Positions 1-64,000 of a stretch of DNA of 64,000 nt are shown in pieces. How positions within the stretch are numbered: position 1 is the stretch's first letter; the number at the start of each line of letters is the position of its first letter. This DNA is from Streptomyces spinoverrucosus (GTDB lineage: Bacteria > Actinomycetota > Actinomycetes > Streptomycetales > Streptomycetaceae). The DNA is taken from assembly GCF_015712165.1 (NCBI RefSeq), contig NZ_JADPZX010000003.1:186001-250000 (forward strand), given 5' to 3'. Both the position numbers and the translations under genes were made by a program. Below the pieces are notes generated by a model. It did no database searches, was not told where the DNA came from, and worked only from the letters and a program-made list of their open reading frames with translations.

Positions 1-1365
1 CCCGGTGGCGAGCCAGCCACCCCACAGCGCGGCCCGCGTCGCTCCCTCGTCGTTGATGTAGCCCTGGAACACGGCGGGCCCGCGCACCAGGATCTCCCCG
101 TCCTCCGCGAGACGGATCTCCATGCCCGGCAAGGCCTGCCCGACCGTCCCGGACTTCTCCCGGCCCAGCGGCTGCATGGTCAGGCCACCGCTGGTCTCCG
201 TGAGGCCGTAGCCGTCGTGCACATAGATGCCGATGCCCTCGTAGAAGAGGGACAGCTCGCGGTGGAGCGATGAGCCGCCCGAGGTGCCCCGGCAGACCCG
301 ACCGCCCAGTGCGGCCCGCAGCCGGCGGTACACCGTCCGCTCGTACAGCGCGTGTTGCAGCCGCAGCTCGAACCCGGGCCCGGACCCCCGGCCGAGCCGC
401 TGCCGCTCGGTGGCCGCGGCGAAGGCCCGTGCCGTCTCGGCGGCCCGCTCGAACAGGGCGCCGCGGCCCGCCTGCTGGGCCGCCCGCAGGAAGTTCTTGT
501 AGATCTTCTCGAAGACCGACGGCACGGCGTAGAAGTACGTTGGGCGGAAGGAGCGCAGCGCCGATGCCAGCGCCTCCTGGCCGGGGTCCGGCTCGTGGGC
601 CATCAGCAGCCCGCCGCGGATGCACAGGCCCTGGATCATCAGGCCGTACACATGGGAGAAGGGCAGGAAGACGAGGACCCGGGCCTGCTCGCCGGGCGGT
701 GCGGCCGTGTGGCCCCAGCCCGCCAGCAGGGTGTCGCACGGGCTCGCCAGGCCCCGGTGGCTCAGCGCGCAGCCCAGGGGGCGGCCGGACGTGCCCGAGG
801 TGTAGGCGATGACGGCGGTGGAGTCGGGCAGCACGATGCGGCGCAGCGAGTCGACCGTGAGCGCCGGGAGGACGTCGCCGCGTACCGCCAGCTCGCGCAG
901 CGCGCCCGCGTCCAGCTGCCAGACATGGCGCAGCGCGGGCAGCCGCGCGCACACGGGGCCGACGGTCATCACACCCTGCTCGTCCTCGACGACCACCGCG
1001 ACACAGGCGGCGTCCCGGAGGATCCATTCGACCTGGTCGCGTGAGGACGTCGGATAGATCGGCACGACCTCCGCGCCCACCGCCCACAGCGCGTGGCTGA
1101 GGACGGTCCACTCGTAGCGGGTACGGGCCATGATCGCCACGCGGTGGCCCGGCGAGATGCCGGAGGCGACCAGCCCCTTGGCCACGTCGACCACCTCGTC
1201 GCGCAGCTCGATCGCCGTGACCTCCTCCCATTCGGTCGAGGAGGGGTCGGGGCGGCGCGCGACCAACGGCAGGGTCGGGTTGTCCGCCGCCGTCTCGAAG
1301 AGGCTGTCGGCGAGCCCGCCGGTCAGGGGCGAGACGGCGGGGGGAGCGAGGGCGAAGTCGCGCAT
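1..1365 (-). CDS. Long-chain acyl-CoA ligase (AMP-forming), partial
   Basis: The gene runs off the left edge, leaving 455 codons from the start. The ATG at 1365 follows a GGAG ribosome site (CAGGAGCAGCGC). It belongs to the adenylate-forming ANL superfamily. The P-loop-like motif YTSGTSGRP, the segment FLPFSHVYGL and the core motif GYGLTETSGG are visible, followed by the GxxLPGMEIRL region typical of FadD15-like ligases. It would activate fatty acids to acyl-CoA via acyl-AMP in the cytoplasm. Full-length relatives are about 600 residues, so the C-terminal hinge and catalytic lysine lie outside the window. Substrate chain length cannot be told from sequence. No partner gene is visible upstream. 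Confidence 0.93.
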   Translation of the reverse strand, partial: MRDFALAPPAVSPLTGGLADSLFETAADNPTLPLVARRPDPSSTEWEEVTAIELRDEVVDVAKGLVASGISPGHRVAIMARTRYEWTVLSHALWAVGAEVVPIYPTSSRDQVEWILRDAACVAVVVEDEQGVMTVGPVCARLPALRHVWQLDAGALRELAVRGDVLPALTVDSLRRIVLPDSTAVIAYTSGTSGRPLGCALSHRGLASPCDTLLAGWGHTAAPPGEQARVLVFLPFSHVYGLMIQGLCIRGGLLMAHEPDPGQEALASALRSFRPTYFYAVPSVFEKIYKNFLRAAQQAGRGALFERAAETARAFAAATERQRLGRGSGPGFELRLQHALYERTVYRRLRAALGGRVCRGTSGGSSLHRELSLFYEGIGIYVHDGYGLTETSGGLTMQPLGREKSGTVGQALPGMEIRLAEDGEILVRGPAVFQGYINDEGATRAALWGGWLATG

Positions 1366-1518
1366 GCGCTGCTCCTGACGTGTACGGGCTGTGACCTCGC
1401 CGACGAGGACTGTTATCGACGGTGGTCGAATCTAGCCCAGGTCAGACCGTTTCGTGCCGGGAACGGAGAACTGGCCTCCGTCTTGATGATCTCGGCGCGT
1501 TCGGGGGACTCGGACGGC

Positions 1519-1752
1519 ATGAGTCACACCAACCCCGATCCCGAACCCGACCGCTCGACAGGGCTGGAACCGGGCGGCGCAGTACCCCCCGGAGAGACCC
1601 CGCCCGCGGAGAGCAGCATGCCGGGAGCCCTGCCCCGGGAGACGCACAACCCGCCCAAGGGCTGGGCGAAGGCACCGCTGACACTGATCATCGTCCTCGC
1701 CGTGCTGGTCGCGGCCTTCTTCCTGGCGTACGGCCTGATGTTGATGGTCTAG
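1519..1752 (+). CDS. Small membrane protein, DUF6480-like
   Basis: A 77-residue protein with a hydrophilic, Pro-rich N-terminus (GLEPGGAVPPGETPP, then a conserved ETHNPPKGWAKAPL) and one C-terminal membrane helix of about 22 residues ending at the C-terminus. This matches the small DUF6480 proteins found widely in Streptomyces. The function is unknown. The ATG at 1519 was chosen because upstream sequence in the same frame overlaps the divergent ligase gene and does not look coding. It is divergent from the ligase and convergent with the downstream YbdK-type gene. Confidence 0.8.
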   Translation: MSHTNPDPEPDRSTGLEPGGAVPPGETPPAESSMPGALPRETHNPPKGWAKAPLTLIIVLAVLVAAFFLAYGLMLMV

Positions 1753-1766
1753 CGGCACACGAACCC

Positions 1767-1794
1767 GTGACGCCACCTCAGCACCTGGCGTCAC
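1767..1794. terminator. Hairpin between convergent genes
   Basis: A perfect 9-bp inverted repeat, GTGACGCCA / TGGCGTCAC, with a 10-nt loop lies between the stops of two convergent genes. It has no T-tract on either side, as is common for Streptomyces terminators. A 14-bp direct repeat (GGCGTCACCCCCGG at 1787 and 1806) overlaps its right arm and the 3' end of the next gene. Confidence 0.5.
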
Positions 1795-1809
1795 CCCCGG
1801 CGCGCGGCG

Positions 1810-2898
1810 TCACCCCCGGGTGTGCCGCGCGCACTGCAGGACGACGTCCCGCAGGCTCCCCGTCCGCTCCAGCAGCTCCCGCTGCACCCGCGCCCCGTTC
1901 CCGCGCCGCAGCAGTTCGGCGCAGGAGTCCCGCGCCCGGTCCAGGTCCCCACTGTCCTTGAGCGCGCCGCCGACGTGTTCCAGCAGAGCACGTACGACCG
2001 TCTCGGCGGGCGCCGGCCGCATCACCGCCGGGTGCAGCAGCTCCCCAGTGAGCCCCGAGCGGGCCGCCCGCCAGGCAGCGAGACGCAGCACGCTCACACT
2101 GTGCCCGGCCGGCTCCCGGCCCGCCTGCCAGTCGCGCGCGGCCGTCTCGACGAGCCCGCGGACGAGGGAGGCGATGAGGACGGCGGTGTCCGCGTGCAGA
2201 CAGACGTCGGCGACCCGGACCTCGACCGTGGGGTAGTTCCGGGACAGCCGGGCGTCGAAGTAGACCATGGCCTCGTCGAGGAGGGCCCCGGTGGCCATCA
2301 TGTCCGCGACCCGTCGGCGATAGCGCTCGGCCGAGCCGAACAGCTCGGTCGGTCCGGCCGACGGCCAGCGCTGCCACACCCGGCTGCGGTAACTGCTGTA
2401 ACTGGTGTCCTTGCCCTGCCAGAAGGGCGAGTTGGCGCTCAGCGCCGACAGCACCGCGAGCCACGGCCGCACCCGGTCGACGACCGCGACGCCCTCCTCG
2501 TCGGATGCGACGGCAACATGGACATGGCAGCCGAGGACGAGCTGCTCCTGCGTGGCGATCCCGTACTCCTCCGCCATCCACTGGTAGCGGTAGTGCGCGC
2601 CGACCGCCGGCTTCACCGGCAGCGGTGACGTGGCCAGTGCCGCCACCGAGCACCCGATCTCCCCGGCGGTGCGGGCCGCCTCCCGGCGGCAGCGGACGAT
2701 CTCCGCGCCCAGTTCCGCCATGTCCGTCTGCGGATGCGTGTTGAACTCCAGCATCTGCTCGTGGAGTTCCTTCTCGAAGACAAAACCGTCGGCCTTGTCG
2801 TGCGCGGCACGCGCCAGCACGGCGGCCGACCGCGCCCGCGGGTCCCCGCTCTCCGGGTCCACCAGGAGGAGTTCCTCCTCCACTCCGACGGTGCGCAC
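1810..2898 (-). CDS. Carboxylate-amine ligase, YbdK/GCS2 family
   Basis: 362 residues, the usual length for YbdK-type glutamate-cysteine ligase 2 proteins. The N-terminal signature VGVEEELLLVDPE is characteristic of the GCS2 fold and is followed by QLVLGCHVHVAV and the conserved arginine-rich C-terminal segment. These ATP-grasp-like enzymes form gamma-glutamyl amide bonds and YbdK itself has weak glutamate-cysteine ligase activity. Actinobacteria use mycothiol, so the real substrate is uncertain. The GTG at 2898 is used because the core motif begins immediately after it. The gene lies downstream of glgB on the same strand with a gap of about 105 bp, but nothing links it functionally to the glucan genes. 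Confidence 0.88.
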   Translation of the reverse strand: MRTVGVEEELLLVDPESGDPRARSAAVLARAAHDKADGFVFEKELHEQMLEFNTHPQTDMAELGAEIVRCRREAARTAGEIGCSVAALATSPLPVKPAVGAHYRYQWMAEEYGIATQEQLVLGCHVHVAVASDEEGVAVVDRVRPWLAVLSALSANSPFWQGKDTSYSSYRSRVWQRWPSAGPTELFGSAERYRRRVADMMATGALLDEAMVYFDARLSRNYPTVEVRVADVCLHADTAVLIASLVRGLVETAARDWQAGREPAGHSVSVLRLAAWRAARSGLTGELLHPAVMRPAPAETVVRALLEHVGGALKDSGDLDRARDSCAELLRRGNGARVQRELLERTGSLRDVVLQCARHTRG

Positions 2899-3003
2899 GT
2901 CACGCGGCCTTTCTTCGACCCTCTACGACGGCGGGGCCCGCCGTACGTCTCCGAATGCCCCCGGAACGCCACTCGGACACCTGAAGGCCGCGGGCGGCCG
3001 CCG

Positions 3004-5241
3004 TCAGACCGGGCGCAGCCAGACCGTGGCCAGGGGCGGCAGGGTCAGCCGGATACTGGCGGGACGGCCGTGCGACTCCTGCGCCTCGGCCTTGACGGGG
3101 TCGGGATGGGTGATGTCGCTGCCGCCGTACCGCGCCGCGTCGGTGTTGAGGACCTCCTGCCAGGCCGGGACGTCGCCGGGGACGCCGAGCCGGTAGTCGT
3201 GCCGGACGGCCGGGGAGAAGTGGGAGATCGCCAGCAGGGGGGTGCCCTGCTCGTCGTACCGCAGGAAGGCGAAGACGTTGTCGTCGGCCGCGTCGCACTC
3301 CACCCACTGGAAGCCGCCGGGGTCGGTGTCGCGCTGCCAGAGCGCCGGCGTGCCCAGGTAGTGGGTGTTGAGGTCGCGGACCAGGTCCTGCACCCCGCGG
3401 TGATCGCCCGCCGCGCAGTAGCCGGGGTCGAGCAGCCACCACTCGGGACCGTGCTCCACGGACCACTCGCCGCCCTGGGCGAACTCCTGGCCCATGAACA
3501 GCAGCTGCTTGCCCGGGTGGGCCCACATGAAGCCGAGATACGCGCGGTGGTTGGCGCGGCGCTGCCACCAGTCGCCGGGCATCTTCGTGACCAGCGCCTG
3601 CTTGCCGTGGACGACCTCGTCGTGCGAGATGGGCAGCACGTAGTTCTCGCTGTACGCGTAGATCATCGAGAAGGTCATCTCGTGGTGGTGGTACTTGCGG
3701 TGGATCGGCTCCTTGCTCATGTACTCGAGCGAGTCGTGCATCCAGCCCATGTTCCACTTCAGCCCGAACCCGAGGCCGCCGCTGTCGGTCGGCCGGGTCA
3801 CCCCGCCCCAGGCCGTGGACTCCTCGGCGATCGTCACCACGCCGGGCGCCCGCCGGTACACCGTCGCGTTCATCTCCTGCAGGAACGCCATCGCGTCCAG
3901 GTCCTCCCGCCCGCCGAAGGCGTTCGGCGTCCACTGGCCGGAGTCCCGGGAGTAGTCGAGGTAGAGCATCGAGGCGACGGCGTCCACGCGCAGGCCGTCG
4001 ATGTGGAACTCCTCGCACCAGTACACCGCGTTGGCGACCAGGAAGTTGCGTACCTCGGTCCGCCCGAAGTCGAACTCGTACGTGCCCCAGTCCGGATGCT
4101 CCGCCCGCTGCGCGTTCCCGGGCTCGTACAGCGGGTCCCCGTCGAACCGGGCCAGCGCCCAGTCGTCCTTCGGGAAGTGCGCCGGCACCCAGTCCATGAT
4201 CACGCCGAGGCCGGCCCGGTGGCAGGCGTCGACGAAGTACCGGAAGTCGTCCGGGGTGCCGAGGCGGGCCGTGGGCGCGTAGAAGCCGGTGACCTGGTAG
4301 CCCCAGGAGCCGCCGAAGGGGTGCTCGGCGACCGGCATCAGCTCGATGTGCGTGAAGCCGAGGTCCTTCACATACGCGGGGAGCTGCTCGGCGAGCTGTC
4401 GATACGTCAGCCCCGGTCGCCAGGAGGGGAGGTGGACCTCGTACACCGAGAACGGCGCCTGGTGCACCGGTGTGTCCCCGCGGTGCGCCATCCACTCCTG
4501 GTCGCCCCACTCGTAGTGCGAGGCGGTCACGATCGACGCCGTGTCCGGCGGCACCTCCGTGCGGCGCGCCATCGGGTCGGCCTTCAGGAACCGGTGGCCG
4601 TACTGGGAGGTGATCTCGAACTTGTACCGGGTGCCCTCGCCGATCCCCGGCAGGAACAGTTCCCACACGCCGGAGGCGCCCATCGACCGCATCGGGAACG
4701 CCGTGCCGTCCCAGTGGCAGAAGTCCGCGGCGACCCGCACCCCGCGCGCGTTCGGCGCCCACACCGTGAACCGGGTGCCGGCCACGCCCTGGTGGGTCAT
4801 CGGCTCGGCGCCCAGTGCCCGCCACAGCTGCTCGTGCCGGCCCTCCCTGATCAGATGCAGGTCGAGCTCACCGAGGGCGGGCAGGAAGCGGTACGGGTCA
4901 TGGACCTCGTACTCGTCCTCCCCGTACGTCACGAGCAGCGTGTACTCGGGGACCGTTCTCGTCGGCAGTACGGTCGAGAACAGGCCGTCGCCCTCCGAGG
5001 TGAGCGCCACGCGCTCCCCGCCGACCAGCACGCCGACCGCGTCGGCGAACGGCCGCAGCGCCCGCACCGCGATCCCGCCGGGGACGGGATGCGCGCCGAG
5101 CAGCGCGTGCGGGTCGTGATGGGCGCCCGCCAACAGGCGCTCCCGGTCGGCCGGGTCCAGTTCGGGCGCGCTGTCGCCGGGCGTTCGAGCCGACGGGAGC
5201 GGGCCGGAGGCTTTCCGGGATGAGATGTCGCGCAGCGCCAC
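3004..5241 (-). CDS. glgB: 1,4-alpha-glucan branching enzyme
   Basis: 745 residues. Order: N-terminal CBM48-like modules ([19 protein letters not shown] and a second beta domain), then a GH13 barrel containing [20 protein letters not shown], the nucleophile region [17 protein letters not shown], the acid/base segment TIAEESTAW and the third carboxylate region [11 protein letters not shown]. It cuts alpha-1,4 chains and re-attaches them as alpha-1,6 branches, completing the GlgE pathway. It is the last gene of glgE-treS-mak-glgB and lies 6 bp after mak. The GTG at 5241 follows AGGAG at about 11-nt spacing. The length and motifs look intact. Confidence 0.97.
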
Positions 5242-5247
5242 GGCTTT

Positions 5248-6630
5248 TCAGTCTCCTCTCACGGCGAGTCGTTCGATCGCCGCCATGGGTACGGGGAGCC
5301 AGTCCGGGCGGTGCCTGGCCTCGTACAGCACCTCGTACACCGCCCGATCCGTCTCATAAGCACGCAGCAGGCCGTGCTTCTTACGGGGATCCCAGCCCGC
5401 GCGGGCCGCATAGCCCGCGCAGTAGGCCTCCCGGCAGCGGCGCGCCCACTGCGGACGCCAGGGCCGGCGCTGCCGGGCCGCGTAGTCGAAGGAGCGCAGC
5501 ATGCCCGCGATGTCCCGGACGGGGGACTGGGCGCTGCGCCGTTCGGCGAGCGGACGGGACGGCTCGCCCTCGAAGTCGATCACGAACCACTCCCGGCCCG
5601 CCCAGAGCACCTGCCCCAGATGCAGATCGCCGTGGATGCGCTGGGCCGGCGGCCCGGCGTCGCACGTCAGCAGCGCGCTGAACGCCGACCGCAGCCCTGG
5701 CACGAACGGCCGGAGGGCGGGAACGCTGTGCGCGGCGGCATCCAGGCGCTCCGTCATCGCCGCCGCCATACGCCCGTTCTCGCACCGCCCGCCGGCGGCG
5801 AACGCCGCGGCCAGCGCCAGGTGCACATCGGCCGTGGCCCACCCCAGCGCATGCGCCTCGGCCGTGAAGTCGTTGCCGGTGGCCAGCGCGTGCAGGGCCA
5901 GGGTCCAGCCGTCGGAGGCGTCGCGCAGGAAGGGCTGGAGCACACCGAGCGTGGCCTCCTGCGGCTGGGTCGTGCAGAACCAGGCCACCGGTGCGGGCAC
6001 CCGGCCGCAGCCCTGTCCGGCCAGCGCGTCCGGAACCTCCAGGTCGGGGTTGACGCCGGGCTGGATGCGCCGGAAGACCTTCAGGATGAACTCGTCGCCG
6101 TACACCAGCGAGGAGTTCGACTGCTCGGCGTCCAGCACCCGCGGCACCAGTCCGGCGGGGACCGGCTTGCCCGGGTCGGCCTCGAAGCGCAGCGGACCGG
6201 CGGTGCCCGGGCGCCGCAGACGTTCCAGCAGCAGTTGCGCCGAACGGAGGTCCTGGAGGGCGTCGTACACCGTCAGCCCCGCCAGCGGGCCGTCCTGAGC
6301 CTGGCCGATCAGGGCCCGGCCCAGGCGCGGCGACGGGTGTTCCCGGACGCCGAGGAACAGTTGGTAGCAGTCCCCCGGCGGGGGAGTGCCCCAGGGCGAG
6401 GGCACCCCGGCGAGACCGCTGTGGCCGCCCGCGTGACCGGCGTGCACCAGCAGATGCAGACAGCCCGGGAACAGCTCCGTCAGCGACAGCAGGCGCAGGT
6501 CCGTGACGGGCCGGTCCTTGCCGGCGAACCAGCGCTGCCGGGGCAGCCACTCGCGCAGCAGCCCGTCGAGCGAGGCCATGGACGCGGTGAGCCCACTCTC
6601 GCTCGGCAGGAGGGATGCGGTCTTCGTCAT
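5248..6630 (-). CDS. mak: Maltokinase (Mak/Pep2)
   Basis: 460 residues. It phosphorylates maltose with ATP to give alpha-maltose-1-phosphate, the GlgE donor. The kinase-like C-lobe shows the catalytic loop HGDLHLGQVLWAG and the metal-binding segment FVIDFEGEPSRPL, as in aminoglycoside-phosphotransferase-like maltokinases. The N-terminal cap contains LPRQRWFAGKDRPVTDL, a signature of the family. The start ATG has a very good site (GAAAGGAGGCGTCACC). It sits 28 bp after treS and 6 bp before glgB, so all four genes probably share a transcript. Confidence 0.95.
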   Translation of the reverse strand: MTKTASLLPSESGLTASMASLDGLLREWLPRQRWFAGKDRPVTDLRLLSLTELFPGCLHLLVHAGHAGGHSGLAGVPSPWGTPPPGDCYQLFLGVREHPSPRLGRALIGQAQDGPLAGLTVYDALQDLRSAQLLLERLRRPGTAGPLRFEADPGKPVPAGLVPRVLDAEQSNSSLVYGDEFILKVFRRIQPGVNPDLEVPDALAGQGCGRVPAPVAWFCTTQPQEATLGVLQPFLRDASDGWTLALHALATGNDFTAEAHALGWATADVHLALAAAFAAGGRCENGRMAAAMTERLDAAAHSVPALRPFVPGLRSAFSALLTCDAGPPAQRIHGDLHLGQVLWAGREWFVIDFEGEPSRPLAERRSAQSPVRDIAGMLRSFDYAARQRRPWRPQWARRCREAYCAGYAARAGWDPRKKHGLLRAYETDRAVYEVLYEARHRPDWLPVPMAAIERLAVRGD

Positions 6631-6658
6631 GGTGACGCCTCCTTTCGTCGGCGCACGC

Positions 6659-8373
<1,715 letters not shown>

Positions 8374-8377
<4 letters not shown>

Positions 8378-10359
8378 GACGCTGCTGACCCTCCGTTCTG
8401 CGGCGAGACGGGCGACCCCTGGACGTGGAGCACGTGGGCGGGGGCCCGGCCGGGCTCCAGGCGCACGTAGTTGGTGCTGCCCCACTGATAGGTCTCACCC
8501 GTCAGTTCGTCGTGCACGGACACGGAGGAGTGCCAGTCCAGGCCGAGTTGCGGCATGTCCAACGAGACCGTGGCCTCCTGGGTGTGGTGGGGGTCGAGGT
8601 TCACAACGACCAGGACGGTGTCGGAGCCGGTGCGTTTGCTGTACGCGATGAGCGCGTCGTTGTCCGTGTGGTGGAAGCGCAGGTTGCGGAGTCGGCGCAG
8701 GGCGGGGTGGTCGCGCCGGATCGTGTTCAGCCGAGTGATGAGGGGGGCGATGCTGTTCGGGTTGTCCCAGTCGCGGGCCTTGAGCTGGTACTTCTCCGAG
8801 TCGAGGTACTCCTCGCTGCCCTCGCGCAGCGGGGTGTTCTCGCACAGCTCGTAGCCGCTGTAGACGCCCCAGGTGGGGGAGAGGGTCGCGGCGAGGACCG
8901 CGCGGGCCTCGAAGGCGGGACGGCCGCCGCGCTGGAGGTAGGCGTGCAGGATGTCGGGCGTGTTGACGAAGAAGTTCGGCCGCATGTAGCTCGCGGCCTC
9001 ACCCGACAGCTCGGTCAGATACTCCGTCAGCTCCTGCTTGGTGTTGCGCCAGGTGAAGTACGTGTACGACTGCTGGAACCCGATCTGGGCGAGGGTGTGC
9101 ATCATCGCGGGACGGGTGAAAGCCTCCGCCAGGAAGATCACGTCCGGGTCGGTGCGGTTGATGTCGGCGATGACCCGCTCCCAGAACATCACCGGCTTGG
9201 TGTGCGGGTTGTCCACGCGGAAGATGCGCACGCCGTGGGCCATCCAGTGCCGCAGCACCCGCAGGGTCTCGGCGACCAGGCCGTCCATGTCCCGGTCGAA
9301 GGCGATGGGGTAGATGTCCTGGTACTTCTTCGGCGGGTTCTCGGCGTGGGCGATCGTGCCGTCGGGGCGGTGGTGGAACCACTGGGGATGCTTGTCCACC
9401 CAGGGGTGGTCCGGGGAGCACTGCAGGGCGAAGTCGAGGGCGACCTCCAGGCCGTGAGCTGCGGCCTGGGTAACGAACCAGTCGAAGTCCTCCAGGGTGC
9501 CCAGGCCGGGGTGGACGGCGTCGTGGCCGCCCTCGGGGGAGCCGATGGCCCAGGGCACGCCGACGTCGTCGGAGCCGGCGGACAGGGTGTTGTTGCGGCC
9601 CTTGCGGAAGGTGGTGCCGATCGGGTGAATCGGCGGCAGGTAGACCACGTCGAAGCCCATCGCGGCGATGTCCGCAAGCCGGCGGGCGGCCGTGCGGAAC
9701 GTGCCGTGGGGGCGCTCGGCCGTGCCCTCGGAACGCGGGAAGAACTCGTACCAGGATCCGAACAGTGCCCGCTCCCGCTCCACCAGCAGCGGCAACGGCT
9801 CGGACGCGGTCACCAACTCCCGCAGCGGATACCGGGCGAGAACCGCGTCCACCTCCGGCGTCAACGCCGCCGCGAGGCGGGTGGCGACCGGCAGTGAGTC
9901 GTCCCGGAGGCTCCGCGCTGCCGCCAACACGACCTCGCGGGCGGCCCGTTCGGGTACGTCGTCGGCGGCCCGCTCGTACAGCCCTCCGCCCTCTTCGAGG
10001 ACCAGGCCGGTGTCGATGCCCGCCGGCACCTTGATCCCGGCGATGTGCCGCCAGGTCGTGATCGGGTCGCTCCACGCCTCGACGGAGTACGTCCACAGGC
10101 CTTCGGCGTCCGGTGTGACCTCGGCGCCCCATCGGTCGGTGCCGGAGGCGAGTTCGCGCATCGGTGTCCAGGGGCCGGGACGGCCCTGGGGATCCCTGAG
10201 TACGACATTGGCGGCGACCGCGTCGTGGCCCTCGCGGAACACAGTGGCCGTGACCTGGAACGTCTCTCCAGGGACGGCCTTCGCCGGGCGCCTGCCGCAC
10301 TCCACCGCCGGACGGACGTCCCGGACCGGGATGCGGCCGATGGCCTCAGTCGTACTCAT
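8374..10359 (-). CDS. glgE: Alpha-1,4-glucan:maltose-1-phosphate maltosyltransferase
   Basis: 661 residues. It transfers maltose from maltose-1-phosphate onto the non-reducing end of alpha-1,4 glucans. The N-terminal beta domain ([17 protein letters not shown]) precedes the GH13_3 barrel. The barrel shows [18 protein letters not shown], the nucleophile region [11 protein letters not shown] and the acid/base region [11 protein letters not shown]. The ATG at 10359 follows GGAGGTGAGACC. It is first in the glgE-treS-mak-glgB operon. Streptomyces coelicolor carries two such clusters. The presence of glgX immediately divergent here resembles a complete glycogen locus, but I cannot assign it to one paralogue without a comparison. 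Confidence 0.97.
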
Positions 10360-10383
10360 GGGTCTCACCTCCGTCGTACTCAA

Positions 10384-10405
10384 AGCCGGGCCCCTCGGCC
10401 CGGCT
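10384..10405. terminator. Strong GC hairpin in the glgE leader
   Basis: Perfect 9-bp stem AGCCGGGCC / GGCCCGGCT with a CCTC loop, 25-46 bp before the glgE start and downstream of the small DUF5133-like gene on the same strand. It could terminate that gene or attenuate transcription into glgE. There is no T-tract, so the role is inferred. Confidence 0.5.
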
Positions 10406-10414
10406 CGGGATCCT

Positions 10415-10472
10415 GCACCTGAAGGGGGCTGGCGCACCTGAAGGGGGCTAGCGCCGCCTGAAGGGTGCTAGC
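10415..10472. repeat. Three tandem 19-20 bp repeats before glgE
   Basis: Three consecutive copies of a unit reading CACCTGAAGGGGGCTAGC with small variations occupy 10415-10433, 10434-10452 and 10453-10472. They lie between the end of the DUF5133-like gene, whose stop falls in the third copy, and the glgE leader hairpin. Their position suggests a regulatory cluster or a local duplication. Confidence 0.8.
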
Positions 10473-10764
10473 GCCCCGCCCGGGAGCGCCGGCTCTTCGG
10501 CGGTCCGCGCCGGGGGACGCGGCCCGGACGCGGACGGCAGGTCTCGTCCCGCAGGTAGGTGGCCAGCGTGGTGCGCAGATAGCGCTCGGCCGCCTCGGCG
10601 GCCTCGCGCGCGCAACGCTTCCCCATCAGCACGCAGAGGGTGTAGCCCGAGTCCTCGAAGCCGGTCCGCACCGCGCTGTCGGCGGGGGCCGCGAGCATCG
10701 CGCGCTCCCAGGCCCGGTACCGCCGCAGCTGCCGGGTGACTTCGGCTCTGGCGGGTAGCAGCAT
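10468..10764 (-). CDS. Small conserved protein, DUF5133-like
   Basis: 98 residues and probably cytoplasmic. The segments MLLPARAEVTRQLRRYR and SGYTLCVLMGKRCAREAAEAAERYL resemble the DUF5133 family of Streptomyces, which are short, often stress- or development-associated proteins of unknown function. The ATG at 10764 is used with GGAAGG about 11 nt upstream; an in-frame GTG at 10776 overlaps that site and is less likely. The C-terminal tail is very basic. It lies on the same strand as glgE, just upstream, separated by repeats and a hairpin. Confidence 0.7.
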   Translation of the reverse strand: MLLPARAEVTRQLRRYRAWERAMLAAPADSAVRTGFEDSGYTLCVLMGKRCAREAAEAAERYLRTTLATYLRDETCRPRPGRVPRRGPPKSRRSRAGR

Positions 10765-10912
10765 GGCGCCGTTCACCTTCCGGGCGCTCGATGGGCACGT
10801 TCCCGACGGTCGGGCCGGCGGCCGTGCCCGCGAGGGGGCGCGGATCCGTTACGGCGATCGAGGCCTTCACTCATGGTGCACGCACTGCGACTCAGCGTCT
10901 TGTTAGAGCTTC

Positions 10913-10942
10913 AACCACCTCGGTGGTTCGCTCGTGTTGCAC
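10913..10942. promoter_or_regulatory. Paired inverted repeats in the divergent glg control region
   Basis: AACCACC TC GGTGGTT (10913-10928) is followed at once by TCGTG TTG CACGA (10930-10942). Both are perfect short palindromes in the roughly 300-bp region between the minus-strand DUF5133/glgE side and the plus-strand regulator/glgX side. They are candidate operators; the binding protein is unknown. The rest of this gap shows no gene. Confidence 0.45.
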
Positions 10943-11063
10943 GAATGGGCTAGCACCCGCACTGTTGATGTGACTCAGAAGCGATTGTCACTCACGCTTC
11001 GTGTTCGGGGGTCGGCCCACTAGGGCGAGGGAGCGAGAGCCTCGCCGGTGAGGAGCCACGACG

Positions 11064-11572
11064 ATGAAGACCGCAGTGCCCTGCTACTACCACCTCGATG
11101 TGGAAGTGAGCCCGGAACGCGTCGGACAGGTCAGCCGTATCCTCGCGGCCCACCTGAAGTACTGGGACCTCGAACCGCTCGTCAAGCCGGTCTGCCGCAG
11201 CGCCGAGCTGCTGCTGAAGGCCATCGACGAGCACGCGACGGACAAGAACACGTCGATCGAGATGTGGTGGAACGGCCAGCACCTGATCACCGCCGTCGGT
11301 GACAACGACCAGGACCTCCGCCCCGACCAGGACCTGCGAGCGTGCCTGGAGCACATCGCCGCGGTGAGCGACGGCTGGGGCTGCTGCGCCACCGACACCG
11401 GCAGCAAGGTCATCTGGTTCTCGCAGCGGGCCCGCGCCGGCCAGCGCGTCCCGCTGGTGCCGAAGGCCCCCGCGCCCAGCCTGCGCGAGGGACTGCAGGT
11501 ACCCCGCGAGCTCCCGGTCGCAGCCCTGGCCGCCCCCGCGAAGCCGACCGACGGCGCCCTGGAGGACGCGCG

Positions 11573-11576
<4 letters not shown>
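11064..11576 (+). CDS. GHKL-like ATP-binding regulatory protein
   Basis: 170 residues. The middle of the protein ([26 protein letters not shown] then LITAVGDND) resembles the N-box and G1 region of RsbW/SpoIIAB-like HATPase domains, although the canonical asparagine-rich ELLxNA box is degenerate. A Pro/Ala-rich tail follows. It may act as a serine kinase/anti-sigma-like switch or have lost ATPase activity. The ATG has a GAGGAG site. Its TGA overlaps the GTG start of glgX (GTGA), implying coupled expression and a role in glucan metabolism control. The function is inferred from context only. Confidence 0.6.
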
Positions 11577-13734
<2,158 letters not shown>

Positions 13735-13772
13735 GAACGGAACGCGAGTGGCGGCTCCGACGCGGGACGCCC

Positions 13773-14576
13773 TCACCGCTCCCGGCGCGCCGTCACCGTG
13801 AACTGCGCGCCGTCGGGATCCCGCAGGATCGCCTCGTCCGCGTCCAGGCGCAGCACGCTGCCTCCGTGGTGTTCCGCCGCCCGGGCGCAGGCCTCCACGT
13901 CGCGGACCGAGAAGTGGATCTGCCAGTGCGGCCGGATGGTGGGATCGGGTGCCGCCTCCAGGGCGCCGGACTCGATGCGGGCCACCACCTCGCCGCCGCT
14001 GCGCAGCACGACCTCCTCGCCCTCGTAATTGACCTCGCAGCAACCGGGGCTCGCCGAGGCCCACTCCAGGACCTCGCCGTAGAAGATCGCGGCGTCGAAG
14101 GCGTCCCGGGTGTGCAGCCGGATGAAGGCCGGCGCGGCACGGCGCCAGGCCTCCCAGTCGGTGACCAGTTCCCCCTCCCAGATGCCGAAGGTCGCTCCGT
14201 CCCGGTCGGCGAGCAGCGCCGCCCGGCCGGGCGGCAGGGAGATCGGCCCGACCGCCGCCGTACCGCCGCGCTCCTGCACCCGGCTCGCCGCCTCGTCCGC
14301 GCTGCGCACGGCGAAGTACGGCGTCCAGGCGACCGCCACCTGCCACATGGCGGTGACCGCGGCGATCCCGGCGACCGGCGTGCCGTCCACCACCGCGACC
14401 CGAAAGTGGTCGCCGAGCTTGCCCGTGCGCCACTCCCAGCCCAGTACGGCGGTGTAGAACTCCTCGGTGGCCCGCATGTCGCGACTGGTGAGGCTCACCC
14501 AGCAGGGCGCACCGAAGGCGGTGTGCGCGGAGACGACGTCCGTCGTACGGGTCGTGGGTGTCGAGTCATGTTGCAT
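13773..14576 (-). CDS. VOC (glyoxalase-like) family protein, two domains
   Basis: 267 residues with two successive VOC half-folds. The first begins CWVSLTSRDMRATEEFYTAVLGWEW. The second contains FIRLHTRDAFDAAIFYGEVLEW and ends with SVLRLDADEAILRDPDGAQFTV. Such two-domain Streptomyces proteins resemble hydroxylase- or resistance-type VOC proteins; the reaction is unknown. The ATG at 14576 was chosen over a longer in-frame start because homology-like sequence begins after it and AGGA lies about 9 nt upstream. It is convergent with glgX and divergent from the ANTAR gene. Confidence 0.85.
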   Translation of the reverse strand: MQHDSTPTTRTTDVVSAHTAFGAPCWVSLTSRDMRATEEFYTAVLGWEWRTGKLGDHFRVAVVDGTPVAGIAAVTAMWQVAVAWTPYFAVRSADEAASRVQERGGTAAVGPISLPPGRAALLADRDGATFGIWEGELVTDWEAWRRAAPAFIRLHTRDAFDAAIFYGEVLEWASASPGCCEVNYEGEEVVLRSGGEVVARIESGALEAAPDPTIRPHWQIHFSVRDVEACARAAEHHGGSVLRLDADEAILRDPDGAQFTVTARRER

Positions 14577-14700
14577 GGCAGTCGTCCTGGTCTCGTCGAC
14601 CGGCAGCCACCGGTTCGACACCAGTGTCCAACCGGAACCGGTCATGGCGCCTGCCGAGTACCCCGGTGGCACGCGTCAGTCGCGGTGGGAGGATGTAAGC

Positions 14701-15033
14701 GTGGCACGAGTTCCGCACGAGTCCGCGGGCGACACGGACCGGCTCCGGGCGCTGGAGGACGAGGTCGCCCAGCTCAAGGAGGCCGTCAGTTCGCACGCCG
14801 TGGTCGACCAGGCCATCGGCATGATGGTGGCGCTCGGCAGGGTGACCCCGGACGAGGGGTGGGCGGTGCTGAAGGAGGTCTCCCAGCACACGAACATCAA
14901 GCTGCGCACGATCGCGGAGCTGGTTCTCATCTGGGGCCGCGACGGGAGGATGCCCCCGGAGATCCGCGCCGAACTGGAGGACGCCCTCGACCGTTACGGT
15001 CCGACGCAGATCCCCGGTGCACCTCCCGAGTGA
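14701..15033 (+). CDS. ANTAR-domain RNA-binding protein
   Basis: 110 residues. A short N-terminal coiled coil (RLRALEDEVAQLKEAVSSH) leads into an ANTAR domain (VVDQAIGMMVALGRVTPDEGWAVLKEVSQ). Conserved ANTAR features are the ALGR-like loop and the hydrophobic C-terminal helix. ANTAR domains bind tandem RNA hexaloop hairpins and prevent termination. No GAF or receiver domain is attached. The GTG at 14701 has GGGAGGA 7 nt upstream, which decides this start over a longer frame. It ends 3 bp from the stop of the convergent sigma factor gene. Confidence 0.85.
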   Translation: MARVPHESAGDTDRLRALEDEVAQLKEAVSSHAVVDQAIGMMVALGRVTPDEGWAVLKEVSQHTNIKLRTIAELVLIWGRDGRMPPEIRAELEDALDRYGPTQIPGAPPE

Positions 15034-15036
15034 CCG

Positions 15037-15831
15037 TCAGCGTGGGGTGCCCGAGAGCAGTTCCTCGCGCAGCCGGGCGAAGCAGGCGCTGAGGAGCCGG
15101 GAGACGTGCATCTGCGAGATGCCGAGCTGCTGCGCGATGCAGCTCTGCGTCATGCCCCGGAAGAAGCGCAGGTAGAGGATGGTCCGCTCGCGCTCCGGCA
15201 GGGCCTGGAGACAGGGGGCAACGGCCACCCGGTCGACGACCACGTCGTAGCGCGGGTCGAGGCCGCCGATCGCGTCCGCGAGGGCGTAGCCGTCGGTCCC
15301 CGGCATCTCCGCCTCCAACGACAGCGCGGTGAAGCACTCCAGGGCCTCCATCCCGGTGCGCACCTCGCTCTCGCTCAGCTCCGCGTACGCGGCGATCTCG
15401 GCGATGGTGGGGGGTCGTCCGGGCGTCGTCTGCGCGAGCTCCTTCGCGGCGCGCCGCACCCGGTTGCGCAGGTCCTGGACGCGGCGCGGGACGTGCAGCG
15501 TCCACATGTGGTCACGGAAGTGGCGCTTGATCTCGCCCGTGACGGTCGGCACGGCGTACGCCTCGAAGGCGCGGCCGCGTGCGGGGTCGTAGTGGTCGAC
15601 GGCCTTGACCAGGCCGAGGGCGGCCACCTGGTAGAGATCCTCCAGAGCCTCTCCGCGGCCCCGGAACCGCACCGCGATCCGCTCCGCCATGGGCAACCAG
15701 ACCCGCACCAGCTCATCGCGCAGAGCCTTGCGTTCCGGGCCGTCGGGGAGCTGCCGCAGGCGTTCGAAGTCCGCGGCCGTGTCGGGGGCGTCGTCGTGGG
15801 GGTGTTGCTTCGTTCTGCTGGCGGTACGCAT
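15037..15831 (-). CDS. RNA polymerase sigma factor, SigB/SigF family
   Basis: 264 residues. Region 2 contains RFRGRGEALEDLYQVAALGLVKAVDHYDP and TVTGEIKRHFRDHMW; region 3 carries ELSESEVRTGMEAL; region 4 contains ALPERERTILYLRFF and the HTH MTQSCIAQQLGISQMHVSRLL. These are the hallmarks of Streptomyces stress/sporulation sigma factors (SigB, SigF, SigG and related). The ATG at 15831 follows GGGAGG at 8 nt. No anti-sigma gene is adjacent. The convergent ANTAR gene could be a functional neighbour, but this is unproven. Confidence 0.93.
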   Translation of the reverse strand: MRTASRTKQHPHDDAPDTAADFERLRQLPDGPERKALRDELVRVWLPMAERIAVRFRGRGEALEDLYQVAALGLVKAVDHYDPARGRAFEAYAVPTVTGEIKRHFRDHMWTLHVPRRVQDLRNRVRRAAKELAQTTPGRPPTIAEIAAYAELSESEVRTGMEALECFTALSLEAEMPGTDGYALADAIGGLDPRYDVVVDRVAVAPCLQALPERERTILYLRFFRGMTQSCIAQQLGISQMHVSRLLSACFARLREELLSGTPR

Positions 15832-16013
15832 GATGCGCGCCTCCCTCAGCAGGTGCCGGGTGGACAGACACCGTGGGTGGCACGCCCGGACCGCTCGGAG
15901 GAGTCGTGCGGGGTCGGCGTACCTGGTCCCACGGACGTGCCTCCTGTCCGAAGCACTCACATAGGGATTCCCCAGACAAAATAGTACGAAACGCACTTCA
16001 GGTCAGCGAACCA

Positions 16014-16030
16014 GCGCACCTTTGGTGCGC
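16014..16030. promoter_or_regulatory. Palindrome upstream of the sigma factor gene
   Basis: GCGCACC TTT GGTGCGC, a perfect 7-bp inverted repeat about 185 bp before the sigma factor start. It could be an operator, or part of the target region disrupted by the IS110 insertion that begins close by. The 15832-16084 stretch otherwise holds only the sigma gene promoter region. Confidence 0.35.
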
Positions 16031-16084
16031 GCCGGGGGCGTGGTAAATCCCGTGGCGTGCGCCGAAGGTGCTTCCGTCTGCCCT

Positions 16085-16298
16085 GACGTGGGGTGATGCC
16101 GGTCCGGGACGCTGGAGGGGTTCGTTCCGGCCGAAGCCGATGTCTCTGTGATGCCGGTGAGCTCGCAGGTCAGCGTGGCACTGAGGGCCGTCCACGGGAA
16201 CCGTGGAGTGTTGCTGTGAGCACGTGCGTCAGAATTCCTGTTTCGCCCTGGCCCTCCCGGAACGGTGTACCGGTTGCCGGCTGGGAGGGAGCAGAGCT
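16085..16298 (+). ncRNA. Candidate IS110 bridge (seek) RNA region
   Basis: IS110-group elements encode a structured guide RNA in the non-coding end upstream of the recombinase. This region has several stems: TCCACGG GAA CCGTGGA (16191-16207) and CCCTCCC (16252-16258) pairing with GGGAGGG (16283-16289) around an inner CGGT/ACCG hairpin. Boundaries and guide loops were not determined. Confidence 0.4.
16252..16289 (+). promoter_or_regulatory. Stem sequestering the transposase ribosome site
   Basis: CCCTCCC at 16252-16258 is complementary to GGGAGGG at 16283-16289, which is the ribosome site of the transposase (GTG at 16299). Folding would hide the site and limit transposase translation. It may also be the last stem of the bridge RNA. 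Confidence 0.5.
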
Positions 16299-17543
16299 GT
16301 GGACGTGCTGCACGAACGCTGCGCTGGTGTGGACATCAGCAAGAAGGACGCCAAGGTGTGCGTTCGGACGCCGACTGCGAAACGGCGGGGGTCGTTCACC
16401 ACCGAGACCACGACGTGGGGTTCGACGACGAACGCGGTCCTTGCGCTGCGGGATCACCTGCTCGCCGCCGAGGTCACCCTGGTGGTGATCGAGGCAACCA
16501 GCGACTACTGGAAGCCGTTCTACTACCTGCTGTCCGAGGACTTGGCCGTGATCCTGGTCAACGCCCGGCAGGTCAAGAACCTGCCCGGCCGCAAGACCGA
16601 CGTCTCCGATGCGGCCTGGCTGGCCCAGCTCGGCGCCCACGGCCTGGTCAGGCCGTCGTTCGTGCCCGACCAGCCCGTGCGTGAACTGCGGGACCTGACC
16701 CGCGCCCGCACCCAGCTCACCCGCGAGCGCGGCCAGATCGTCCAGCGCCTGGAGAAGCTGCTGGAGGACACCGGGATCAAACTTGCCGCGGTTGCCTCCG
16801 ACATCATGGGCGTCTCCGGCCGGGCCATGCTGGAGGCTCTCGTCTCGGGCGAACGCGAACCACAGACCCTCGCGGAGCTGGCCAAACGCAAGCTCCGCAA
16901 CAAGATTCCCGAACTCACCGAGGCCCTGACCGGCCGCTTCCGCGACCATCATGCCTTCCTGGTCCGGCTGCACCTGGACCACTACGACCAGCTCACGGAT
17001 GCGGTCGGGCAGCTGGATGCGCGGATCGAGGAGGCGATGGCCCCCTTTCGAGGCGCCCTCGACCTGCTCGACACCATCCCCGGGATCAACCGCGCGGTCG
17101 CCGAGGTGATCGTCGCGGAGACCGGCGGCGACATGGCCCGCTTCGCCTCCGCCCGGCACCTCGCCTCCTGGGCCGGGGTCTGCCCCGGCCACCACGAGTC
17201 CGCCGGCCGCACCAAGAACACCAAGGTCCGCCCCGGCAATCCCTACCTGAAGGGAGCACTCGGGCTCGCGGCGTTCGGCGCGGTGAGAACCAAAGACACC
17301 TACCTGCAAGCCCGTTACAAGCGGCTCACCGCCCGCCGCGGCCCGCTCAGGGCCCTGGTCGCCGTCGAGCACTCGATCATCACCGCGATCTGGCACATGC
17401 TCACCGACCACGTCACCTACCGCGAGCTCGGCGGCGCCTACTTCACCCAGCGCGACCCCGAACGCGCCACCCGCCGCGCGATCAACGCCCTCAACCAGCT
17501 CGGCTACACCGTCACCCTCAACCCGCTGGGAACCACAGCCTGA
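16299..17543 (+). CDS. IS110 family transposase (DEDD recombinase)
   Basis: 414 residues. The N-terminal RuvC-like DEDD domain shows GVDISKKDAKVCV, VVIEATSDYWKPFYYLL and GRKTDVSDAAWLAQL. The C-terminal Transposase_20 domain contains IPGINRAVAEVIVAETG and the conserved serine region FASARHLASWAGVCPG. It excises and inserts the element through a circular intermediate guided by the bridge RNA. The GTG at 16299 has GGGAGGGA about 9 nt upstream; the longer frame from 16203 lacks such support. The gene looks intact and may be active. Confidence 0.95.
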   Translation: MDVLHERCAGVDISKKDAKVCVRTPTAKRRGSFTTETTTWGSTTNAVLALRDHLLAAEVTLVVIEATSDYWKPFYYLLSEDLAVILVNARQVKNLPGRKTDVSDAAWLAQLGAHGLVRPSFVPDQPVRELRDLTRARTQLTRERGQIVQRLEKLLEDTGIKLAAVASDIMGVSGRAMLEALVSGEREPQTLAELAKRKLRNKIPELTEALTGRFRDHHAFLVRLHLDHYDQLTDAVGQLDARIEEAMAPFRGALDLLDTIPGINRAVAEVIVAETGGDMARFASARHLASWAGVCPGHHESAGRTKNTKVRPGNPYLKGALGLAAFGAVRTKDTYLQARYKRLTARRGPLRALVAVEHSIITAIWHMLTDHVTYRELGGAYFTQRDPERATRRAINALNQLGYTVTLNPLGTTA

Positions 17544-17666
17544 CCACCCCACGACCGCCCGGCAGCCCCGGCAGCCCCTGCGGCCACCGGACGCTCAGCC
17601 CTGCCCAAACAACCCCTGACCTGGACCTATTTACGCGTCAGAGCTTGACGATCCCTTGGAGCATTT

Positions 17667-17681
17667 AGCTCTGACACAGAG
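17667..17681. promoter_or_regulatory. Probable MarR operator
   Basis: CTCTG ACA CAGAG (17669-17681), a perfect 5-bp palindrome 15 bp before the MarR start. A longer 9-bp inverted repeat (GTCAGAGCT at 17637, AGCTCTGAC at 17667) spans the junction with the IS right end. Autoregulation by the downstream MarR protein is inferred. Confidence 0.5.
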
Positions 17682-17695
17682 GTAATGTCGGTCGC

Positions 17696-18147
17696 GTGGA
17701 GCAGGAGACCTTCCCGGAAGAACTGGCCGACGCGCTCGTCGGAGTGCAGCGGTTGATCCGGCGCGGGGTGCGCGCCGAGATGCCGGTGCCGCCCCTGCGC
17801 GGCGCGGAGGTGGAACTGCTGCGCCTGGTCGCGGCCCGCCCCGGCATCGGCATCTCGGACGCGGCCAGGGAGCTGTGTCTGGCGAGCAACTCGGTGTCGA
17901 CGCTCGTCAACCAGCTGGTCCGGCAGGGATATCTGCTCCGCGAGACCGACCCCGCCGACCGCCGGGCCGCCCGCCTGCTGCCCACCCCCGCGGCCGAGGA
18001 CCGGCTCGGCGAGTGGCGACGGCGGCGCGCCGCCCTCGTACGCAGGCAGCTCGCCCTGCTCGACGAGGCGGACCGCGCCGCGCTGCACGCCGCCGTCCCG
18101 GCCCTGCGGAAGCTGGCCGTCACCCTGCGAGAGGAGGCCGATCAGCC

Positions 18148-18151
<4 letters not shown>
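17696..18151 (+). CDS. MarR family transcriptional regulator
   Basis: 151 residues with the MarR winged helix. The recognition helix region is ISDAARELCLASNSVSTLVNQLVRQG and the wing is LLRETDPADRRAARLLPT. It probably represses its own operon, which encodes an ABC exporter. The GTG at 17696 is preceded by AGAGGT. Its TGA overlaps the ATG of the ATPase gene (ATGA). The IS110 element ends just upstream and may have changed its promoter. Confidence 0.93.
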
Positions 18152-18978
<827 letters not shown>

Positions 18979-19858
18979 CAGCGACCACGACCTCGGGCTG
19001 CTGCTGCGCCCGCCCGGGGCGAGGCCCGGCTGGCGGGTGCTGCCTGCCCGGGTCGCGGCGATGTGCGCGGTCGAACTGCAAAAGCTCAGCCACGACCGCA
19101 CCGAGCTGTACACCCGCGCGGTCCAGCCCGCGCTCTGGCTGCTGATCTTCGGCCAGACCTTCACCCGCATCAAGGCGATCCCGACCGGTGGCATCCCCTA
19201 CGTGGACTATCTGGCGCCCGGCATCATCGCCCAGTCGGCGATGTTCATCGCGATCTTCTACGGCATCCAGATCATCTGGGAGCGCGACGCCGGCGTCCTC
19301 AACAAGCTGCTCGTCACCCCCACGCCACGCTCGGCCCTGATCACCGGCAAGGCGTTCGCGTCCGGTGTGAAGGCGCTGATCCAGGCCGTCGTCGTGATCG
19401 TCATCGCGGCCGCGCTGGGCGTGGCACTGACGTGGAACCCGCTGCGGCTGCTCGGCGTCGCGGCCGCCGTCGTCCTCGGCTCGGCCTTCTTCTCCTGCCT
19501 GTCGATGACCATCGCGGGCATCGTGCTCAGCCGGGACCGGCTGATGGGCTTCGGCCAGGCGATCACCATGCCGCTGTTCTTCGGCTCCAACGCCCTGTAC
19601 CCGCTGTCCGTCATGCCGGGCTGGCTGCAGGCGGTCAGCAAGGTGAACCCGCTCAGCTATCAGGTCGACGCGCTGCGTGGGCTGCTGCTCGGCACGCCCG
19701 CCCGTCTCGGGACGGACTTCGCGGTGCTGGCCGTGGCCGCCGTGCTCGGTGTCGCCGCCGCCTCCTCACTGCTGGGCCGGCTCGCGCGTTGATCGCGGCC
19801 CGGACGTGATGTGCGGCACGCCCGCGAAGGGGTCGGCGCGGATTCTCCCTGCGCACGG

Positions 19859-19875
19859 CTTGATCAGCGATCAAG
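19859..19875. promoter_or_regulatory. CTTGATC/GATCAAG palindrome
   Basis: Perfect 7-bp stem with AGC loop in the 177-bp gap between the ABC permease and the next gene. It may be a weak terminator of the ABC operon or an operator for the following gene. Nothing else is recognised in this gap. Confidence 0.35.
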
Positions 19876-19969
19876 TCCGGGAAATCCCTGGCCACAGCCC
19901 ATTCCGCTCATTTGACACTGCGCTGACCCCACGGATAGGAAGCACCTTCGAGAGGTCGAGAGGTGGAGC

Positions 19970-20491
19970 GTGTACGAGCCGAACGTGGTCGGGGACTGGC
20001 AGGAGTACGACGAGCATGCCGGTCTGCGCGTTCGCGTCCACGGTCTGGAGCGGGCGGAGCCGCCGCGCGGACGTGACGACGCCGCCGAGGGCCTCGCGTA
20101 CTTCCGGCTGCGGATGACCGTCGAGAACCGCGGCGACCGGCGCTTCGGCATCCACCTGGAGGACGGCCAGATCGACGTGCGGATCGGCCCCGACGGGGAG
20201 AGCGCGTTCCTGGACTGGCGCAACTCGCAGTTCATCGAGGGCTACGACGTCTACCCGCTGCGCCGGGCCACCGCCGTGGTGTACGCGGCGGGACCGGAGG
20301 ACGCCCTGGGACAGGTGGACGTCCAGATCCAGCTGCGGGTGGACGACGACTGGGCCGACCGCCGGCTGTGGGCGGGCGGCATCGGGCTGCACGAGGGCAC
20401 CGCCTGCGCCCCCGCCGGAGCCGGCCGGGAGAGCCTGGCCCACCAGGTGAGCAACTTCCTGCGCGACCAGGCCGAGGAGGGCACCGCCTGA
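19970..20491 (+). CDS. Conserved hypothetical protein
   Basis: 173 residues, soluble, with no signal peptide or membrane segment. The alternating hydrophobic pattern (AYFRLRMTVENRGDRRFGIHLEDG, then VDVQIQLRVDD) suggests an immunoglobulin-like beta-sandwich. I do not recognise a named family with confidence. The GTG at 19970 has AGAGGTGGAGC upstream. It is convergent with hemC, with stops 6 bp apart. Confidence 0.75.
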   Translation: MYEPNVVGDWQEYDEHAGLRVRVHGLERAEPPRGRDDAAEGLAYFRLRMTVENRGDRRFGIHLEDGQIDVRIGPDGESAFLDWRNSQFIEGYDVYPLRRATAVVYAAGPEDALGQVDVQIQLRVDDDWADRRLWAGGIGLHEGTACAPAGAGRESLAHQVSNFLRDQAEEGTA

Positions 20492-20497
20492 CGCCGG

Positions 20498-21430
20498 TCA
20501 GTGCGGGATGCCGTCGATGATCTCGCGGGCGCCCTGCCGCAGCAACGCCACGGCGACCGACGTGCCCAGGGTGGCCGGGTCGAGGCGGCCCGCCCACTCG
20601 TGGGCATTGAGGCGCGTCTTGCCGTCCGGGGTGAACACGCATGCGCGCAGCGACAGTTCGCCGTGGTCGACGCGCGCGAACCCGGCGATCGGGCTGTTGC
20701 AGTGCCCCTGCAGCACATGCAGGAACATCCGCTCCGCGGTCGCCTCCCGGTGCGTGTCCGGGTCGCCGAGCGCGCTGACGGCGTCGATGAGGTCGGTGTC
20801 GCCCTCGCGGCACTGCAGGGCGAGGATGCCCGCGCCGATGGGCGGCATCATCGCCTCGGTGGAGAGGACCTCGCTGATCACGTCCCGGCGGCCGATGCGC
20901 TCCAGACCGGAGGCGGCCAGCAGCAGCGCGTCCGCGTCACCCGCGGCGAGCTTGGCCAGCCGCCGGTTGGCATTGCCACGGAACGGCACACACTCCAGGT
21001 GGGGGTGAGTGGCGGCCAGCTGGGCGACCCGGCGCACCGAGGAGGTGCCGATCCTGGTGCCGGCCGGGAGTTCGTCGAGGGTGAGCCCGCCGGGATGCAC
21101 CAGGGCGTCACGGATGTCGTCCCGCTTCAGGAACGCCGCGAACACCGTGCCCGCCGGGAGTGGCCGGTCGGCGGGCACGTCCTTGACGCAGTGCACCGCG
21201 AGATCGGCCGCACCGGCCAGCAGCGCCGCGTCGACCTCCTTGGTGAACGCGCCCTTGCCCTCGACCTTGGCGAGATCGCCGAGCCACTTGTCGCCGGTGG
21301 TCTTCACCGGCACGACCTCGGTTCTCACCCCGGGATACCGGGCCGCCAACTCGGCCTGTACCCGGGCGACTTGGGCGAGCGCCATGGGGGAGTCGCGGGA
21401 GACGACGCGGATCAGTTCGGGGACCGGCAT
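20498..21430 (-). CDS. hemC: Hydroxymethylbilane synthase (porphobilinogen deaminase)
   Basis: 310 residues. It polymerises four porphobilinogen molecules to hydroxymethylbilane for tetrapyrroles. Visible motifs are [39 protein letters not shown] with the catalytic Asp, and RIGTSSVRR. The dipyrromethane attachment cysteine is in [11 protein letters not shown], a non-standard context since most HemCs read GGCQVPIA. It is not beside hemA, hemB or hemD, so it is probably a second copy. An ATG start with GAACTG follows a weak site. Active-site residues appear intact. Confidence 0.92.
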
Positions 21431-21475
21431 GCGGACACGATAGACCGCCGCCGGCCCCCGCCGCTCACGCGCCGG

Positions 21476-22252
21476 TCAGGCGTTCGGGTCGAACGCGATG
21501 CCCGACGGCTTCGCCGAGGCCAGGTGGGAGTTGAAGCTGCCGTCCTTCAGACCGAAGTTGGCACTGCCGAAGTTGTACGACGTCAGCTTGTCCCGCACGC
21601 CCGCCGGGTAGCCGTTCCAGCCGACCAGCGGAGGGTACTGCCAGGTCCCCTTGTGGTTCTCCGGCGGCTCGTCGTTCGCGTTCGCCGCACGGAAGCAGTG
21701 GGTGCTGATGCCGTCCTTGTGGTACACGATCTTCGCGTGCGTGCCGTCGAAGCGGATCGCCGAGGCGTTGTGCACCGTGAACGAGCCGTGGTTCGACGTC
21801 GAGACGTACTTGACCTGGTTGTCCTGAACCCACACCACGACGTGCTCCCAGTCGTGGCGGTGCCCGCCGATGCTGCTGCCCGGCACGGCCTGGTCCTTCT
21901 CGAAGTACAGGCCGTACAGGAAGCCGCACCAGCCGTTGTTGCACTTGTAGCGCGAGTAGCTGTTGGTGTTGTCCAGGTCCGAGGCGTCCCGGCAGTTGCC
22001 GTTGAGCGCCCCGGTCGGGTTGAGGCCGCCGTTGACGGTGCCGTCGGCGCTGATGGCGGGCGTCGAGTAGCAGCCGTCCGTGTCGTAGTCGAAGGCCGGC
22101 TGGTACGTGCGCTCCAGGCTGTCGGCGTTGGCCGGCAGCGCGGGCGGCGGGGCGGCGAAGGCGGTGGCGGGGAAGGCCACGACGAGCGCGACGGCGCCAC
22201 CGAGGCCGGTGAGCCATCTCCTGCGGTGTAGGGCGGACTTCTGCGACGACAC
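21476..22252 (-). CDS. NPP1/NLP family necrosis-inducing-like secreted protein
   Basis: 258 residues. A Tat-like signal (HRRRWLTGLGGAVALVVAF) is followed by a cleavage region TAFAAPP. The mature part has the diagnostic NLP heptapeptide GHRHDWE, as well as LYFEKDQ and WEHVVVWV. Plant-pathogen NLPs bind sphingolipids of plant membranes and lyse eudicot cells; bacterial members also occur in saprophytes. GTG start with AGGAGGAGGACGCA. The gene stands alone between hemC and a DNA ligase gene. Whether it is toxic cannot be told from sequence. Confidence 0.93.
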   Translation of the reverse strand: MSSQKSALHRRRWLTGLGGAVALVVAFPATAFAAPPPALPANADSLERTYQPAFDYDTDGCYSTPAISADGTVNGGLNPTGALNGNCRDASDLDNTNSYSRYKCNNGWCGFLYGLYFEKDQAVPGSSIGGHRHDWEHVVVWVQDNQVKYVSTSNHGSFTVHNASAIRFDGTHAKIVYHKDGISTHCFRAANANDEPPENHKGTWQYPPLVGWNGYPAGVRDKLTSYNFGSANFGLKDGSFNSHLASAKPSGIAFDPNA

Positions 22253-22405
22253 TGCGTCCTCCTCCTGGTTCGGGCGCAGCCCAACGGCTGTGGGGGGAAA
22301 GGGCAGTTCAGCTTGCCGGGGATCCCCGTCCGGGCCAAGAGGTCACAGGCGTCCCGTTGGTGAAGGACAGCCCAATACTTGTCTGCCGACCCGCCTGATA
22401 TGCCG

Positions 22406-23389
22406 TCAGGCGAGATGGTCCGGCAGGTGGGCCGTGGACTCCTCGGGCGTGAGGTCGGGCCGCAGCCGCAGCCAGGACGGCTGGCGCAGCAGCCCGGCCC
22501 GGGTCCGGGTGCTGTAGCGGACCTCGCCGACCAGCCGGGGCAGCACCCAGTGCGCCCCCGGCGCCGGCGGCGCCGGATCGAAGGGGCACACGTCACTCGC
22601 GTGCTCCCGCAGCAGCGCCGCGAGTTGCGTGCGTTCGGCCTCGCTCCAGCCGGTGCCCACGCTGCCGACGTACCGCAGCCGCCCTGCGGCGTCGTGCTGG
22701 CCGACCAGCACCGCGCCGGGCAGGCCGGTCAGCCGGCCCTTGCCGGGCTGCCAGCCGCCCACGACGACGTCCTCGCCGCGCATGTTGCGGATCTTGATCC
22801 AGGCGCGGGAACGCACACCCGGCTCGTAGACCGAGTCCAGCCGTTTGCAGATCAGGCCCTCCAGACCGTGGTCGAGGGTGGCCTGCAGGGCCTGGGCGCC
22901 ATGGCCCACCAGCGCACCCGGCGTGGACCAGAACGGTCCGGCGAGGCCCAGTCGCTCCAGCTGGGCACGCCGGCGGGCGTAGGACTGCCCGATCAGGGAG
23001 CGCCCGGCCAGGTGCATCACGTCGAACACCACCAGGTGGACCGGCACCTGGGCCGCCCGGCGCGCCGCCCGCGCCGGCGCGTGCGCCAGACCCATCCGGG
23101 ACTGGAGCAACTGGAAGTCGGCACGCCCCTGTTCGTCCAGGGCCAGCACCTCCCCGTCCAGCACCGCGGCCGTGCTGCCGAGGGCGTCGCCTAGAGGCAG
23201 CAGTTCCGGGTAGGCGGCGGTGATCTCGTCACCGGACCTGGCGCGCAGCACCACGCTTCCGTCGCCGGGGAGATACACCACCGCGCGCTGGCCGTCCTGC
23301 TTGGTCTCGTACGCCCACCGCGGGTCCTGGGCGGCGGGCGGCAGCGTGCCGGGCGTGGCGAGCATGGGGGCGATCAGCGGCAGGGTCAC
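22406..23389 (-). CDS. ATP-dependent DNA ligase (LigC/LigD-ligase type)
   Basis: 327 residues. Motif I with the AMP-accepting lysine is YETKQDGQRAVVY; downstream are VLDGEVLAL (motif III), EGLICKRLD (motif IV) and AWIKIRN (motif V). The C-terminal OB domain contains GSVGTGWSEAERTQL and PRLVGEVRYSTRTRAG. It seals nicks or ends and resembles ligases used in bacterial non-homologous end joining or repair. No Ku gene lies in the window, but a free phosphoesterase domain gene is about 3 kb away. GTG start. Confidence 0.93.
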   Translation of the reverse strand: MTLPLIAPMLATPGTLPPAAQDPRWAYETKQDGQRAVVYLPGDGSVVLRARSGDEITAAYPELLPLGDALGSTAAVLDGEVLALDEQGRADFQLLQSRMGLAHAPARAARRAAQVPVHLVVFDVMHLAGRSLIGQSYARRRAQLERLGLAGPFWSTPGALVGHGAQALQATLDHGLEGLICKRLDSVYEPGVRSRAWIKIRNMRGEDVVVGGWQPGKGRLTGLPGAVLVGQHDAAGRLRYVGSVGTGWSEAERTQLAALLREHASDVCPFDPAPPAPGAHWVLPRLVGEVRYSTRTRAGLLRQPSWLRLRPDLTPEESTAHLPDHLA

Positions 23390-23462
23390 GGCTTGAGATG
23401 TCGACGGGGCAGGGCGGCGCCACGCGCCCCGCCCGCAGGTTTCCCCTGAACGGAGGGCGGGA

Positions 23463-24152
23463 TCAGAGGGCCCCGGACGGCGGCGGCACGGCCCGTACCA
23501 GCCCCGACTGGTAGGCGACGACGACCAGTTGGGCCCGCTCCCGGGCCCCCAGCTTCGTCATCGCCTCGTGGACGTGGGAGCGGACGGCCGACGGGCTGAC
23601 GGAGAGCTTCTGCGCGATCTCTTCGTCGGAGTGACCCTCGGCCACCCGGCCCATCACCTCGCGCTCCTGGGCGGTCAGCGCGGCGAGGTCCTCGGGAGCC
23701 GCGAGCCGGGAGCCCTCGGCGGGGGTGACCAGGAAGCGCGTGATCAGGGCGCGGGTGGCCAGCGGGGAGAGCAGGGACTCGCCGGCCGCCACGGTCCGGA
23801 TGCCGTCGAGCAGCACATCGGCGGTGACGTCCTTGCCGAGGAACCCGCTCGCCCCGGCCCGCAGCGCCTCGGCGACGTCCTCGTCGAGCTCGGAGGAGGC
23901 GAGGACCAGCACGCGGGTCGCCGAGAGTTCCGGATCCGCGCAGATGGCGGACGTGGCGGCCAGGCCGTCGCTGCCGGGCAGGCGGATGTCCATCAGGACG
24001 AGGTCGGGCCGGTGGGCCCGGGCGAGCTCGATCGCGCAGGCACCGTCGATGGCCTCGCCCACCACCTCCATGTCGTCGCAGGAGTCGATCAGGATCCGGC
24101 AGGCGGCCCGCAGCAGGGCCTGGTCGTCGGCGAGCAGCACACGGATGGTCAT
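23463..24152 (-). CDS. NarL/LuxR-type response regulator (orphan)
   Basis: 229 residues. The receiver domain has LLADDQALL, the phosphoacceptor in LVLMDIRLPGSDG and the Lys region FLGKDVTADVL. The LuxR HTH is LTAQEREVMGRVAEGHSDEEIAQKL. No histidine kinase gene is adjacent. The ATG at 24152 was chosen because the receiver starts with MTIRVLLADDQ. The surrounding genes give no clear target. The upstream 150 bp are shared with a divergent MarR gene. Confidence 0.93.
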   Translation of the reverse strand: MTIRVLLADDQALLRAACRILIDSCDDMEVVGEAIDGACAIELARAHRPDLVLMDIRLPGSDGLAATSAICADPELSATRVLVLASSELDEDVAEALRAGASGFLGKDVTADVLLDGIRTVAAGESLLSPLATRALITRFLVTPAEGSRLAAPEDLAALTAQEREVMGRVAEGHSDEEIAQKLSVSPSAVRSHVHEAMTKLGARERAQLVVVAYQSGLVRAVPPPSGAL

Positions 24153-24266
24153 GGGCGCGTTCTTCCCTTGCCTGGGGGTCTGGTCCCATGGTGGGCGATC
24201 TCCCCGGGAAAGACGGGCGGCGGCCGCCCGTGTCACGGGACAACGCGGATCGAGCCGTGTAAATTA

Positions 24267-24284
24267 CTTGAGTTAGGCAACAAG
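24267..24284. promoter_or_regulatory. Imperfect palindrome before the MarR gene
   Basis: CTTGAGTTAGGCAACAAG has CTTG/CAAG ends in an AT-rich patch (a TAAATT-like -10 lies next to it) about 18 bp before the start of the MarR gene. This matches the usual position of an autoregulatory MarR site. The minus-strand response regulator promoter lies on the other side. Confidence 0.45.
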
Positions 24285-24301
24285 ATGGTAAAGTGGGTCG
24301 C

Positions 24302-24823
24302 ATGCCCACACCACCGCTCCCCACGGGCCCCGTGTCCCCCGAGATCGTCGAGATCGAGCGGGCCCTGACCCGAATCACCTACCTCAGCACCCGCGCCCGG
24401 CAGCACGACCGTCTGATGGCCCTGGCCGAGGTGCCGCTGGACCGCGCCGCCGTGGCGCTGCTGCGGCAGGTCGCGGACTCCGAGCCGCTGCGCCCCGGGG
24501 AGCTCGCGGGCCGCCTCGGCGTGGAGGCCTCGCACGTCACGCGGACCGTGCAGCAGTTGCAGCGCGCCGGGTACGTCAGCCGCGTCCCCGACCCCGACGA
24601 CCGGCGCGCCCAGCGCATCGAACTCACCGAGGCCGGGCGCAGGGCCATCGAGCGGATCCGGGACGTCGGGGCGCGCGGCATGCAGCTGGCCCTGGCCGAC
24701 TGGTCGCCCGAGGAGCTGGGTCAGCTCGCGACGCTGTTCCACCGTATGGTCGACGACTTCCTCGCGATGGCGATCGACGACGACTCCGAACAGCGGGCCA
24801 CCGCCCAGGCAGGCACGTCCTGA
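24302..24823 (+). CDS. MarR family transcriptional regulator
   Basis: 173 residues. The winged helix contains LRPGELAGRLGVEASHVTRTVQQLQRAGYV and the wing RVPDPDDRRAQRIELT. The C-terminal dimer helix is EELGQLATLFHRMVDDFL. It probably controls its own promoter and perhaps the nearby peroxiredoxin gene about 100 bp downstream. The ATG at 24302 is used; no clear ribosome site precedes it, so a short or absent leader is possible, and a GTG at 24293 is the alternative. A GGCACCC ACT GGGTGCC hairpin at 24853-24869 lies after it. Confidence 0.9.
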   Translation: MPTPPLPTGPVSPEIVEIERALTRITYLSTRARQHDRLMALAEVPLDRAAVALLRQVADSEPLRPGELAGRLGVEASHVTRTVQQLQRAGYVSRVPDPDDRRAQRIELTEAGRRAIERIRDVGARGMQLALADWSPEELGQLATLFHRMVDDFLAMAIDDDSEQRATAQAGTS

Positions 24824-24924
24824 AAGCCCACGCGGGCGCGTCCTGAAAGCCAGGGCACCCACTGGGTGCCGCCCCGCCGTACCGCCGAGTAGGATCGCGC
24901 GGCAGGCGACTTCGAGGAGGAACC

Positions 24925-25404
24925 GTGGCCCCGTCCCAGCCGCTCGTCGGCGACAAGATCGAGGACTTCGAGCTGCCGGACGAGACGGGCACATCCCGCC
25001 GGCTCTCCGAACTGCTCGCCGACGGACCGGTGGTGCTGTTCTTCTACCCCGCCGCCCTCACCGCCGGCTGCACCGCCGAGGCCTGCCACTTCCGTGACCT
25101 GGCCGCGGAGTTCGCCGCGGTCGGCGCACAGCCCGTCGGTATCAGCGGGGACCCGGTCGAGCGGCAGGCGGAGTTCGTCGGGCGGCACACGCTCGGCATG
25201 CCCCTGCTGTCCGACGTGGACGGCGCGATCCGTGAACGGTTCGGGGTGAAGCGGGGCTTCCAGCTGGCGCCCACCAAGCGGGTCACCTTCGTCATCGCCC
25301 AGGACCGCACCGTCCTGGAGGTCGTCCGCAGCGAACTGCGCATGAACACCCACGCCGACCGGGCCCTGGCCGCCCTGCGCGCCCAGGAACCCGGGAGCCA
25401 CTGA
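24925..25404 (+). CDS. bcp: Peroxiredoxin, PrxQ/BCP family
   Basis: 159 residues with the thioredoxin fold. The peroxidatic cysteine region is AALTAGCTAEACHFRDL, with a second Cys five residues later, the arrangement of atypical two-Cys PrxQ enzymes. The following conserved segment is GISGDPVERQAEF. It reduces hydroperoxides using thioredoxin. GTG start with AGGAGGAACC. The usual Pro-Gly before Cys (TPGC) is changed to TAGC, a small oddity. Regulation by the upstream MarR is plausible but not shown. Confidence 0.92.
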   Translation: MAPSQPLVGDKIEDFELPDETGTSRRLSELLADGPVVLFFYPAALTAGCTAEACHFRDLAAEFAAVGAQPVGISGDPVERQAEFVGRHTLGMPLLSDVDGAIRERFGVKRGFQLAPTKRVTFVIAQDRTVLEVVRSELRMNTHADRALAALRAQEPGSH

Positions 25405-25435
25405 CCGACGCGGCCGCGTCCGCGATACTGACCCC

Positions 25436-26461
25436 ATGCGGCTGCGAGGCAAGGCCTGCGTCACCGTCTGTCTGGTGCTGACGGCCGCGATCGGCTGCAC
25501 GAACGGCGACGGCGACGCCACCCGCACCGACCCGCCCACCCCGGCCCCGACCCGCACCGAGCGCCCCAGCACCGCCGCCCCGACGCCGAAACCGCCCAAC
25601 CCGTGTCCCTCCCGGGCCTCATCGCCCGCGAGCACAAAGGCTCCGACCTCCGCCTGGGCGCCGTACGCACCCGAACCGACGCCTACACCCAGTACGCCGT
25701 CACCTACGAGGCCAACGGCCTCACCATCTCCGGCATCATGAACGTGCCCGACGGCAAGGGCCCTTTCCCGGCGCTGGTGCTCGCGCACGGCTACATCGAC
25801 CCCGCCGTCTACACCACCGGCCGGGGCCTGGCCCGCGAGCAGGACCTGCTCGCCCGTAACGGCTACGTCGTCCTGCACACCGACTACCGCAACCACGCCG
25901 GCTCCGACGACGACCCCGACAACGACGTCAACCTCCGCCTCGGCTACACCGAGGACGTCATCGCCGCCGTCAAGGCCCTGCGCGCCTTTGGCCGCCCGGA
26001 GATCGACGGCGACCGGATCGGCCTGCTGGGCCGCTCCATGGGCGGCGGCGTCGTGTACAACACGCTGGTGGTGGCGCCGGGCCTGGTGGACGCGGCCGTC
26101 GTCTACGCCCCGGTCAGCTCCCGTCCCGAGGAGAACATCGACCAGTTCCAGCGGCCCGACGGCGACCCGATCGTCGCCGAGATCGAGGCCGAGCACGGCA
26201 CCCCGAGGAGAACCCGGCCTTCTGGCGTGAGGTCTCACCGATCACCTACGCCGACCGGGTGACCGAGCCGCTGCTCATCCAGCACGGCACCGCCGACGAC
26301 ACCTGCCCCTGACGTGGTCCGAGCGGACCACGGCCGCGTTCGAGGCGGCGGGCAAGGACGTCCGCCTGGTGAAGCAGCCGGGGGAGGGACACACGTTCTA
26401 CGCCCGCTGGCGGGCCTCCATGGACACCACCATGGACTTCTTCGACCGCCATCTGCGCTGA
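25436..26461 (+). pseudogene. Alpha/beta hydrolase lipoprotein with three -1 frameshifts
   Basis: The frame opens with a signal and lipobox-like segment (LVLTAAIGCTNGDG) and a Pro/Thr linker, then shifts near 25603. The middle frame carries the hydrolase core (ALVLAHGYID, nucleophile GRSMGGGVVYN). It shifts again near 26205 and again at CCCC 26306-26309. The last part gives LLIQHGTADD with the acid and PGEGHTFYARW with the His. Adding one base at each point restores one 342-codon gene, and the first and last frames agree. This would be a secreted S9-type esterase or peptidase anchored by lipid. Either three missing bases or true decay. Confidence 0.82.
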
Positions 26462-26477
26462 CGGCCCGCGGCGCCGG

Positions 26478-27080
26478 TCAGTCCGGGCCGTCAGCCGCGA
26501 CCTGGGCGAGCGTACGGCCGCTGCGTACCGAGCGCGCCCGGCGCGGATCCGGCGTACTCCGGCCCGCACGCCTGTGCCCGCCCTTCACCAGCAGCCAGGC
26601 CTCAGCCTCGCCCGCACTGCCACGGAACCGGGTGAGCGCGTACTCGCCGTGCAGCTTCGACCCGTTGAGCCGGAACGTGGCGTGCCCGCGCTCCAGCGAC
26701 TCCCCGAAGTCCACCGGCCGCCCCTTGCGGTCATGGCTCAGCGGCTCGTACGTACCGTGATCCCAGACGATCACCGTGCCGCCCCCGTACTCGCCCGCCG
26801 GGATCACGCCCTCGAACTCCTCGTACTCCAGCGGGTGGTCCTCCGTCGGCACGGCGAGCCGCTTGTCCTTCGGGTCGGCGGACGGGCCCTTCGGGACCGA
26901 CCAGGACTTCAGTACGTCGTCGACCTGCAACCGGAAGTCGAAGTGCAGGGTGCTCGCGTCATGGATCTGCACCACGAACCGCGGTTCGTCGCCCGAGGTG
27001 CCCGCACGCCCCTCGGGCTCACCGGTCCGCCCGAAATCGCGTTTGCCGCGGTAGGTCCGCAGCCGGTCGTCGTCACCCAC
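26478..27080 (-). CDS. LigD-type 3'-phosphoesterase domain protein
   Basis: 200 residues consisting only of the PE domain found at the N-terminus of bacterial LigD. Characteristic segments: FVVQIHDASTLHFDFRLQVD with the metal-binding His/Asp residues, LKSWSVPKGPS, DHPLEYEEFEGVIPAGEYGGG and WDHGTY. It removes 3'-phosphate or 3'-ribonucleotides from DNA ends before joining. The GTG at 27080 has AAGGAG. A basic tail follows the domain. A ligase-like gene lies about 3 kb away, so the NHEJ functions appear split in this strain. Confidence 0.92.
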   Translation of the reverse strand: MGDDDRLRTYRGKRDFGRTGEPEGRAGTSGDEPRFVVQIHDASTLHFDFRLQVDDVLKSWSVPKGPSADPKDKRLAVPTEDHPLEYEEFEGVIPAGEYGGGTVIVWDHGTYEPLSHDRKGRPVDFGESLERGHATFRLNGSKLHGEYALTRFRGSAGEAEAWLLVKGGHRRAGRSTPDPRRARSVRSGRTLAQVAADGPD

Positions 27081-27132
27081 CCCGCGACTCCTTCCGTGCG
27101 CCCGGCACACCGGGTACCCCGGCCCGCCGGGA

Positions 27133-27966
27133 TCAGAACTCCTCGTGCACCTCCGGGTCCCCGCCCGTGCGCTGCGGCACGCGGTCGGCGATGGCCTGCA
27201 TCTGCGCGGGAGCCAGGGTGAAACCGAAGATGTCGAGGTTCTGCCGCTGCCGCTCGGCGTCCGCCGACTTGGGAATGGGCAGCGCGCCCAGCTGGGTGTG
27301 CCAGCGCAGCACGACCTGACCGGGCGTCACCCCGTGGGCCTCGGCGATCGTGACCACGACCGGGTCCTGGAGCAGCCCGGTGCCACGGCCGAGCGGTGTC
27401 CAGCTCTCCGTGACGATGCCCTTCTCGGCGTGGAAGGCCCGCAGCTCCTCCTGCGGGAGGTGCGGGTGCAGCTCGATCTGGTTCACGGCGGGCAGCACGC
27501 CCGTTTCCTTCCCCAGCCGCTCGATGTGCTCGATCGTGAAGTTGGAGACCCCGATCGACCCCACCAGGCCGTCCTCGCGGAGTTTGATCATGGCCCGCCA
27601 GGAGTCGACGTACCGGCCGACGCGGGGGAGCGGCCAGTGGATCAGATACAGGTCCACCCGCTCCAGCCCCAGCCGGCGCCGGGACTCCTCGAAGGAGGCG
27701 AGGGTCTCCGCGTAGCCGTGGTCCCGGCCCGGGAGCTTCGTCGTCACCACGATCTCCTCGCGCGGGACACCGCTGCGGGCGATCGCGCGGCCCACACCCG
27801 TCTCGTTGCGGTAGTTCGTCGCCGTGTCGATCAGGCGATAGCCCAGATCCAGGGCGGTGAGCACCGCCCGCTCCGCGTGCGCGTCGTCCAGCGGCCAGGT
27901 GCCCAGGCCGATGGCGGGGAGCGTCGTGCCGTCGTTGAGCGTGTGCGCGGGAATGCTGCCGCTCAC
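27133..27966 (-). CDS. Aldo/keto reductase
   Basis: 277 residues. Signatures: GYRLIDTATNYRNETGVGRAI with the catalytic Asp and Tyr, TTKLPG (Lys), VDLYLIHWPLP (His) and the NADPH-binding ALPIPKSADAERQRQNLDIF. It reduces aldehydes or ketones with NADPH; the closest type is 2,5-diketo-gluconate reductase-like. The GTG at 27966 has GGAAGGG upstream. It lies on the strand opposite the LacI regulator, divergent from it with a 121-bp gap, which could be a shared control region. Confidence 0.94.
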   Translation of the reverse strand: MSGSIPAHTLNDGTTLPAIGLGTWPLDDAHAERAVLTALDLGYRLIDTATNYRNETGVGRAIARSGVPREEIVVTTKLPGRDHGYAETLASFEESRRRLGLERVDLYLIHWPLPRVGRYVDSWRAMIKLREDGLVGSIGVSNFTIEHIERLGKETGVLPAVNQIELHPHLPQEELRAFHAEKGIVTESWTPLGRGTGLLQDPVVVTIAEAHGVTPGQVVLRWHTQLGALPIPKSADAERQRQNLDIFGFTLAPAQMQAIADRVPQRTGGDPEVHEEF

Positions 27967-28087
27967 GGTCCACCCTTCCGCTCGACTGTGCCGTACCGAC
28001 AGTATGGGCGGGCCCGGCCACGCTCGCCGCCGCGGATAGGCTGAGGAGTGATCAACCGGACCGGCGGGGAAGAGGGCAGCGGACGCC

Positions 28088-29146
28088 ATGGCCAGGGCCG
28101 AGGACCAGCACACGACGGGACGCGCCACGTCACGGGACGTCGCCCGGCTCGCCGGCGTGTCGCACACCGCCGTCTCCTTCGTCTTCAACGGGCGCGCCGA
28201 GGGCAACCTCTCGCCCGCCACCCAGGAACGCATCCGCCAGGCCGCTGCCCAGCTGGGCTACCGGCCCGACCCCGTCGCGCGCGGCCTGCGCCGCCGCCGT
28301 ACGGCCGTCATCGGCCTGGTCACGGACGAGATCGCCTCCTCGCCGTTCGCCGGCCGGCTGCTGCGCGGCGCCATGGAGACCGCCTGGGACCACGAGCACC
28401 TCGTCCTCACCGTCGACTCCGGCGGTGACCCGGCCAAGGAGGACGCGGCCGTCGCCGAACTCCTCGACCGGCGCGTCGACGGCATCATCTACGCGGCCAT
28501 GTCCCTGCGCCGCGTCCGCGTCCCCGAAGGCCTGCACCGCACCCACTCCGTGCTTGCCAACTGCCTGCCCGAGGACGACTCGCTGCCCGCCGTCATCCCC
28601 GCCGAGCGCGCGGGCGGCCGTACGGCGGCCCGGCTGCTCCTCGACCAGGGGCACCGCCGGGTCGCGCACATCGGCGGGCTGGACGACATCGCGTCGGTCG
28701 AACGGCTGCGCGGCTTCCGTGACGCGCTGCGCGCCGAGGGGATCACCGTGCCCAAGGAGTGGCTGGTACGCGCCGGGGGCGAGATCTCCGGCGGCTACGA
28801 GGGCGCGCTGCGGCTGCTGGACGGCGTCGCCCCGGACCGCCGCCCCACCGGGATCTTCTGCTACAACGACCGGGTCGCGGCGGGCGTCCTGCACGCCGCG
28901 GCCCGGCTCGGCGTCACCGTACCCGGCGACCTGTCGGTGGTCGGCTACGACGACCAGGAGCACATGGCGGCCTTCCTCGCCCCGCCGCTCACCTCGGTCG
29001 CCCTGCCGCACCGCGCGATGGGCGAGGCCGCCGCCCGGCTGCTCCTGGACGCCATCGACACCGGCCGCACCCCACCGGCGACCACCAGGCGCCTGGCCTG
29101 TCCGGTCGTCAGCCGTGCTTCGGTGGGGCCGGCTCCCACCCGGTGA
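28088..29146 (+). CDS. LacI family regulator of the fructan locus
   Basis: 352 residues. The N-terminal HTH is SRDVARLAGVSHTAVSFVFNG with the hinge helix QAAAQLGYRPDPVARGLR. The periplasmic-binding-like effector domain contains AVIGLVTDEIASSPFAGRL, RRVAHIGGLDDIASVERLRGF and VVGYDDQEHMAAFLAPPLTSV. It probably binds the palindromes between the two divergent fructan promoters and is released by a fructose-type sugar. Its 3' end overlaps that of the convergent GH32 gene by 38 bp. Confidence 0.93.
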   Translation: MARAEDQHTTGRATSRDVARLAGVSHTAVSFVFNGRAEGNLSPATQERIRQAAAQLGYRPDPVARGLRRRRTAVIGLVTDEIASSPFAGRLLRGAMETAWDHEHLVLTVDSGGDPAKEDAAVAELLDRRVDGIIYAAMSLRRVRVPEGLHRTHSVLANCLPEDDSLPAVIPAERAGGRTAARLLLDQGHRRVAHIGGLDDIASVERLRGFRDALRAEGITVPKEWLVRAGGEISGGYEGALRLLDGVAPDRRPTGIFCYNDRVAAGVLHAAARLGVTVPGDLSVVGYDDQEHMAAFLAPPLTSVALPHRAMGEAAARLLLDAIDTGRTPPATTRRLACPVVSRASVGPAPTR

Positions 29147-30467
29147 CGGCCGCCCCGGCGCCCGTCACGACCAGCTCCGGAACGTCCCCCGGACGCCGGT
29201 AGAGACGCTGGGTCATCGTGGCCCGGTCGCCGACGAACACCTCGTACAGCGAGCCGTCGACGAGGATCCGCACGGTCGGTTCCTCGCCGTGCGGCAGCGA
29301 CACCGCGACCGGGGCGGAATCCTCGAAGCGCACGGTCACCTCGCGGCTCTCCGGGTCCAGACCGACCGTCAGCCGCTCGCCCGACACGCTCACGGTCGCC
29401 AGCCCTCGGGCCGCCGTGACCAGCAGGTCGTACGCCTGCGGCAGCCGCGCCCGGCCCGGTGCGGTGACGAACGGCTCGGCCGCGCGCAGCAGTTCGAGCT
29501 CCAGGGCGGGTACGACGCGCAGCGCGCCGTCGGGACGGACGTCGACGACCCTCGGCGCGGTGAGGACACCGGCCCAGCCGGCCGGACGCGGGTCACGCGC
29601 CTCCCAGGACCAGCCCCACATGAGAGTGCGGTCCGCCTCCTGGAGCAGGGCGGGAGCGTAGAAGTCGCGGCCGTGGTCGAGCCGGCCACCGGCGCGGGCC
29701 TCGAACGCCAGGCCGTCGTCGTCGACGGGAAGCAGACGTCCCGTCAGATATCCCGTGGAGCAGGGATCTCCGTCCCACAGCGACACCACCAGCAGCCACT
29801 CCCCGCCGGGCGTCACGCACAGCTGCGGGCACTCCCAGCCGACGGCCTTGTCGCCGAACGCGTCCACCGCCACCGGGTCGTTGCCGTCCACGAGGACCCC
29901 GGCGAACCGCCAGTCGGCCAGGTCCTGGCAGTCGTACAGCAGCACCGACGGCGTACCGTCGGCGTGCGCCGCCCCCACCAGCGCCCAGCGCCGGCCCGCG
30001 TGCCGGAAGACGAACGGGTCGCGGAACATCGTCACGTCCAGACCCGCGGGCGGACCGGACACCACGGGCGTGGGCAGCGGCTGCCACCCGGTCAGCAGCT
30101 CAGGGTCCGTGGCCCTGGCCAGGCAGATGCTGCCGAGGCCGGTGTGGTGGCGGTCGACGCCGGTGTACACGGCGGTCGGCACGCCGTCGTCGTCGACCAC
30201 ACAGCCCGACCAGCACCCCGCCTCGTCCGGACCGCCCGTCGTCGGCGTGAGCGCGATCGGATGGTGCTCCCAGTGGACGAGGTCCGGACTGGAGACATGG
30301 CCCCAGTGGATGTCGGCGTGCACGGGCGCGTCGGGGTTGTGCTGGTAGAAGAGGTGGTAGCGGCCCCGCCAACGGAACGGGCCGTTGGGGTCGTTGATCC
30401 AGTTGGCGGGCGGGCGGACCCGGAAGCGCGGCGCGTCGGGATCCTGGACGGGAGCGGCGAGGCTCAA
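29109..30467 (-). CDS. Glycoside hydrolase family 32 (intracellular beta-fructosidase)
   Basis: 452 residues without a signal peptide. GH32 triad: nucleophile in NWINDPNGPF, transition-state stabiliser in MFRDPFVF and acid/base in GWECPQLC. A C-terminal beta-sandwich follows (RILVDGSLYEVFVGDRA). It hydrolyses sucrose, inulo- or levan-oligosaccharides brought in by the ABC system. The start is a TTG at 30467 that overlaps the TGA of the permease gene, with AGGAG 7 nt upstream. It is the last gene of the sugar-binding protein-permease-permease-GH32 operon. The 3' end overlaps lacI convergently. Confidence 0.93.
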   Translation of the reverse strand: MSLAAPVQDPDAPRFRVRPPANWINDPNGPFRWRGRYHLFYQHNPDAPVHADIHWGHVSSPDLVHWEHHPIALTPTTGGPDEAGCWSGCVVDDDGVPTAVYTGVDRHHTGLGSICLARATDPELLTGWQPLPTPVVSGPPAGLDVTMFRDPFVFRHAGRRWALVGAAHADGTPSVLLYDCQDLADWRFAGVLVDGNDPVAVDAFGDKAVGWECPQLCVTPGGEWLLVVSLWDGDPCSTGYLTGRLLPVDDDGLAFEARAGGRLDHGRDFYAPALLQEADRTLMWGWSWEARDPRPAGWAGVLTAPRVVDVRPDGALRVVPALELELLRAAEPFVTAPGRARLPQAYDLLVTAARGLATVSVSGERLTVGLDPESREVTVRFEDSAPVAVSLPHGEEPTVRILVDGSLYEVFVGDRATMTQRLYRRPGDVPELVVTGAGAAVTGWEPAPPKHG

Positions 30468-31318
30468 CGGTTGACTCCTGCGGAGGTGATGCCCTCGCGG
30501 AGAGGGCGCTGGCCGACGACGAACACGGCGACGGCGGGGATCATGGAGAGCACGACACCGGCGAGGACCACGGAGATGGAGCCGGTGCCGAGATTGCCCT
30601 GAAGTGAGACCAGGCCCAGCGGCAGCGTGTAGTTCTGGCTGGAGGTCTCCAGGATCAGCGGGCGGAAGAACTCGTTCCAGTGGTAGTTGAAGGCCAGTAC
30701 GCCGACGATCGCGAGCCCGGGCGCGGCCAGCGGGGCGTACACGGACCGGAAGATCCGCCACGGCCCGGCCCCGTCCAGCATCGCCGCCTCGCCCAGGTCC
30801 TTGGGCATGCCCAGGAAGTACTGGCGCATCAGGAAGGTGCCGAACGCGGTCGGGAACGCCGGGACGATCAGCCCGAGCAGGGTGTCGGTGAGGCTCATCG
30901 ACTTCAGCACCAGGAACACCGGCACGATGGTGACCTGCAACGGCACCATCATGGTCGCCAGGACCAGCGCGAACAGCGGCTTCTTGAACCGGAACTCCAG
31001 GCGCGCGAAGGCGTACCCGGCCAGGCCCGCGGTGATCATCTGGCCGACCGCGATCAGCGCTGTCACCAGCGTCGAGTTCAGCGCGAGCAGCCATACGTCG
31101 ATCTGGTCGAAGACCCCGCGGTACGACTCGGCGGTCGGGTCCGTCGGGATGATCCTCGGCGGCAGCTCGAAGGACTCGGCGGGGGTGCGCAGCGAGGTGG
31201 AGACCGTCCAGATGACCGGGCCGAGGGTCAGCAGGGCGCAGACGGCAAGGGCGGTGATCCGCGCCCACGGTCCCAGGGAGTACCGCAGGCGGCTGGGGGT
31301 GAGGGTCGCTTGGCTCAT
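30464..31318 (-). CDS. Carbohydrate ABC transporter permease (MalG type)
   Basis: 284 residues with six membrane helices. The cytoplasmic EAA loop is GMPKDLGEAAMLDGAGPWRIF, which contacts the shared ATPase. It follows the first permease by 13 bp and overlaps the GH32 start by four bases. No ATP-binding subunit is in the operon; such Streptomyces sugar importers usually share MsiK encoded elsewhere. Confidence 0.95.
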   Translation of the reverse strand: MSQATLTPSRLRYSLGPWARITALAVCALLTLGPVIWTVSTSLRTPAESFELPPRIIPTDPTAESYRGVFDQIDVWLLALNSTLVTALIAVGQMITAGLAGYAFARLEFRFKKPLFALVLATMMVPLQVTIVPVFLVLKSMSLTDTLLGLIVPAFPTAFGTFLMRQYFLGMPKDLGEAAMLDGAGPWRIFRSVYAPLAAPGLAIVGVLAFNYHWNEFFRPLILETSSQNYTLPLGLVSLQGNLGTGSISVVLAGVVLSMIPAVAVFVVGQRPLREGITSAGVNR

Positions 31319-31331
31319 GGGACTTCCCGGC

Positions 31332-32282
31332 TCACTGGTAGTGGACGAAACGCCGGCTGAGCCGGAACTGGAGGGCGGTGACCGCCATGATCAGCACGAA
31401 CAGCAGCACGCCCACCGCGGAGGCGGTGCCGAAGCGGAGCTGCTCGAAGGCGGTCTCGTAGATGACCATCACGACCGTGCGGGTGGAGTCACCGGGCCCG
31501 CCGTCGGTGAGGACGTACGGCTGCTCGAAGACCTGGAGCGCGTTGATGATGCCGACCACCGACGCGACCAGCAGCGTGGGGGAGAGCAGCGGCAGTGTGA
31601 TGTGGAGGTGCTTGCGCAGACCGGTCGCGCCGTCGAGGGCGGCGGCCTCGTGGACCTCCTTGGGGACGTTGTTCAGCCCGCCCACGAACAGCAGGAACGA
31701 GAAGCCGAACTGCTGCCAGACGTAGACCAGGATCACCGTGGCCATCGCCCCGTTCTCCGAGGTCAGCCATGGCACCGGGGCGACGCCGACCAGCCCGAGC
31801 AGCCAGTTCACGACCCCGAAGTCCTGGTTGAACAGGTACTTCATCACCACCGAGATGGACGCGGCGGACAGCACCAGCGGGAAGAAGAACGCCGAGCGGA
31901 ACACCGACCGCAGCCACACCGGCATCCGCCCGTTCACCGCGAGCGCCAGCACCAGCGCCACGAGCAGTTGCAGCGCGACCGCGAGCACCATGAAGACCAG
32001 GGTGTTGCGGAAGGACACCAGGACGGTCGAATCGCCCGCCAGCTCACGGTAGTTGGCGGCCCCGGCGAAACGCGGGGAGTCGATCACGTTCCAGTGGAAC
32101 AGGCTCAGCACCACCGACCCGACGATCGGGACGACCGTGAACACGACGATGCCGACGACGGTCGGGGCCAGGAACAGGGCGGCCAGCAGCCGGGTGCGGC
32201 GGTCGCGGGTGGCGGGCCGATCGGCGGGCGCGGACGGGGGTGCCGGGCGCGGTCGTACGGCCGGTATCCGGGTGTTCGTCAT
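31332..32282 (-). CDS. Carbohydrate ABC transporter permease (MalF type)
   Basis: 316 residues. A Pro-rich N-terminal tail precedes about six helices. The EAA loop is VPKEVHEAAALDGATGLRKH. The start overlaps the TGA of the solute-binding protein gene (ATGA), so it is translationally coupled. It forms a heterodimer with the MalG-type permease next to it. Confidence 0.95.
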   Translation of the reverse strand: MTNTRIPAVRPRPAPPSAPADRPATRDRRTRLLAALFLAPTVVGIVVFTVVPIVGSVVLSLFHWNVIDSPRFAGAANYRELAGDSTVLVSFRNTLVFMVLAVALQLLVALVLALAVNGRMPVWLRSVFRSAFFFPLVLSAASISVVMKYLFNQDFGVVNWLLGLVGVAPVPWLTSENGAMATVILVYVWQQFGFSFLLFVGGLNNVPKEVHEAAALDGATGLRKHLHITLPLLSPTLLVASVVGIINALQVFEQPYVLTDGGPGDSTRTVVMVIYETAFEQLRFGTASAVGVLLFVLIMAVTALQFRLSRRFVHYQ

Positions 32283-33688
32283 ACGTCACGCTCCATGGCC
32301 TTCTCCAGGTCGCCCTGCATCCGGCGCAGCGCGGGGCGCACCGAGCGCGGCGAGGACAGCGCGGTGCCGGTGTGCTTGAGCAGCACCTGCTCGACCTCGG
32401 CGACCTGCGGCGGCGCCGGGATCGGCGCGGTGTCGGGGAACCGGTCGAGGGTGTCGTAGAAGACCCGCCAGTGCGCCGGACCGGACTCGGCGTAGCGGTC
32501 GGCCGTGAGCATCGAGCGGCGGGCCGGGGTCGTCTGGTTGGTCTCGAACAGCCGGGTCAGGGTGTCCCGGCGGGCGGCGTACTTGATGAACTCCCAGGCC
32601 TCGTCCTGTCTCCTGGACGTGCGCAGCAGCGCGTAGCCCGCCGCGCCGAACTGCATGCGCTGGGTGCGCCAACGCGGGAAGAACTGCACGTCGAACGTCC
32701 CGGGCCGCATGCCCGCCAGATGCAGGCCGCCCGCCCAGAAGCCGCCCGCCGGGGTGACACCGACGCGGCCGGTGGAGAACACGCCGATGAGGTTCTGCCC
32801 GTTGCCGCCCTCGGGCCGGGTGCACAGGCCCTCCTGGATGAGGGAGGCGAGATAGTCGTACGCCTCCTCCACACGGGGCTGGTCGGCCTGCGGAGTCGTC
32901 CACCGGAAGCCGCCCCCGCGTCCGGCCCGCCGGTCGGCCGGGTAGAAGGTGTCCCACAGCCAGGAGCCGCCGGGCGCCTTGGACTCGGCGAGCAGGTTGG
33001 TGTCGTTGGCGAACAGCCACGGCACCACACCGCCCCACAGCCGGTTGGTCCAGAAGTACGGCGTGAACCGGGAGCCGCTGGACTGCTTCATGTCCCGCAG
33101 CAGCGCGGTGAAGTCGTCGCGGGTCCAGTCGGCCGCCGGGAAGCCGGCGCCCGCCCGCCGCAGCACCTGGTTGTTGAGGTAGATGTCGGCGGCGTTGAAC
33201 TCGACCGGCAGCTGGTACAGGCTGCCCTCGTACATCATCGACTCCACCAGCGCGGGATGGACGTCGGCGAAGTACTCGCGAAGCTCGGCCGCGTCCCGCT
33301 TCACCCACCGGTCCAGCGGCACGCCGAGCCGCCGCGCGAACAACTGCACGCCCTCGGTGGCCACATAGACGAGGTCGGGGGCGGTGCCCGCCGCGATCTG
33401 GGTGAGGATCTTCGCGAAGAAGTCCGACCAGTCGACGGCCTGCACCGCGTTGATCCGGACCTTGATGTCGGGGTGCACCCGCCGGAAGCCCTCGGTGAGG
33501 GTGCGGATCGCGGCCGGGCCGTAGGCGGGGCCGAGGGTGGCGACGACGAGGGAGCCGTCGTCGCGGCCGGGGATGTCGGCTCCGGTGAGCCGGTCCCAGC
33601 TCGCGGCGGTACCGGCCAGCGCGGCGGCTCCCGCGCCGTAGGCGCCGTACCGCAACAGCGCGCGGCGGTTGAGATGCGAGTCGGTCAT
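32279..33688 (-). CDS. Extracellular sugar-binding protein (Tat signal)
   Basis: 469 residues. The twin-arginine signal is NRRALLRYGAYGAGAAALAG. The family-1 solute-binding core has FRRVHPDIKVRINAVQAVDW and ends with typical EWEFIKYAAR-like repeats. It delivers fructo-oligosaccharides to the two permeases, inferred from the GH32 neighbours. It is the first gene of the minus-strand operon, directly beyond the operator region. No lipobox is visible, so it may be free or cell-wall-held. Confidence 0.92.
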   Translation of the reverse strand: MTDSHLNRRALLRYGAYGAGAAALAGTAASWDRLTGADIPGRDDGSLVVATLGPAYGPAAIRTLTEGFRRVHPDIKVRINAVQAVDWSDFFAKILTQIAAGTAPDLVYVATEGVQLFARRLGVPLDRWVKRDAAELREYFADVHPALVESMMYEGSLYQLPVEFNAADIYLNNQVLRRAGAGFPAADWTRDDFTALLRDMKQSSGSRFTPYFWTNRLWGGVVPWLFANDTNLLAESKAPGGSWLWDTFYPADRRAGRGGGFRWTTPQADQPRVEEAYDYLASLIQEGLCTRPEGGNGQNLIGVFSTGRVGVTPAGGFWAGGLHLAGMRPGTFDVQFFPRWRTQRMQFGAAGYALLRTSRRQDEAWEFIKYAARRDTLTRLFETNQTTPARRSMLTADRYAESGPAHWRVFYDTLDRFPDTAPIPAPPQVAEVEQVLLKHTGTALSSPRSVRPALRRMQGDLEKAMERDV

Positions 33689-33696
33689 CGATGGGC

Positions 33697-33710
33697 CTAA
33701 CTCGTGTTAG
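33697..33710. promoter_or_regulatory. LacI-type operator for the ABC/GH32 operon
   Basis: CTAACTCGTGTTAG, palindromic except for one central pair, with the CG centre usual for LacI-family sites. It lies 9 bp before the sugar-binding protein start. Its CCTAACTCGT half is repeated in inverted orientation at the divergent promoter. The binding protein is probably the LacI regulator at 28088. Confidence 0.7.
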
Positions 33711-33772
33711 ATCAGGGTTGATGCCCCAGATGATGGGAACCGCCCCGCGCCGGTGTCAAGAGACGCGACGCC

Positions 33773-33800
33773 TTGACCTTTAACGAGTTAGGTCTACAGT
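33773..33800 (+). promoter_or_regulatory. Promoter with embedded operator for the secreted GH32
   Basis: TTGACC (33773-33778), 16-bp spacer, TACAGT (33795-33800). The spacer holds TTAACGAGTTAG, the inverted half-copy of the divergent operator. A repressor bound here would block RNA polymerase directly. Confidence 0.65.
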
Positions 33801-33843
33801 CCTGGTCCACATGAGCCGCCCTTCGCACGAGAGGGAACGATGT

Positions 33844-35388
33844 GTGATGCGTGGAATGTCCAGGAGATCGCTGTTCGCCGGTACGGCCGTGGGGGCGACG
33901 GCCGCGCTGCTGCCCGCACCGCCCGCCGCCGCGCGGGCCGCGGCCTGCGCCCGGTACCGCGCGGCGTACCACTTCACGGTCCCCGACCAGTGGAAGAACG
34001 ACCCGCAGCGCCCGGTCTGGATCGACGGCGAGTACCACTACTACTACCTGTACAACCCGGACTACTTCACCGGCGGCACCACCGCCGGCACCGCCTGGCG
34101 CCTGGCCACCAGCACCGACCTGGTGAGCTTCCGGGACCGGGGGATCGCCGTGCCGAAGGACACCACGCCCAACGGCGACGTCTGGTCGGGCTGTGCGGTG
34201 GTCGACACGGAGGGCACGGCCGGGTTCGGCAGGGGCGCGGTCGTCGTACTGGCCACCATGGAGCCGGTGGAGGGCGCCAACACCCAGGCCCAGTACCTGT
34301 ACTACTCCACCGACGGGGGCCACACCTTCACCCACCACGGCACCGACCCGGTGCTGGCCAACCCCGGCGTGCGCGACTTCCGCGACCCCAAGGTGATCCG
34401 CGACGAGGAACGCGGCCGGTGGGTGATGGTGCTCGCCGAGCAGTACAAGGTCGGCTTCTACCACTCCACGAACCTCAGGTCCTGGACGTACGTGGGAGGT
34501 TTCGTCAAGGAGGGCATCGGGGTGCTGGAGTGCCCCGACCTGTTCCGCATCACGGCCGGCGACGGGACCGTGAGGTGGGTGCTCGGCGTCAGCGCCAACG
34601 GCAAGGGCTCCGGGCTGCCGAACACGTACGCGTACTGGACCGGCGCCTTCGACGGCACCACCTTCACGCCCGACGCGTCCGAGCCGCAGTGGCTGGACCA
34701 CGGCTGGGACTGGTACGGGGCGGTGACCTTCGAGAAGCGGGACCGGGGCGGACGGCTCGACGAGGGGACGCGGTACGCGATCGGCTGGCTGAACAACTGG
34801 GACTATCCCAACACCACGCCCACGATCGACAGCGACGGCTTCAACGGCACCGACTCGATCGTCCGCGAGGTCACGCTGAAGCGGGCCGCGTCCGGCGCGT
34901 ACCACCTCGCCTCACGGCCCGTCGCCGCCCTCGACTCGTACGTCTCCCGGACGGTGCGTCTGGGTGACCTGGAAGTCGACGGCACCCGGCTCCTCGACTA
35001 CCGGGGCCTGTCCTACGAGGTCAGCTGCGAGATCACCTGGGACGCGCTCACCGGCGCCGGCCTCCAGCTGCGCCGGTCACCGGACGGGGTCCGCCACATC
35101 GACGCCGGGGTCTACGGCGACTACGCGTTCCTCAACCGCCGGACCACCGTGAACCCGGACGCCTCGGGCCGGTGGCAGGAGAGCACGAGCCCGTTCGACC
35201 CGTCCGGGCGGCGGGTGCGGCTGCGGATCCTGGTCGACCGGACGTCGGTGGAGATGTTCGTGGACGACGGCCGGTACGTGCACTCCTCGGAGGTCTTCCC
35301 CTACCTCATCGACAACCGGCTGGCGCTGTTCACGATCGGCGGGCGGGCGGTGTTCCGGGACACGGTGATCCGGGAGTTCGCGGTCTGA
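33844..35388 (+). CDS. Secreted GH32 levanase/fructanase
   Basis: About 514 residues. Tat signal SRRSLFAGTAVGATAALLP. The GH32 triad is in QWKNDPQRPVW (nucleophile), DFRDPKVI and VLECPDLF (acid/base). A C-terminal beta domain follows (LRILVDRTSVEMFVDDG). It cleaves extracellular levan or inulin to oligosaccharides imported by the divergent ABC operon. The GTG at 33844 has GAGGGA at 7 nt; ATG 33847 or 33856 are alternatives. Its promoter contains the LacI-type site. Confidence 0.92.
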   Translation: MMRGMSRRSLFAGTAVGATAALLPAPPAAARAAACARYRAAYHFTVPDQWKNDPQRPVWIDGEYHYYYLYNPDYFTGGTTAGTAWRLATSTDLVSFRDRGIAVPKDTTPNGDVWSGCAVVDTEGTAGFGRGAVVVLATMEPVEGANTQAQYLYYSTDGGHTFTHHGTDPVLANPGVRDFRDPKVIRDEERGRWVMVLAEQYKVGFYHSTNLRSWTYVGGFVKEGIGVLECPDLFRITAGDGTVRWVLGVSANGKGSGLPNTYAYWTGAFDGTTFTPDASEPQWLDHGWDWYGAVTFEKRDRGGRLDEGTRYAIGWLNNWDYPNTTPTIDSDGFNGTDSIVREVTLKRAASGAYHLASRPVAALDSYVSRTVRLGDLEVDGTRLLDYRGLSYEVSCEITWDALTGAGLQLRRSPDGVRHIDAGVYGDYAFLNRRTTVNPDASGRWQESTSPFDPSGRRVRLRILVDRTSVEMFVDDGRYVHSSEVFPYLIDNRLALFTIGGRAVFRDTVIREFAV

Positions 35389-35460
35389 GGCGGGGAGACC
35401 TCGGCCGCGCGGTGCGAGGCGCTGTCGCCACGGAGGCGGATCGCTGTCACGATCTTCCAA

Positions 35461-35502
35461 AGAGCCTTTCTCGGCTCCGACAGAGCCTTTCTCGGCTCCG
35501 AC
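35461..35502. repeat. Two perfect tandem 21-bp repeats before the dioxygenase gene
   Basis: Identical copies at 35461-35481 and 35482-35502. Each contains GAGCC TTTCTC GGCTC, a 5-bp hairpin. They end 16 bp before the dioxygenase start, next to its ribosome site (GAGGACAGGAG), so each could fold in the mRNA leader or bind a protein. Confidence 0.85.
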
Positions 35503-35518
35503 GAGGACAGGAGCGCGC

Positions 35519-36487
35519 ATGACGACGGACAGGGCCACGGCGGGGGAGCGGGTCGCGGGCGTCGAGGTGAACCCCGTCGCCGGGCACATCGGAGCCGAGA
35601 TCACGGGTGTCGACCTGGCCGGTGAGCTGGACGACGCCCAGGTGGCCGCGATCCGGGAGGCGGTGCTGCGCTGGAAGGTGGTGTTCTTCCGGGGGCAGCG
35701 GCTGGACCACGCCGCGCACGTGGCGTTCGCGCGGCGGTTCGGTGAGCCGGTGGTGCTGGGGCGGCGGGGCAGCGCCTCGCCGCCCGACTTCCCTCAGATC
35801 GAGACGACCGCCGACCGGCTGGAGCTGGGCGGACGGTTCGGCATGGAGCACGACGAGTGGCTGCAGCGCCGCCGGCACACCCTGCTGCGCGGCTGGCACT
35901 GCGACCACGGTGCCCGCATCGACCCGCCCGCCGCGACCATCCTGCGGGCTCAGACCGTCCCGCCGTACGGCGGAGACACCACCTGGTCGAATCTGGCGGC
36001 GGCGTACGCCGGACTGTCCGCGCCGGTCCGGGAGTTCGTGGCCGGGCTGCGCGCCGAGCACCGGCTCGGCGTCGGCTACCAGCCCCGGCCCGGCGACGAC
36101 GCCTACCTCCGCCACCTGCTGGACCACCAGGTCGCCTCGGTGCACCCGCTGGTGCGCGTCCACCCGGAGACGGGCGAGCGGGTGCTGTACGTCAACGGCT
36201 ATTACGTCGAGCAGATCGCCGACGTCTCCCGCGCCGAGAGCAGGCTGCTGCTGGAGATGCTGCTGGAGCAGGCCGTCCGCCCCGAGTACACGGTCCGTTT
36301 CCGCTGGGAGCCGGGCAGCGTGGCCTTCTGGGACAACCGCGCCACCATCCACCTGGCCCCCAGCGACAACGCCCACCTCGCACACCCCCGGATCATGCAC
36401 CGGGTGATGCTCGCCGGTGACGTCCCGGTCGGCGTGGACGGCAAGCCGTCGGAGCCGATCACCGGCACCGAGCCGGGACGCTGGTGA
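35519..36487 (+). CDS. TauD/TfdA family Fe(II)/2-oxoglutarate dioxygenase
   Basis: 322 residues. The facial triad is visible as WHCDHG (His, Asp) and the distal His in PRIMHRVMLAG; the 2-oxoglutarate Arg follows in that helix. The N-terminal fold begins GHIGAEITGVDLAGELDD. Substrates of the family include taurine, alkylsulfates and amino acids; it cannot be identified further. The ATG follows GACAGGAGCGCGC. No sulfonate transport genes are nearby. It converges with the GH64 gene, 15 bp away. Confidence 0.93.
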   Translation: MTTDRATAGERVAGVEVNPVAGHIGAEITGVDLAGELDDAQVAAIREAVLRWKVVFFRGQRLDHAAHVAFARRFGEPVVLGRRGSASPPDFPQIETTADRLELGGRFGMEHDEWLQRRRHTLLRGWHCDHGARIDPPAATILRAQTVPPYGGDTTWSNLAAAYAGLSAPVREFVAGLRAEHRLGVGYQPRPGDDAYLRHLLDHQVASVHPLVRVHPETGERVLYVNGYYVEQIADVSRAESRLLLEMLLEQAVRPEYTVRFRWEPGSVAFWDNRATIHLAPSDNAHLAHPRIMHRVMLAGDVPVGVDGKPSEPITGTEPGRW

Positions 36488-36502
36488 AGCCCCTGGCGCG
36501 GG

Positions 36503-37702
36503 TCAGTCGAACGGATCCAGCGTCAGAGAGGCCTGCTGGGGGTTGCCGTCGTGGACCAGGGACTCGTGGTGGCCGACGTCGTCGAAGGCGAACGCGTACG
36601 CCTTTCCGTCGGCCATCCGGTCATGGATGATCCGGGCGTAGTGGTTGGTCACCGCGTCCTTGTAGAAGTTCGCCGACGAGGTGTCCGGCTGGTTCGGGTT
36701 GGTGAGCAGCGTCGAGCGGTTGAAGCCCGCGCACAGCGTGCGGGAGATCGGGCCGCGCACCTGGTCGTTGGGGGCGTCGAGGAGCCGGTGGCAGCCGAAG
36801 ACGCTGCTTGCGTCGGGCTTGTGGAAGCTGGTGACGACCGCGCCGGAGCTGTTGGTGAAGTTCATGACGCCGCCGGAGACCCGCCCGAAGTACTTGGTGT
36901 TCGGCTGGTCCCCGAACGGCGTGACGGTGAGCGTCGTCGTGGCGTACTTCTGCCAGACCCGGTCGATGTAATCGTTCATGACCGACGCCGGAAGGGCCCC
37001 GGTCTCCACCCCGTACAGCGGTGACAACGCCCGCAGCACGGTGCCGTCCGGCCGGGTCTGGATCAGCCCGCCCCAGCCGCCCGACTGGGCCCGCAGCGTG
37101 TTGAACACCGCGCTGTAGCCGCCCGACTTCAGTCGGCCGGTGCTGCTGACGCTGCCGTCGGCGCGCTGCACCCCGACCGAGTAGGGCGCCGAGAACATGT
37201 CGACCTGCGTGCTGTTGAGCCACAGACCGGAGTCGTTGAGCGTGTACTCGGACCAGTTGAAGAGGATGTTGCGGTTCGGATCGCTCGGGTTCTGCACGGC
37301 CGGCTGCACCAGACCGCCCGTGGTGAGACGGAAGTCGAGCTTCTGGCCGTACGAGAAGTAGATCCGGCCGGATAGCTTGGGGATCTGGATCGTCTTGGAC
37401 TGCCCGGCGGCCGGGCCGGGGATGGACGCGTCCGGTGCCGGGGTCGGCGGGTTGCCACCGGCCGGCCAGGCGTGGAAGGTGCCGCCCGCGTCGGCCCAGC
37501 CCTGCTGACCGGTCGTCAGCGAGGTGCCGAGTGTGTAGATGTACACCGGTTCGCCGCGGCCGGAGCTGTTGGTGATCTTCAGGGGGATGGTGGCGGGCAC
37601 CGCGGCGTCCGCGGGGGGCGAGGAGCCGAACGTGAGCAGGGCGCCGAGCAGGGTGGCCGCCGCGGCCGCCGTGAGGAGCCGGTGTTTGAGGCTGGCGAGC
37701 AC
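36503..37702 (-). CDS. Secreted GH64 beta-1,3-glucanase
   Basis: 399 residues. Signal peptide HRLLTAAAAATLLGALLTF. The thaumatin-like/GH64 fold is shown by ATIPLKITNSSGRGEPVYIYTLG, LSGRIYFSYGQKLDF and the catalytic-region segments FNWSEYTLN and DMFSAPYSVGVQ. GH64 enzymes release laminaripentaose from beta-1,3-glucan of fungi or algae. The GTG at 37702 has GGAGGTGGAGA. A perfect 14-bp palindrome lies about 50 bp upstream, implying induction by a sugar through a LacI-type repressor. Confidence 0.92.
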   Translation of the reverse strand: MLASLKHRLLTAAAAATLLGALLTFGSSPPADAAVPATIPLKITNSSGRGEPVYIYTLGTSLTTGQQGWADAGGTFHAWPAGGNPPTPAPDASIPGPAAGQSKTIQIPKLSGRIYFSYGQKLDFRLTTGGLVQPAVQNPSDPNRNILFNWSEYTLNDSGLWLNSTQVDMFSAPYSVGVQRADGSVSSTGRLKSGGYSAVFNTLRAQSGGWGGLIQTRPDGTVLRALSPLYGVETGALPASVMNDYIDRVWQKYATTTLTVTPFGDQPNTKYFGRVSGGVMNFTNSSGAVVTSFHKPDASSVFGCHRLLDAPNDQVRGPISRTLCAGFNRSTLLTNPNQPDTSSANFYKDAVTNHYARIIHDRMADGKAYAFAFDDVGHHESLVHDGNPQQASLTLDPFD

Positions 37703-37750
37703 TCTCCACCTCCGTGCGGTGTGTGGGGGGAGTTGGTCCGTACCTGTTTT

Positions 37751-37764
37751 TGAGAGCGCTCTCA
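37751..37764. promoter_or_regulatory. TGAGAGCGCTCTCA operator
   Basis: A perfect 14-bp palindrome matching the class of CebR/BglR-type LacI sites (known CebR boxes read TGGGAGCGCTCCCA). It lies about 49 bp before the GH64 start, inside the promoter region. The cognate regulator gene is not next to it. Confidence 0.8.
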
Positions 37765-37806
37765 GGGTTGCGTCGGGGCGCGTGCATGTCAATGCGCGCG
37801 GCAACG

Positions 37807-37840
37807 AAAAGGCGGCGCCCGCCGGTTGAGGGGCGCCGCC
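37807..37840 (-). terminator. Intrinsic terminator of the dienelactone hydrolase gene
   Basis: A perfect 10-bp stem GGCGGCGCCC / GGGCGCCGCC with a 10-nt loop. On the minus strand it is followed by TTTT, the usual U-tract. It lies 47 bp after the stop of the gene at 37887. Confidence 0.85.
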
Positions 37841-37886
37841 CTTCGAGGTCGGTCCTCGGGAGGGGCCGCTCGTCAGAAGGGGACGG

Positions 37887-38642
37887 TCAGAACGTGCGGT
37901 CCAGGAGGTCCAGTAGTGCCGCCCAGTGCCGCTTGTCGCCCTCCGCCTGGTACGACTCGGTGTCGGCCTGGGTGAAACCGTGCGGTGCGTCCGGGTAGAC
38001 CTCGCAGCGGTGCCGTACTCCCGCCGCCGTCAGCGCGTCCTCGAGGCGCTCGATCTGCTCGGGCGGCATGGCCGGGTCGTGGTCGGCGTGGCCGAAGTAC
38101 AGTTCCGCGGTGATCCGGTCGGCCAGCAGGTGCGCACTGTCCGGCGCCTCGGTCGCCAACTGGGCCCCGTGGAAACCGGCCGCCGCCGCGACGCGATCGG
38201 GATATGTGCCGGCGGTGAGCAGGGACAGCCGCGCGCCGAAGCAGTAGCCGGTCACCGCGATCGGGCGGTCCGTCACCTCGGGGCGCTCGGTCAGCCAGCG
38301 CAGATACGCGCCGGCGTCGCGCATCGCGAGCTCCGGTGTCAGCGCCTGCACCATCGGCATGATCCGCTGGAACAGCCCGCCGCGGGCCTCGGCGTCGATG
38401 AAGTCGGGCAACTCCACGACCGGGGCGCGTCCGTGACGGTAGAAGACGTTCGGCACCAGGACGACGTACCCGGCCTCGGCCAGCCGGTCGGCCATCGACT
38501 TCAGCTGCGGGCGCAGCCCCAAGGCGTCCATGTAGAACAGGACGGCCGGACGCGGGCCGCCGTCGCCCGGGTGGGTCAGATAGGCGTCGGCGGTGCCGTC
38601 CTCGGTGGGGATGTCGACGTCCGTTCCCTGTGCGGTGGTCAT
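37887..38642 (-). CDS. Dienelactone hydrolase family protein
   Basis: 251 residues. Alpha/beta hydrolase with the cysteine nucleophile in VTGYCFGARLS, the acid in GHADHDPAMP and the His in DAPHGFTQADT. Family members hydrolyse dienelactones or other esters. The ATG at 38642 is preceded by GAAAGGCAG. An intrinsic terminator follows. It is not linked to aromatic degradation genes here, so the substrate is open. Confidence 0.92.
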   Translation of the reverse strand: MTTAQGTDVDIPTEDGTADAYLTHPGDGGPRPAVLFYMDALGLRPQLKSMADRLAEAGYVVLVPNVFYRHGRAPVVELPDFIDAEARGGLFQRIMPMVQALTPELAMRDAGAYLRWLTERPEVTDRPIAVTGYCFGARLSLLTAGTYPDRVAAAAGFHGAQLATEAPDSAHLLADRITAELYFGHADHDPAMPPEQIERLEDALTAAGVRHRCEVYPDAPHGFTQADTESYQAEGDKRHWAALLDLLDRTF

Positions 38643-38772
38643 GGCTGGACTGCCTTTCTGAGCCGAGAGGTCCTGTAAGCCCACTGTATGACTGTCTCTC
38701 AAGTTTGGCGGAGGTGACGCCGATGTAGCCGTTGAAAGCCTGGCCGGTATCCCTGGTGAACGGGAGGTTTTT

Positions 38773-40614
38773 TTGGGCCCGCATATGCATCTGCGCATGC
38801 TAGCAGTCGCGATCTTGGCGGCACTTGCTTTTACTACCCCAATATTCCTGGACGAGCGGAACATTGCTGCGAGCGCAAGCGGAGAGTGGCCTGCGGGGAC
38901 ATGTCGATTTTCCGACGGGGTATCCAATCGCAATCCATCCCCAGGTGTGATGGCCGGTAAAGTGGATGTTTACGGGCAGCCTCAACTTATTGCGCCACAG
39001 GGCGACGTGAATTGGCGTTACGACCCGACGAATCATCCTTCCGCGCGATTGAACCTGTTCTCGCTGAAATGGTTCGAGAGATTGGTCACGGAAGGGATGA
39101 AGCCCAGCGGCGGGAAGCTGCTGAAGCGCGCCGGTCTCATCGCCGAGGACTTCGTGAGAGACAACATGGGAGAGGCTGGTCCGGTCCACCCGGATGTCTG
39201 GGGCCACCATGCGGCCGGATTGCGCACCAGCGCCCTGCTCTGCCTGCGCGCGGCGATCGGTGGCCGGCCCTGGCTGGATCAGGCGCTGCGTGTCCATGCC
39301 GCACGCCTCGCCGAGGACTATGCGGGCCACTGGAACCACGGCACCGTGCAGAACATCGCCCTTCTGGTCACGGGGTGCCGGCTCGGACTCGCCGACGCAC
39401 GGAACCTCGCAGTGCGGAGACTGACCTCGGGAATCGACGTGCAGGTCGACGAACAGGGCGTCAGCAATGAGCAGGCAGTCGAGTACCAGGGCTATTCGTT
39501 GGGGTTGTGGCAAACTGCCCATACCGCCCTGCGGGAGTGCGCAATCGTCCCGCCGCGAGTAATGGCTGAACGCATCCGTCTCATGCCGACCTTCCTGGAG
39601 AACGCCACGCAACCGAATGGGCTGATCGTGCCGCTCGGCGACAGTCATTCTGTTCCCACTCCGAATGTCAGAACTCCGGTCACGCGCTATCTCACCTCTG
39701 GCGGCCGGGAAGGGAAGCCTGGGCGAGACAAGTCCGCGACTTATGACCAGGGCTTCGTTTTCGCGCGGACGGGCTGGGGTACCGCCGGCCGTCTGCTGAA
39801 GGACGAGCACTTCATGTCCCTGCGGTTCGGTCCAGCACGTATCATCCACGGCCACAACGACCACATGTCACTCACCTACTACGGAAATGGCCGCGACCTG
39901 ATCGTTGACGGTGGACATGATGGGTATCGAGCCGACGCCTACCGGGACTACCTTCGATCACCCGCCGCCCACAACGTTGTCGAAACTGTTGGTGTCAGGC
40001 ATCGGTGGAACGCTCCAACACTGCTCACGCGAAAGACCGTGGGTCCGCGACATCAGTTCTACGAAACCACCGACAGGGCGTACGGCGGAATCTCCCGCAC
40101 CCGCGGAGTGCTCCTGGTCGAGGATCCAGGATTCCTGGTCGTGTACGACCGTGGTCACGACCAGCAGCCACGTACCTGGAGAGCACTGTGGCACCTCGCC
40201 CCCGACTTCACACCCGGACAGACCTCACGCTCCCACGTCCGTGCGCTGAGTTCCGACGGTATGAGTCGGCTGTATGTCAGCCAGGTGCCGCTGCCCGGCC
40301 AGTCCGTGCCCTCTGGAAGTACTCGTGTCGTACGTGGCGCCAAGGATCCCTACCAGGGCTGGGTCTCCCCCGTCGAAGGCCAACGGCTGCCGGCGAGCAC
40401 GGTCATGATGGAACGCCGCGGGAAGGAACTTCGAATGCTCACCTTGATCGTTCCGGCAACGGCCGATCAATCCGTCTCCGCGTCGGTGACCAAGGATTCC
40501 GATGATTGGTACCGGGTGATCGTGCGCATCGGATTGTACGAACACACCATCCGGGTCAGCCCCGACGGCTATATGACCAGGGCTGATGGGCTTTCATGTT
40601 GCAAGGAGAAGTAG
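38773..40614 (+). CDS. Secreted heparinase II/III-like polysaccharide lyase
   Basis: 613 residues. A signal-like helix (MLAVAILAALAFTTPIF) precedes an alpha-helical toroid (HPDVWGHHAAGLRTSALLCLRAAIG, NHGTVQNIALL). The C-terminal beta-sandwich carries the heparinase II/III region HGHNDHMSLTYYGNGRDLIVDG. Such enzymes cleave uronic acid polymers by beta-elimination. The first 300 bp are AT-rich compared with neighbours, suggesting acquisition. The TTG at 38773 has GGGAGG at 5 nt; ATG 38785 or 38797 are possible starts. No genes for the sugar products are beside it. Confidence 0.85.
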   Translation: MGPHMHLRMLAVAILAALAFTTPIFLDERNIAASASGEWPAGTCRFSDGVSNRNPSPGVMAGKVDVYGQPQLIAPQGDVNWRYDPTNHPSARLNLFSLKWFERLVTEGMKPSGGKLLKRAGLIAEDFVRDNMGEAGPVHPDVWGHHAAGLRTSALLCLRAAIGGRPWLDQALRVHAARLAEDYAGHWNHGTVQNIALLVTGCRLGLADARNLAVRRLTSGIDVQVDEQGVSNEQAVEYQGYSLGLWQTAHTALRECAIVPPRVMAERIRLMPTFLENATQPNGLIVPLGDSHSVPTPNVRTPVTRYLTSGGREGKPGRDKSATYDQGFVFARTGWGTAGRLLKDEHFMSLRFGPARIIHGHNDHMSLTYYGNGRDLIVDGGHDGYRADAYRDYLRSPAAHNVVETVGVRHRWNAPTLLTRKTVGPRHQFYETTDRAYGGISRTRGVLLVEDPGFLVVYDRGHDQQPRTWRALWHLAPDFTPGQTSRSHVRALSSDGMSRLYVSQVPLPGQSVPSGSTRVVRGAKDPYQGWVSPVEGQRLPASTVMMERRGKELRMLTLIVPATADQSVSASVTKDSDDWYRVIVRIGLYEHTIRVSPDGYMTRADGLSCCKEK

Positions 40615-40785
40615 TTCCAGTACTCGCGGATGAGCACGGCGGGCGTGGGAGGGGGGTAAGAGCCGGCGGCGTGTAGATCTTGGGTAGGGTGCGGAGCACT
40701 CCGGCTGCCAGAGCTGAACCGTGCTCGCAGGTGTCTGCCGGTGCACCAGGTGCGGCCGCGCGCCGCGATCCGAATGGGGTGGGGA

Positions 40786-41613
40786 ATGAGCAGTCACCGG
40801 CTGTCCAAGAGAGGCCGTTACATCGCGTGGGCCACGACAGGTGTCGTCGTGGTCGCCGGCGCCGGGATCGCGGCGCAGACCTCCATGGCCGCAACGAGCT
40901 GGCCGGCGCAGAAGACGTACACGGGCCGGGCGTTCGACACCTGCACGGCGCCCTCCCTCGCCGCGATGAAGGCCTGGAACAACGGCTTCTACGGCGCCGC
41001 CGCGGTCTACATCGGCGGCAAGAACCGTGGCTGCGCCCAGCCCAACCTCACCGCGTCCTGGGTGAAGTCGGTCAGCGCCGCCGGCTGGAAGCTGATCCCG
41101 CTCTACGTCGGCGCCCAGCCGCCCTGCCAGACCAGCAGGAACCCGGAGAGGTTCACCGCCTCCACGGCAGCGTCTCTCGGGGCGAGCAACGCCAAGGACG
41201 CGATCGCGAAGGCGTCCGCACTCGGCATGAAGCCCGGCAGCGCCATCTACCTCAACATGGAGTCGTACGACATCACGAACAAGGCGTGCAACGACGCGAC
41301 CCTGACGTACGTGCGCTCCTTCACCAAGACCCTGCGGGCGAAGACGTATCGCGCCGGGTACTACGGCTTCAGCAGTTCCAGCGCCAAGGCCATCGCCACC
41401 GCCAAGGACCGGACCGACCTCCCGGGCAACCTGTGGTACGCGCTGTGGAACAACAAGTACACCACCACCGCCGACTGGCCCTGGGATCCCAAGCTGTACA
41501 CCAACCACAGCCGCGCCCACCAGTACATGGTCAACAGCAAGGAGACCCGCGGCGGCCACACCATCACCGTCGACCGCAACGCCTGGGACGCCCCGGTCGC
41601 CATCGTCGGATAA
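40786..41613 (+). CDS. Secreted DUF1906 (glycoside hydrolase-like) protein
   Basis: 275 residues. Signal anchor GRYIAWATTGVVVVAGAGIAAQ, then a TIM-barrel-like DUF1906 domain: YTGRAFDTCTAPSLAAMKAW, AAVYIGGKNRGC, GWKLIPLYVG, AIYLNMESYD and RAGYYGFSSSSAKAI. Family members resemble GH25-type cell-wall enzymes but their activity is unproven. The ATG at 40786 follows GGGGTGGGG, a weak site. Four cysteines could form disulfides outside the cell. Confidence 0.9.
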   Translation: MSSHRLSKRGRYIAWATTGVVVVAGAGIAAQTSMAATSWPAQKTYTGRAFDTCTAPSLAAMKAWNNGFYGAAAVYIGGKNRGCAQPNLTASWVKSVSAAGWKLIPLYVGAQPPCQTSRNPERFTASTAASLGASNAKDAIAKASALGMKPGSAIYLNMESYDITNKACNDATLTYVRSFTKTLRAKTYRAGYYGFSSSSAKAIATAKDRTDLPGNLWYALWNNKYTTTADWPWDPKLYTNHSRAHQYMVNSKETRGGHTITVDRNAWDAPVAIVG

Positions 41614-41659
41614 CGGCTCCAAGAGCCCTGTTGGCCGCCTCGCCCGGCGCTTGCCCGGG

Positions 41660-42280
41660 CTACTCGAACCGCGTCGTGTCGCCCGCCCCGCGCCGTACGA
41701 TCTCGGCCTCGCCCGCAGAGAAGTCGATCACCGTCGTGGGTTCCGTCCCGCAGTCCCCGGAGTCGACCACGCCGTCCAGCACATGGTCGAGCCGGTCCTC
41801 GATCTCCCAGCCCTGTGTCATCGGCTCCTCCTCGTCGGGCAGGAGCAGGGTGCTGGACAGCAGCGGCTCACCGAGTTCCGTGAGCAGCGCCTGGGTGACC
41901 ACGTGGTCGGGGATGCGCACGCCGACCGTCTTCTTCTTGGGGTGTTGGAGCATGCGCGGCACCTCCTTCGTCGCGGGCAGGATGAAGGTGTAGCTCCCCG
42001 GCGTGGACGCCTTGACCGCGCGGAACACGTCGTTGTCGACCCGAACGAACTGGCCGAGCTGCGCGAAGTCCTGACACACGAGGGTGAAGTGGTGCCGGTC
42101 GTCCAGTCGGCGGATGGACCGGATCCGGTCGATGCCGTCCTTGCTGCCCAGGCGGCAGCCGAGCGCGTAGCAGGAGTCGGTGGGGTATGCGATGAGCGCC
42201 CCCGACCGGACACTGTCGGCGATCTGGGCGATGGTGCGCGGCTGGGGGTTGTCGGGGTGCACGTCGTAGTACTTCGCCAT
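41660..42280 (-). CDS. YciO/YrdC family, threonylcarbamoyl-AMP synthase-like
   Basis: 206 residues. The YrdC/Sua5 fold begins with IADSVRSGALIAYPTDSCYALGC, followed by SIRRLDDRHHFTLVC and KKKTVGVRIPDH. YrdC proteins make threonylcarbamoyl-adenylate for the t6A tRNA modification; the YciO branch, to which this sequence is closer, is less well defined. It stands alone. ATG start at 42280. Confidence 0.88.
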   Translation of the reverse strand: MAKYYDVHPDNPQPRTIAQIADSVRSGALIAYPTDSCYALGCRLGSKDGIDRIRSIRRLDDRHHFTLVCQDFAQLGQFVRVDNDVFRAVKASTPGSYTFILPATKEVPRMLQHPKKKTVGVRIPDHVVTQALLTELGEPLLSSTLLLPDEEEPMTQGWEIEDRLDHVLDGVVDSGDCGTEPTTVIDFSAGEAEIVRRGAGDTTRFE

Positions 42281-42343
42281 CTGCCGAGCTTATGCCGGGG
42301 GAGCGGGGGTGGCCGAGCAGACGGGCGGGGCCGTGGTGCCGGA

Positions 42344-42585
42344 TGTCCGGGAATCTCAGTGAGGCGCTGCTCTCCCTCACCGACGGTGAGATGGACGCGC
42401 TCGGCTCGGTCCTCGGCGCGCTGACGCGCACCCTGCACGCCGCCGCCCACCGACGGGCGCGGCGCGGCGTGCATCCGCCGCTCACCGGCCGCGCGACACT
42501 GACACATCCGCCCGCCGTCCCACCCGGCCCCGGACGCTCGCTGCCCCGGACAGCCGTAGACGCTCGCTGTCCCAGGCAGCCGTAG
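42344..42585 (+). pseudogene. Possible C-terminal remnant of a MarR-like protein
   Basis: About 80 codons beginning SGNLSEALLSLTDGEMDALGSVLGALTRTLHAAAH, which resembles the C-terminal dimerisation helix of MarR regulators. No HTH is present and the frame then runs into the minisatellite. It could be decay or chance. Confidence is low. Confidence 0.3.
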
Positions 42586-42779
42586 ACGCTCGCTGCCCCG
42601 GACAGTCGTAGACGCTCGCCGCCCCACCCGGCTGCACACGCTCGCCGCCCCAGGCAGCCGTAGACGCCTGCTGTCCCGGACAGCCGTAGACGCTCGCCGC
42701 CCCACCCGGCTGCACACGCTCGCCGCCCCACCCGGCTGCACACGCCCGCCGCCCCGGACAGCCGCAGACGGCGGGCGCC
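42528..42779. repeat. Degenerate minisatellite, about nine 23-29 bp units
   Basis: Consecutive units vary around CAGCCGTAGACGCTCGCTG followed by CCCCGGA, CCCAGG or CCCACCCGG endings. Full unit boundaries include 42551, 42577, 42603, 42632, 42655, 42681, 42710, 42736 and 42759. Units alternate between CAGCCGTAGACGC and CTGCACACGC heads. The region is intergenic between the YciO-type gene and the PucR-like gene and shows no credible protein. Confidence 0.88.
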
Positions 42780-42964
42780 TTCGCGGCAGCCGTTGCCGGG
42801 ACCGTCCAGGAGGCGGTCACCTGCCCGTTTGTCGACCGTTTCCCGCCCGCGTCGCCTGGTCCACTCCGCGAAAGTCCCGGCCCGCCACCGCTGACCTTGG
42901 GTAAGGTCCCCGACCGATGTGTCCGACGCGGGCGCGCGGCAGACGAGGGAGGCAGGGAGACGAC

Positions 42965-44488
42965 GTGGCCGGCCGAGAGGGCGAGGGCCGTCGCGCTGAC
43001 GGGGCGGACGGCGTGGACGCGACGTGGGCGCAGGAGTTGCTCGACCATCTGCGGCCGTCCGGGCGTGACGTGCGCAAGGTCGTCGCCTGGCTCGCCGCCG
43101 CCGCGCACGCCGACGTGGCGCTCCAGGACGACGCCGGCACCCTCCTCGCCGGTACCCGCACGCCCCTCGACGAGGCCCTCGTCGCCGACATCACCACCGG
43201 CCGGATCGCCTCCGCGGCGCTCCAGGACCACGGACGCCACCTGAGGCTGGTCAGGGTCGAACTCCCGCACCCCGCGACGGCGGGTGTCCTGGCCGTCTCC
43301 CGGCCCGCCCCCTTCGACCGGCGCACCGCCGACATCGTCACCCACACCGCCGGCGTGCTCGAACTCCTGCTGCGCGCCCGCGAGAGCGCGGCGGCCGGAC
43401 ACCGCCTGCGACGCGCCACCTCGGATCTGCGGCTGGCGATCCTGCAACTGCTCATGGTCGAGGACACCGTCTCCGCCCGCCGGGTCGCAGCCGGACTCTG
43501 GCCCGGCCTCCTCGACACGGACACGGCCTGCGTCTACGTCGCCGAGAGCCGCCCCGAGGACCGCGACCGGCTCGCCGAGGAGTGCCTCGCCGCCACCTCC
43601 GAGCAGGCCCTCGTCGTACGCTGCCCGGCCGTCGACGCGCATGTGATCGTCGTGACGCCCGGCGAGGCCGCCGCCGCGGAACTGCGCGCGCTGGTCGGCG
43701 GCCGCCCCCACACCTTCCTCGGCGGCAGCGCATGGCAGAGCCTCGCCCAGACCGCCACCGCGTACGGCCAGGCGGTCAGCGCCCTCGCCGTCGCGCACTT
43801 CCGCCCGGACAAGGCGGCGGTGTACGCCGAACGCACGCACCCCGAACGCCTCATGGACCCGGCGGCGCTCCGCGGCTGGACGGCCCGTGTCCTGCGCCCC
43901 CTGGACGCGCTGGCGCACCACACGCGCGCCGAACTCCTCGCCACCACCCGCCTCGGCCTGGAGTTCACCGCCGTCAACGCGGCCGCGGTCCTCGGCGTCA
44001 GCCGCAACACCGTCCGCGCCCGCATGGAACGCGTCGAGGGCCTGCTCGGCACCGACCTGTCCGACCTCACCGTCCGGGCCGCCGTCCACCTGGCACTGAA
44101 CACCCAGGCCGGGCTCGCCCAGCAACCCGACGGTCAGGGCGGCGCGGACACCCGGCTGGCCGATCTGCTGGCCGGGCCCGCCGTGCACACCTGGGCCGGT
44201 GAACTCCTGCGCCGCCTGGACGGCGACTCCCGGAACGTGCGCCGGACCCTGCGCACCTGGATCGCGGCCGGCGGCAACGCCGAACGAGCCGCTCACCTGC
44301 TCGGCGTGCACGCGCAGACCGTGCGCGAACACGTACGCAGCGCCGAGCCCGTCCTCGAACGGCAGCTCCTCGCCGGGGGCAGCGACCTCTACGAGGTGGT
44401 CCTCGCCCACCTGGCGCTCGGGGACCTCGACCAGCCCGCCCTGCACGGGGCGAATTCGGGCCATCCGGACGCACCTGTGCACGGTTGA
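42965..44488 (+). CDS. PucR-like regulator with two C-terminal HTH motifs
   Basis: 507 residues. A GAF/PucR-like sensory N-terminus (DVALQDDAGTLLAGTRT) is followed by a middle domain and a PucR HTH (NAAAVLGVSRNTVRARMERV). Then comes a second, similar HTH at the end (AERAAHLLGVHAQTVREHVRS). It likely regulates the adjacent conservon/P450 genes or its own promoter; this is by position only. The GTG at 42965 has AGGGAG. Two HTH units in one chain are unusual for the family. Confidence 0.87.
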   Translation: MAGREGEGRRADGADGVDATWAQELLDHLRPSGRDVRKVVAWLAAAAHADVALQDDAGTLLAGTRTPLDEALVADITTGRIASAALQDHGRHLRLVRVELPHPATAGVLAVSRPAPFDRRTADIVTHTAGVLELLLRARESAAAGHRLRRATSDLRLAILQLLMVEDTVSARRVAAGLWPGLLDTDTACVYVAESRPEDRDRLAEECLAATSEQALVVRCPAVDAHVIVVTPGEAAAAELRALVGGRPHTFLGGSAWQSLAQTATAYGQAVSALAVAHFRPDKAAVYAERTHPERLMDPAALRGWTARVLRPLDALAHHTRAELLATTRLGLEFTAVNAAAVLGVSRNTVRARMERVEGLLGTDLSDLTVRAAVHLALNTQAGLAQQPDGQGGADTRLADLLAGPAVHTWAGELLRRLDGDSRNVRRTLRTWIAAGGNAERAAHLLGVHAQTVREHVRSAEPVLERQLLAGGSDLYEVVLAHLALGDLDQPALHGANSGHPDAPVHG

Positions 44489-44615
44489 GTCCTCCCGGCG
44501 CCCGAACGGGCACGGACGCGATTCACAATGAGCCGACCGTGCACGTAGGTTCGAGGCGGGCCGCAGGGGCACGACCGGAACGGGGGACCGGTCGCGCCCC
44601 GGGCGGTTCCCGGCC

Positions 44616-45842
44616 TCACCCCCGCAGCCGCACCGGCACTTCCTGCCAGCCGAACGCGATGAACGACGGCACCTGCCGCAACTCGCCCTCGGCCAGCCGT
44701 ATCTCCGGGAAGCGGTCGAACAGCGCGGGCAGCGCGGTGAGCGCCTCCATCCGGGCCAGCGGCGCGCCGATGCACCGGTGCACACCGATCCCGAACGCCA
44801 GATGGTCGTCCGCGCCGCGCGTGGCGTCGAAGACATCCGCGTCCGGCCCGTAGTGCGCGGGGTCCAGACCGGCGGCGGCGTACGTCGTGATGATGGCGTC
44901 CCCGGCCGGAATGGTGACGTTTCCGACCTTGAGGTCCGTGACCGCGAACCGCAGCGGCAGCGAGGCGATGGACGGGTGCACCCGCAGCGTCTCGTCCACC
45001 ACCGCGTCCCAGCCGATCTCCTCGGCCCGTACCGCGGCCAGTTGCTCGGGCCGCCGCAGCAGGGCGACCACCGCGTTGCCGATCAGGTTGACGGTCGTCT
45101 CGAACCCGGCGCCGATCACCAGCAGCAGCGTGTACAGCAGCTCCTCGTCGCTGAGCCGGTCGCCGTCCTCGTCGCGCACCCGGATCAGCTCGGTGGTGAG
45201 ATCGTCGCCGGGGTGCTCGCTGCGGTGGGCGATCAGCGCGGGCAGCACCGTACCGATCTGCTGCTGCACGAACGCCGCGTGCTCCGGACTCGGGTCGGAC
45301 GTGTCCATGATCGCCGCGATCAGCCGCCCGGTGTCGTCCCGCATCTCGTCCGGCACGCCGAACAGATCGCAGATGATCCGCATCGGCAGCGGATGGGCGA
45401 ACCCGGCCTTCACATCCACCACTTCACCGCCTGCCCCGGCCGTCTCCAACTCGGCGAGCAGCTCGGCGGTGATCGCCTCGACGCGCGGGCGCATCGCCTC
45501 GGTGCGCCGGTGGGTGAAGCTCGGCGAGACCAGCTTGCGCAGCCGGGCGTGGTCGGCACCGTACGTGGAGAGCATGTTGACCACGCCGACCCAGCCCAGG
45601 ATCCAGCCCCAGGAGGGGTGTTCGCCGATCTCGGGCCACAGTTTCCAGTGCAGGCGTGGATCCCTGCTGACCTGCGGGTCGAGGATCAGTTCCTTGAGCA
45701 CGTCGTAACCGGTGGGCGCCCAGGCGGGTATGCCGCCGGGCAGCTCCACGGGCACCACGGGGCCGAGGGCACGCAGCCGGGCGCTCTCGGCGGGGATGTC
45801 GGCGCCGAACGGGTCGAGAGCGATGCGGTCGGTCGGGGTCAC
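44616..45842 (-). CDS. cvnF: Cytochrome P450 (CYP154-like), conservon gene
   Basis: 408 residues. I-helix LLVIGAGFETTVNL, K-helix DETLRVHPS with a normal EXXR, and heme motif LAFGIGVHRCIGAPLARM with the Cys ligand at about residue 357. It resembles the CYP154 family, often found beside CYP157 in Streptomyces conservons. It would monooxygenate an unknown substrate. The GTG start overlaps the stop of the other P450 (GTGA). It is the last gene of the cvnABCDEF operon. No ferredoxin or reductase gene is included. Confidence 0.93.
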   Translation of the reverse strand: MTPTDRIALDPFGADIPAESARLRALGPVVPVELPGGIPAWAPTGYDVLKELILDPQVSRDPRLHWKLWPEIGEHPSWGWILGWVGVVNMLSTYGADHARLRKLVSPSFTHRRTEAMRPRVEAITAELLAELETAGAGGEVVDVKAGFAHPLPMRIICDLFGVPDEMRDDTGRLIAAIMDTSDPSPEHAAFVQQQIGTVLPALIAHRSEHPGDDLTTELIRVRDEDGDRLSDEELLYTLLLVIGAGFETTVNLIGNAVVALLRRPEQLAAVRAEEIGWDAVVDETLRVHPSIASLPLRFAVTDLKVGNVTIPAGDAIITTYAAAGLDPAHYGPDADVFDATRGADDHLAFGIGVHRCIGAPLARMEALTALPALFDRFPEIRLAEGELRQVPSFIAFGWQEVPVRLRG

Positions 45843-47077
45843 GGGCGGTCTCCTGGCTGGTCGGGGGAGCGGGGGGTGAAACGCACGGGCAGCGCGGTGA
45901 GCGACCGGTGGAAGGGACCCGGCCGCCAGGTCAGGCGTTCACGGGGCAGGACGGGGTCGAGGTCGGGCAGCCACTGGGTGAGCCGCTCGATCGCCTCGGT
46001 GGCGATGAGCAGCGTGTGCTGCTTGACCGGGCAGGCATGCGGGCCCGCCGACCACGACAGGTGCCAGGCGTCGCCGGGGCGGCGGGCGTCGCCGTGCTCC
46101 TGCTCGGCGAAGTGCGCCAGCGCGCCGTAGGAGACGACCACCGGCACCGCCGCCCTGATCCACACACCGTGGAAGGAGACGGGTCTGCGGGCGAAGTGGA
46201 TGCCGTAGTTGGCGAGCGGCGTCTCGTGGTGCAGCACCTCCACCACCGCGTCCATGACCGGCCGGGCCCCGCTGGTGAGCGTCGAGTAGTAGTCCGGGTT
46301 GCCGAGGATCCGCGACAGCGCGTTGGACACCAGGTTCGCGGTCGGTTCGTGCCCGGCGCCCAGGGTGAGGAACACCTGCCAGGTGACCTCCTCCGGGGTG
46401 AGCCCCGCCGGATGGTCCAGGAGCCGGCTCGGCAGGTCGTCGCCGCGCTGCTCGGCCTTGGCCGCGATCAGTTCCAGGACGTAACCGCCGAACTCCGCCT
46501 CACCCTCGGCGGCCTCGGCACCGCCCTCCATCATCTTGCCGAGGGCCGCGTTGAGCCGTTCGCTCTGGCTGTCCGGCAGCCCGAACAGGCTGTTGAACAC
46601 CAGCGCCATCAGCGGCCGGGCGAAGTCGGCCACCAGATCGGCCTCGCCGCGCGGCCCGAACCGGCTCACCAGCACATGCACCGCCCGGTGCACCCGCGCC
46701 CGCAGATCGTGCGGTTCGACCAGGTCGAACGTGTCGATGAGCGTGGTGCGGTAGCGCACGTGGTCGGCGCCGTCGGCGAACAGGGTGTTGGGCCGCCAGC
46801 GCATCATGCCGAGGACGGGCGAGTCGTCGGCGACGGTCGCCTCCCACGGCCGGGGGTCGTGCGAGAACGTCTCCGTGTCGTGCAGCAGGTCCAGCGCGGC
46901 CCGCCGGTCGACGACGACGTACGCCGGTACGCCCGGCGCCAGTTCGGCCCAGCCGATCGGACCCTGGGCGCGCAGGTCGGCGTAGTAGCGGTACGGGTCC
47001 AGCGCGAAGCCGTCCTCCCACAGCCGCACGGGCACCGAACGGGAGAAGGCCTGCTGGGCAGGGGGATTTGTCGTCAC
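45839..47077 (-). CDS. cvnE: Cytochrome P450 (CYP157-like) without EXXR motif
   Basis: 412 residues. The I-helix LTLGAGHEPTANLVS and the heme loop WSAGPHACPVKQ (Cys about 349) are present. The K-helix reads AVVEVLHHETPLANY, so the conserved EXXR becomes EVLH (about residue 280). CYP157 proteins of Streptomyces conservons are known to lack a standard EXXR. The function is unknown; it may need its P450 partner. The GTG start overlaps the GTPase gene stop (GTGA). The heme loop also departs from the FxxGxxxCxG consensus (Cys-Pro). Confidence 0.92.
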   Translation of the reverse strand: MTTNPPAQQAFSRSVPVRLWEDGFALDPYRYYADLRAQGPIGWAELAPGVPAYVVVDRRAALDLLHDTETFSHDPRPWEATVADDSPVLGMMRWRPNTLFADGADHVRYRTTLIDTFDLVEPHDLRARVHRAVHVLVSRFGPRGEADLVADFARPLMALVFNSLFGLPDSQSERLNAALGKMMEGGAEAAEGEAEFGGYVLELIAAKAEQRGDDLPSRLLDHPAGLTPEEVTWQVFLTLGAGHEPTANLVSNALSRILGNPDYYSTLTSGARPVMDAVVEVLHHETPLANYGIHFARRPVSFHGVWIRAAVPVVVSYGALAHFAEQEHGDARRPGDAWHLSWSAGPHACPVKQHTLLIATEAIERLTQWLPDLDPVLPRERLTWRPGPFHRSLTALPVRFTPRSPDQPGDRP

Positions 47078-47682
47078 CGGGGCTCCGGAGGGTGGCGGTC
47101 GATCAGATGCTGGACCAGGGCGAGCAGCGCGTCGATGGAGGAGTCGCGGTCCCGGGCGTCGCACGTCACCATCGGTGTGCCCGCATCCAGGTCGAGGGCG
47201 GTGCGCAGCTGTTCCTCGGTGTAGTGGCGGGGCGCGTCCGGGAAGGCGTTGAAGGCGACCGCGTACGGCAGTCCGCTCTCCTCCACCAGCCCGAGCACGT
47301 CGAACGAGGCGTCGATCCGGCGGCTGTCCACCAGCACGAGCGCGCCCAGCGCCCCGTAGGCGATGTCGTCCCACAGCGAGCGGAACCGCTCCTGTCCGGG
47401 TGTGCCGAACAGGTAGAGCACGATCCCGCCGGGCAGGCTGATCCGGCCGAAGTCGATCGCGACGGTCGTCGTCGACTTCTCCCGCACCCCGGCCAGGTCG
47501 TCCACGGTCGCGGACAACTCGGTGAGGTGCTCCTCCGTGTGCAGCGGCCGGATCTCGGACACGGAGTCGATCAAGGTCGTCTTGCCCACCCCGAACGGGC
47601 CCGCGACCAGGATCTTCACCAGTTCGCGGGCGCTGTCGGGCAGGTGGATGCCGCTAGTTGTGCTTGAGGGCGCGGAGGCCAT
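47074..47682 (-). CDS. cvnD: Conservon GTP-binding protein
   Basis: 202 residues. G1 is GPFGVGKTT, G3 is FGTPGQERFRSLW and G4-like NAFPDAPRHYTEE. It belongs to the Ras-like conservon GTPases that act with CvnA-C at the membrane. Its start overlaps cvnC by 29 bp, and its stop overlaps the P450 GTG. The NKxD motif is replaced by NAFP, as is usual in this family. Confidence 0.95.
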   Translation of the reverse strand: MASAPSSTTSGIHLPDSARELVKILVAGPFGVGKTTLIDSVSEIRPLHTEEHLTELSATVDDLAGVREKSTTTVAIDFGRISLPGGIVLYLFGTPGQERFRSLWDDIAYGALGALVLVDSRRIDASFDVLGLVEESGLPYAVAFNAFPDAPRHYTEEQLRTALDLDAGTPMVTCDARDRDSSIDALLALVQHLIDRHPPEPR

Positions 47683-48016
47683 CGGCCACTCTCTTCAGCA
47701 GGTCGGGGTCGAACCGTTCGGCGGGCGGGATCGGCGCGCGGGCGTACGCCAGGTTCCGGTCGACGAGCCCGGCCGCCAGCACCCGCACCGCGGAGACCGG
47801 CAGCCGCAGCAGCGCCGCGGCCTCCACCACCGTCAGCGCGCCGTCGGCCAGCTCGTCCAGCAGGGCCAGCTGAGCCGCCGGGAGATCGGCGGGCGGCGGC
47901 TCGCCGGTGCCGGTGAGCACCGAGAGCCGCTCCAGCTGCGGACGGCTCGGCCGGGCCACGCCGCCCGTCGACAGATACGCGGGAACCAGGGGGCGGCCGC
48001 CTGGGCGGCCGGTCAT
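47654..48016 (-). CDS. cvnC: Conservon DUF742 protein
   Basis: 120 residues. DUF742 features: GRPLVPAYLSTGGVARPS and the winged-helix-like EAAALLRLPVSAVRVLAAGLV. It is a partner of CvnB and CvnD. The ATG overlaps the cvnB stop (ATGA). Confidence 0.95.
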   Translation of the reverse strand: MTGRPGGRPLVPAYLSTGGVARPSRPQLERLSVLTGTGEPPPADLPAAQLALLDELADGALTVVEAAALLRLPVSAVRVLAAGLVDRNLAYARAPIPPAERFDPDLLKRVADGLRALKHN

Positions 48017-48435
48017 GCCGACGGGCCGCCGTCGGCTCCTCGGGGCGCCGCGGCCATCGCCTTCTCGCCGAGCCGCGCCACCTGCGAGTGCACCCGGTGC
48101 GCCAGCAGGTCCAGACGCACCTCGGCGTCCCCGTACGCGGCGACTACGGTGCCGTGGTCCGTCGGCACGATCAGCACGTAGCCGTGGTCGGACTCGATGA
48201 CGACCTGGCGCACCTCGGCCCGCTCCCGGTCGGCGAACGCCGCCGCGGCCGTCCGGCACGCGCCCTGCACGGTGCTGGTGATGGCGGCCACCCGCTCGGC
48301 CGACGGCCGCGACAGCGCGTCGGTGTACCCGGTGACGAGGCCGTCCCGGGTGAGCAGGACGGCGGCCACGACGTGCGGTACCTGCAGGATCGGTTCGAGC
48401 ACCCACGCCGTGTCGCCCGCATCGCGGCTGGTCAT
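48013..48435 (-). CDS. cvnB: Conservon roadblock/LC7 protein
   Basis: 140 residues with the roadblock/LC7 fold (WVLEPILQVPHVVAAVLLTRDG and HGYVLIVPTDHGTVVAAYGD). Such proteins regulate the GTPase of the module. Coupled by ATGA to cvnA. Confidence 0.95.
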   Translation of the reverse strand: MTSRDAGDTAWVLEPILQVPHVVAAVLLTRDGLVTGYTDALSRPSAERVAAITSTVQGACRTAAAAFADRERAEVRQVVIESDHGYVLIVPTDHGTVVAAYGDAEVRLDLLAHRVHSQVARLGEKAMAAAPRGADGGPSA

Positions 48436-49841
48436 CGAGCCGCTCCCCCTTCGTAGTCGGTCTCTTCGTAGTCGGTCTGTTCGGTGTCGCCGGCCGCTGC
48501 GTCGGCCCGCTCGGGCGCGTCGTCCCGGGCGACGGCCCGTGCCGCCGCCGTACCGGACTGCAGCGCGCCCAGCGCGGCCGCGGCCTCCTCGGGCCGCCTC
48601 GCCGGTCCGCGGGTCGCGGACTCGACGGTGGTGGTGGCCCGGGTACGGCGCCGCCGCTGCGGCAGCCCCCCGGAGTCCCGCGGCCCGTCGTGCGGGGCTA
48701 CGGCGCCGGCGGCGTCGTCCGGTTCGGTGCCGTACGCGTGTGCCGGGGCGGGCGTGTCCGGTTCGGCCCGGCGGGTCGAGCGCGGGGCGCTGACCGCGGG
48801 CGGCCGCTCCTCGGAGTCGATCCGGCTCAACAGGTGGCTGTCCACCAGTAGCACCGCGCGGACCCCGCCGTACGGGGAAGGCGAGGAGAGATCCACGCTC
48901 AGGTCGAACTGCCGGGTGAGCTGGCCGATCGCGGCGAGGCCCATGCGCGGCGGATCACCGAGGTCGGTCAGCAGGATCGGCTCGGACCCGGCCACCAGCC
49001 GCTGGGCGCGGGACCGTTCTTCCTGAGTCATGCCGAGCCCGGCGTCGTCGATCGTGACGCACACCCCGTGGTGCACATGCTCCAGGTTGACCGTCACGTC
49101 GGTGTCCGGCGCGGAGTGCCGCAGCGCGTTGTCCAGCAGTTCGGCGGCGATGATCGCGACCGGTTCGACGGCGTGCGACACCAGGGCGGTGCCCGGCTGA
49201 AGATGGTTGTGCATCCGCACCCGGTGGTAACCCGCGAGCCGGGCCTGGCCACCCGTCACCGCGTCCACCAGGTGGGACTCCTCGCGGGCCAGTCCGACCC
49301 ACGCCCCGCACACCACCGCCGCGACCTGCGCCCGGCGCAGCGACTGCTCGTTCTCGTGGTCGAGCTCGAACAGGGTCTGCGCCAACTCAGGGTCGTCGTA
49401 GCGCTGTTGCAGCGCCCGCAGGGCGTCCTGCAGTCGGTACAGGGCCGCCTGGATCTCCCGGGTGGCGCCCCGCATCCCGGCCTGCGCGGCCGCGTCGATG
49501 CGGGTGCGCTGCGAGGTCAGCTCCACGCGCAGCGCGGCCAGGACGTCCTCCAGCGCACCGCCCAGCGGGGTGCCGGTGAGGTGCGGCTGGCGTGGGCCGG
49601 GCACGGTGACGTGCGGACGGTCCAGTCGGCGGGCGGTGGCCGGCATGCGTTGCGCGGCGAGATGCCCGACCTCCGCCGTGAACGCGTGCACAGTGCCTTC
49701 GAGTTGGCGGCGCAATGCGGCGATCTCGGCCTGTTGCCGGGCCTGTTGCCGGCGGGACCGCACCAGCTCGCCACCGAGGGCGAGCGCGGACAGTGTGCCG
49801 ACGGCGAGCGCGCCGGCGACCAGGTCCGGTAATTCGATCAT
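48432..49841 (-). CDS. cvnA: Conservon histidine-kinase-like sensor
   Basis: 469 residues. An N-terminal membrane helix (LVAGALAVGTLSALALGGEL) is followed by a coiled region and an HATPase_c domain: N-box AAELLDNALRHS, G1 DDAGLGMT. No phosphoacceptor His motif is obvious, as is typical of CvnA. A long Pro/Arg-rich tail follows. The fourth codon is TTA, a rare leucine codon read by the bldA tRNA, so translation of the operon may depend on development. ATG at 49841 with only a weak ribosome site (GGAACC). Confidence 0.93.
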   Translation of the reverse strand: MIELPDLVAGALAVGTLSALALGGELVRSRRQQARQQAEIAALRRQLEGTVHAFTAEVGHLAAQRMPATARRLDRPHVTVPGPRQPHLTGTPLGGALEDVLAALRVELTSQRTRIDAAAQAGMRGATREIQAALYRLQDALRALQQRYDDPELAQTLFELDHENEQSLRRAQVAAVVCGAWVGLAREESHLVDAVTGGQARLAGYHRVRMHNHLQPGTALVSHAVEPVAIIAAELLDNALRHSAPDTDVTVNLEHVHHGVCVTIDDAGLGMTQEERSRAQRLVAGSEPILLTDLGDPPRMGLAAIGQLTRQFDLSVDLSSPSPYGGVRAVLLVDSHLLSRIDSEERPPAVSAPRSTRRAEPDTPAPAHAYGTEPDDAAGAVAPHDGPRDSGGLPQRRRRTRATTTVESATRGPARRPEEAAAALGALQSGTAAARAVARDDAPERADAAAGDTEQTDYEETDYEGGAAR

Positions 49842-50069
49842 CGAGACGGTTCCAGGGGAGGTCGGGCAGGACGGAATCCGAAGCCCCGGTGGCGAGGCAC
49901 TCGCAGCACAGTACAACCGACAGCGACCGATCTCGCACGGTGAGCTGGGACTTGGCTTCGAATCTGCCCGCTCTCTGTTCGCTTCTGTGGAAACTGTCTG
50001 AATTGCCCTGCGGGTGAGGCGAGTTGACGTGGGGCCTGCGGCCCCTGTGCCGCCGTTCTTCGGTACGGC

Positions 50070-50305
50070 CGGTACGCCCGTCGGCGACCGGTTCCTCGTA
50101 CGGCCCGGCGAGCGGATCGCCACCGACGGCGTGGTCGTCGAGGCCACCCGGGTGGGGCGCCGACGCCCGGCTCGCCGCACGGCCGAGCCGGAGGGGGACG
50201 CGCAGAACGGCAAGGCCGCCGCCCCGCGGCTCGCCGAACAAGATCTTCGCCGTGATCGTCCCCGTCGTGATCGCCGTCGCGTTCGGCACATCGACGTCCC
50301 ATTTC
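50070..50305 (+). pseudogene. Decayed heavy-metal P-type ATPase fragment
   Basis: One frame gives VGDRFLVRPGERIATDGVVVE, matching the A-domain of P1B ATPases. It then reads ATRVG with a deletion of the DASMLTGE segment. Traces continue as GADARLA, then AQNGKAA, and in a shifted frame KIFAVIVPVVIAVAFG, which resembles the following membrane helix. The phosphorylation motif DKTGT and both ends are absent. It is a remnant with at least one deletion and frame changes. Confidence 0.65.
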
Positions 50306-50550
50306 CCCTAAATCCATTGGTGTTATTTCCAGCCGCCCCTCCCGTGAGGGCATTTAGGAACTTATGCTGGCGATATGGGGCGTTATGCCCTATAGGTCTG
50401 CCGAGCAGCCAGTGTGCTGTGCGACCGCCTGGGCGGCCGGACGGCGGATCCTCACGCGCCGGTGACGCGCGATTCCCCGGTGCGTACGGGCACCGGTCAC
50501 TGCTTGCCGGGCCCACAGCCCCAATATCCGACCCCCTAAGGGGGCGCCCA
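50306..50550. promoter_or_regulatory. AT-rich leader before the repeat protein
   Basis: After the ATPase fragment there is an AT-richer stretch (about 50300-50400, with TTATGC-type elements) that is the most likely promoter of the following secreted protein. No gene is seen. The gap from the cvnA start to 50069 also shows nothing coding. Confidence 0.4.
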
Positions 50551-50997
50551 ATGCGCGTGAACATCTCCAGGATCCGGCGTGCGGCGGTTGTCATCGGCTC
50601 CGCACCCCTCCTGGCCATTGCCGCTGGAGCCGGCGTTGCACAGGCGGCTGCCACTTCGTCGCCTCCCACCTCCGTGGTCCACCACGACAGCGGCTGGGGC
50701 TGGGGGGAGTGCAAGGACGACGGCTGGGGGTGGGGTGATCGCCACGACCGATGTGACCACGACCATGGACGTCATGTTGACCACGGCAAGGACCGCGATC
50801 ACGGGCACGACCGCGACCACGGCAAGGACCGCGATCACGGGCGCGACCATGACCACGGCAAGGACCGCGATCACGGGCGCGACCATGACAACGGGCGCGA
50901 CCGCGATCACGGGCGTGACCACGACAACGGACGGGACCATGGCAACGGGCGCGACCATGACAACGGAAAGGACCGCGACCACGGCCGTGACCACTGA
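50551..50997 (+). CDS. Secreted Asp/His/Gly repeat protein
   Basis: 148 residues. Signal peptide RRAAVVIGSAPLLAIAAGAGVAQA. A Trp/Gly patch (SGWGWGECKDDGWGWGDRHDRC) is followed from residue 80 by 12-residue units of the type KDRDHGRDHDHG, five full copies and one partial. Each unit is very rich in His and Asp and is probably disordered and metal-binding. I know no named family. ATG at 50551 with AAGGGGG. A hairpin terminator follows at 51041. It sits next to a metal ATPase remnant, which fits but does not prove a metal role. Confidence 0.78.
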   Translation: MRVNISRIRRAAVVIGSAPLLAIAAGAGVAQAAATSSPPTSVVHHDSGWGWGECKDDGWGWGDRHDRCDHDHGRHVDHGKDRDHGHDRDHGKDRDHGRDHDHGKDRDHGRDHDNGRDRDHGRDHDNGRDHGNGRDHDNGKDRDHGRDH

Positions 50998-51040
50998 TCC
51001 AGTGCGGTGAACGACTCCATGGGAGGACCCATGTGAATCG

Positions 51041-51065
51041 GGGTGTCCGGGACAACCGGGCACCC
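51041..51065 (+). terminator. Terminator hairpin after the repeat protein
   Basis: GGGTGTCCGG / CCGGGCACCC, a 10-bp stem with one G-U pair and a GACAA loop, 44 bp after the stop of the repeat protein gene, followed by TGTCC. Confidence 0.6.
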
Positions 51066-51104
51066 TGTCCGATTGCTTTCACCGGATGACCGAGGTGGGA
51101 ACGG

Positions 51105-52304
51105 GTGAAGATCGCGTGCGTGGGTGGCGGGCCGGCGGGACTCTACTTCGCGATCTCGGCGAAGCTGCGGGACGTCGGGCACCGGATCACCGTCCTGGAG
51201 CGCGACCCGCCCGGGGCGGGCTACGGCTGGGGTGTCGTCTACTGGGACGATCTACTGGACGTCCTCTATCGCAATGACCCGGAAAGCGCCCGTGAAGTGA
51301 GCGCGCGCTCCGTGCTGTGGCAGGACCAGCAGATCCAGGTCCGCTCCCGGCGCGGTGGCGGAACGGCGTTCTTCGGCGGCTATGGGTACAGCGTGAGCAG
51401 AGCGGCCCTGCTGGACGTGCTGACCCGGCGCGCGTCCGAGCTCGGGGTGGAACTCGACTACGGTCGTCGGATTCTGGACCCCTGCGAGCTGGCCGAGGCC
51501 GATCTCGTCGTGGCGGCCGACGGCGCCGGCAGCCGGATCCGCACGGTCGGCCGTGAACACTTCGGAACCCATGTCGCCGCAGGCCGCAATTCCTACCTGT
51601 GGCTGGGCACGGACCAGCCGCTCACCCACTTCGCCTTCTGCTTCGAGCAGACCCCCGCCGGGTGGATCTGGTTCCACGCCTACCCCTCCACGAAGACGGT
51701 GAGCACCTGCATCGTGGAGTGCCCCCCGGAGACCTGGCACGGTCTGGGGCTCGACCGGCTCGACGACGAGGAAGGGGTGCGACTGCTCGAAGGGATCTTC
51801 CGGCGCGCACTCGACGGGCATCGCCTGATCAGCAGGTCGCGCGGCCGGCCGGCACGGTGGCAGACGTTTCCCCATGTCACCAACCAGTGCTGGTACCACG
51901 GCCGGACCGTGCTGGTCGGCGACGCCGCCCACACCACGCACTTCACACTCGGCTCGGGCACACGGCTTGCGATGATCGACGCCGTCGTCCTGGCCCACAG
52001 TTTGACGGAGTACGTGGAGCTGGACGAGGCTCTGCACGAGTACGACCGGCACCGGCGCGCCGAACTGCACCCCGTCCAAGCGGCAGCGCGCTCCAGCATG
52101 GCCTGGTTCGAGCACCCCGACCGTTACCTGGCCCGCGACCCGGTGTCCTTCGCGTATGCCATGTCCGTCCGCCGGGGCAACCAGACGCCCTGGCGGTACC
52201 AGCTCCACCTCGCCACCCAGGCCGCCGCGGTGCGCAGCGTGCGCCGCGCCTACGACTCCGGTCGGCGCTGGTACCGCGCCCGCCGCCGTGGGGAAACACT
52301 TTGA
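51105..52304 (+). CDS. FAD-dependent aromatic hydroxylase
   Basis: 399 residues. FAD-binding GGGPAGLYFAISAKLRD (Rossmann), the DG motif region VVAADGAGSRIRTV and the GD motif LVGDAAHTTHFTLGSGT. The N-terminal part (GYGWGVVYWDDLLD) resembles the hydroxylase half of anthraniloyl-CoA/salicylyl-CoA monooxygenases, but without the fused reductase half. It would insert one oxygen atom into an aromatic acyl-CoA or related substrate. GTG at 51105. A convergent cysteine-rich HTH gene lies 56 bp away. Confidence 0.9.
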   Translation: MKIACVGGGPAGLYFAISAKLRDVGHRITVLERDPPGAGYGWGVVYWDDLLDVLYRNDPESAREVSARSVLWQDQQIQVRSRRGGGTAFFGGYGYSVSRAALLDVLTRRASELGVELDYGRRILDPCELAEADLVVAADGAGSRIRTVGREHFGTHVAAGRNSYLWLGTDQPLTHFAFCFEQTPAGWIWFHAYPSTKTVSTCIVECPPETWHGLGLDRLDDEEGVRLLEGIFRRALDGHRLISRSRGRPARWQTFPHVTNQCWYHGRTVLVGDAAHTTHFTLGSGTRLAMIDAVVLAHSLTEYVELDEALHEYDRHRRAELHPVQAAARSSMAWFEHPDRYLARDPVSFAYAMSVRRGNQTPWRYQLHLATQAAAVRSVRRAYDSGRRWYRARRRGETL

Positions 52305-52360
52305 TGTGTGAGGGCGCGCGAAGTGTGAGGGCCGCCGATGTCTGACGGCCGCCTCTACGG

Positions 52361-53098
52361 CTATCGTCCGCAGGCCGCGTCGCCCTGGGCGGGCCGGTCC
52401 TGGTGGCCCACCCCGCGCAGTTCCACACAGCACATTCCCGGGGTCGGGGCGAGGACCGCGGTGGTGTTGTCGCTGCCCAGGCCCTCCAGGTAGCCGGCGA
52501 GAAAGGCACAGTTGATCCCGCACACCAGTTCCGGTGCCTTGGCCGCCAGCGGATGGAAGGGGCAGTTGCGCAGCCGCACCAGCATGGCTGCCGCGCGCTG
52601 CGGCTCGTACCCGAACCTCTCCAGCGTTTCGGCGGCCAGGCTGAGCCCGCGCTCGGCACCGAGCCGTCCCGGCCGCATCCGCTCTCGTTCGGCCGTCCCC
52701 ACCGCTCGGCCCCGGTCGGCGGCGATGCGCAACGCCGACTGGTGGGCCCGCTCGCCGGGGGCTTCCGTCACCACGGCCTCGGTGAGAATGTCGGCCAGCA
52801 TCTCGTAGCGCCGCTCGGGGATGCTGACGGTGATGCCGCACACCGCCGGCACGTATGTCTTCGGCCAGCGGCCGACCTTGCGGATACCGGCCGGAGGCGC
52901 GTAGTGGGCCTGCAGCAGGCCCGCCGTGACGAGCTTGTCCAGGTGGAAGGCCGCCAGCTTCCGGGAGATGCCGACCTGAGCCGCCACCTCTTCACGTGTG
53001 ACCGGTCGGTGCTCGGTCCTCACGAACTCGAACATGCGTCGGCGCAGCTCGTCCCCGAGGGCGGCGAGAGCGGTCAGCGACGCTTCGTCGAGGGTCAC
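52361..53098 (-). CDS. HTH regulator with a Cys-rich C-terminus (SufR/ArsR-like)
   Basis: 245 residues. N-terminal winged helix: FVRTEHRPVTREEVAAQVGISRKLAAFHLDKLVTAGL. The C-terminal domain has NCPFH, LVCGINCAFLAGYLEG and PGMCCVEL with Cys at about 179, 193, 197, 223 and 224, a layout resembling Fe-S-sensing regulators such as SufR. It could sense redox or iron-sulfur state. The start at 53098 is GTG; a -10-like AT-rich spot lies just upstream. It is convergent with the hydroxylase gene. Confidence 0.86.
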   Translation of the reverse strand: MTLDEASLTALAALGDELRRRMFEFVRTEHRPVTREEVAAQVGISRKLAAFHLDKLVTAGLLQAHYAPPAGIRKVGRWPKTYVPAVCGITVSIPERRYEMLADILTEAVVTEAPGERAHQSALRIAADRGRAVGTAERERMRPGRLGAERGLSLAAETLERFGYEPQRAAAMLVRLRNCPFHPLAAKAPELVCGINCAFLAGYLEGLGSDNTTAVLAPTPGMCCVELRGVGHQDRPAQGDAACGR

Positions 53099-53123
53099 AC
53101 ACGTAATTTTAGTCGTCGAGTCC

Positions 53124-53591
53124 TCAGGTGCCGCAGAGCGGCGCCAGCACCGAGAGACTGCTGTTCGCCTGACGCAGCGCCAATTCCAGGGCGGTCGGCG
53201 AGTGCAGCGCGCCCGTGCCGTCGGGCGGGATCAGCCACTCCAGGTATCGGGCGGACCGGTACGGAGGCGGCGCCGCCACCCATGCCCCCCGGCCCGCGTG
53301 CCGCAGACCGGCGCCGATCCACTTGCTGTCGGGGTCCGGCGGCAGGAAGAAGCCGACCCGGTGGGCGGCGGTGTCCACCAGCGTCGGGCCCGGCACCGGC
53401 AGCGTGGGCCGCCACAGCAGGTCCAGGGTGAGCAGGCCCAACTGGTCGGGGACGCTCAGCATGTCCCAGAAGCGGCCGGCCTCCAGCAGGACGACGCCCT
53501 CGCCCCGGTCCCAGTCCCGCTTGCACACCCTGGGGTCGGGCGCCGCGGCGGCGAGCCACTCCACTCCGCGCGTCCAGACGAGATCGCTCAT
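53124..53591 (-). CDS. Conserved hypothetical protein (possible prim-pol-like)
   Basis: 155 residues, soluble. Segments: GVVLLEAGRFWDMLSVPDQLG, DTAAHRVGFFLPPDPDSKW and GTGALHSPTALELAL. They resemble part of the Streptomyces proteins annotated as bifunctional primase/polymerase N-terminal, but catalytic acidic residues are not evident. ATG start. It lies upstream of the Cys-rich regulator gene on the same strand, 25 bp apart, so the two may share a transcript. Confidence 0.75.
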   Translation of the reverse strand: MSDLVWTRGVEWLAAAAPDPRVCKRDWDRGEGVVLLEAGRFWDMLSVPDQLGLLTLDLLWRPTLPVPGPTLVDTAAHRVGFFLPPDPDSKWIGAGLRHAGRGAWVAAPPPYRSARYLEWLIPPDGTGALHSPTALELALRQANSSLSVLAPLCGT

Positions 53592-53866
53592 GTTCCGCTC
53601 CGGGGGGACGTCCGCTCGGCCCCGGTGTGGGCCGATGCGGCATATGCATGCTGGTAGATATTTCTATCCGGCGGAAGGGGTGGCGCGGGCTGGCGTTTGC
53701 GGCGATTGCGTTCGAGACCCGCCCGCGTGCTCGACGCACGCCGTCGTGACCTGGCTGTGCGCCGGGCGGTCCGAGCTGTGTGCCCGGCGGTCAGCGGGGT
53801 ACCCGTGCCGCGCTGAGGGGTCCGCGCCCGAAGGGCCCCGCCCGACCGGCGAAGGAGGAGGCCCGG

Positions 53867-54103
53867 ATGACCAGTGGCACGGAGACCGGCGGCGTGACCG
53901 GCACGCCGGACAAGGACTACAACCTGATCTGGTATGTGGAGGCGTGTCTGAACAACGCGCTGCGCCTGGAGACGTACATCCAGGACGCGGAGCGCGACAA
54001 GGACACGGAGGTCGCGGAGCTGTTCCGCAAGGCCCAGGCGGACAGCCGCAAGGGCGCCGAACTGGGCAAGGCCCTCCTGCGCTCCCGGCTCGACGGCGGC
54101 TGA
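53867..54103 (+). CDS. Small conserved protein, function unknown
   Basis: 78 residues, acidic and mainly helical. Core: YNLIWYVEACLNNALRLETYIQDAE then ELFRKAQADSRKGAELGKALL. Short proteins with this core are common in Streptomyces. The ATG has a GAAGGAGGAGG site. The 275-bp upstream gap has an AT-rich spot near 53640-53675 for a promoter and no gene. A hairpin follows at 54125. Confidence 0.83.
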   Translation: MTSGTETGGVTGTPDKDYNLIWYVEACLNNALRLETYIQDAERDKDTEVAELFRKAQADSRKGAELGKALLRSRLDGG

Positions 54104-54124
54104 TCCGGCCTGCTGGACGGCCCG

Positions 54125-54161
54125 GGGCCCGGACACCGACGCGACGCCGGTGCCCGGGCCC
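54125..54161 (+). terminator. GC hairpin terminator
   Basis: GGGCCCGGACACC / GGTGCCCGGGCCC, 13-bp stem with one mismatch and an 11-nt loop, 21 bp after the small-protein stop and before the convergent phosphatase gene. No U-tract. Confidence 0.55.
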
Positions 54162-54234
54162 TCATGTGTGCGGGCCCGCCGTCAGTCGATGCGGTAACCG
54201 TCCCGGTACACCTTTCAGCGGCGGGGGTACGCCG

Positions 54235-57027
54235 CTATGGCAGCGGCTGTTCGGCCCAGATCACCTTGCCGCCGGGCAGATAGCGGGTGCCCCAGCGGTC
54301 GGCGAGCTGCGCCACCAGGAACAGGCCGCGGCCGCCCTCGTCGGTCATCGCCGCGTACCGCAGATGCGGGGCGGTGTTGCTGCTGTCGAACACCTCGCAG
54401 ATCAGGCTCCGGTCCCGCAGCACCCGCACCCGGATCGGCGTACCGCCGTAGCGGATCGCGTTGGTGACCAGCTCGCTCATGATCAGTTCCGTGGTGAACG
54501 CCATGTCCTCCAGGCCCCACTCCGTCAGACGCCGGGTGAGCGCGGCGCGCACCTCGGCGACGGCGGCCGGATCGGACGGCACCTCGCAGGCGGCCACCCG
54601 GTCCGGCCCCAGGGCCTGGGTGCGGGCGACGATCAGGGCGATGTCGTCGCTCGGCCGGGCCGCCAGCCGCGAGTCCAGCACCGCCCGGCAGGTGTCCTCC
54701 GGCGACGGCCCGGCCTGCTCCAGCGAGGTGCGCAGCAGGTCGAGGCCGACGTCGATGTCCTGCTCCCGGGACTCCACCAGCCCGTCGGTGTACAGGACCA
54801 GCCGACTGCCCTCCGCCACCTCCACGTCCGCCGTCTCGAACGGCAGACCGCCCAGACCCAGCGGGGGACCGGCGGACACATCGAGGAACTCCACGCCGCC
54901 GTCGGGCCGGATCAGCGCCGGCGGCGGATGACCGGCGCGGGCGATCGAGCAGCGCTGCACCACCGGGTCGTAGATCGCGTACAGACAGGTCGCCCCGGTG
55001 ATGTGCGCGCCGCCGCCCTCGGCGGCCTCGTCCTGGATCTGGGCGACCAGTTCGTCGAGCAGCCCGAGCAGCTCGTCGGGCGCGAGGTCCAGGGAGGAGA
55101 AGTTGTGCACCGCCGTGCGCAGCCGTCCCATCGTGGCCGCGGCGTGCAGCCCGTGGCCCACCACGTCCCCGACGACCAGGGCGACCCGGGCCCCGGACAG
55201 CGGCAGTACGTCGAACCAGTCGCCGCCGACCCCGGCCTGGGCCGGCAGATAGCGGTAGGCGATCTCCAGGGCGTCCTGGTCGGGAAGCCGGCGCGGCAGC
55301 AGACTGCGCTGCAGCGTCACCGCCATGGTGTGCTCGCGCGTATAGCGGCGGGCGTTGTCGATGGACACGGCGGCGCGGGCGACCAGCTCCTCGGCGAGAG
55401 CCAGGTCCTCCGTGTCGAAGGGCTCGGCGTTCTCCGAGCGCCAGAAGGTGACCATCCCGAGGATCAGGGAGCCCGCCCGCAGCGGCGCGGTGATCAGCGA
55501 GTGGATCCCGTAGTTCAGGGCCTGTGAGGTGAGTTCGTAGTCCTGCGCCTGCCAGCCGGGCGCATCCCGCAGGCTGGGCTCCAGGGTCGCCCGCCCCTCC
55601 CGCAGACTGCGGGCCTGCGGAGACGTGGGCACGAACCGGATCCGCTCGCCCACCGGATACAGCGGCGGATCCCTGCGGATCCCGGCCAGAGCCGTCCGGC
55701 GCAGCTCGGCCCCGGCCGTCGGCTGCTCACCGCTCAGTACGGCGCCGAACAGGTCCACGGTCACGAAGTCCGCGACCCGGGGCACGGCCAGCTCCGCCAG
55801 CTCCTCGGCGGTCCGGGTGACGTCCAGGCTGGTGCCGATGCCCGCGCCGGCCGCGTACAGCATGTCGAGACGCTCCCGCGCCACCTCGGCCCGGCCCGAC
55901 AGGGCCCGCAGCTCGGTCGAGTCGCGCAGGGTCGCGACGCTGCCGTGCGGGCCGCCCCGCAGATGGGTGGGCCGCTGGTTGATCGCCAGCAGCCGGTCCT
56001 TGACCAGCCGCACCTCGTCCGTGGCGACCCGCCCCGACGCCAGCAACTCGGCGGTGTCCGCCGGCAGGCCGAGGTCGCCGACCCGGCGGCCCTCGGCGTC
56101 GTCGGGCAGGGCGAGCAGCCGACGGGCCTCGTCGTTGGCGAGCAGCAGGTCTCCGTCGCCGTCGACGATGAGCACGCCCTCCCGCACGGCGTGCAGGACC
56201 GCGTCGTGGTGCTCGTACATCCGGGTCATCTCACGCGGCCCGAGGCCCCGCGTCTGCCGCAGCAACCGGCGGCTCACCAGCGCCGTGCCCGCAGTGGCGA
56301 GGACCAGCCCGCCCGCCGCGGTGAACAGCACCAGCGGCAACTGCCGGTTGGCCGCGCCACCCACGTGCTCGGTGGTGATGCCGGCCGACACCAGGCCGAC
56401 CACCTTTCCGTCCGGCGCCTTGATCGGCACCACGGCCTGCACCAGCGGCCCTATCGTCCCCGTGATCTCCTCGACGACGGTCCCGCCGGCCAGCGCGGGC
56501 CCCACCGTGCCGACGAACCGCTTGCCGATCCGGTCCGGGATGGGGTGCGTGTAACGGACCCCCTCGGTGTTCATCACGACGATGAAGTCGACCTTCGTCG
56601 CCGCACGGGCCGCCTCCGCCCGGGGCTGCAGGATGGCCGAGGGATCCGGACTGCTCAGCGCCTCGCGGGTGCCCGGCGCGTTGGCGAAGGTCTCGGCGAC
56701 CGCCAGGGACCGGTTGCGGGCCTCCATCGTGCTGTCGTGACGGCTCTGCAACACCAGCGCCACCACGGCCACCACGACCAGCAGCAGAACGATGACGACC
56801 TGGAAGACGAACACCTGTCCGGCCACGCTGCGCCCGCTGAGCGCCGACCGTATGGCCGCGGCGGGACTCCACCGTGATCGGCGGCCGTGCCGTCGCCCGT
56901 CCGGCCCGCCGTCGACGGCCGACCCCGCCCGCCGCTCGCCCGGCGCGGAGGCAGGCGGACGCGCGGCGTGCGCTGCTACGGGGGGACGGGTGGGCCGAGT
57001 CCGGGATCGGCCCAATTGGCGGACCAT
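54235..57027 (-). CDS. SpoIIE phosphatase with sensor, PAS, GAF and kinase domains
   Basis: 930 residues. Order: membrane helix (FVFQVVIVLLLVVVAVVALVL), extracytoplasmic single-Cache-like region, second helix, PAS (LHAVREGVLIVDGDGDLLLA), GAF (LDMLYAAGAGIGTSLDV) and PP2C/SpoIIE (AGVGGDWFDVLPLSG, GDVVGHGLHAAATMGRLR). It ends in an RsbW-like HATPase (FTTELIMSELVTNAIRYGG, DEGGRGLFLVAQLADRWG). Such a fusion can dephosphorylate and phosphorylate anti-anti-sigma proteins. The start at 57027 is uncertain in its N-terminal 60 residues. It follows the next phosphatase by about 95 bp. Confidence 0.92.
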   Translation of the reverse strand: MVRQLGRSRTRPTRPPVAAHAARPPASAPGERRAGSAVDGGPDGRRHGRRSRWSPAAAIRSALSGRSVAGQVFVFQVVIVLLLVVVAVVALVLQSRHDSTMEARNRSLAVAETFANAPGTREALSSPDPSAILQPRAEAARAATKVDFIVVMNTEGVRYTHPIPDRIGKRFVGTVGPALAGGTVVEEITGTIGPLVQAVVPIKAPDGKVVGLVSAGITTEHVGGAANRQLPLVLFTAAGGLVLATAGTALVSRRLLRQTRGLGPREMTRMYEHHDAVLHAVREGVLIVDGDGDLLLANDEARRLLALPDDAEGRRVGDLGLPADTAELLASGRVATDEVRLVKDRLLAINQRPTHLRGGPHGSVATLRDSTELRALSGRAEVARERLDMLYAAGAGIGTSLDVTRTAEELAELAVPRVADFVTVDLFGAVLSGEQPTAGAELRRTALAGIRRDPPLYPVGERIRFVPTSPQARSLREGRATLEPSLRDAPGWQAQDYELTSQALNYGIHSLITAPLRAGSLILGMVTFWRSENAEPFDTEDLALAEELVARAAVSIDNARRYTREHTMAVTLQRSLLPRRLPDQDALEIAYRYLPAQAGVGGDWFDVLPLSGARVALVVGDVVGHGLHAAATMGRLRTAVHNFSSLDLAPDELLGLLDELVAQIQDEAAEGGGAHITGATCLYAIYDPVVQRCSIARAGHPPPALIRPDGGVEFLDVSAGPPLGLGGLPFETADVEVAEGSRLVLYTDGLVESREQDIDVGLDLLRTSLEQAGPSPEDTCRAVLDSRLAARPSDDIALIVARTQALGPDRVAACEVPSDPAAVAEVRAALTRRLTEWGLEDMAFTTELIMSELVTNAIRYGGTPIRVRVLRDRSLICEVFDSSNTAPHLRYAAMTDEGGRGLFLVAQLADRWGTRYLPGGKVIWAEQPLP

Positions 57028-57122
57028 GTGCCCTGTCTACACTCCCGAGCCCGAGGAGGCGAGGGAAGTCACGCCGTGTGGCGAGGGACGTGGGTCATGT
57101 GACGACGGCCTGGGTACGGTGC

Positions 57123-59636
57123 TCAGCCCGCGTTCCCGATCCGGCGGGCGGCGAGCAGCAGCGCGATGTCGTCGGGCCGGTCCACGGCATGCCGGGCCAT
57201 CGCCGTGAGCCGGTCGGCCACGGTCACCAGGGAGCGGCCGCCCGGCCGGCCCACCGAGGCACCGGCCTTGGCCAGCGCCACCCGCAGGGCGCTGATCCCC
57301 TCGTCGATGTCGCCGCCCGGCCGCTCGACGAGCCCGTCCGTGTACAGGGCGAGCACGGCACCGGGATCCAGCACCAGTTCGGTCACCGGGTACTGGGCCA
57401 GCGGATCCACCCCGAGCACCACACCGCCGGGAATGTCCAGCACGAGCGTGCGCCCGCCCGGCCGGCGCAGCAGCGGCGGCAGATGACCCGCGCGGGCCAC
57501 CATGGCCCGGCCGGTGACGGGGTCGAGCCGGACGTAGCAGCAGCTCGCGAACTGGCCGGGGTCGAGATCGATGAGCAGATGGTTGGTGCCGCTCAGCACC
57601 TCGTCCGGCCGCCGGTCGTCGAGCGCGAACGCGCGCACCGCGCTGCGCAGCTGCCCCATGGTCGCCGCCGCCTGCGCCCCGTGCCCCTGTACGTCGCCGA
57701 TCACCAACGCGAGCCCGTCCCCGGCCTCGACGACGTCGTACCAGTCGCCCCCCACGTCCATGCCCTGCGTGCCGGGCAGGTACCGGCCCGCCGTCTCCAC
57801 CCGGGGATGGACCGGCAGTCGCCGGGGGAGCAGGGCACGCTGCAGCCCGCGAGCGAGCGCGGCCTCGGTCTCGTAGCGCTGCGCCTTCTCCATGGCGTGC
57901 GCGATCAGCCCGGCGAGCGCGGTGAGGACCGTGCGTTCCTTGGTGCTGAAGCTGCGGGGCCGGTCGAAGCCGAGGATGCAGGAGCCGACCGGCCGCCCCG
58001 ACGCGATCAGCGGCAGAAAGGCGCGGGCCCCCTCGGTGGCGTCCAGCGGGATACCGGGGTAGGCCTGCGCCAACTGCTGCATCGAGTCGAAGAACAGCGG
58101 CTGGCCCGTGGTCAGCGTCTCCACGCCGGGCAGCCGGGCGTCGAGGCCCACGCCCTCGAACGGCGCGAGGAAGCCCGGTGGGAAGCCGGTCTCCCAGGCC
58201 AGGTACAGGTGCCGTTCCTGGAGCAGATAGATGGCGAGACGGCGGCCACCGAACGCCGGCAGCAGCTCCTGCATGACCACGGCGGAGACCTGCCGCGCGG
58301 TGGTCGCCTCGGTCAGCGCGATGGCGAGGACGATCGGCCGGTGCACCGGTGAGGTCGCCGCCACGTCGGTGCCCGAGGCGTCGTCCGCGGCCTCGGGCGC
58401 GACCGGGGGCTGCGAGCCGCGGTGGGCGGGGCCGATGGTGCAGGTCAGAAGGTCCGGGCCGGGATGGACGGAGATGGCCAGCCAGTCCCCGTCGTACGGC
58501 TCGAACCGCTGGGCGCCGCTCTCCCGCCCGCCCGGCGGCGGGCGCCTGACGTGGAAGTGCACGGGCTCGGGGGACAGCAGCGCCGCCCGCAGATGGTCCT
58601 CGCACGACGGCTGGCCCAGCCACGGCACGCCCTCCCACAGCGCACGCCCGAGGAAACGTGCCCGCGGCTCGCCCAGCAGCTCGGCGGCGCACGGATTGGC
58701 GTACACGATCAGCCCCAGCCGGTCCAGGGCGAACACTCCCTGGGGCAGCTGGTCGGCGGCCGCGTCCCCCACCGCGGCCGCGTCGAGCACCACCCCGTCG
58801 ACCGGCTGGTCCGGGCCGTACACGACGACGTCCGGGCTCCACAGCTCCAGCAGCCGGGGCGCGCCCTCGGCGGTCCGCAGGTGCAGCGGCCCGGACGGCT
58901 GCTTGCCGGCGGCCGCCTCCCGCAGCAGGTCCACGAGCCGGTCCCTGTCCTCCGCGGCCACGGCCCGGACCAGCGCGTCCGCACCCCAGGGCCGATCCCC
59001 GACGGCCGGCCGCAGCAACTGCCTCGCGTTGTCGTCCGCCGTGACGACGTCGGTCGTGGGTTGCCAGGCGAACCGCCCGACCCGCAGCACCGTCGGGCGG
59101 GTGCCGGGCGGTCGCAGGCACAGCGGCTCGTCGTCCCAGACGAGCGGCACCCCCGCCGCCTCCAGCCGCCGCACGGCCGCCCCCAGCTCCTCGGCGATCC
59201 GGGCCACCCGGTCCCGCTCGACGAGCACCTCGGTGATGTCGGAGGCGGGCGGCAGCAGCACGGTCAGGACACCGAAGGGCGCCGACGTCCCCATGACGGG
59301 CACGTTGATCGTCCCCACCGGGAACGGCAGCCCGGCCGCGAACTGCGGATAGCGGCGCATGCTCTCGGTGTTGTTCGGCAACACCACCTGCACGCCGAGC
59401 CGGTAGGCGTCGGCGACCGGGAAACGGCGGTCCACGTGCAGCCGCCACCAGGGCCGGTACAGCCGGCCGGGCAGCCCCACCAGGACGGCGAGCCGCAGGA
59501 CGCCGGGTGTGCCGGACGGCATGTAGACGCCCCCGGCGCGGCCACTGGTGGCGCGGACCGCCTCGGCCGCGGCGTCGGCCAGCAGCGTGGCCAGCCCGCC
59601 GGGCGTCCCGTTCCGGCCCTCGGCGCTCCCAGTCAT
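57123..59636 (-). CDS. SpoIIE-type phosphatase with GAF/PAS sensors
   Basis: 837 residues, cytoplasmic. An N-terminal GAF-like domain and a PAS (LDRLGLIVYANPCAAELLG) lead to a GAF (QVSAVVMQELLPAFGGRRLAIY). The PP2C/SpoIIE domain follows: MDVGGDWYDVVEAGDGLALVIGD, VQGHGAQAAATMGQLRSAV, LALYTDGLVERPGG and DDIALLLAARR. It would act on phospho-anti-anti-sigma proteins. ATG 59636 has AGGTAGGA; a longer frame runs back into a minisatellite and was rejected. Confidence 0.92.
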   Translation of the reverse strand: MTGSAEGRNGTPGGLATLLADAAAEAVRATSGRAGGVYMPSGTPGVLRLAVLVGLPGRLYRPWWRLHVDRRFPVADAYRLGVQVVLPNNTESMRRYPQFAAGLPFPVGTINVPVMGTSAPFGVLTVLLPPASDITEVLVERDRVARIAEELGAAVRRLEAAGVPLVWDDEPLCLRPPGTRPTVLRVGRFAWQPTTDVVTADDNARQLLRPAVGDRPWGADALVRAVAAEDRDRLVDLLREAAAGKQPSGPLHLRTAEGAPRLLELWSPDVVVYGPDQPVDGVVLDAAAVGDAAADQLPQGVFALDRLGLIVYANPCAAELLGEPRARFLGRALWEGVPWLGQPSCEDHLRAALLSPEPVHFHVRRPPPGGRESGAQRFEPYDGDWLAISVHPGPDLLTCTIGPAHRGSQPPVAPEAADDASGTDVAATSPVHRPIVLAIALTEATTARQVSAVVMQELLPAFGGRRLAIYLLQERHLYLAWETGFPPGFLAPFEGVGLDARLPGVETLTTGQPLFFDSMQQLAQAYPGIPLDATEGARAFLPLIASGRPVGSCILGFDRPRSFSTKERTVLTALAGLIAHAMEKAQRYETEAALARGLQRALLPRRLPVHPRVETAGRYLPGTQGMDVGGDWYDVVEAGDGLALVIGDVQGHGAQAAATMGQLRSAVRAFALDDRRPDEVLSGTNHLLIDLDPGQFASCCYVRLDPVTGRAMVARAGHLPPLLRRPGGRTLVLDIPGGVVLGVDPLAQYPVTELVLDPGAVLALYTDGLVERPGGDIDEGISALRVALAKAGASVGRPGGRSLVTVADRLTAMARHAVDRPDDIALLLAARRIGNAG

Positions 59637-59809
59637 CGGTCCTACCTCGTCCATGCGCGCCGTTGCGCAGGCGACACAGCAAGAATGCGCCTCGACGCCC
59701 CTAGCCCGCACCCGGGGCGGGCGCGATTCCGGAGCGTACGCCGTGGGTCGGCCCAGGGGACCCGCCCGGACATCGCCGATGTGCCGAAACGGGGGCCGAG
59801 TCCCGGGGC

Positions 59810-60050
59810 AGGTGCCGGGGTGCCTCGGGTCATCCGCGACGTGGGTTCCGGGCGGGTGCCGGGGTGTCTCGGGTGATCCGCGACGTGGGTTCCGGGCGGG
59901 TGCCGGGGTGTCTCGGGTGATCCGCGACGTCCGTTCCGGGCGGGTGCCGGGGGTGTCTCGGGTGATCCGCGACGTCCGTTCCGGGCGGGTGCCGGGGGTG
60001 CCTCGGGTCATCCGCGACGTCCGTTGCGAGCAGGTGCCGGGGTGCCTCAG
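59810..60050. repeat. Tandem 44-45 bp minisatellite, 5.5 copies
   Basis: Units start at 59810, 59854, 59898, 59942, 59987 and 60032 (partial). Each contains GTGCCGGGG, CTCGGGTGATCCGCGACG and TTCCGGGC, with a few substitutions. Copies 4 and 5 have one extra G. The array fills most of the 410-bp gap between the second phosphatase and the lipoprotein gene. The last partial unit touches the lipoprotein stop. Confidence 0.9.
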
Positions 60051-60700
60051 GACGCCCGCAACGTTCGCTTCGCGAGTTCGTACGCCGGGAGCATCGCCTC
60101 GTGCTCCGCCGTGTTCAGCCCGCCGAGGTGCAGAACGACCGGTCCGTCCGGCGTGGTGACGGCGAGCGCGCGCTCCGTCTTGGTCTCGTCCATCAGCTCG
60201 CTCTCGTACAGGTACTCCACCTCGGCACCGGAGAGGTCACCCGCCTCGAACGGCTGGTACTTCTCCTCGCTGACCCCCTTCTCGGCGGCCAGGAACCCCT
60301 CCAGTACGGCCCGCGCGTCGGCGTCGCCCGGCTCGCCGGTCCAGACCCGCAGGAAGCCGATGTGCCCGGCGGGCTTGGCGTCCACCTCACAGGCGGCGGT
60401 CACCGGACCCTGCCGCCACATCATGTCGGCGACCTCCTCCGGCAGGTCCTGCGAGGTGCCGAGGGTGGACTCCGCCTCCCACTTCGCGGCGATGTCGAAG
60501 GTCACGGGCAGCTCGCAGGCGGACCCCGCCGCCCCGATCGTGCCGCCGCCCCCGACGCCCTCGGCCGCCTTCTCCGGCGCCGAAGCGCTCGCGGCCGCCC
60601 TGGCGTCGTCCTCCGCCGCTGCCCCGCAGCCGGTCAACAGCCCCGCCACCACTGCCACGTGGACCAGCCCCCGCCACGCGTTCCCCGCCCCGACCTGCAC
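60047..60700 (-). CDS. Secreted lipoprotein, unknown function
   Basis: 217 residues. The lipobox is VAGLLTGCGAAA. The mature protein begins with an Ala/Glu-rich linker, then has one domain (CELPVTFDIAAKWEAEST and VTTPDGPVVLHLGGLN). Many Streptomyces have such single-domain lipoproteins; the role is unknown. GTG at 60700 with GAGAGGAGA. The 3' end runs into the minisatellite. Confidence 0.85.
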   Translation of the reverse strand: MQVGAGNAWRGLVHVAVVAGLLTGCGAAAEDDARAAASASAPEKAAEGVGGGGTIGAAGSACELPVTFDIAAKWEAESTLGTSQDLPEEVADMMWRQGPVTAACEVDAKPAGHIGFLRVWTGEPGDADARAVLEGFLAAEKGVSEEKYQPFEAGDLSGAEVEYLYESELMDETKTERALAVTTPDGPVVLHLGGLNTAEHEAMLPAYELAKRTLRAS

Positions 60701-60774
60701 CGCGGTGTCTCCTCTCGGTTGAGGCGGGCACTGTATCCCGGGCGCTCCACCGAGCCGCGCGCAGGTACGGCGCC

Positions 60775-61641
60775 TCAGCCGGCCAGAGTGACCCGCGCCG
60801 CCTGAAGCGCCCGCACGGCGTAGGACCGGCCGAACAGCACGGCGTGCACGAGCAGCGGGAAGAGCTGGTGCAGCGCGACGCGGTCCCGCCAGCCGTCGGC
60901 GAGCGGGGCGGCCTCCTGGTAGCCGTCGAGCACGTCGTCGAGGTGGGGGCAGCCGAAGAGACGCAGCATGGCGAGGTCGGTCTCGCGGTGCCCGCCGTGC
61001 GCGGCCGGGTCGATGAGCCAGGCGTGCCCGTCGGCGCCCCACAGCACATTGCCGTTCCAGAGGTCGCCGTGCAGCCGGGCGGGCGGCTCGGCGGGCCCCG
61101 CCAGTTCCGGCAGCCGCTCGCAGACGCGTTCGAAGACTTCGGCCTCGGCGGCACGCACGGTGCCGTCGTCCACGGCACGCCGCAGATACGGCAGCACGCG
61201 GTGCTCGGCGTACCAGGTGGGCCAGTCGGTGCCGGTGACGTTGCGCATGGGGGCGAGCCCGATCGACGCGTCCGTCGGGCCGCCCGGCGGCGGAGCCCCG
61301 AACGCCTCCGCCCCGGAGGCGTGCAGCGCGGCCAGGTCCCGCCCGAACCGCACCGCCGCCCGCCCGCCGGGCCGCCCGTCCGCCACCCGGTCGGTCACCA
61401 GCCACCGCCCGTCATGGCCGTGCACGGCCGGCACCCGCACCGCGCCCGCCGCGCCCAGCCACCGCAGTCCCGCCGCCTCGGCCCGCACCCCACCCGGCGC
61501 GTCCTGGCGTTTCACCATCACCACCCGCCCGTCGTCGAGGGTGACCTCGGCGAGCGTGCCGGACACCGGTCGTACACCGGTCACCGCCCGCCCCGTGAAC
61601 CGGGCCGCCGCGGCCTCGGGCCCCTGGTCGCTGCTCTGCAC
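60775..61641 (-). CDS. Fructosamine kinase/aminoglycoside-phosphotransferase-like protein
   Basis: 288 residues. Catalytic loop ARLHGDLWNGNVLWG and metal-binding AWLIDPAAHGGHRETDLAML are typical of the fructosamine-3-kinase family. The enzyme phosphorylates ketosamines (protein deglycation) or related small molecules. The GTG at 61641 was chosen with GGTGGGG upstream; ATG 61674 is the alternative. It is divergent from the methyltransferase gene. Confidence 0.9.
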   Translation of the reverse strand: MQSSDQGPEAAAARFTGRAVTGVRPVSGTLAEVTLDDGRVVMVKRQDAPGGVRAEAAGLRWLGAAGAVRVPAVHGHDGRWLVTDRVADGRPGGRAAVRFGRDLAALHASGAEAFGAPPPGGPTDASIGLAPMRNVTGTDWPTWYAEHRVLPYLRRAVDDGTVRAAEAEVFERVCERLPELAGPAEPPARLHGDLWNGNVLWGADGHAWLIDPAAHGGHRETDLAMLRLFGCPHLDDVLDGYQEAAPLADGWRDRVALHQLFPLLVHAVLFGRSYAVRALQAARVTLAG

Positions 61642-61769
61642 GGCCCCACCGTACGACAGGCCGGAACCGGCCATTTGCGGTATCGGCAAAGGCATTTGTC
61701 CCCAGAGCCCGGTCGCACGAGGCTCGGTCCCAGGACGCCGACCGGCACCGACAGCCCCGAGGAGACGCC

Positions 61770-62405
61770 ATGACCGAACTCCCCGCACCCACCGAGCCCG
61801 CCGCCTTCTGGGAGGCCCGCTACCGCGACACCGACCGCGTCTGGAGCGGCCGCCCCAACGCCCTGCTCGTCCGAGAGGCGGCCGACCTGAAGCCCGGCAC
61901 CGCCCTCGACCTGGGCTGCGGAGAGGGCGCCGACGCGGTGTGGCTGGCGTCCCGCGGCTGGCAGGTCACCGGCGTCGACATCTCGGCCACCGCCCTGGAA
62001 CGCGCCGCCCTGCACGCCGCCGAAGCCGGGGTCGGCGACCGCACGGCCTGGGAACGGCACGAACTCGGCCACAGCTTCCCCAAGGGCAGCTTCGACCTGG
62101 TGAACGCCCAGTACCTGCAGTCCCCGGTGGGCCTCGACCAGCAGGGGGTGCTGCGGCGCGCCGCCGAGGCCGTCGCCGAACAGGGCACGCTCCTGATCGT
62201 GATGCACGCGGGCTGGCCGTCCTGGCAGACGAGGCCGCCCTTCGAGGCCGTCTTCCCCACGCTGGAGAGCGTCCTGGCCGAACTGTCGCTGCCCGAGTCG
62301 GGCTGGACCGTCGAGACGGCGGAGACGATACGGCGCTCGAGCGTCTCACCCGACGGGGAGGAGGGCTTCCGCGAGGACAACGTGTGGCGCATCCGGCGCC
62401 TGTGA
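61770..62405 (+). CDS. Class I SAM-dependent methyltransferase
   Basis: 211 residues. SAM motif I is ALDLGCGEGADAVWLASRGW and the acidic loop follows in VTGVDISATALERA. A tellurite-resistance TehB-like layout is possible. Substrate unknown. ATG at 61770 with GAGGAGACG. Confidence 0.9.
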   Translation: MTELPAPTEPAAFWEARYRDTDRVWSGRPNALLVREAADLKPGTALDLGCGEGADAVWLASRGWQVTGVDISATALERAALHAAEAGVGDRTAWERHELGHSFPKGSFDLVNAQYLQSPVGLDQQGVLRRAAEAVAEQGTLLIVMHAGWPSWQTRPPFEAVFPTLESVLAELSLPESGWTVETAETIRRSSVSPDGEEGFREDNVWRIRRL

Positions 62406-62450
62406 GAGCGGCTCCGTGTGACCGGCACCCGCCACGGGAACTCGGCGGCC

Positions 62451-63983
62451 ATGACCGAGCAGGCAGCACTCCACGCGTCGTACTGGCTCGACACCCTCCC
62501 GCCCGGCGACCCGGCACCCCCGCCGGCCGGCGACTTCCAGGTCGACGTCGCCGTCATCGGGGCGGGCATGGCCGGGCTGAGCACGGCGTGGGAACTGACC
62601 CGGCGCGGGCACGGGGTCGCCGTGCTGGAGGCCGACCGGATCGCCGCCGGCGTCACCGGGCACACCACCGCCAAGCTCAGCGCCCAGCACACCCTGATCT
62701 ACGACCGGCTGCGGCGCACCCGGGGCACCGACGGGGCGCGCCTGTACGCGCGCTCTCAGACGGAGGCCATCCACCACGCCGCCGAGATCGTCCACGAACT
62801 GGGCATCGAGTGCGACTGGGAGGACACCGCCGCCTACACCTTCGCGCAGGGCCGCCGCCGGATCCCCGAGCTGCGCGCAGAGGCGGAGGCGGCCAAGGAG
62901 GCGGGACTGACCGCCGAGTTCGTCACGGAGACGGACCTGCCGTTCCCGGTCGCCGGCGCGGTACGGGTCGCGGACCAGGCCCAGTTCCATCCGCGCAAGT
63001 ACCTGCTGGCGCTGACCGACGCCATCCGCAGCGGGGGAGGGCAGCTGTACGAGGGGACACGCGTCCTCGGGCTCACCGAGGGGGAGCCGTGCGTGCTGAC
63101 CACGGAGGAGGGCACCCGGGTGACCGCCCGGGCGGTCGTGGTCGCCACGCACTACCCGGTCTTCGACCGTGCCCTGCTCTTCACCCGCCTCGCACCGCGC
63201 CGGGAGGTCGTCGTCGCCGCCCCCGTCGACACGGCCAAGGCCCCCGAGGGGATGTACATCACGCCCGAGCACCACACCCGCTCGGTGCGCACGGCACCGT
63301 ACGCGGACGGCAAACGGCTGCTCATCGTGACCGGCGAGCACTTCACCCCCGGCAGCGGCCGGGACTCCGGGGAGCCGTTCGCGACGCTCACCAGCTGGGC
63401 CGAACGCCACTTCGGCACGCTGCACCTCAGCCACCGGTGGGCCACCCAGGACAACGACTCCACCGACCACGTGCCGCTCGTCGGCCTGCTGCACCCCGCG
63501 AGCCGCCATGTCTACGTCGCCACCGGCTTCGGCGGCTGGGGTCTGAGCGGCGGCATCATGGCCGGCCGTCTGCTCTGCGACGAGATCACCGGCCGTCAGG
63601 CGCCGCCGTGGAGCGAGCTGTACGACCCGCGCCGCATCACCCCTGTGCTGCGCGAGGGCGGCCAGTTCATCCGCCACCAGGCCAATGTCGCCCGCCACTT
63701 CATCGGCGACCGGCTGCCGGCCCTGACCCGGCCGGGCCTGGAGGACCTGGCCCCCGGCGACGGCGCCGTCGTGCACATCGGCGGCCGCCGCTGCGCGGTC
63801 CACCGCGACGAGGACGGACGGCTGCACGCCGTGTCCGCCCGCTGCACCCACCTGGGCTGCCTCGTGGCGTTCAACCGCGCCGAACAGGCCTGGGAGTGCC
63901 CCTGCCACGGCTCCCGCTTCGCCCCCGACGGCCACGTCCTCCAAGGCCCGGCGGTACGACCACTGGAACAGCGGGACATCTGA
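62451..63983 (+). CDS. FAD oxidoreductase fused to a Rieske domain
   Basis: About 510 residues. The DAO-type FAD domain begins with VDVAVIGAGMAGLSTAWELTRRG and has HTTAKLSAQHTLIYD. The C-terminal Rieske domain binds a [2Fe-2S] cluster with CTHLGC and CPCHGS. The protein may transfer electrons from an amine or similar substrate; the physiological role is unknown. ATG 62451 is used; GTG 62418 is possible. It lies 45 bp after the methyltransferase gene on the same strand. It ends 17 bp before the window end. Confidence 0.9.
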   Translation: MTEQAALHASYWLDTLPPGDPAPPPAGDFQVDVAVIGAGMAGLSTAWELTRRGHGVAVLEADRIAAGVTGHTTAKLSAQHTLIYDRLRRTRGTDGARLYARSQTEAIHHAAEIVHELGIECDWEDTAAYTFAQGRRRIPELRAEAEAAKEAGLTAEFVTETDLPFPVAGAVRVADQAQFHPRKYLLALTDAIRSGGGQLYEGTRVLGLTEGEPCVLTTEEGTRVTARAVVVATHYPVFDRALLFTRLAPRREVVVAAPVDTAKAPEGMYITPEHHTRSVRTAPYADGKRLLIVTGEHFTPGSGRDSGEPFATLTSWAERHFGTLHLSHRWATQDNDSTDHVPLVGLLHPASRHVYVATGFGGWGLSGGIMAGRLLCDEITGRQAPPWSELYDPRRITPVLREGGQFIRHQANVARHFIGDRLPALTRPGLEDLAPGDGAVVHIGGRRCAVHRDEDGRLHAVSARCTHLGCLVAFNRAEQAWECPCHGSRFAPDGHVLQGPAVRPLEQRDI

Positions 63984-64000
63984 GGGTCAACGGCCGTCTC

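Follow-up and report, generated by a model that had tools for sequence, protein, structure and literature searches.

A degenerate, conserved cytochrome P450 beside a CYP154-like P450 in a cvnE-type conservon of Streptomyces spinoverrucosus: a candidate heme-thiolate regulator

Results

Organization of the locus

Six overlapping genes, cvnA, cvnB, cvnC, cvnD, P450_1 and P450_2, lie at positions 44616-49841 on the minus strand of the window, i.e. the whole stretch of 64,000 nucleotides of Streptomyces spinoverrucosus DNA that was analysed (Table 1). Four of the five junctions are 4-base overlaps (ATGA or GTGA), including the GTGA by which the P450_1 gene directly follows cvnD, and cvnC and cvnD overlap by 29 bases. 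By Pfam the adjacent core genes follow the conservon order of HATPase, roadblock, DUF742 and small GTPase, and the locus is a cvnE-type conservon, an actinobacterial G protein system. On sequence evidence, one overlapping operon encodes all four core proteins together with a degenerate, conserved P450 and a normal CYP154-like P450. The initial annotation had described two P450s coupled to a conservon, one of the two CYP157-like and without EXXR, and the gene overlaps and Pfam matches bear this out.

Pfam gave HATPase families only for CvnA, with no sensor domain found, and a single 19-residue window of this protein exceeds 1.6 on the Kyte-Doolittle hydropathy scale. CvnD scored under the cut-off of the NCBIfam family small_GTP. 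P450_2, in which the motifs are intact, is termed CYP154-like from its best PDB match, CYP154A1 (1odo; 330 bits, E 2.7e-97). A PADLOC search for a defence role gave no match for the three proteins examined.

Table 1. Genes and codons at the locus, in positions of the window
Feature	Positions	Strand	Description
cvnA	48432..49841	-	histidine-kinase-like, 469 aa; Pfam HATPase_c; one clear N-terminal hydrophobic stretch
cvnB	48013..48435	-	roadblock/LC7 protein, 140 aa; Pfam Robl_LC7 3.4e-14
cvnC	47654..48016	-	DUF742 protein, 120 aa; Pfam DUF742 4.7e-16
cvnD	47074..47682	-	small Ras-like GTPase, 202 aa; Pfam ATP_bind_1 (P-loop GTPase) 5.5e-25
P450_1 (CvnE, CYP157-like)	45839..47077	-	GTG start, 412 aa, degenerate P450
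Pro245 codon	46343..46345	-	I-helix Thr position of ordinary P450s (alignment); P450_1 motif AGHEPT
Glu280 codon	46238..46240	-	E of EXXR, retained in P450_1
His283 codon (CAC)	46229..46231	-	replaces Arg of EXXR in P450_1
Cys349 codon	46031..46033	-	heme ligand position of P450_1, within GPHACPV
P450_2	44616..45842	-	normal CYP154-like P450, 408 aa; Pfam 2.2e-33; GAGFETT, ETLR, GVHRCIG

Motifs and predicted fold of P450_1

Against Pfam p450, P450_1 reaches 19.1 bits (cut-off 22.8), as compared with 116.2 for P450_2. With the GTG start codon counted as residue 1, its K-helix motif is EVLH (E280-H283) and its heme loop reads Cys-Pro-Val, the Gly of the Cys loop being absent. The EVLH and Cys-Pro motifs named at the outset are thus both present, the latter at Cys349; the wording "without EXXR" holds for the Arg alone, which is replaced by His, and not for the Glu, which is kept. 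The replacement of the I-helix Thr by Pro is a feature absent from that earlier description.

Modelling of the K-helix had been proposed as a check, and AlphaFold2 prediction of the single chain (65 sequences) gave a whole P450 fold (pLDDT 84.4, pTM 0.86) whose closest structures by fold were 1gwi and 6l69, with CYP154C1 best. EXXR was long held necessary for every P450 fold. How P450_1 keeps its fold without the motif had been posed as a puzzle; the loss is real, but the puzzle is lessened by the predicted whole fold and by the six residues tolerated at the Arg site, as described below.

Residue survey of CvnE relatives

The survey of EXXR loss that had also been proposed was carried out on 403 relatives (137 locus sequences, 265 proteins from databases and the copy in the window itself), a set in which close relatives of the window and of a single W-type query weigh heavily and 16 of the 265 database proteins duplicate a locus protein over residues 21-380. 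The searches scored about 8000 candidates each, of which the best 120 were listed. Further loci were sampled as 60 regions spread over identity, of which four belong to the genome of the window, and another 20 regions were taken outside the first 60, the search scoring the best four candidates per genome.

The EXXR Arg site is occupied by W, H, R, Y, F or L, with H in 189/403 relatives and W in 162/403, and both E and R of the motif occur in 36/403 rows. The recurrence of H led us to reject a frame or sequencing error as the origin of EVLH. The heme Cys is kept in 402/403 relatives and in 193/195 CvnE ORFs of the fetched loci, every exception being a frame-broken copy, and the His of HxC is kept as well. 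At the I-helix Thr position Pro is found in 396/403 relatives and 178/195 CvnE ORFs, of which 12 retain Thr; the Glu-Pro of the P450_1 I-helix is shared by 378/403 rows. The normal P450s of the fetched loci, a group of 167 ORFs that includes a few non-partners of conservons (e.g. L098, L099 and L156), keep EXXR in 166/167, i.e. wherever the stretch is readable. The Cys-Pro of the heme loop was dropped as an oddity, being found also in CYP154C2 and in some normal P450s of these loci; on the aligned sequences, the oddity of the CvnE loop is instead the missing Gly after Cys-Pro (CPG in 5/403 rows).

Frame-broken CvnE copies occur in L102 and L106. The L102 copy, cut at 337 residues, was used in the neighbourhood counts and in the residue counts of the fetched loci, and left out of the alignment, the 403-row survey and the smaller tree; L106a is in the residue counts and was left out of the trees. 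At L106 several genes are broken together, and the assembly there may be poor.

Evolution of the arginine site and selection

In a tree built without the EXXR Arg and I-helix Thr columns, W is deepest, R is regained inside W, and H is derived from R with reversals. This 121-row tree comprises 111 CvnE rows, one gene being held twice (L172, L205), and 10 normal P450s, with L136a (a W row) and L157 (the window's own copy) left out; a smaller tree held 56 hand-picked CvnE rows and 10 normal P450s. For the 121-row tree the tool warned that the root attaches to CvnE at a point where long branches come together, and consequently the root and the placement of W first are less certain than the support values imply. 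R as an ancestral state retained in the window's clade was disfavoured (30.08 log units worse, p-AU 0.0218) in a test that forced all 32 W/Y/F/L rows to one branch side and was devised after the tree had been seen. The rejection of an ancestral R is moderate.

Omega amounted to 0.223 for CvnE, 0.218 for P450_2 and 0.239 for CvnD, computed on the best tblastn match per locus, a rule by which the 80/80 for P450_2 include L081, a locus without P450_2. Purifying selection is as strong on P450_1 as on P450_2.

Gene neighbourhood in relatives

Among the best 80 of 130 relatives of P450_1, the ORF lies between an upstream cvnD and a downstream normal P450 in 76/80, an order that led us to reject chance neighbours. 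A normal P450 lies downstream in 78/80 of the same set by rule, or 79/80 counting L051, where the locus is cut by a contig end. All genes are present at L075, with cvnD split over two frames; L081 keeps CvnE and has no P450_2, and L085 carries the P450 pair without cvnA-D. At the paralogous loci CvnE stands directly behind cvnD in 56/58 ORFs, with a normal P450 alongside or not: the normal P450 is paired in 38/58 of them, and none lies within the fetched stretch for 15/58. One family carries several tandem CvnE copies with normal P450s interleaved.

Discussion

Comparison with known systems

The locus shares with Cvn9-Cvn12, the cvnE conservons of Streptomyces coelicolor, the CvnA-B-C-D order, a P450 after cvnD and a sensor-less CvnA, and differs from them by a second, normal P450. 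A CvnA without sensor domain is the pattern of CvnE-bearing systems according to PMC13343842, in which CvnE11 is modelled on CvnA11 and CvnF8, of the other accessory type, is shown to stimulate its CvnA. Likewise, PMC3599690, citing a 2006 FEBS Letters paper, reports for CYP157 (CYP157A, CYP157C) the loss of EXXR, a retained heme Cys and linkage to upstream conservons, all of which P450_1 has in common with that family. As EXXR loss and conservon linkage have been in print since 2006, neither is new, and the initial annotation was overstated to that extent. The CYP157 motifs given there are EVLW, EQILW and EQSLW, as against EVLH in P450_1 and EVLR in some orthologs; P450_1 thus has His and no Trp at the Arg position. 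Its identity is 45.1 percent to an EVLW relative and 30.8 percent to the EQSLW copy of its own genome, neither of them a named CYP157; membership of the family calls for identity above 40 percent with a named CYP157, and P450_1 is likened to it by motif.

The nearest solved relatives belong to CYP154 (CYP154A1, CYP154C1, CYP154C2), for P450_2 by sequence (1odo) and for P450_1 by model fold (1gwi, 6l69). Three of their features are missing from P450_1, namely Thr in the I-helix, Arg in EXXR and Gly in the Cys loop, and CYP154C2 shares the Cys-Pro of P450_1.

Proposed role of P450_1

In combination, the data suggest that P450_1, as well conserved as P450_2, is a regulator of the signalling system rather than an ordinary oxidising enzyme. 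Our tentative reading, held at somewhat less than even confidence, is that it may be a heme-thiolate accessory regulator of the sensor-less CvnA, beside a CYP154-like enzyme. This regulator reading is supported by the near-invariant Cys, the I-helix Pro, the EXXR kept by nearby normal P450s, an omega like that of P450_2, the CvnA without sensor domain, the published precedents of CvnE11 and CvnF8 and the tree, as well as by the position of CvnE behind cvnD at the paralogous loci whether or not a normal P450 is alongside. CvnE would bind heme via Cys349 and, because Pro replaces the I-helix Thr, would not go through the usual oxygenation cycle of P450s. Its most likely role would be that of a heme-thiolate sensor or modulator in the cytosol, docking on CvnA (cf. 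the modelled CvnE11-CvnA11), and docking would set the CvnA kinase and, via CvnB and CvnC, the GTP state of CvnD. P450_2 could make, alter or remove the ligand that CvnE senses. The EXXR Arg, with W early, R back once or more and R to H here, may have become dispensable because catalysis was gone. CvnE gives a lead on the input to sensor-less CvnA, a question posed in a 2026 paper on these systems. A wider generalization, by which CvnE proteins are post-catalytic heme-thiolate receptors of bacterial Ras-like systems, with the Arg site drifting neutrally between W, R and H and the CYP154-like neighbour making or clearing the ligand, so that production and sensing would form a built-in loop upstream of a small GTPase, is speculative and, in our view, rather unlikely.

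Some observations count against a regulator. The P450 pair without cvnA-D in L085 and the interleaved normal P450 and CvnE copies fit an enzyme pair; the I-helix Thr survives in 12/195 CvnE ORFs, so that its loss is not universal; and the nearest NCBIfam family of P450_1 consists of glycosyltransferase activators, not sensors, with a score far under its cut-off.

Alternatively, P450_1 might be an active, non-classical enzyme (peroxide-driven, isomerase or dehydratase) working in series with P450_2, its signal or metabolite being regulated or sensed by the conservon, which we regard as possible, if unlikely. Such an enzyme would account for the Cys that is invariant in intact copies, for the close coupling with P450_2 among members of the window's clade (79/80 of the best 80 of 130, including L051) and for a pair that outlasts its conservon in L085. 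In CYP152 peroxygenases, too, Pro takes the place of the I-helix Thr and the heme loop contains Cys-Pro; however, their I-helix has Arg-Pro, and the Arg is Glu in P450_1. Furthermore, the fetched stretch contains no normal P450 for 15/58 paralogous CvnE ORFs, and no product or pathway genes were identified.

It is quite improbable that P450_1 is an ordinary oxygen-using monooxygenase with merely diverged motifs. The whole fold of the model with CYP154C1 as best match, the retained Cys, HxC His and Glu280, and the Thr of 12/195 CvnE ORFs are consistent with it, but the I-helix Pro (178/195 and 396/403), the rarity of a full E and R (36/403) and a normal partner that keeps all these features are not. 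The "signalling-linked oxidation" first envisaged is conjectural for P450_1, as Pro in 396/403 argues against an ordinary monooxygenase.

Very doubtful, too, is a helper dedicated to P450_2 after the manner of EryCII and DesVIII, glycosyltransferase activators that resemble P450_1 in having a P450 fold without ordinary P450 catalysis. The top NCBIfam match of P450_1 is indeed to P450-derived glycosyltransferase activators (TIGR04515; E 1.2e-23), and the P450_1-P450_2 order is constant in the window's clade, but the 84.1 bits fall far under the family cut-off of 343. EryCII and DesVIII are described in PMC3391682 as having neither heme Cys nor heme, whereas P450_1 keeps Cys349 and CvnE in general its heme Cys; 15/58 paralogous ORFs have no normal P450 nearby, and L081 keeps CvnE after the loss of P450_2. 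No glycosyltransferase gene was seen beside P450_1 among the ORFs and Pfam matches examined.

Finally, an inert pseudo-enzyme, the refuting case of the initial annotation, would fit the lost motif residues and the frame-broken L102 and L106 (the latter perhaps poorly assembled) but is highly improbable given an omega of 0.223, like that of P450_2, a Cys in every intact copy examined and several tandem copies within one family; of that case, "common" stands and "inert" does not.

CvnE also constitutes a natural series at the EXXR Arg site (W, H, R, Y, F, L), in which even close orthologs have either H or R, and thus expression and spectra by themselves can show whether EXXR is needed. As to a link with viruses, one IMG/VR contig carries a 29 percent relative, which groups with normal P450s.

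A cvnE-type conservon with an atypical P450

The initial annotation described a conservon coupled to two P450 genes, one without the K-helix motif EXXR, and this is borne out by ORF reading and Pfam assignments: six genes on the minus strand form an unbroken chain of overlaps (4, 4, 29, 4 and 4 bases from cvnA to P450_2), and the CYP157-like P450_1, the CvnE of this locus, carries EVLH in place of EXXR. The Cys-Pro likewise claimed for its heme loop is present as GPHACPV, a loop in which the Gly two residues past the Cys is missing. The locus is a cvnE-type conservon, a kind already known; the available text of PMC8510531 names P450 genes cvnE in S. coelicolor conservons 9-12, and that of PMC3599690 credits a 2006 FEBS Letters paper with EXXR loss and conservon linkage. 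CvnA has a single clear hydrophobic stretch, N-terminal by hydropathy, and a Pfam search returned no sensor domain in it. Among the matches listed, the closest named relatives of P450_1 are from Streptomyces.

Features of the conservon and its surroundings (window positions)
Feature	Position	Strand	Assignment or remark
cvnA	48432-49841	-	Pfam HATPase_c
cvnB	48013-48435	-	Pfam Robl_LC7
cvnC	47654-48016	-	Pfam DUF742
cvnD	47074-47682	-	Pfam P-loop GTPase
P450_1	45839-47077	-	Pfam P450, score under family cut-off
P450_2	44616-45842	-	Pfam P450
Sua5/YrdC gene	41660-42280	-	beside operon
PucR-type HTH regulator	42917-44488	+	convergent to operon
Overlapping frames	~50500-51000		directly upstream of cvnA; His-Asp-Gly-Arg type repeats (DHGKDRDHGRDH)
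Flavin monooxygenase	51105-52304	+	resembles N-terminal half of salicylyl-CoA 5-hydroxylase, E 1.5e-107, under cut-off
ArsR-like regulator	52361-53098	-	adjoins flavin monooxygenase

Altered P450 motifs

P450_1 departs from ordinary P450s in three hallmarks, EXXR, the heme loop and the I-helix, the last reading AGHEPT with Pro at the site of the oxygen-activating Thr. A survey of EXXR loss was proposed in the initial annotation. Among 403 relatives, a set that favours near relatives of the window and of a W-type query, the fourth position is H in 189, W in 162, R in 42, Y in 8, and L and F in 1 each, and E and R are both present in just 36. The heme Cys is found in 402/403 (the exception, L106, is frame-broken). 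The Pro that follows it is invariant (403/403), and 396 have the I-helix Pro. The fetched loci contain 195 CvnE ORFs, with H (78), W (74), R (22), F (12), Y (8) or L (1) at the fourth position and P (178), T (12) or A (5) at the I-helix site; 193 of them retain the heme Cys, the other two being the broken L102 and L106 copies. Normal P450 ORFs of the same loci keep EXXR in 166/167 cases, the remaining one being masked at that stretch, and the I-helix Glu-Thr pair in 165/167 (it is missing from L098 and L156, which are not partners of a conservon); the motif change thus belongs to CvnE and not to the locus. The L156 P450, on an IMG/VR contig filed as viral, has 29 percent identity to P450_1 and clusters with normal P450s.

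The K-helix residue of P450_1 is unlike the published ones. In its available portion, PMC3599690 gives EVLW and EQILW for two CYP157 proteins; it also cites two motifs of S. avermitilis (EVLW and EQSLW) and one of S. coelicolor CYP157C1 (EQSLW). The literature listings consulted, which take in few subscription journals, showed no report of His at the Arg site or of Arg regain, a weak negative. In many W-type CvnE proteins the C-terminus is extended by a tail whose end is a Trp-rich helix, predicted at low confidence (P0223 residues 421-429; A3 consensus). The window protein has no such tail, which might bind the membrane or CvnA.

History of the EXXR arginine

A careful tree was computed from 56 CvnE sequences and 10 normal P450s after the four EXXR columns had been taken out; with the normal P450s as its root, CvnE forms a single clade (support 100/100). 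Its first branch holds exclusively W rows and the other 51 rows are grouped at 100/97; within these, a 29-row clade (100/99) contains every R and H row together with two W lineages. R and H interchange in the window's clade, where L022, L027, L081, P0047 and P0069 carry R amid H relatives. Placing all W/Y/F/L rows in one group was rejected (AU test, p 0.0218). A quick tree of 121 rows is in accord, with W deepest and 14 changes, but drew a tool warning about long branches that join at the root. Locus codons at the fourth position (W, TGG 42/42; R, CGC 10 and CGG 6; H, CAC 66 and CAT 3) are consistent with single-step changes. The simplest history would be an early change from Arg to Trp, one or more regains of Arg within a subclade, and a later switch from Arg to His that was reversed several times. 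We infer that the Arg site is nearly neutral in CvnE, as distinct from the residue distribution and the trees, which are results of the analysis. A useful addition of this analysis is that the Arg seems to have disappeared, come back and changed once more in a protein that is under purifying selection and in which the Cys is unbroken and the I-helix Pro nearly constant.

Conservation and possible role of P450_1

Orthologs were scanned at one genome per species, and the best 80 of 130 relatives (79-97 percent identity) were kept. By an automatic rule, cvnD lies upstream and a normal P450 downstream in 76/80 loci; of the other four, L051 is interrupted by a contig end, L075 has all the genes, with cvnD spread over two frames, and L081 and L085 are described below. 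Median omega, a rough measure from pairwise counts against the window as single reference, is 0.223 for P450_1, near the 0.218 of P450_2 (CvnD 0.239, CvnB 0.128, CvnA 0.266, CvnC 0.370); P450_1 is not in free drift. In L102 and L106, from Streptomyces-like genomes, P450_1 is broken across reading frames; cvnA and P450_2 are broken too in L106, so poor assembly is possible there. L081 (Streptomyces sp. SolWspMP-5a-2), with EVLR in the K-helix, is without P450_2 and retains cvnB-D, P450_1 and the convergent regulator. That regulator and the Sua5/YrdC gene recur in 61/80 and 65/80 ortholog loci, some of which end at contig ends; the flavin monooxygenase and ArsR-like regulator had zero matches in the 80.

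In the paralogous loci L096-L155, cvnD stands upstream of 56/58 CvnE ORFs, and a normal P450 lies directly downstream of 38 and elsewhere in the stretch for 5. For the other 15 it is absent from the fetched stretch, 13 of them having cvnD. The conservon is a more constant neighbour of CvnE than a partner P450 is. This favours regulation, and not a set pathway of two enzymes, as its role. The available text of PMC13343842 reports that CvnE and CvnF overwhelmingly accompany CvnA proteins lacking a sensory domain, that CvnA8 is stimulated by CvnF8 and that AlphaFold2 places CvnE11 on the CvnA11 ATPase domains; according to it, no biochemical assessment of either accessory type preceded that work. 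The reading we tentatively favour is that P450_1 may regulate CvnA as a heme-thiolate protein, next to a partner that is catalytic. The main rival, in which P450_1 and P450_2 form a non-classical enzyme pair, seems less likely. L085 (Streptomyces sp. ERV7, ~6968-9453) speaks for a two-enzyme pathway and against regulation by retaining the pair without cvnA-D. The L085 pair is located behind an antiporter-like gene, and its P450_1 has EVLR.

The window's own genome holds 11 DUF742 genes, and two further conservons in it also have CvnE next, with EEVMW and EQSLW. In genomes of one other family (f6; loci L187, L188 and L189), one conservon is followed by three CvnE copies in a row and one or two normal P450s, interleaved; F occupies the Arg site in 9/9 of these copies.
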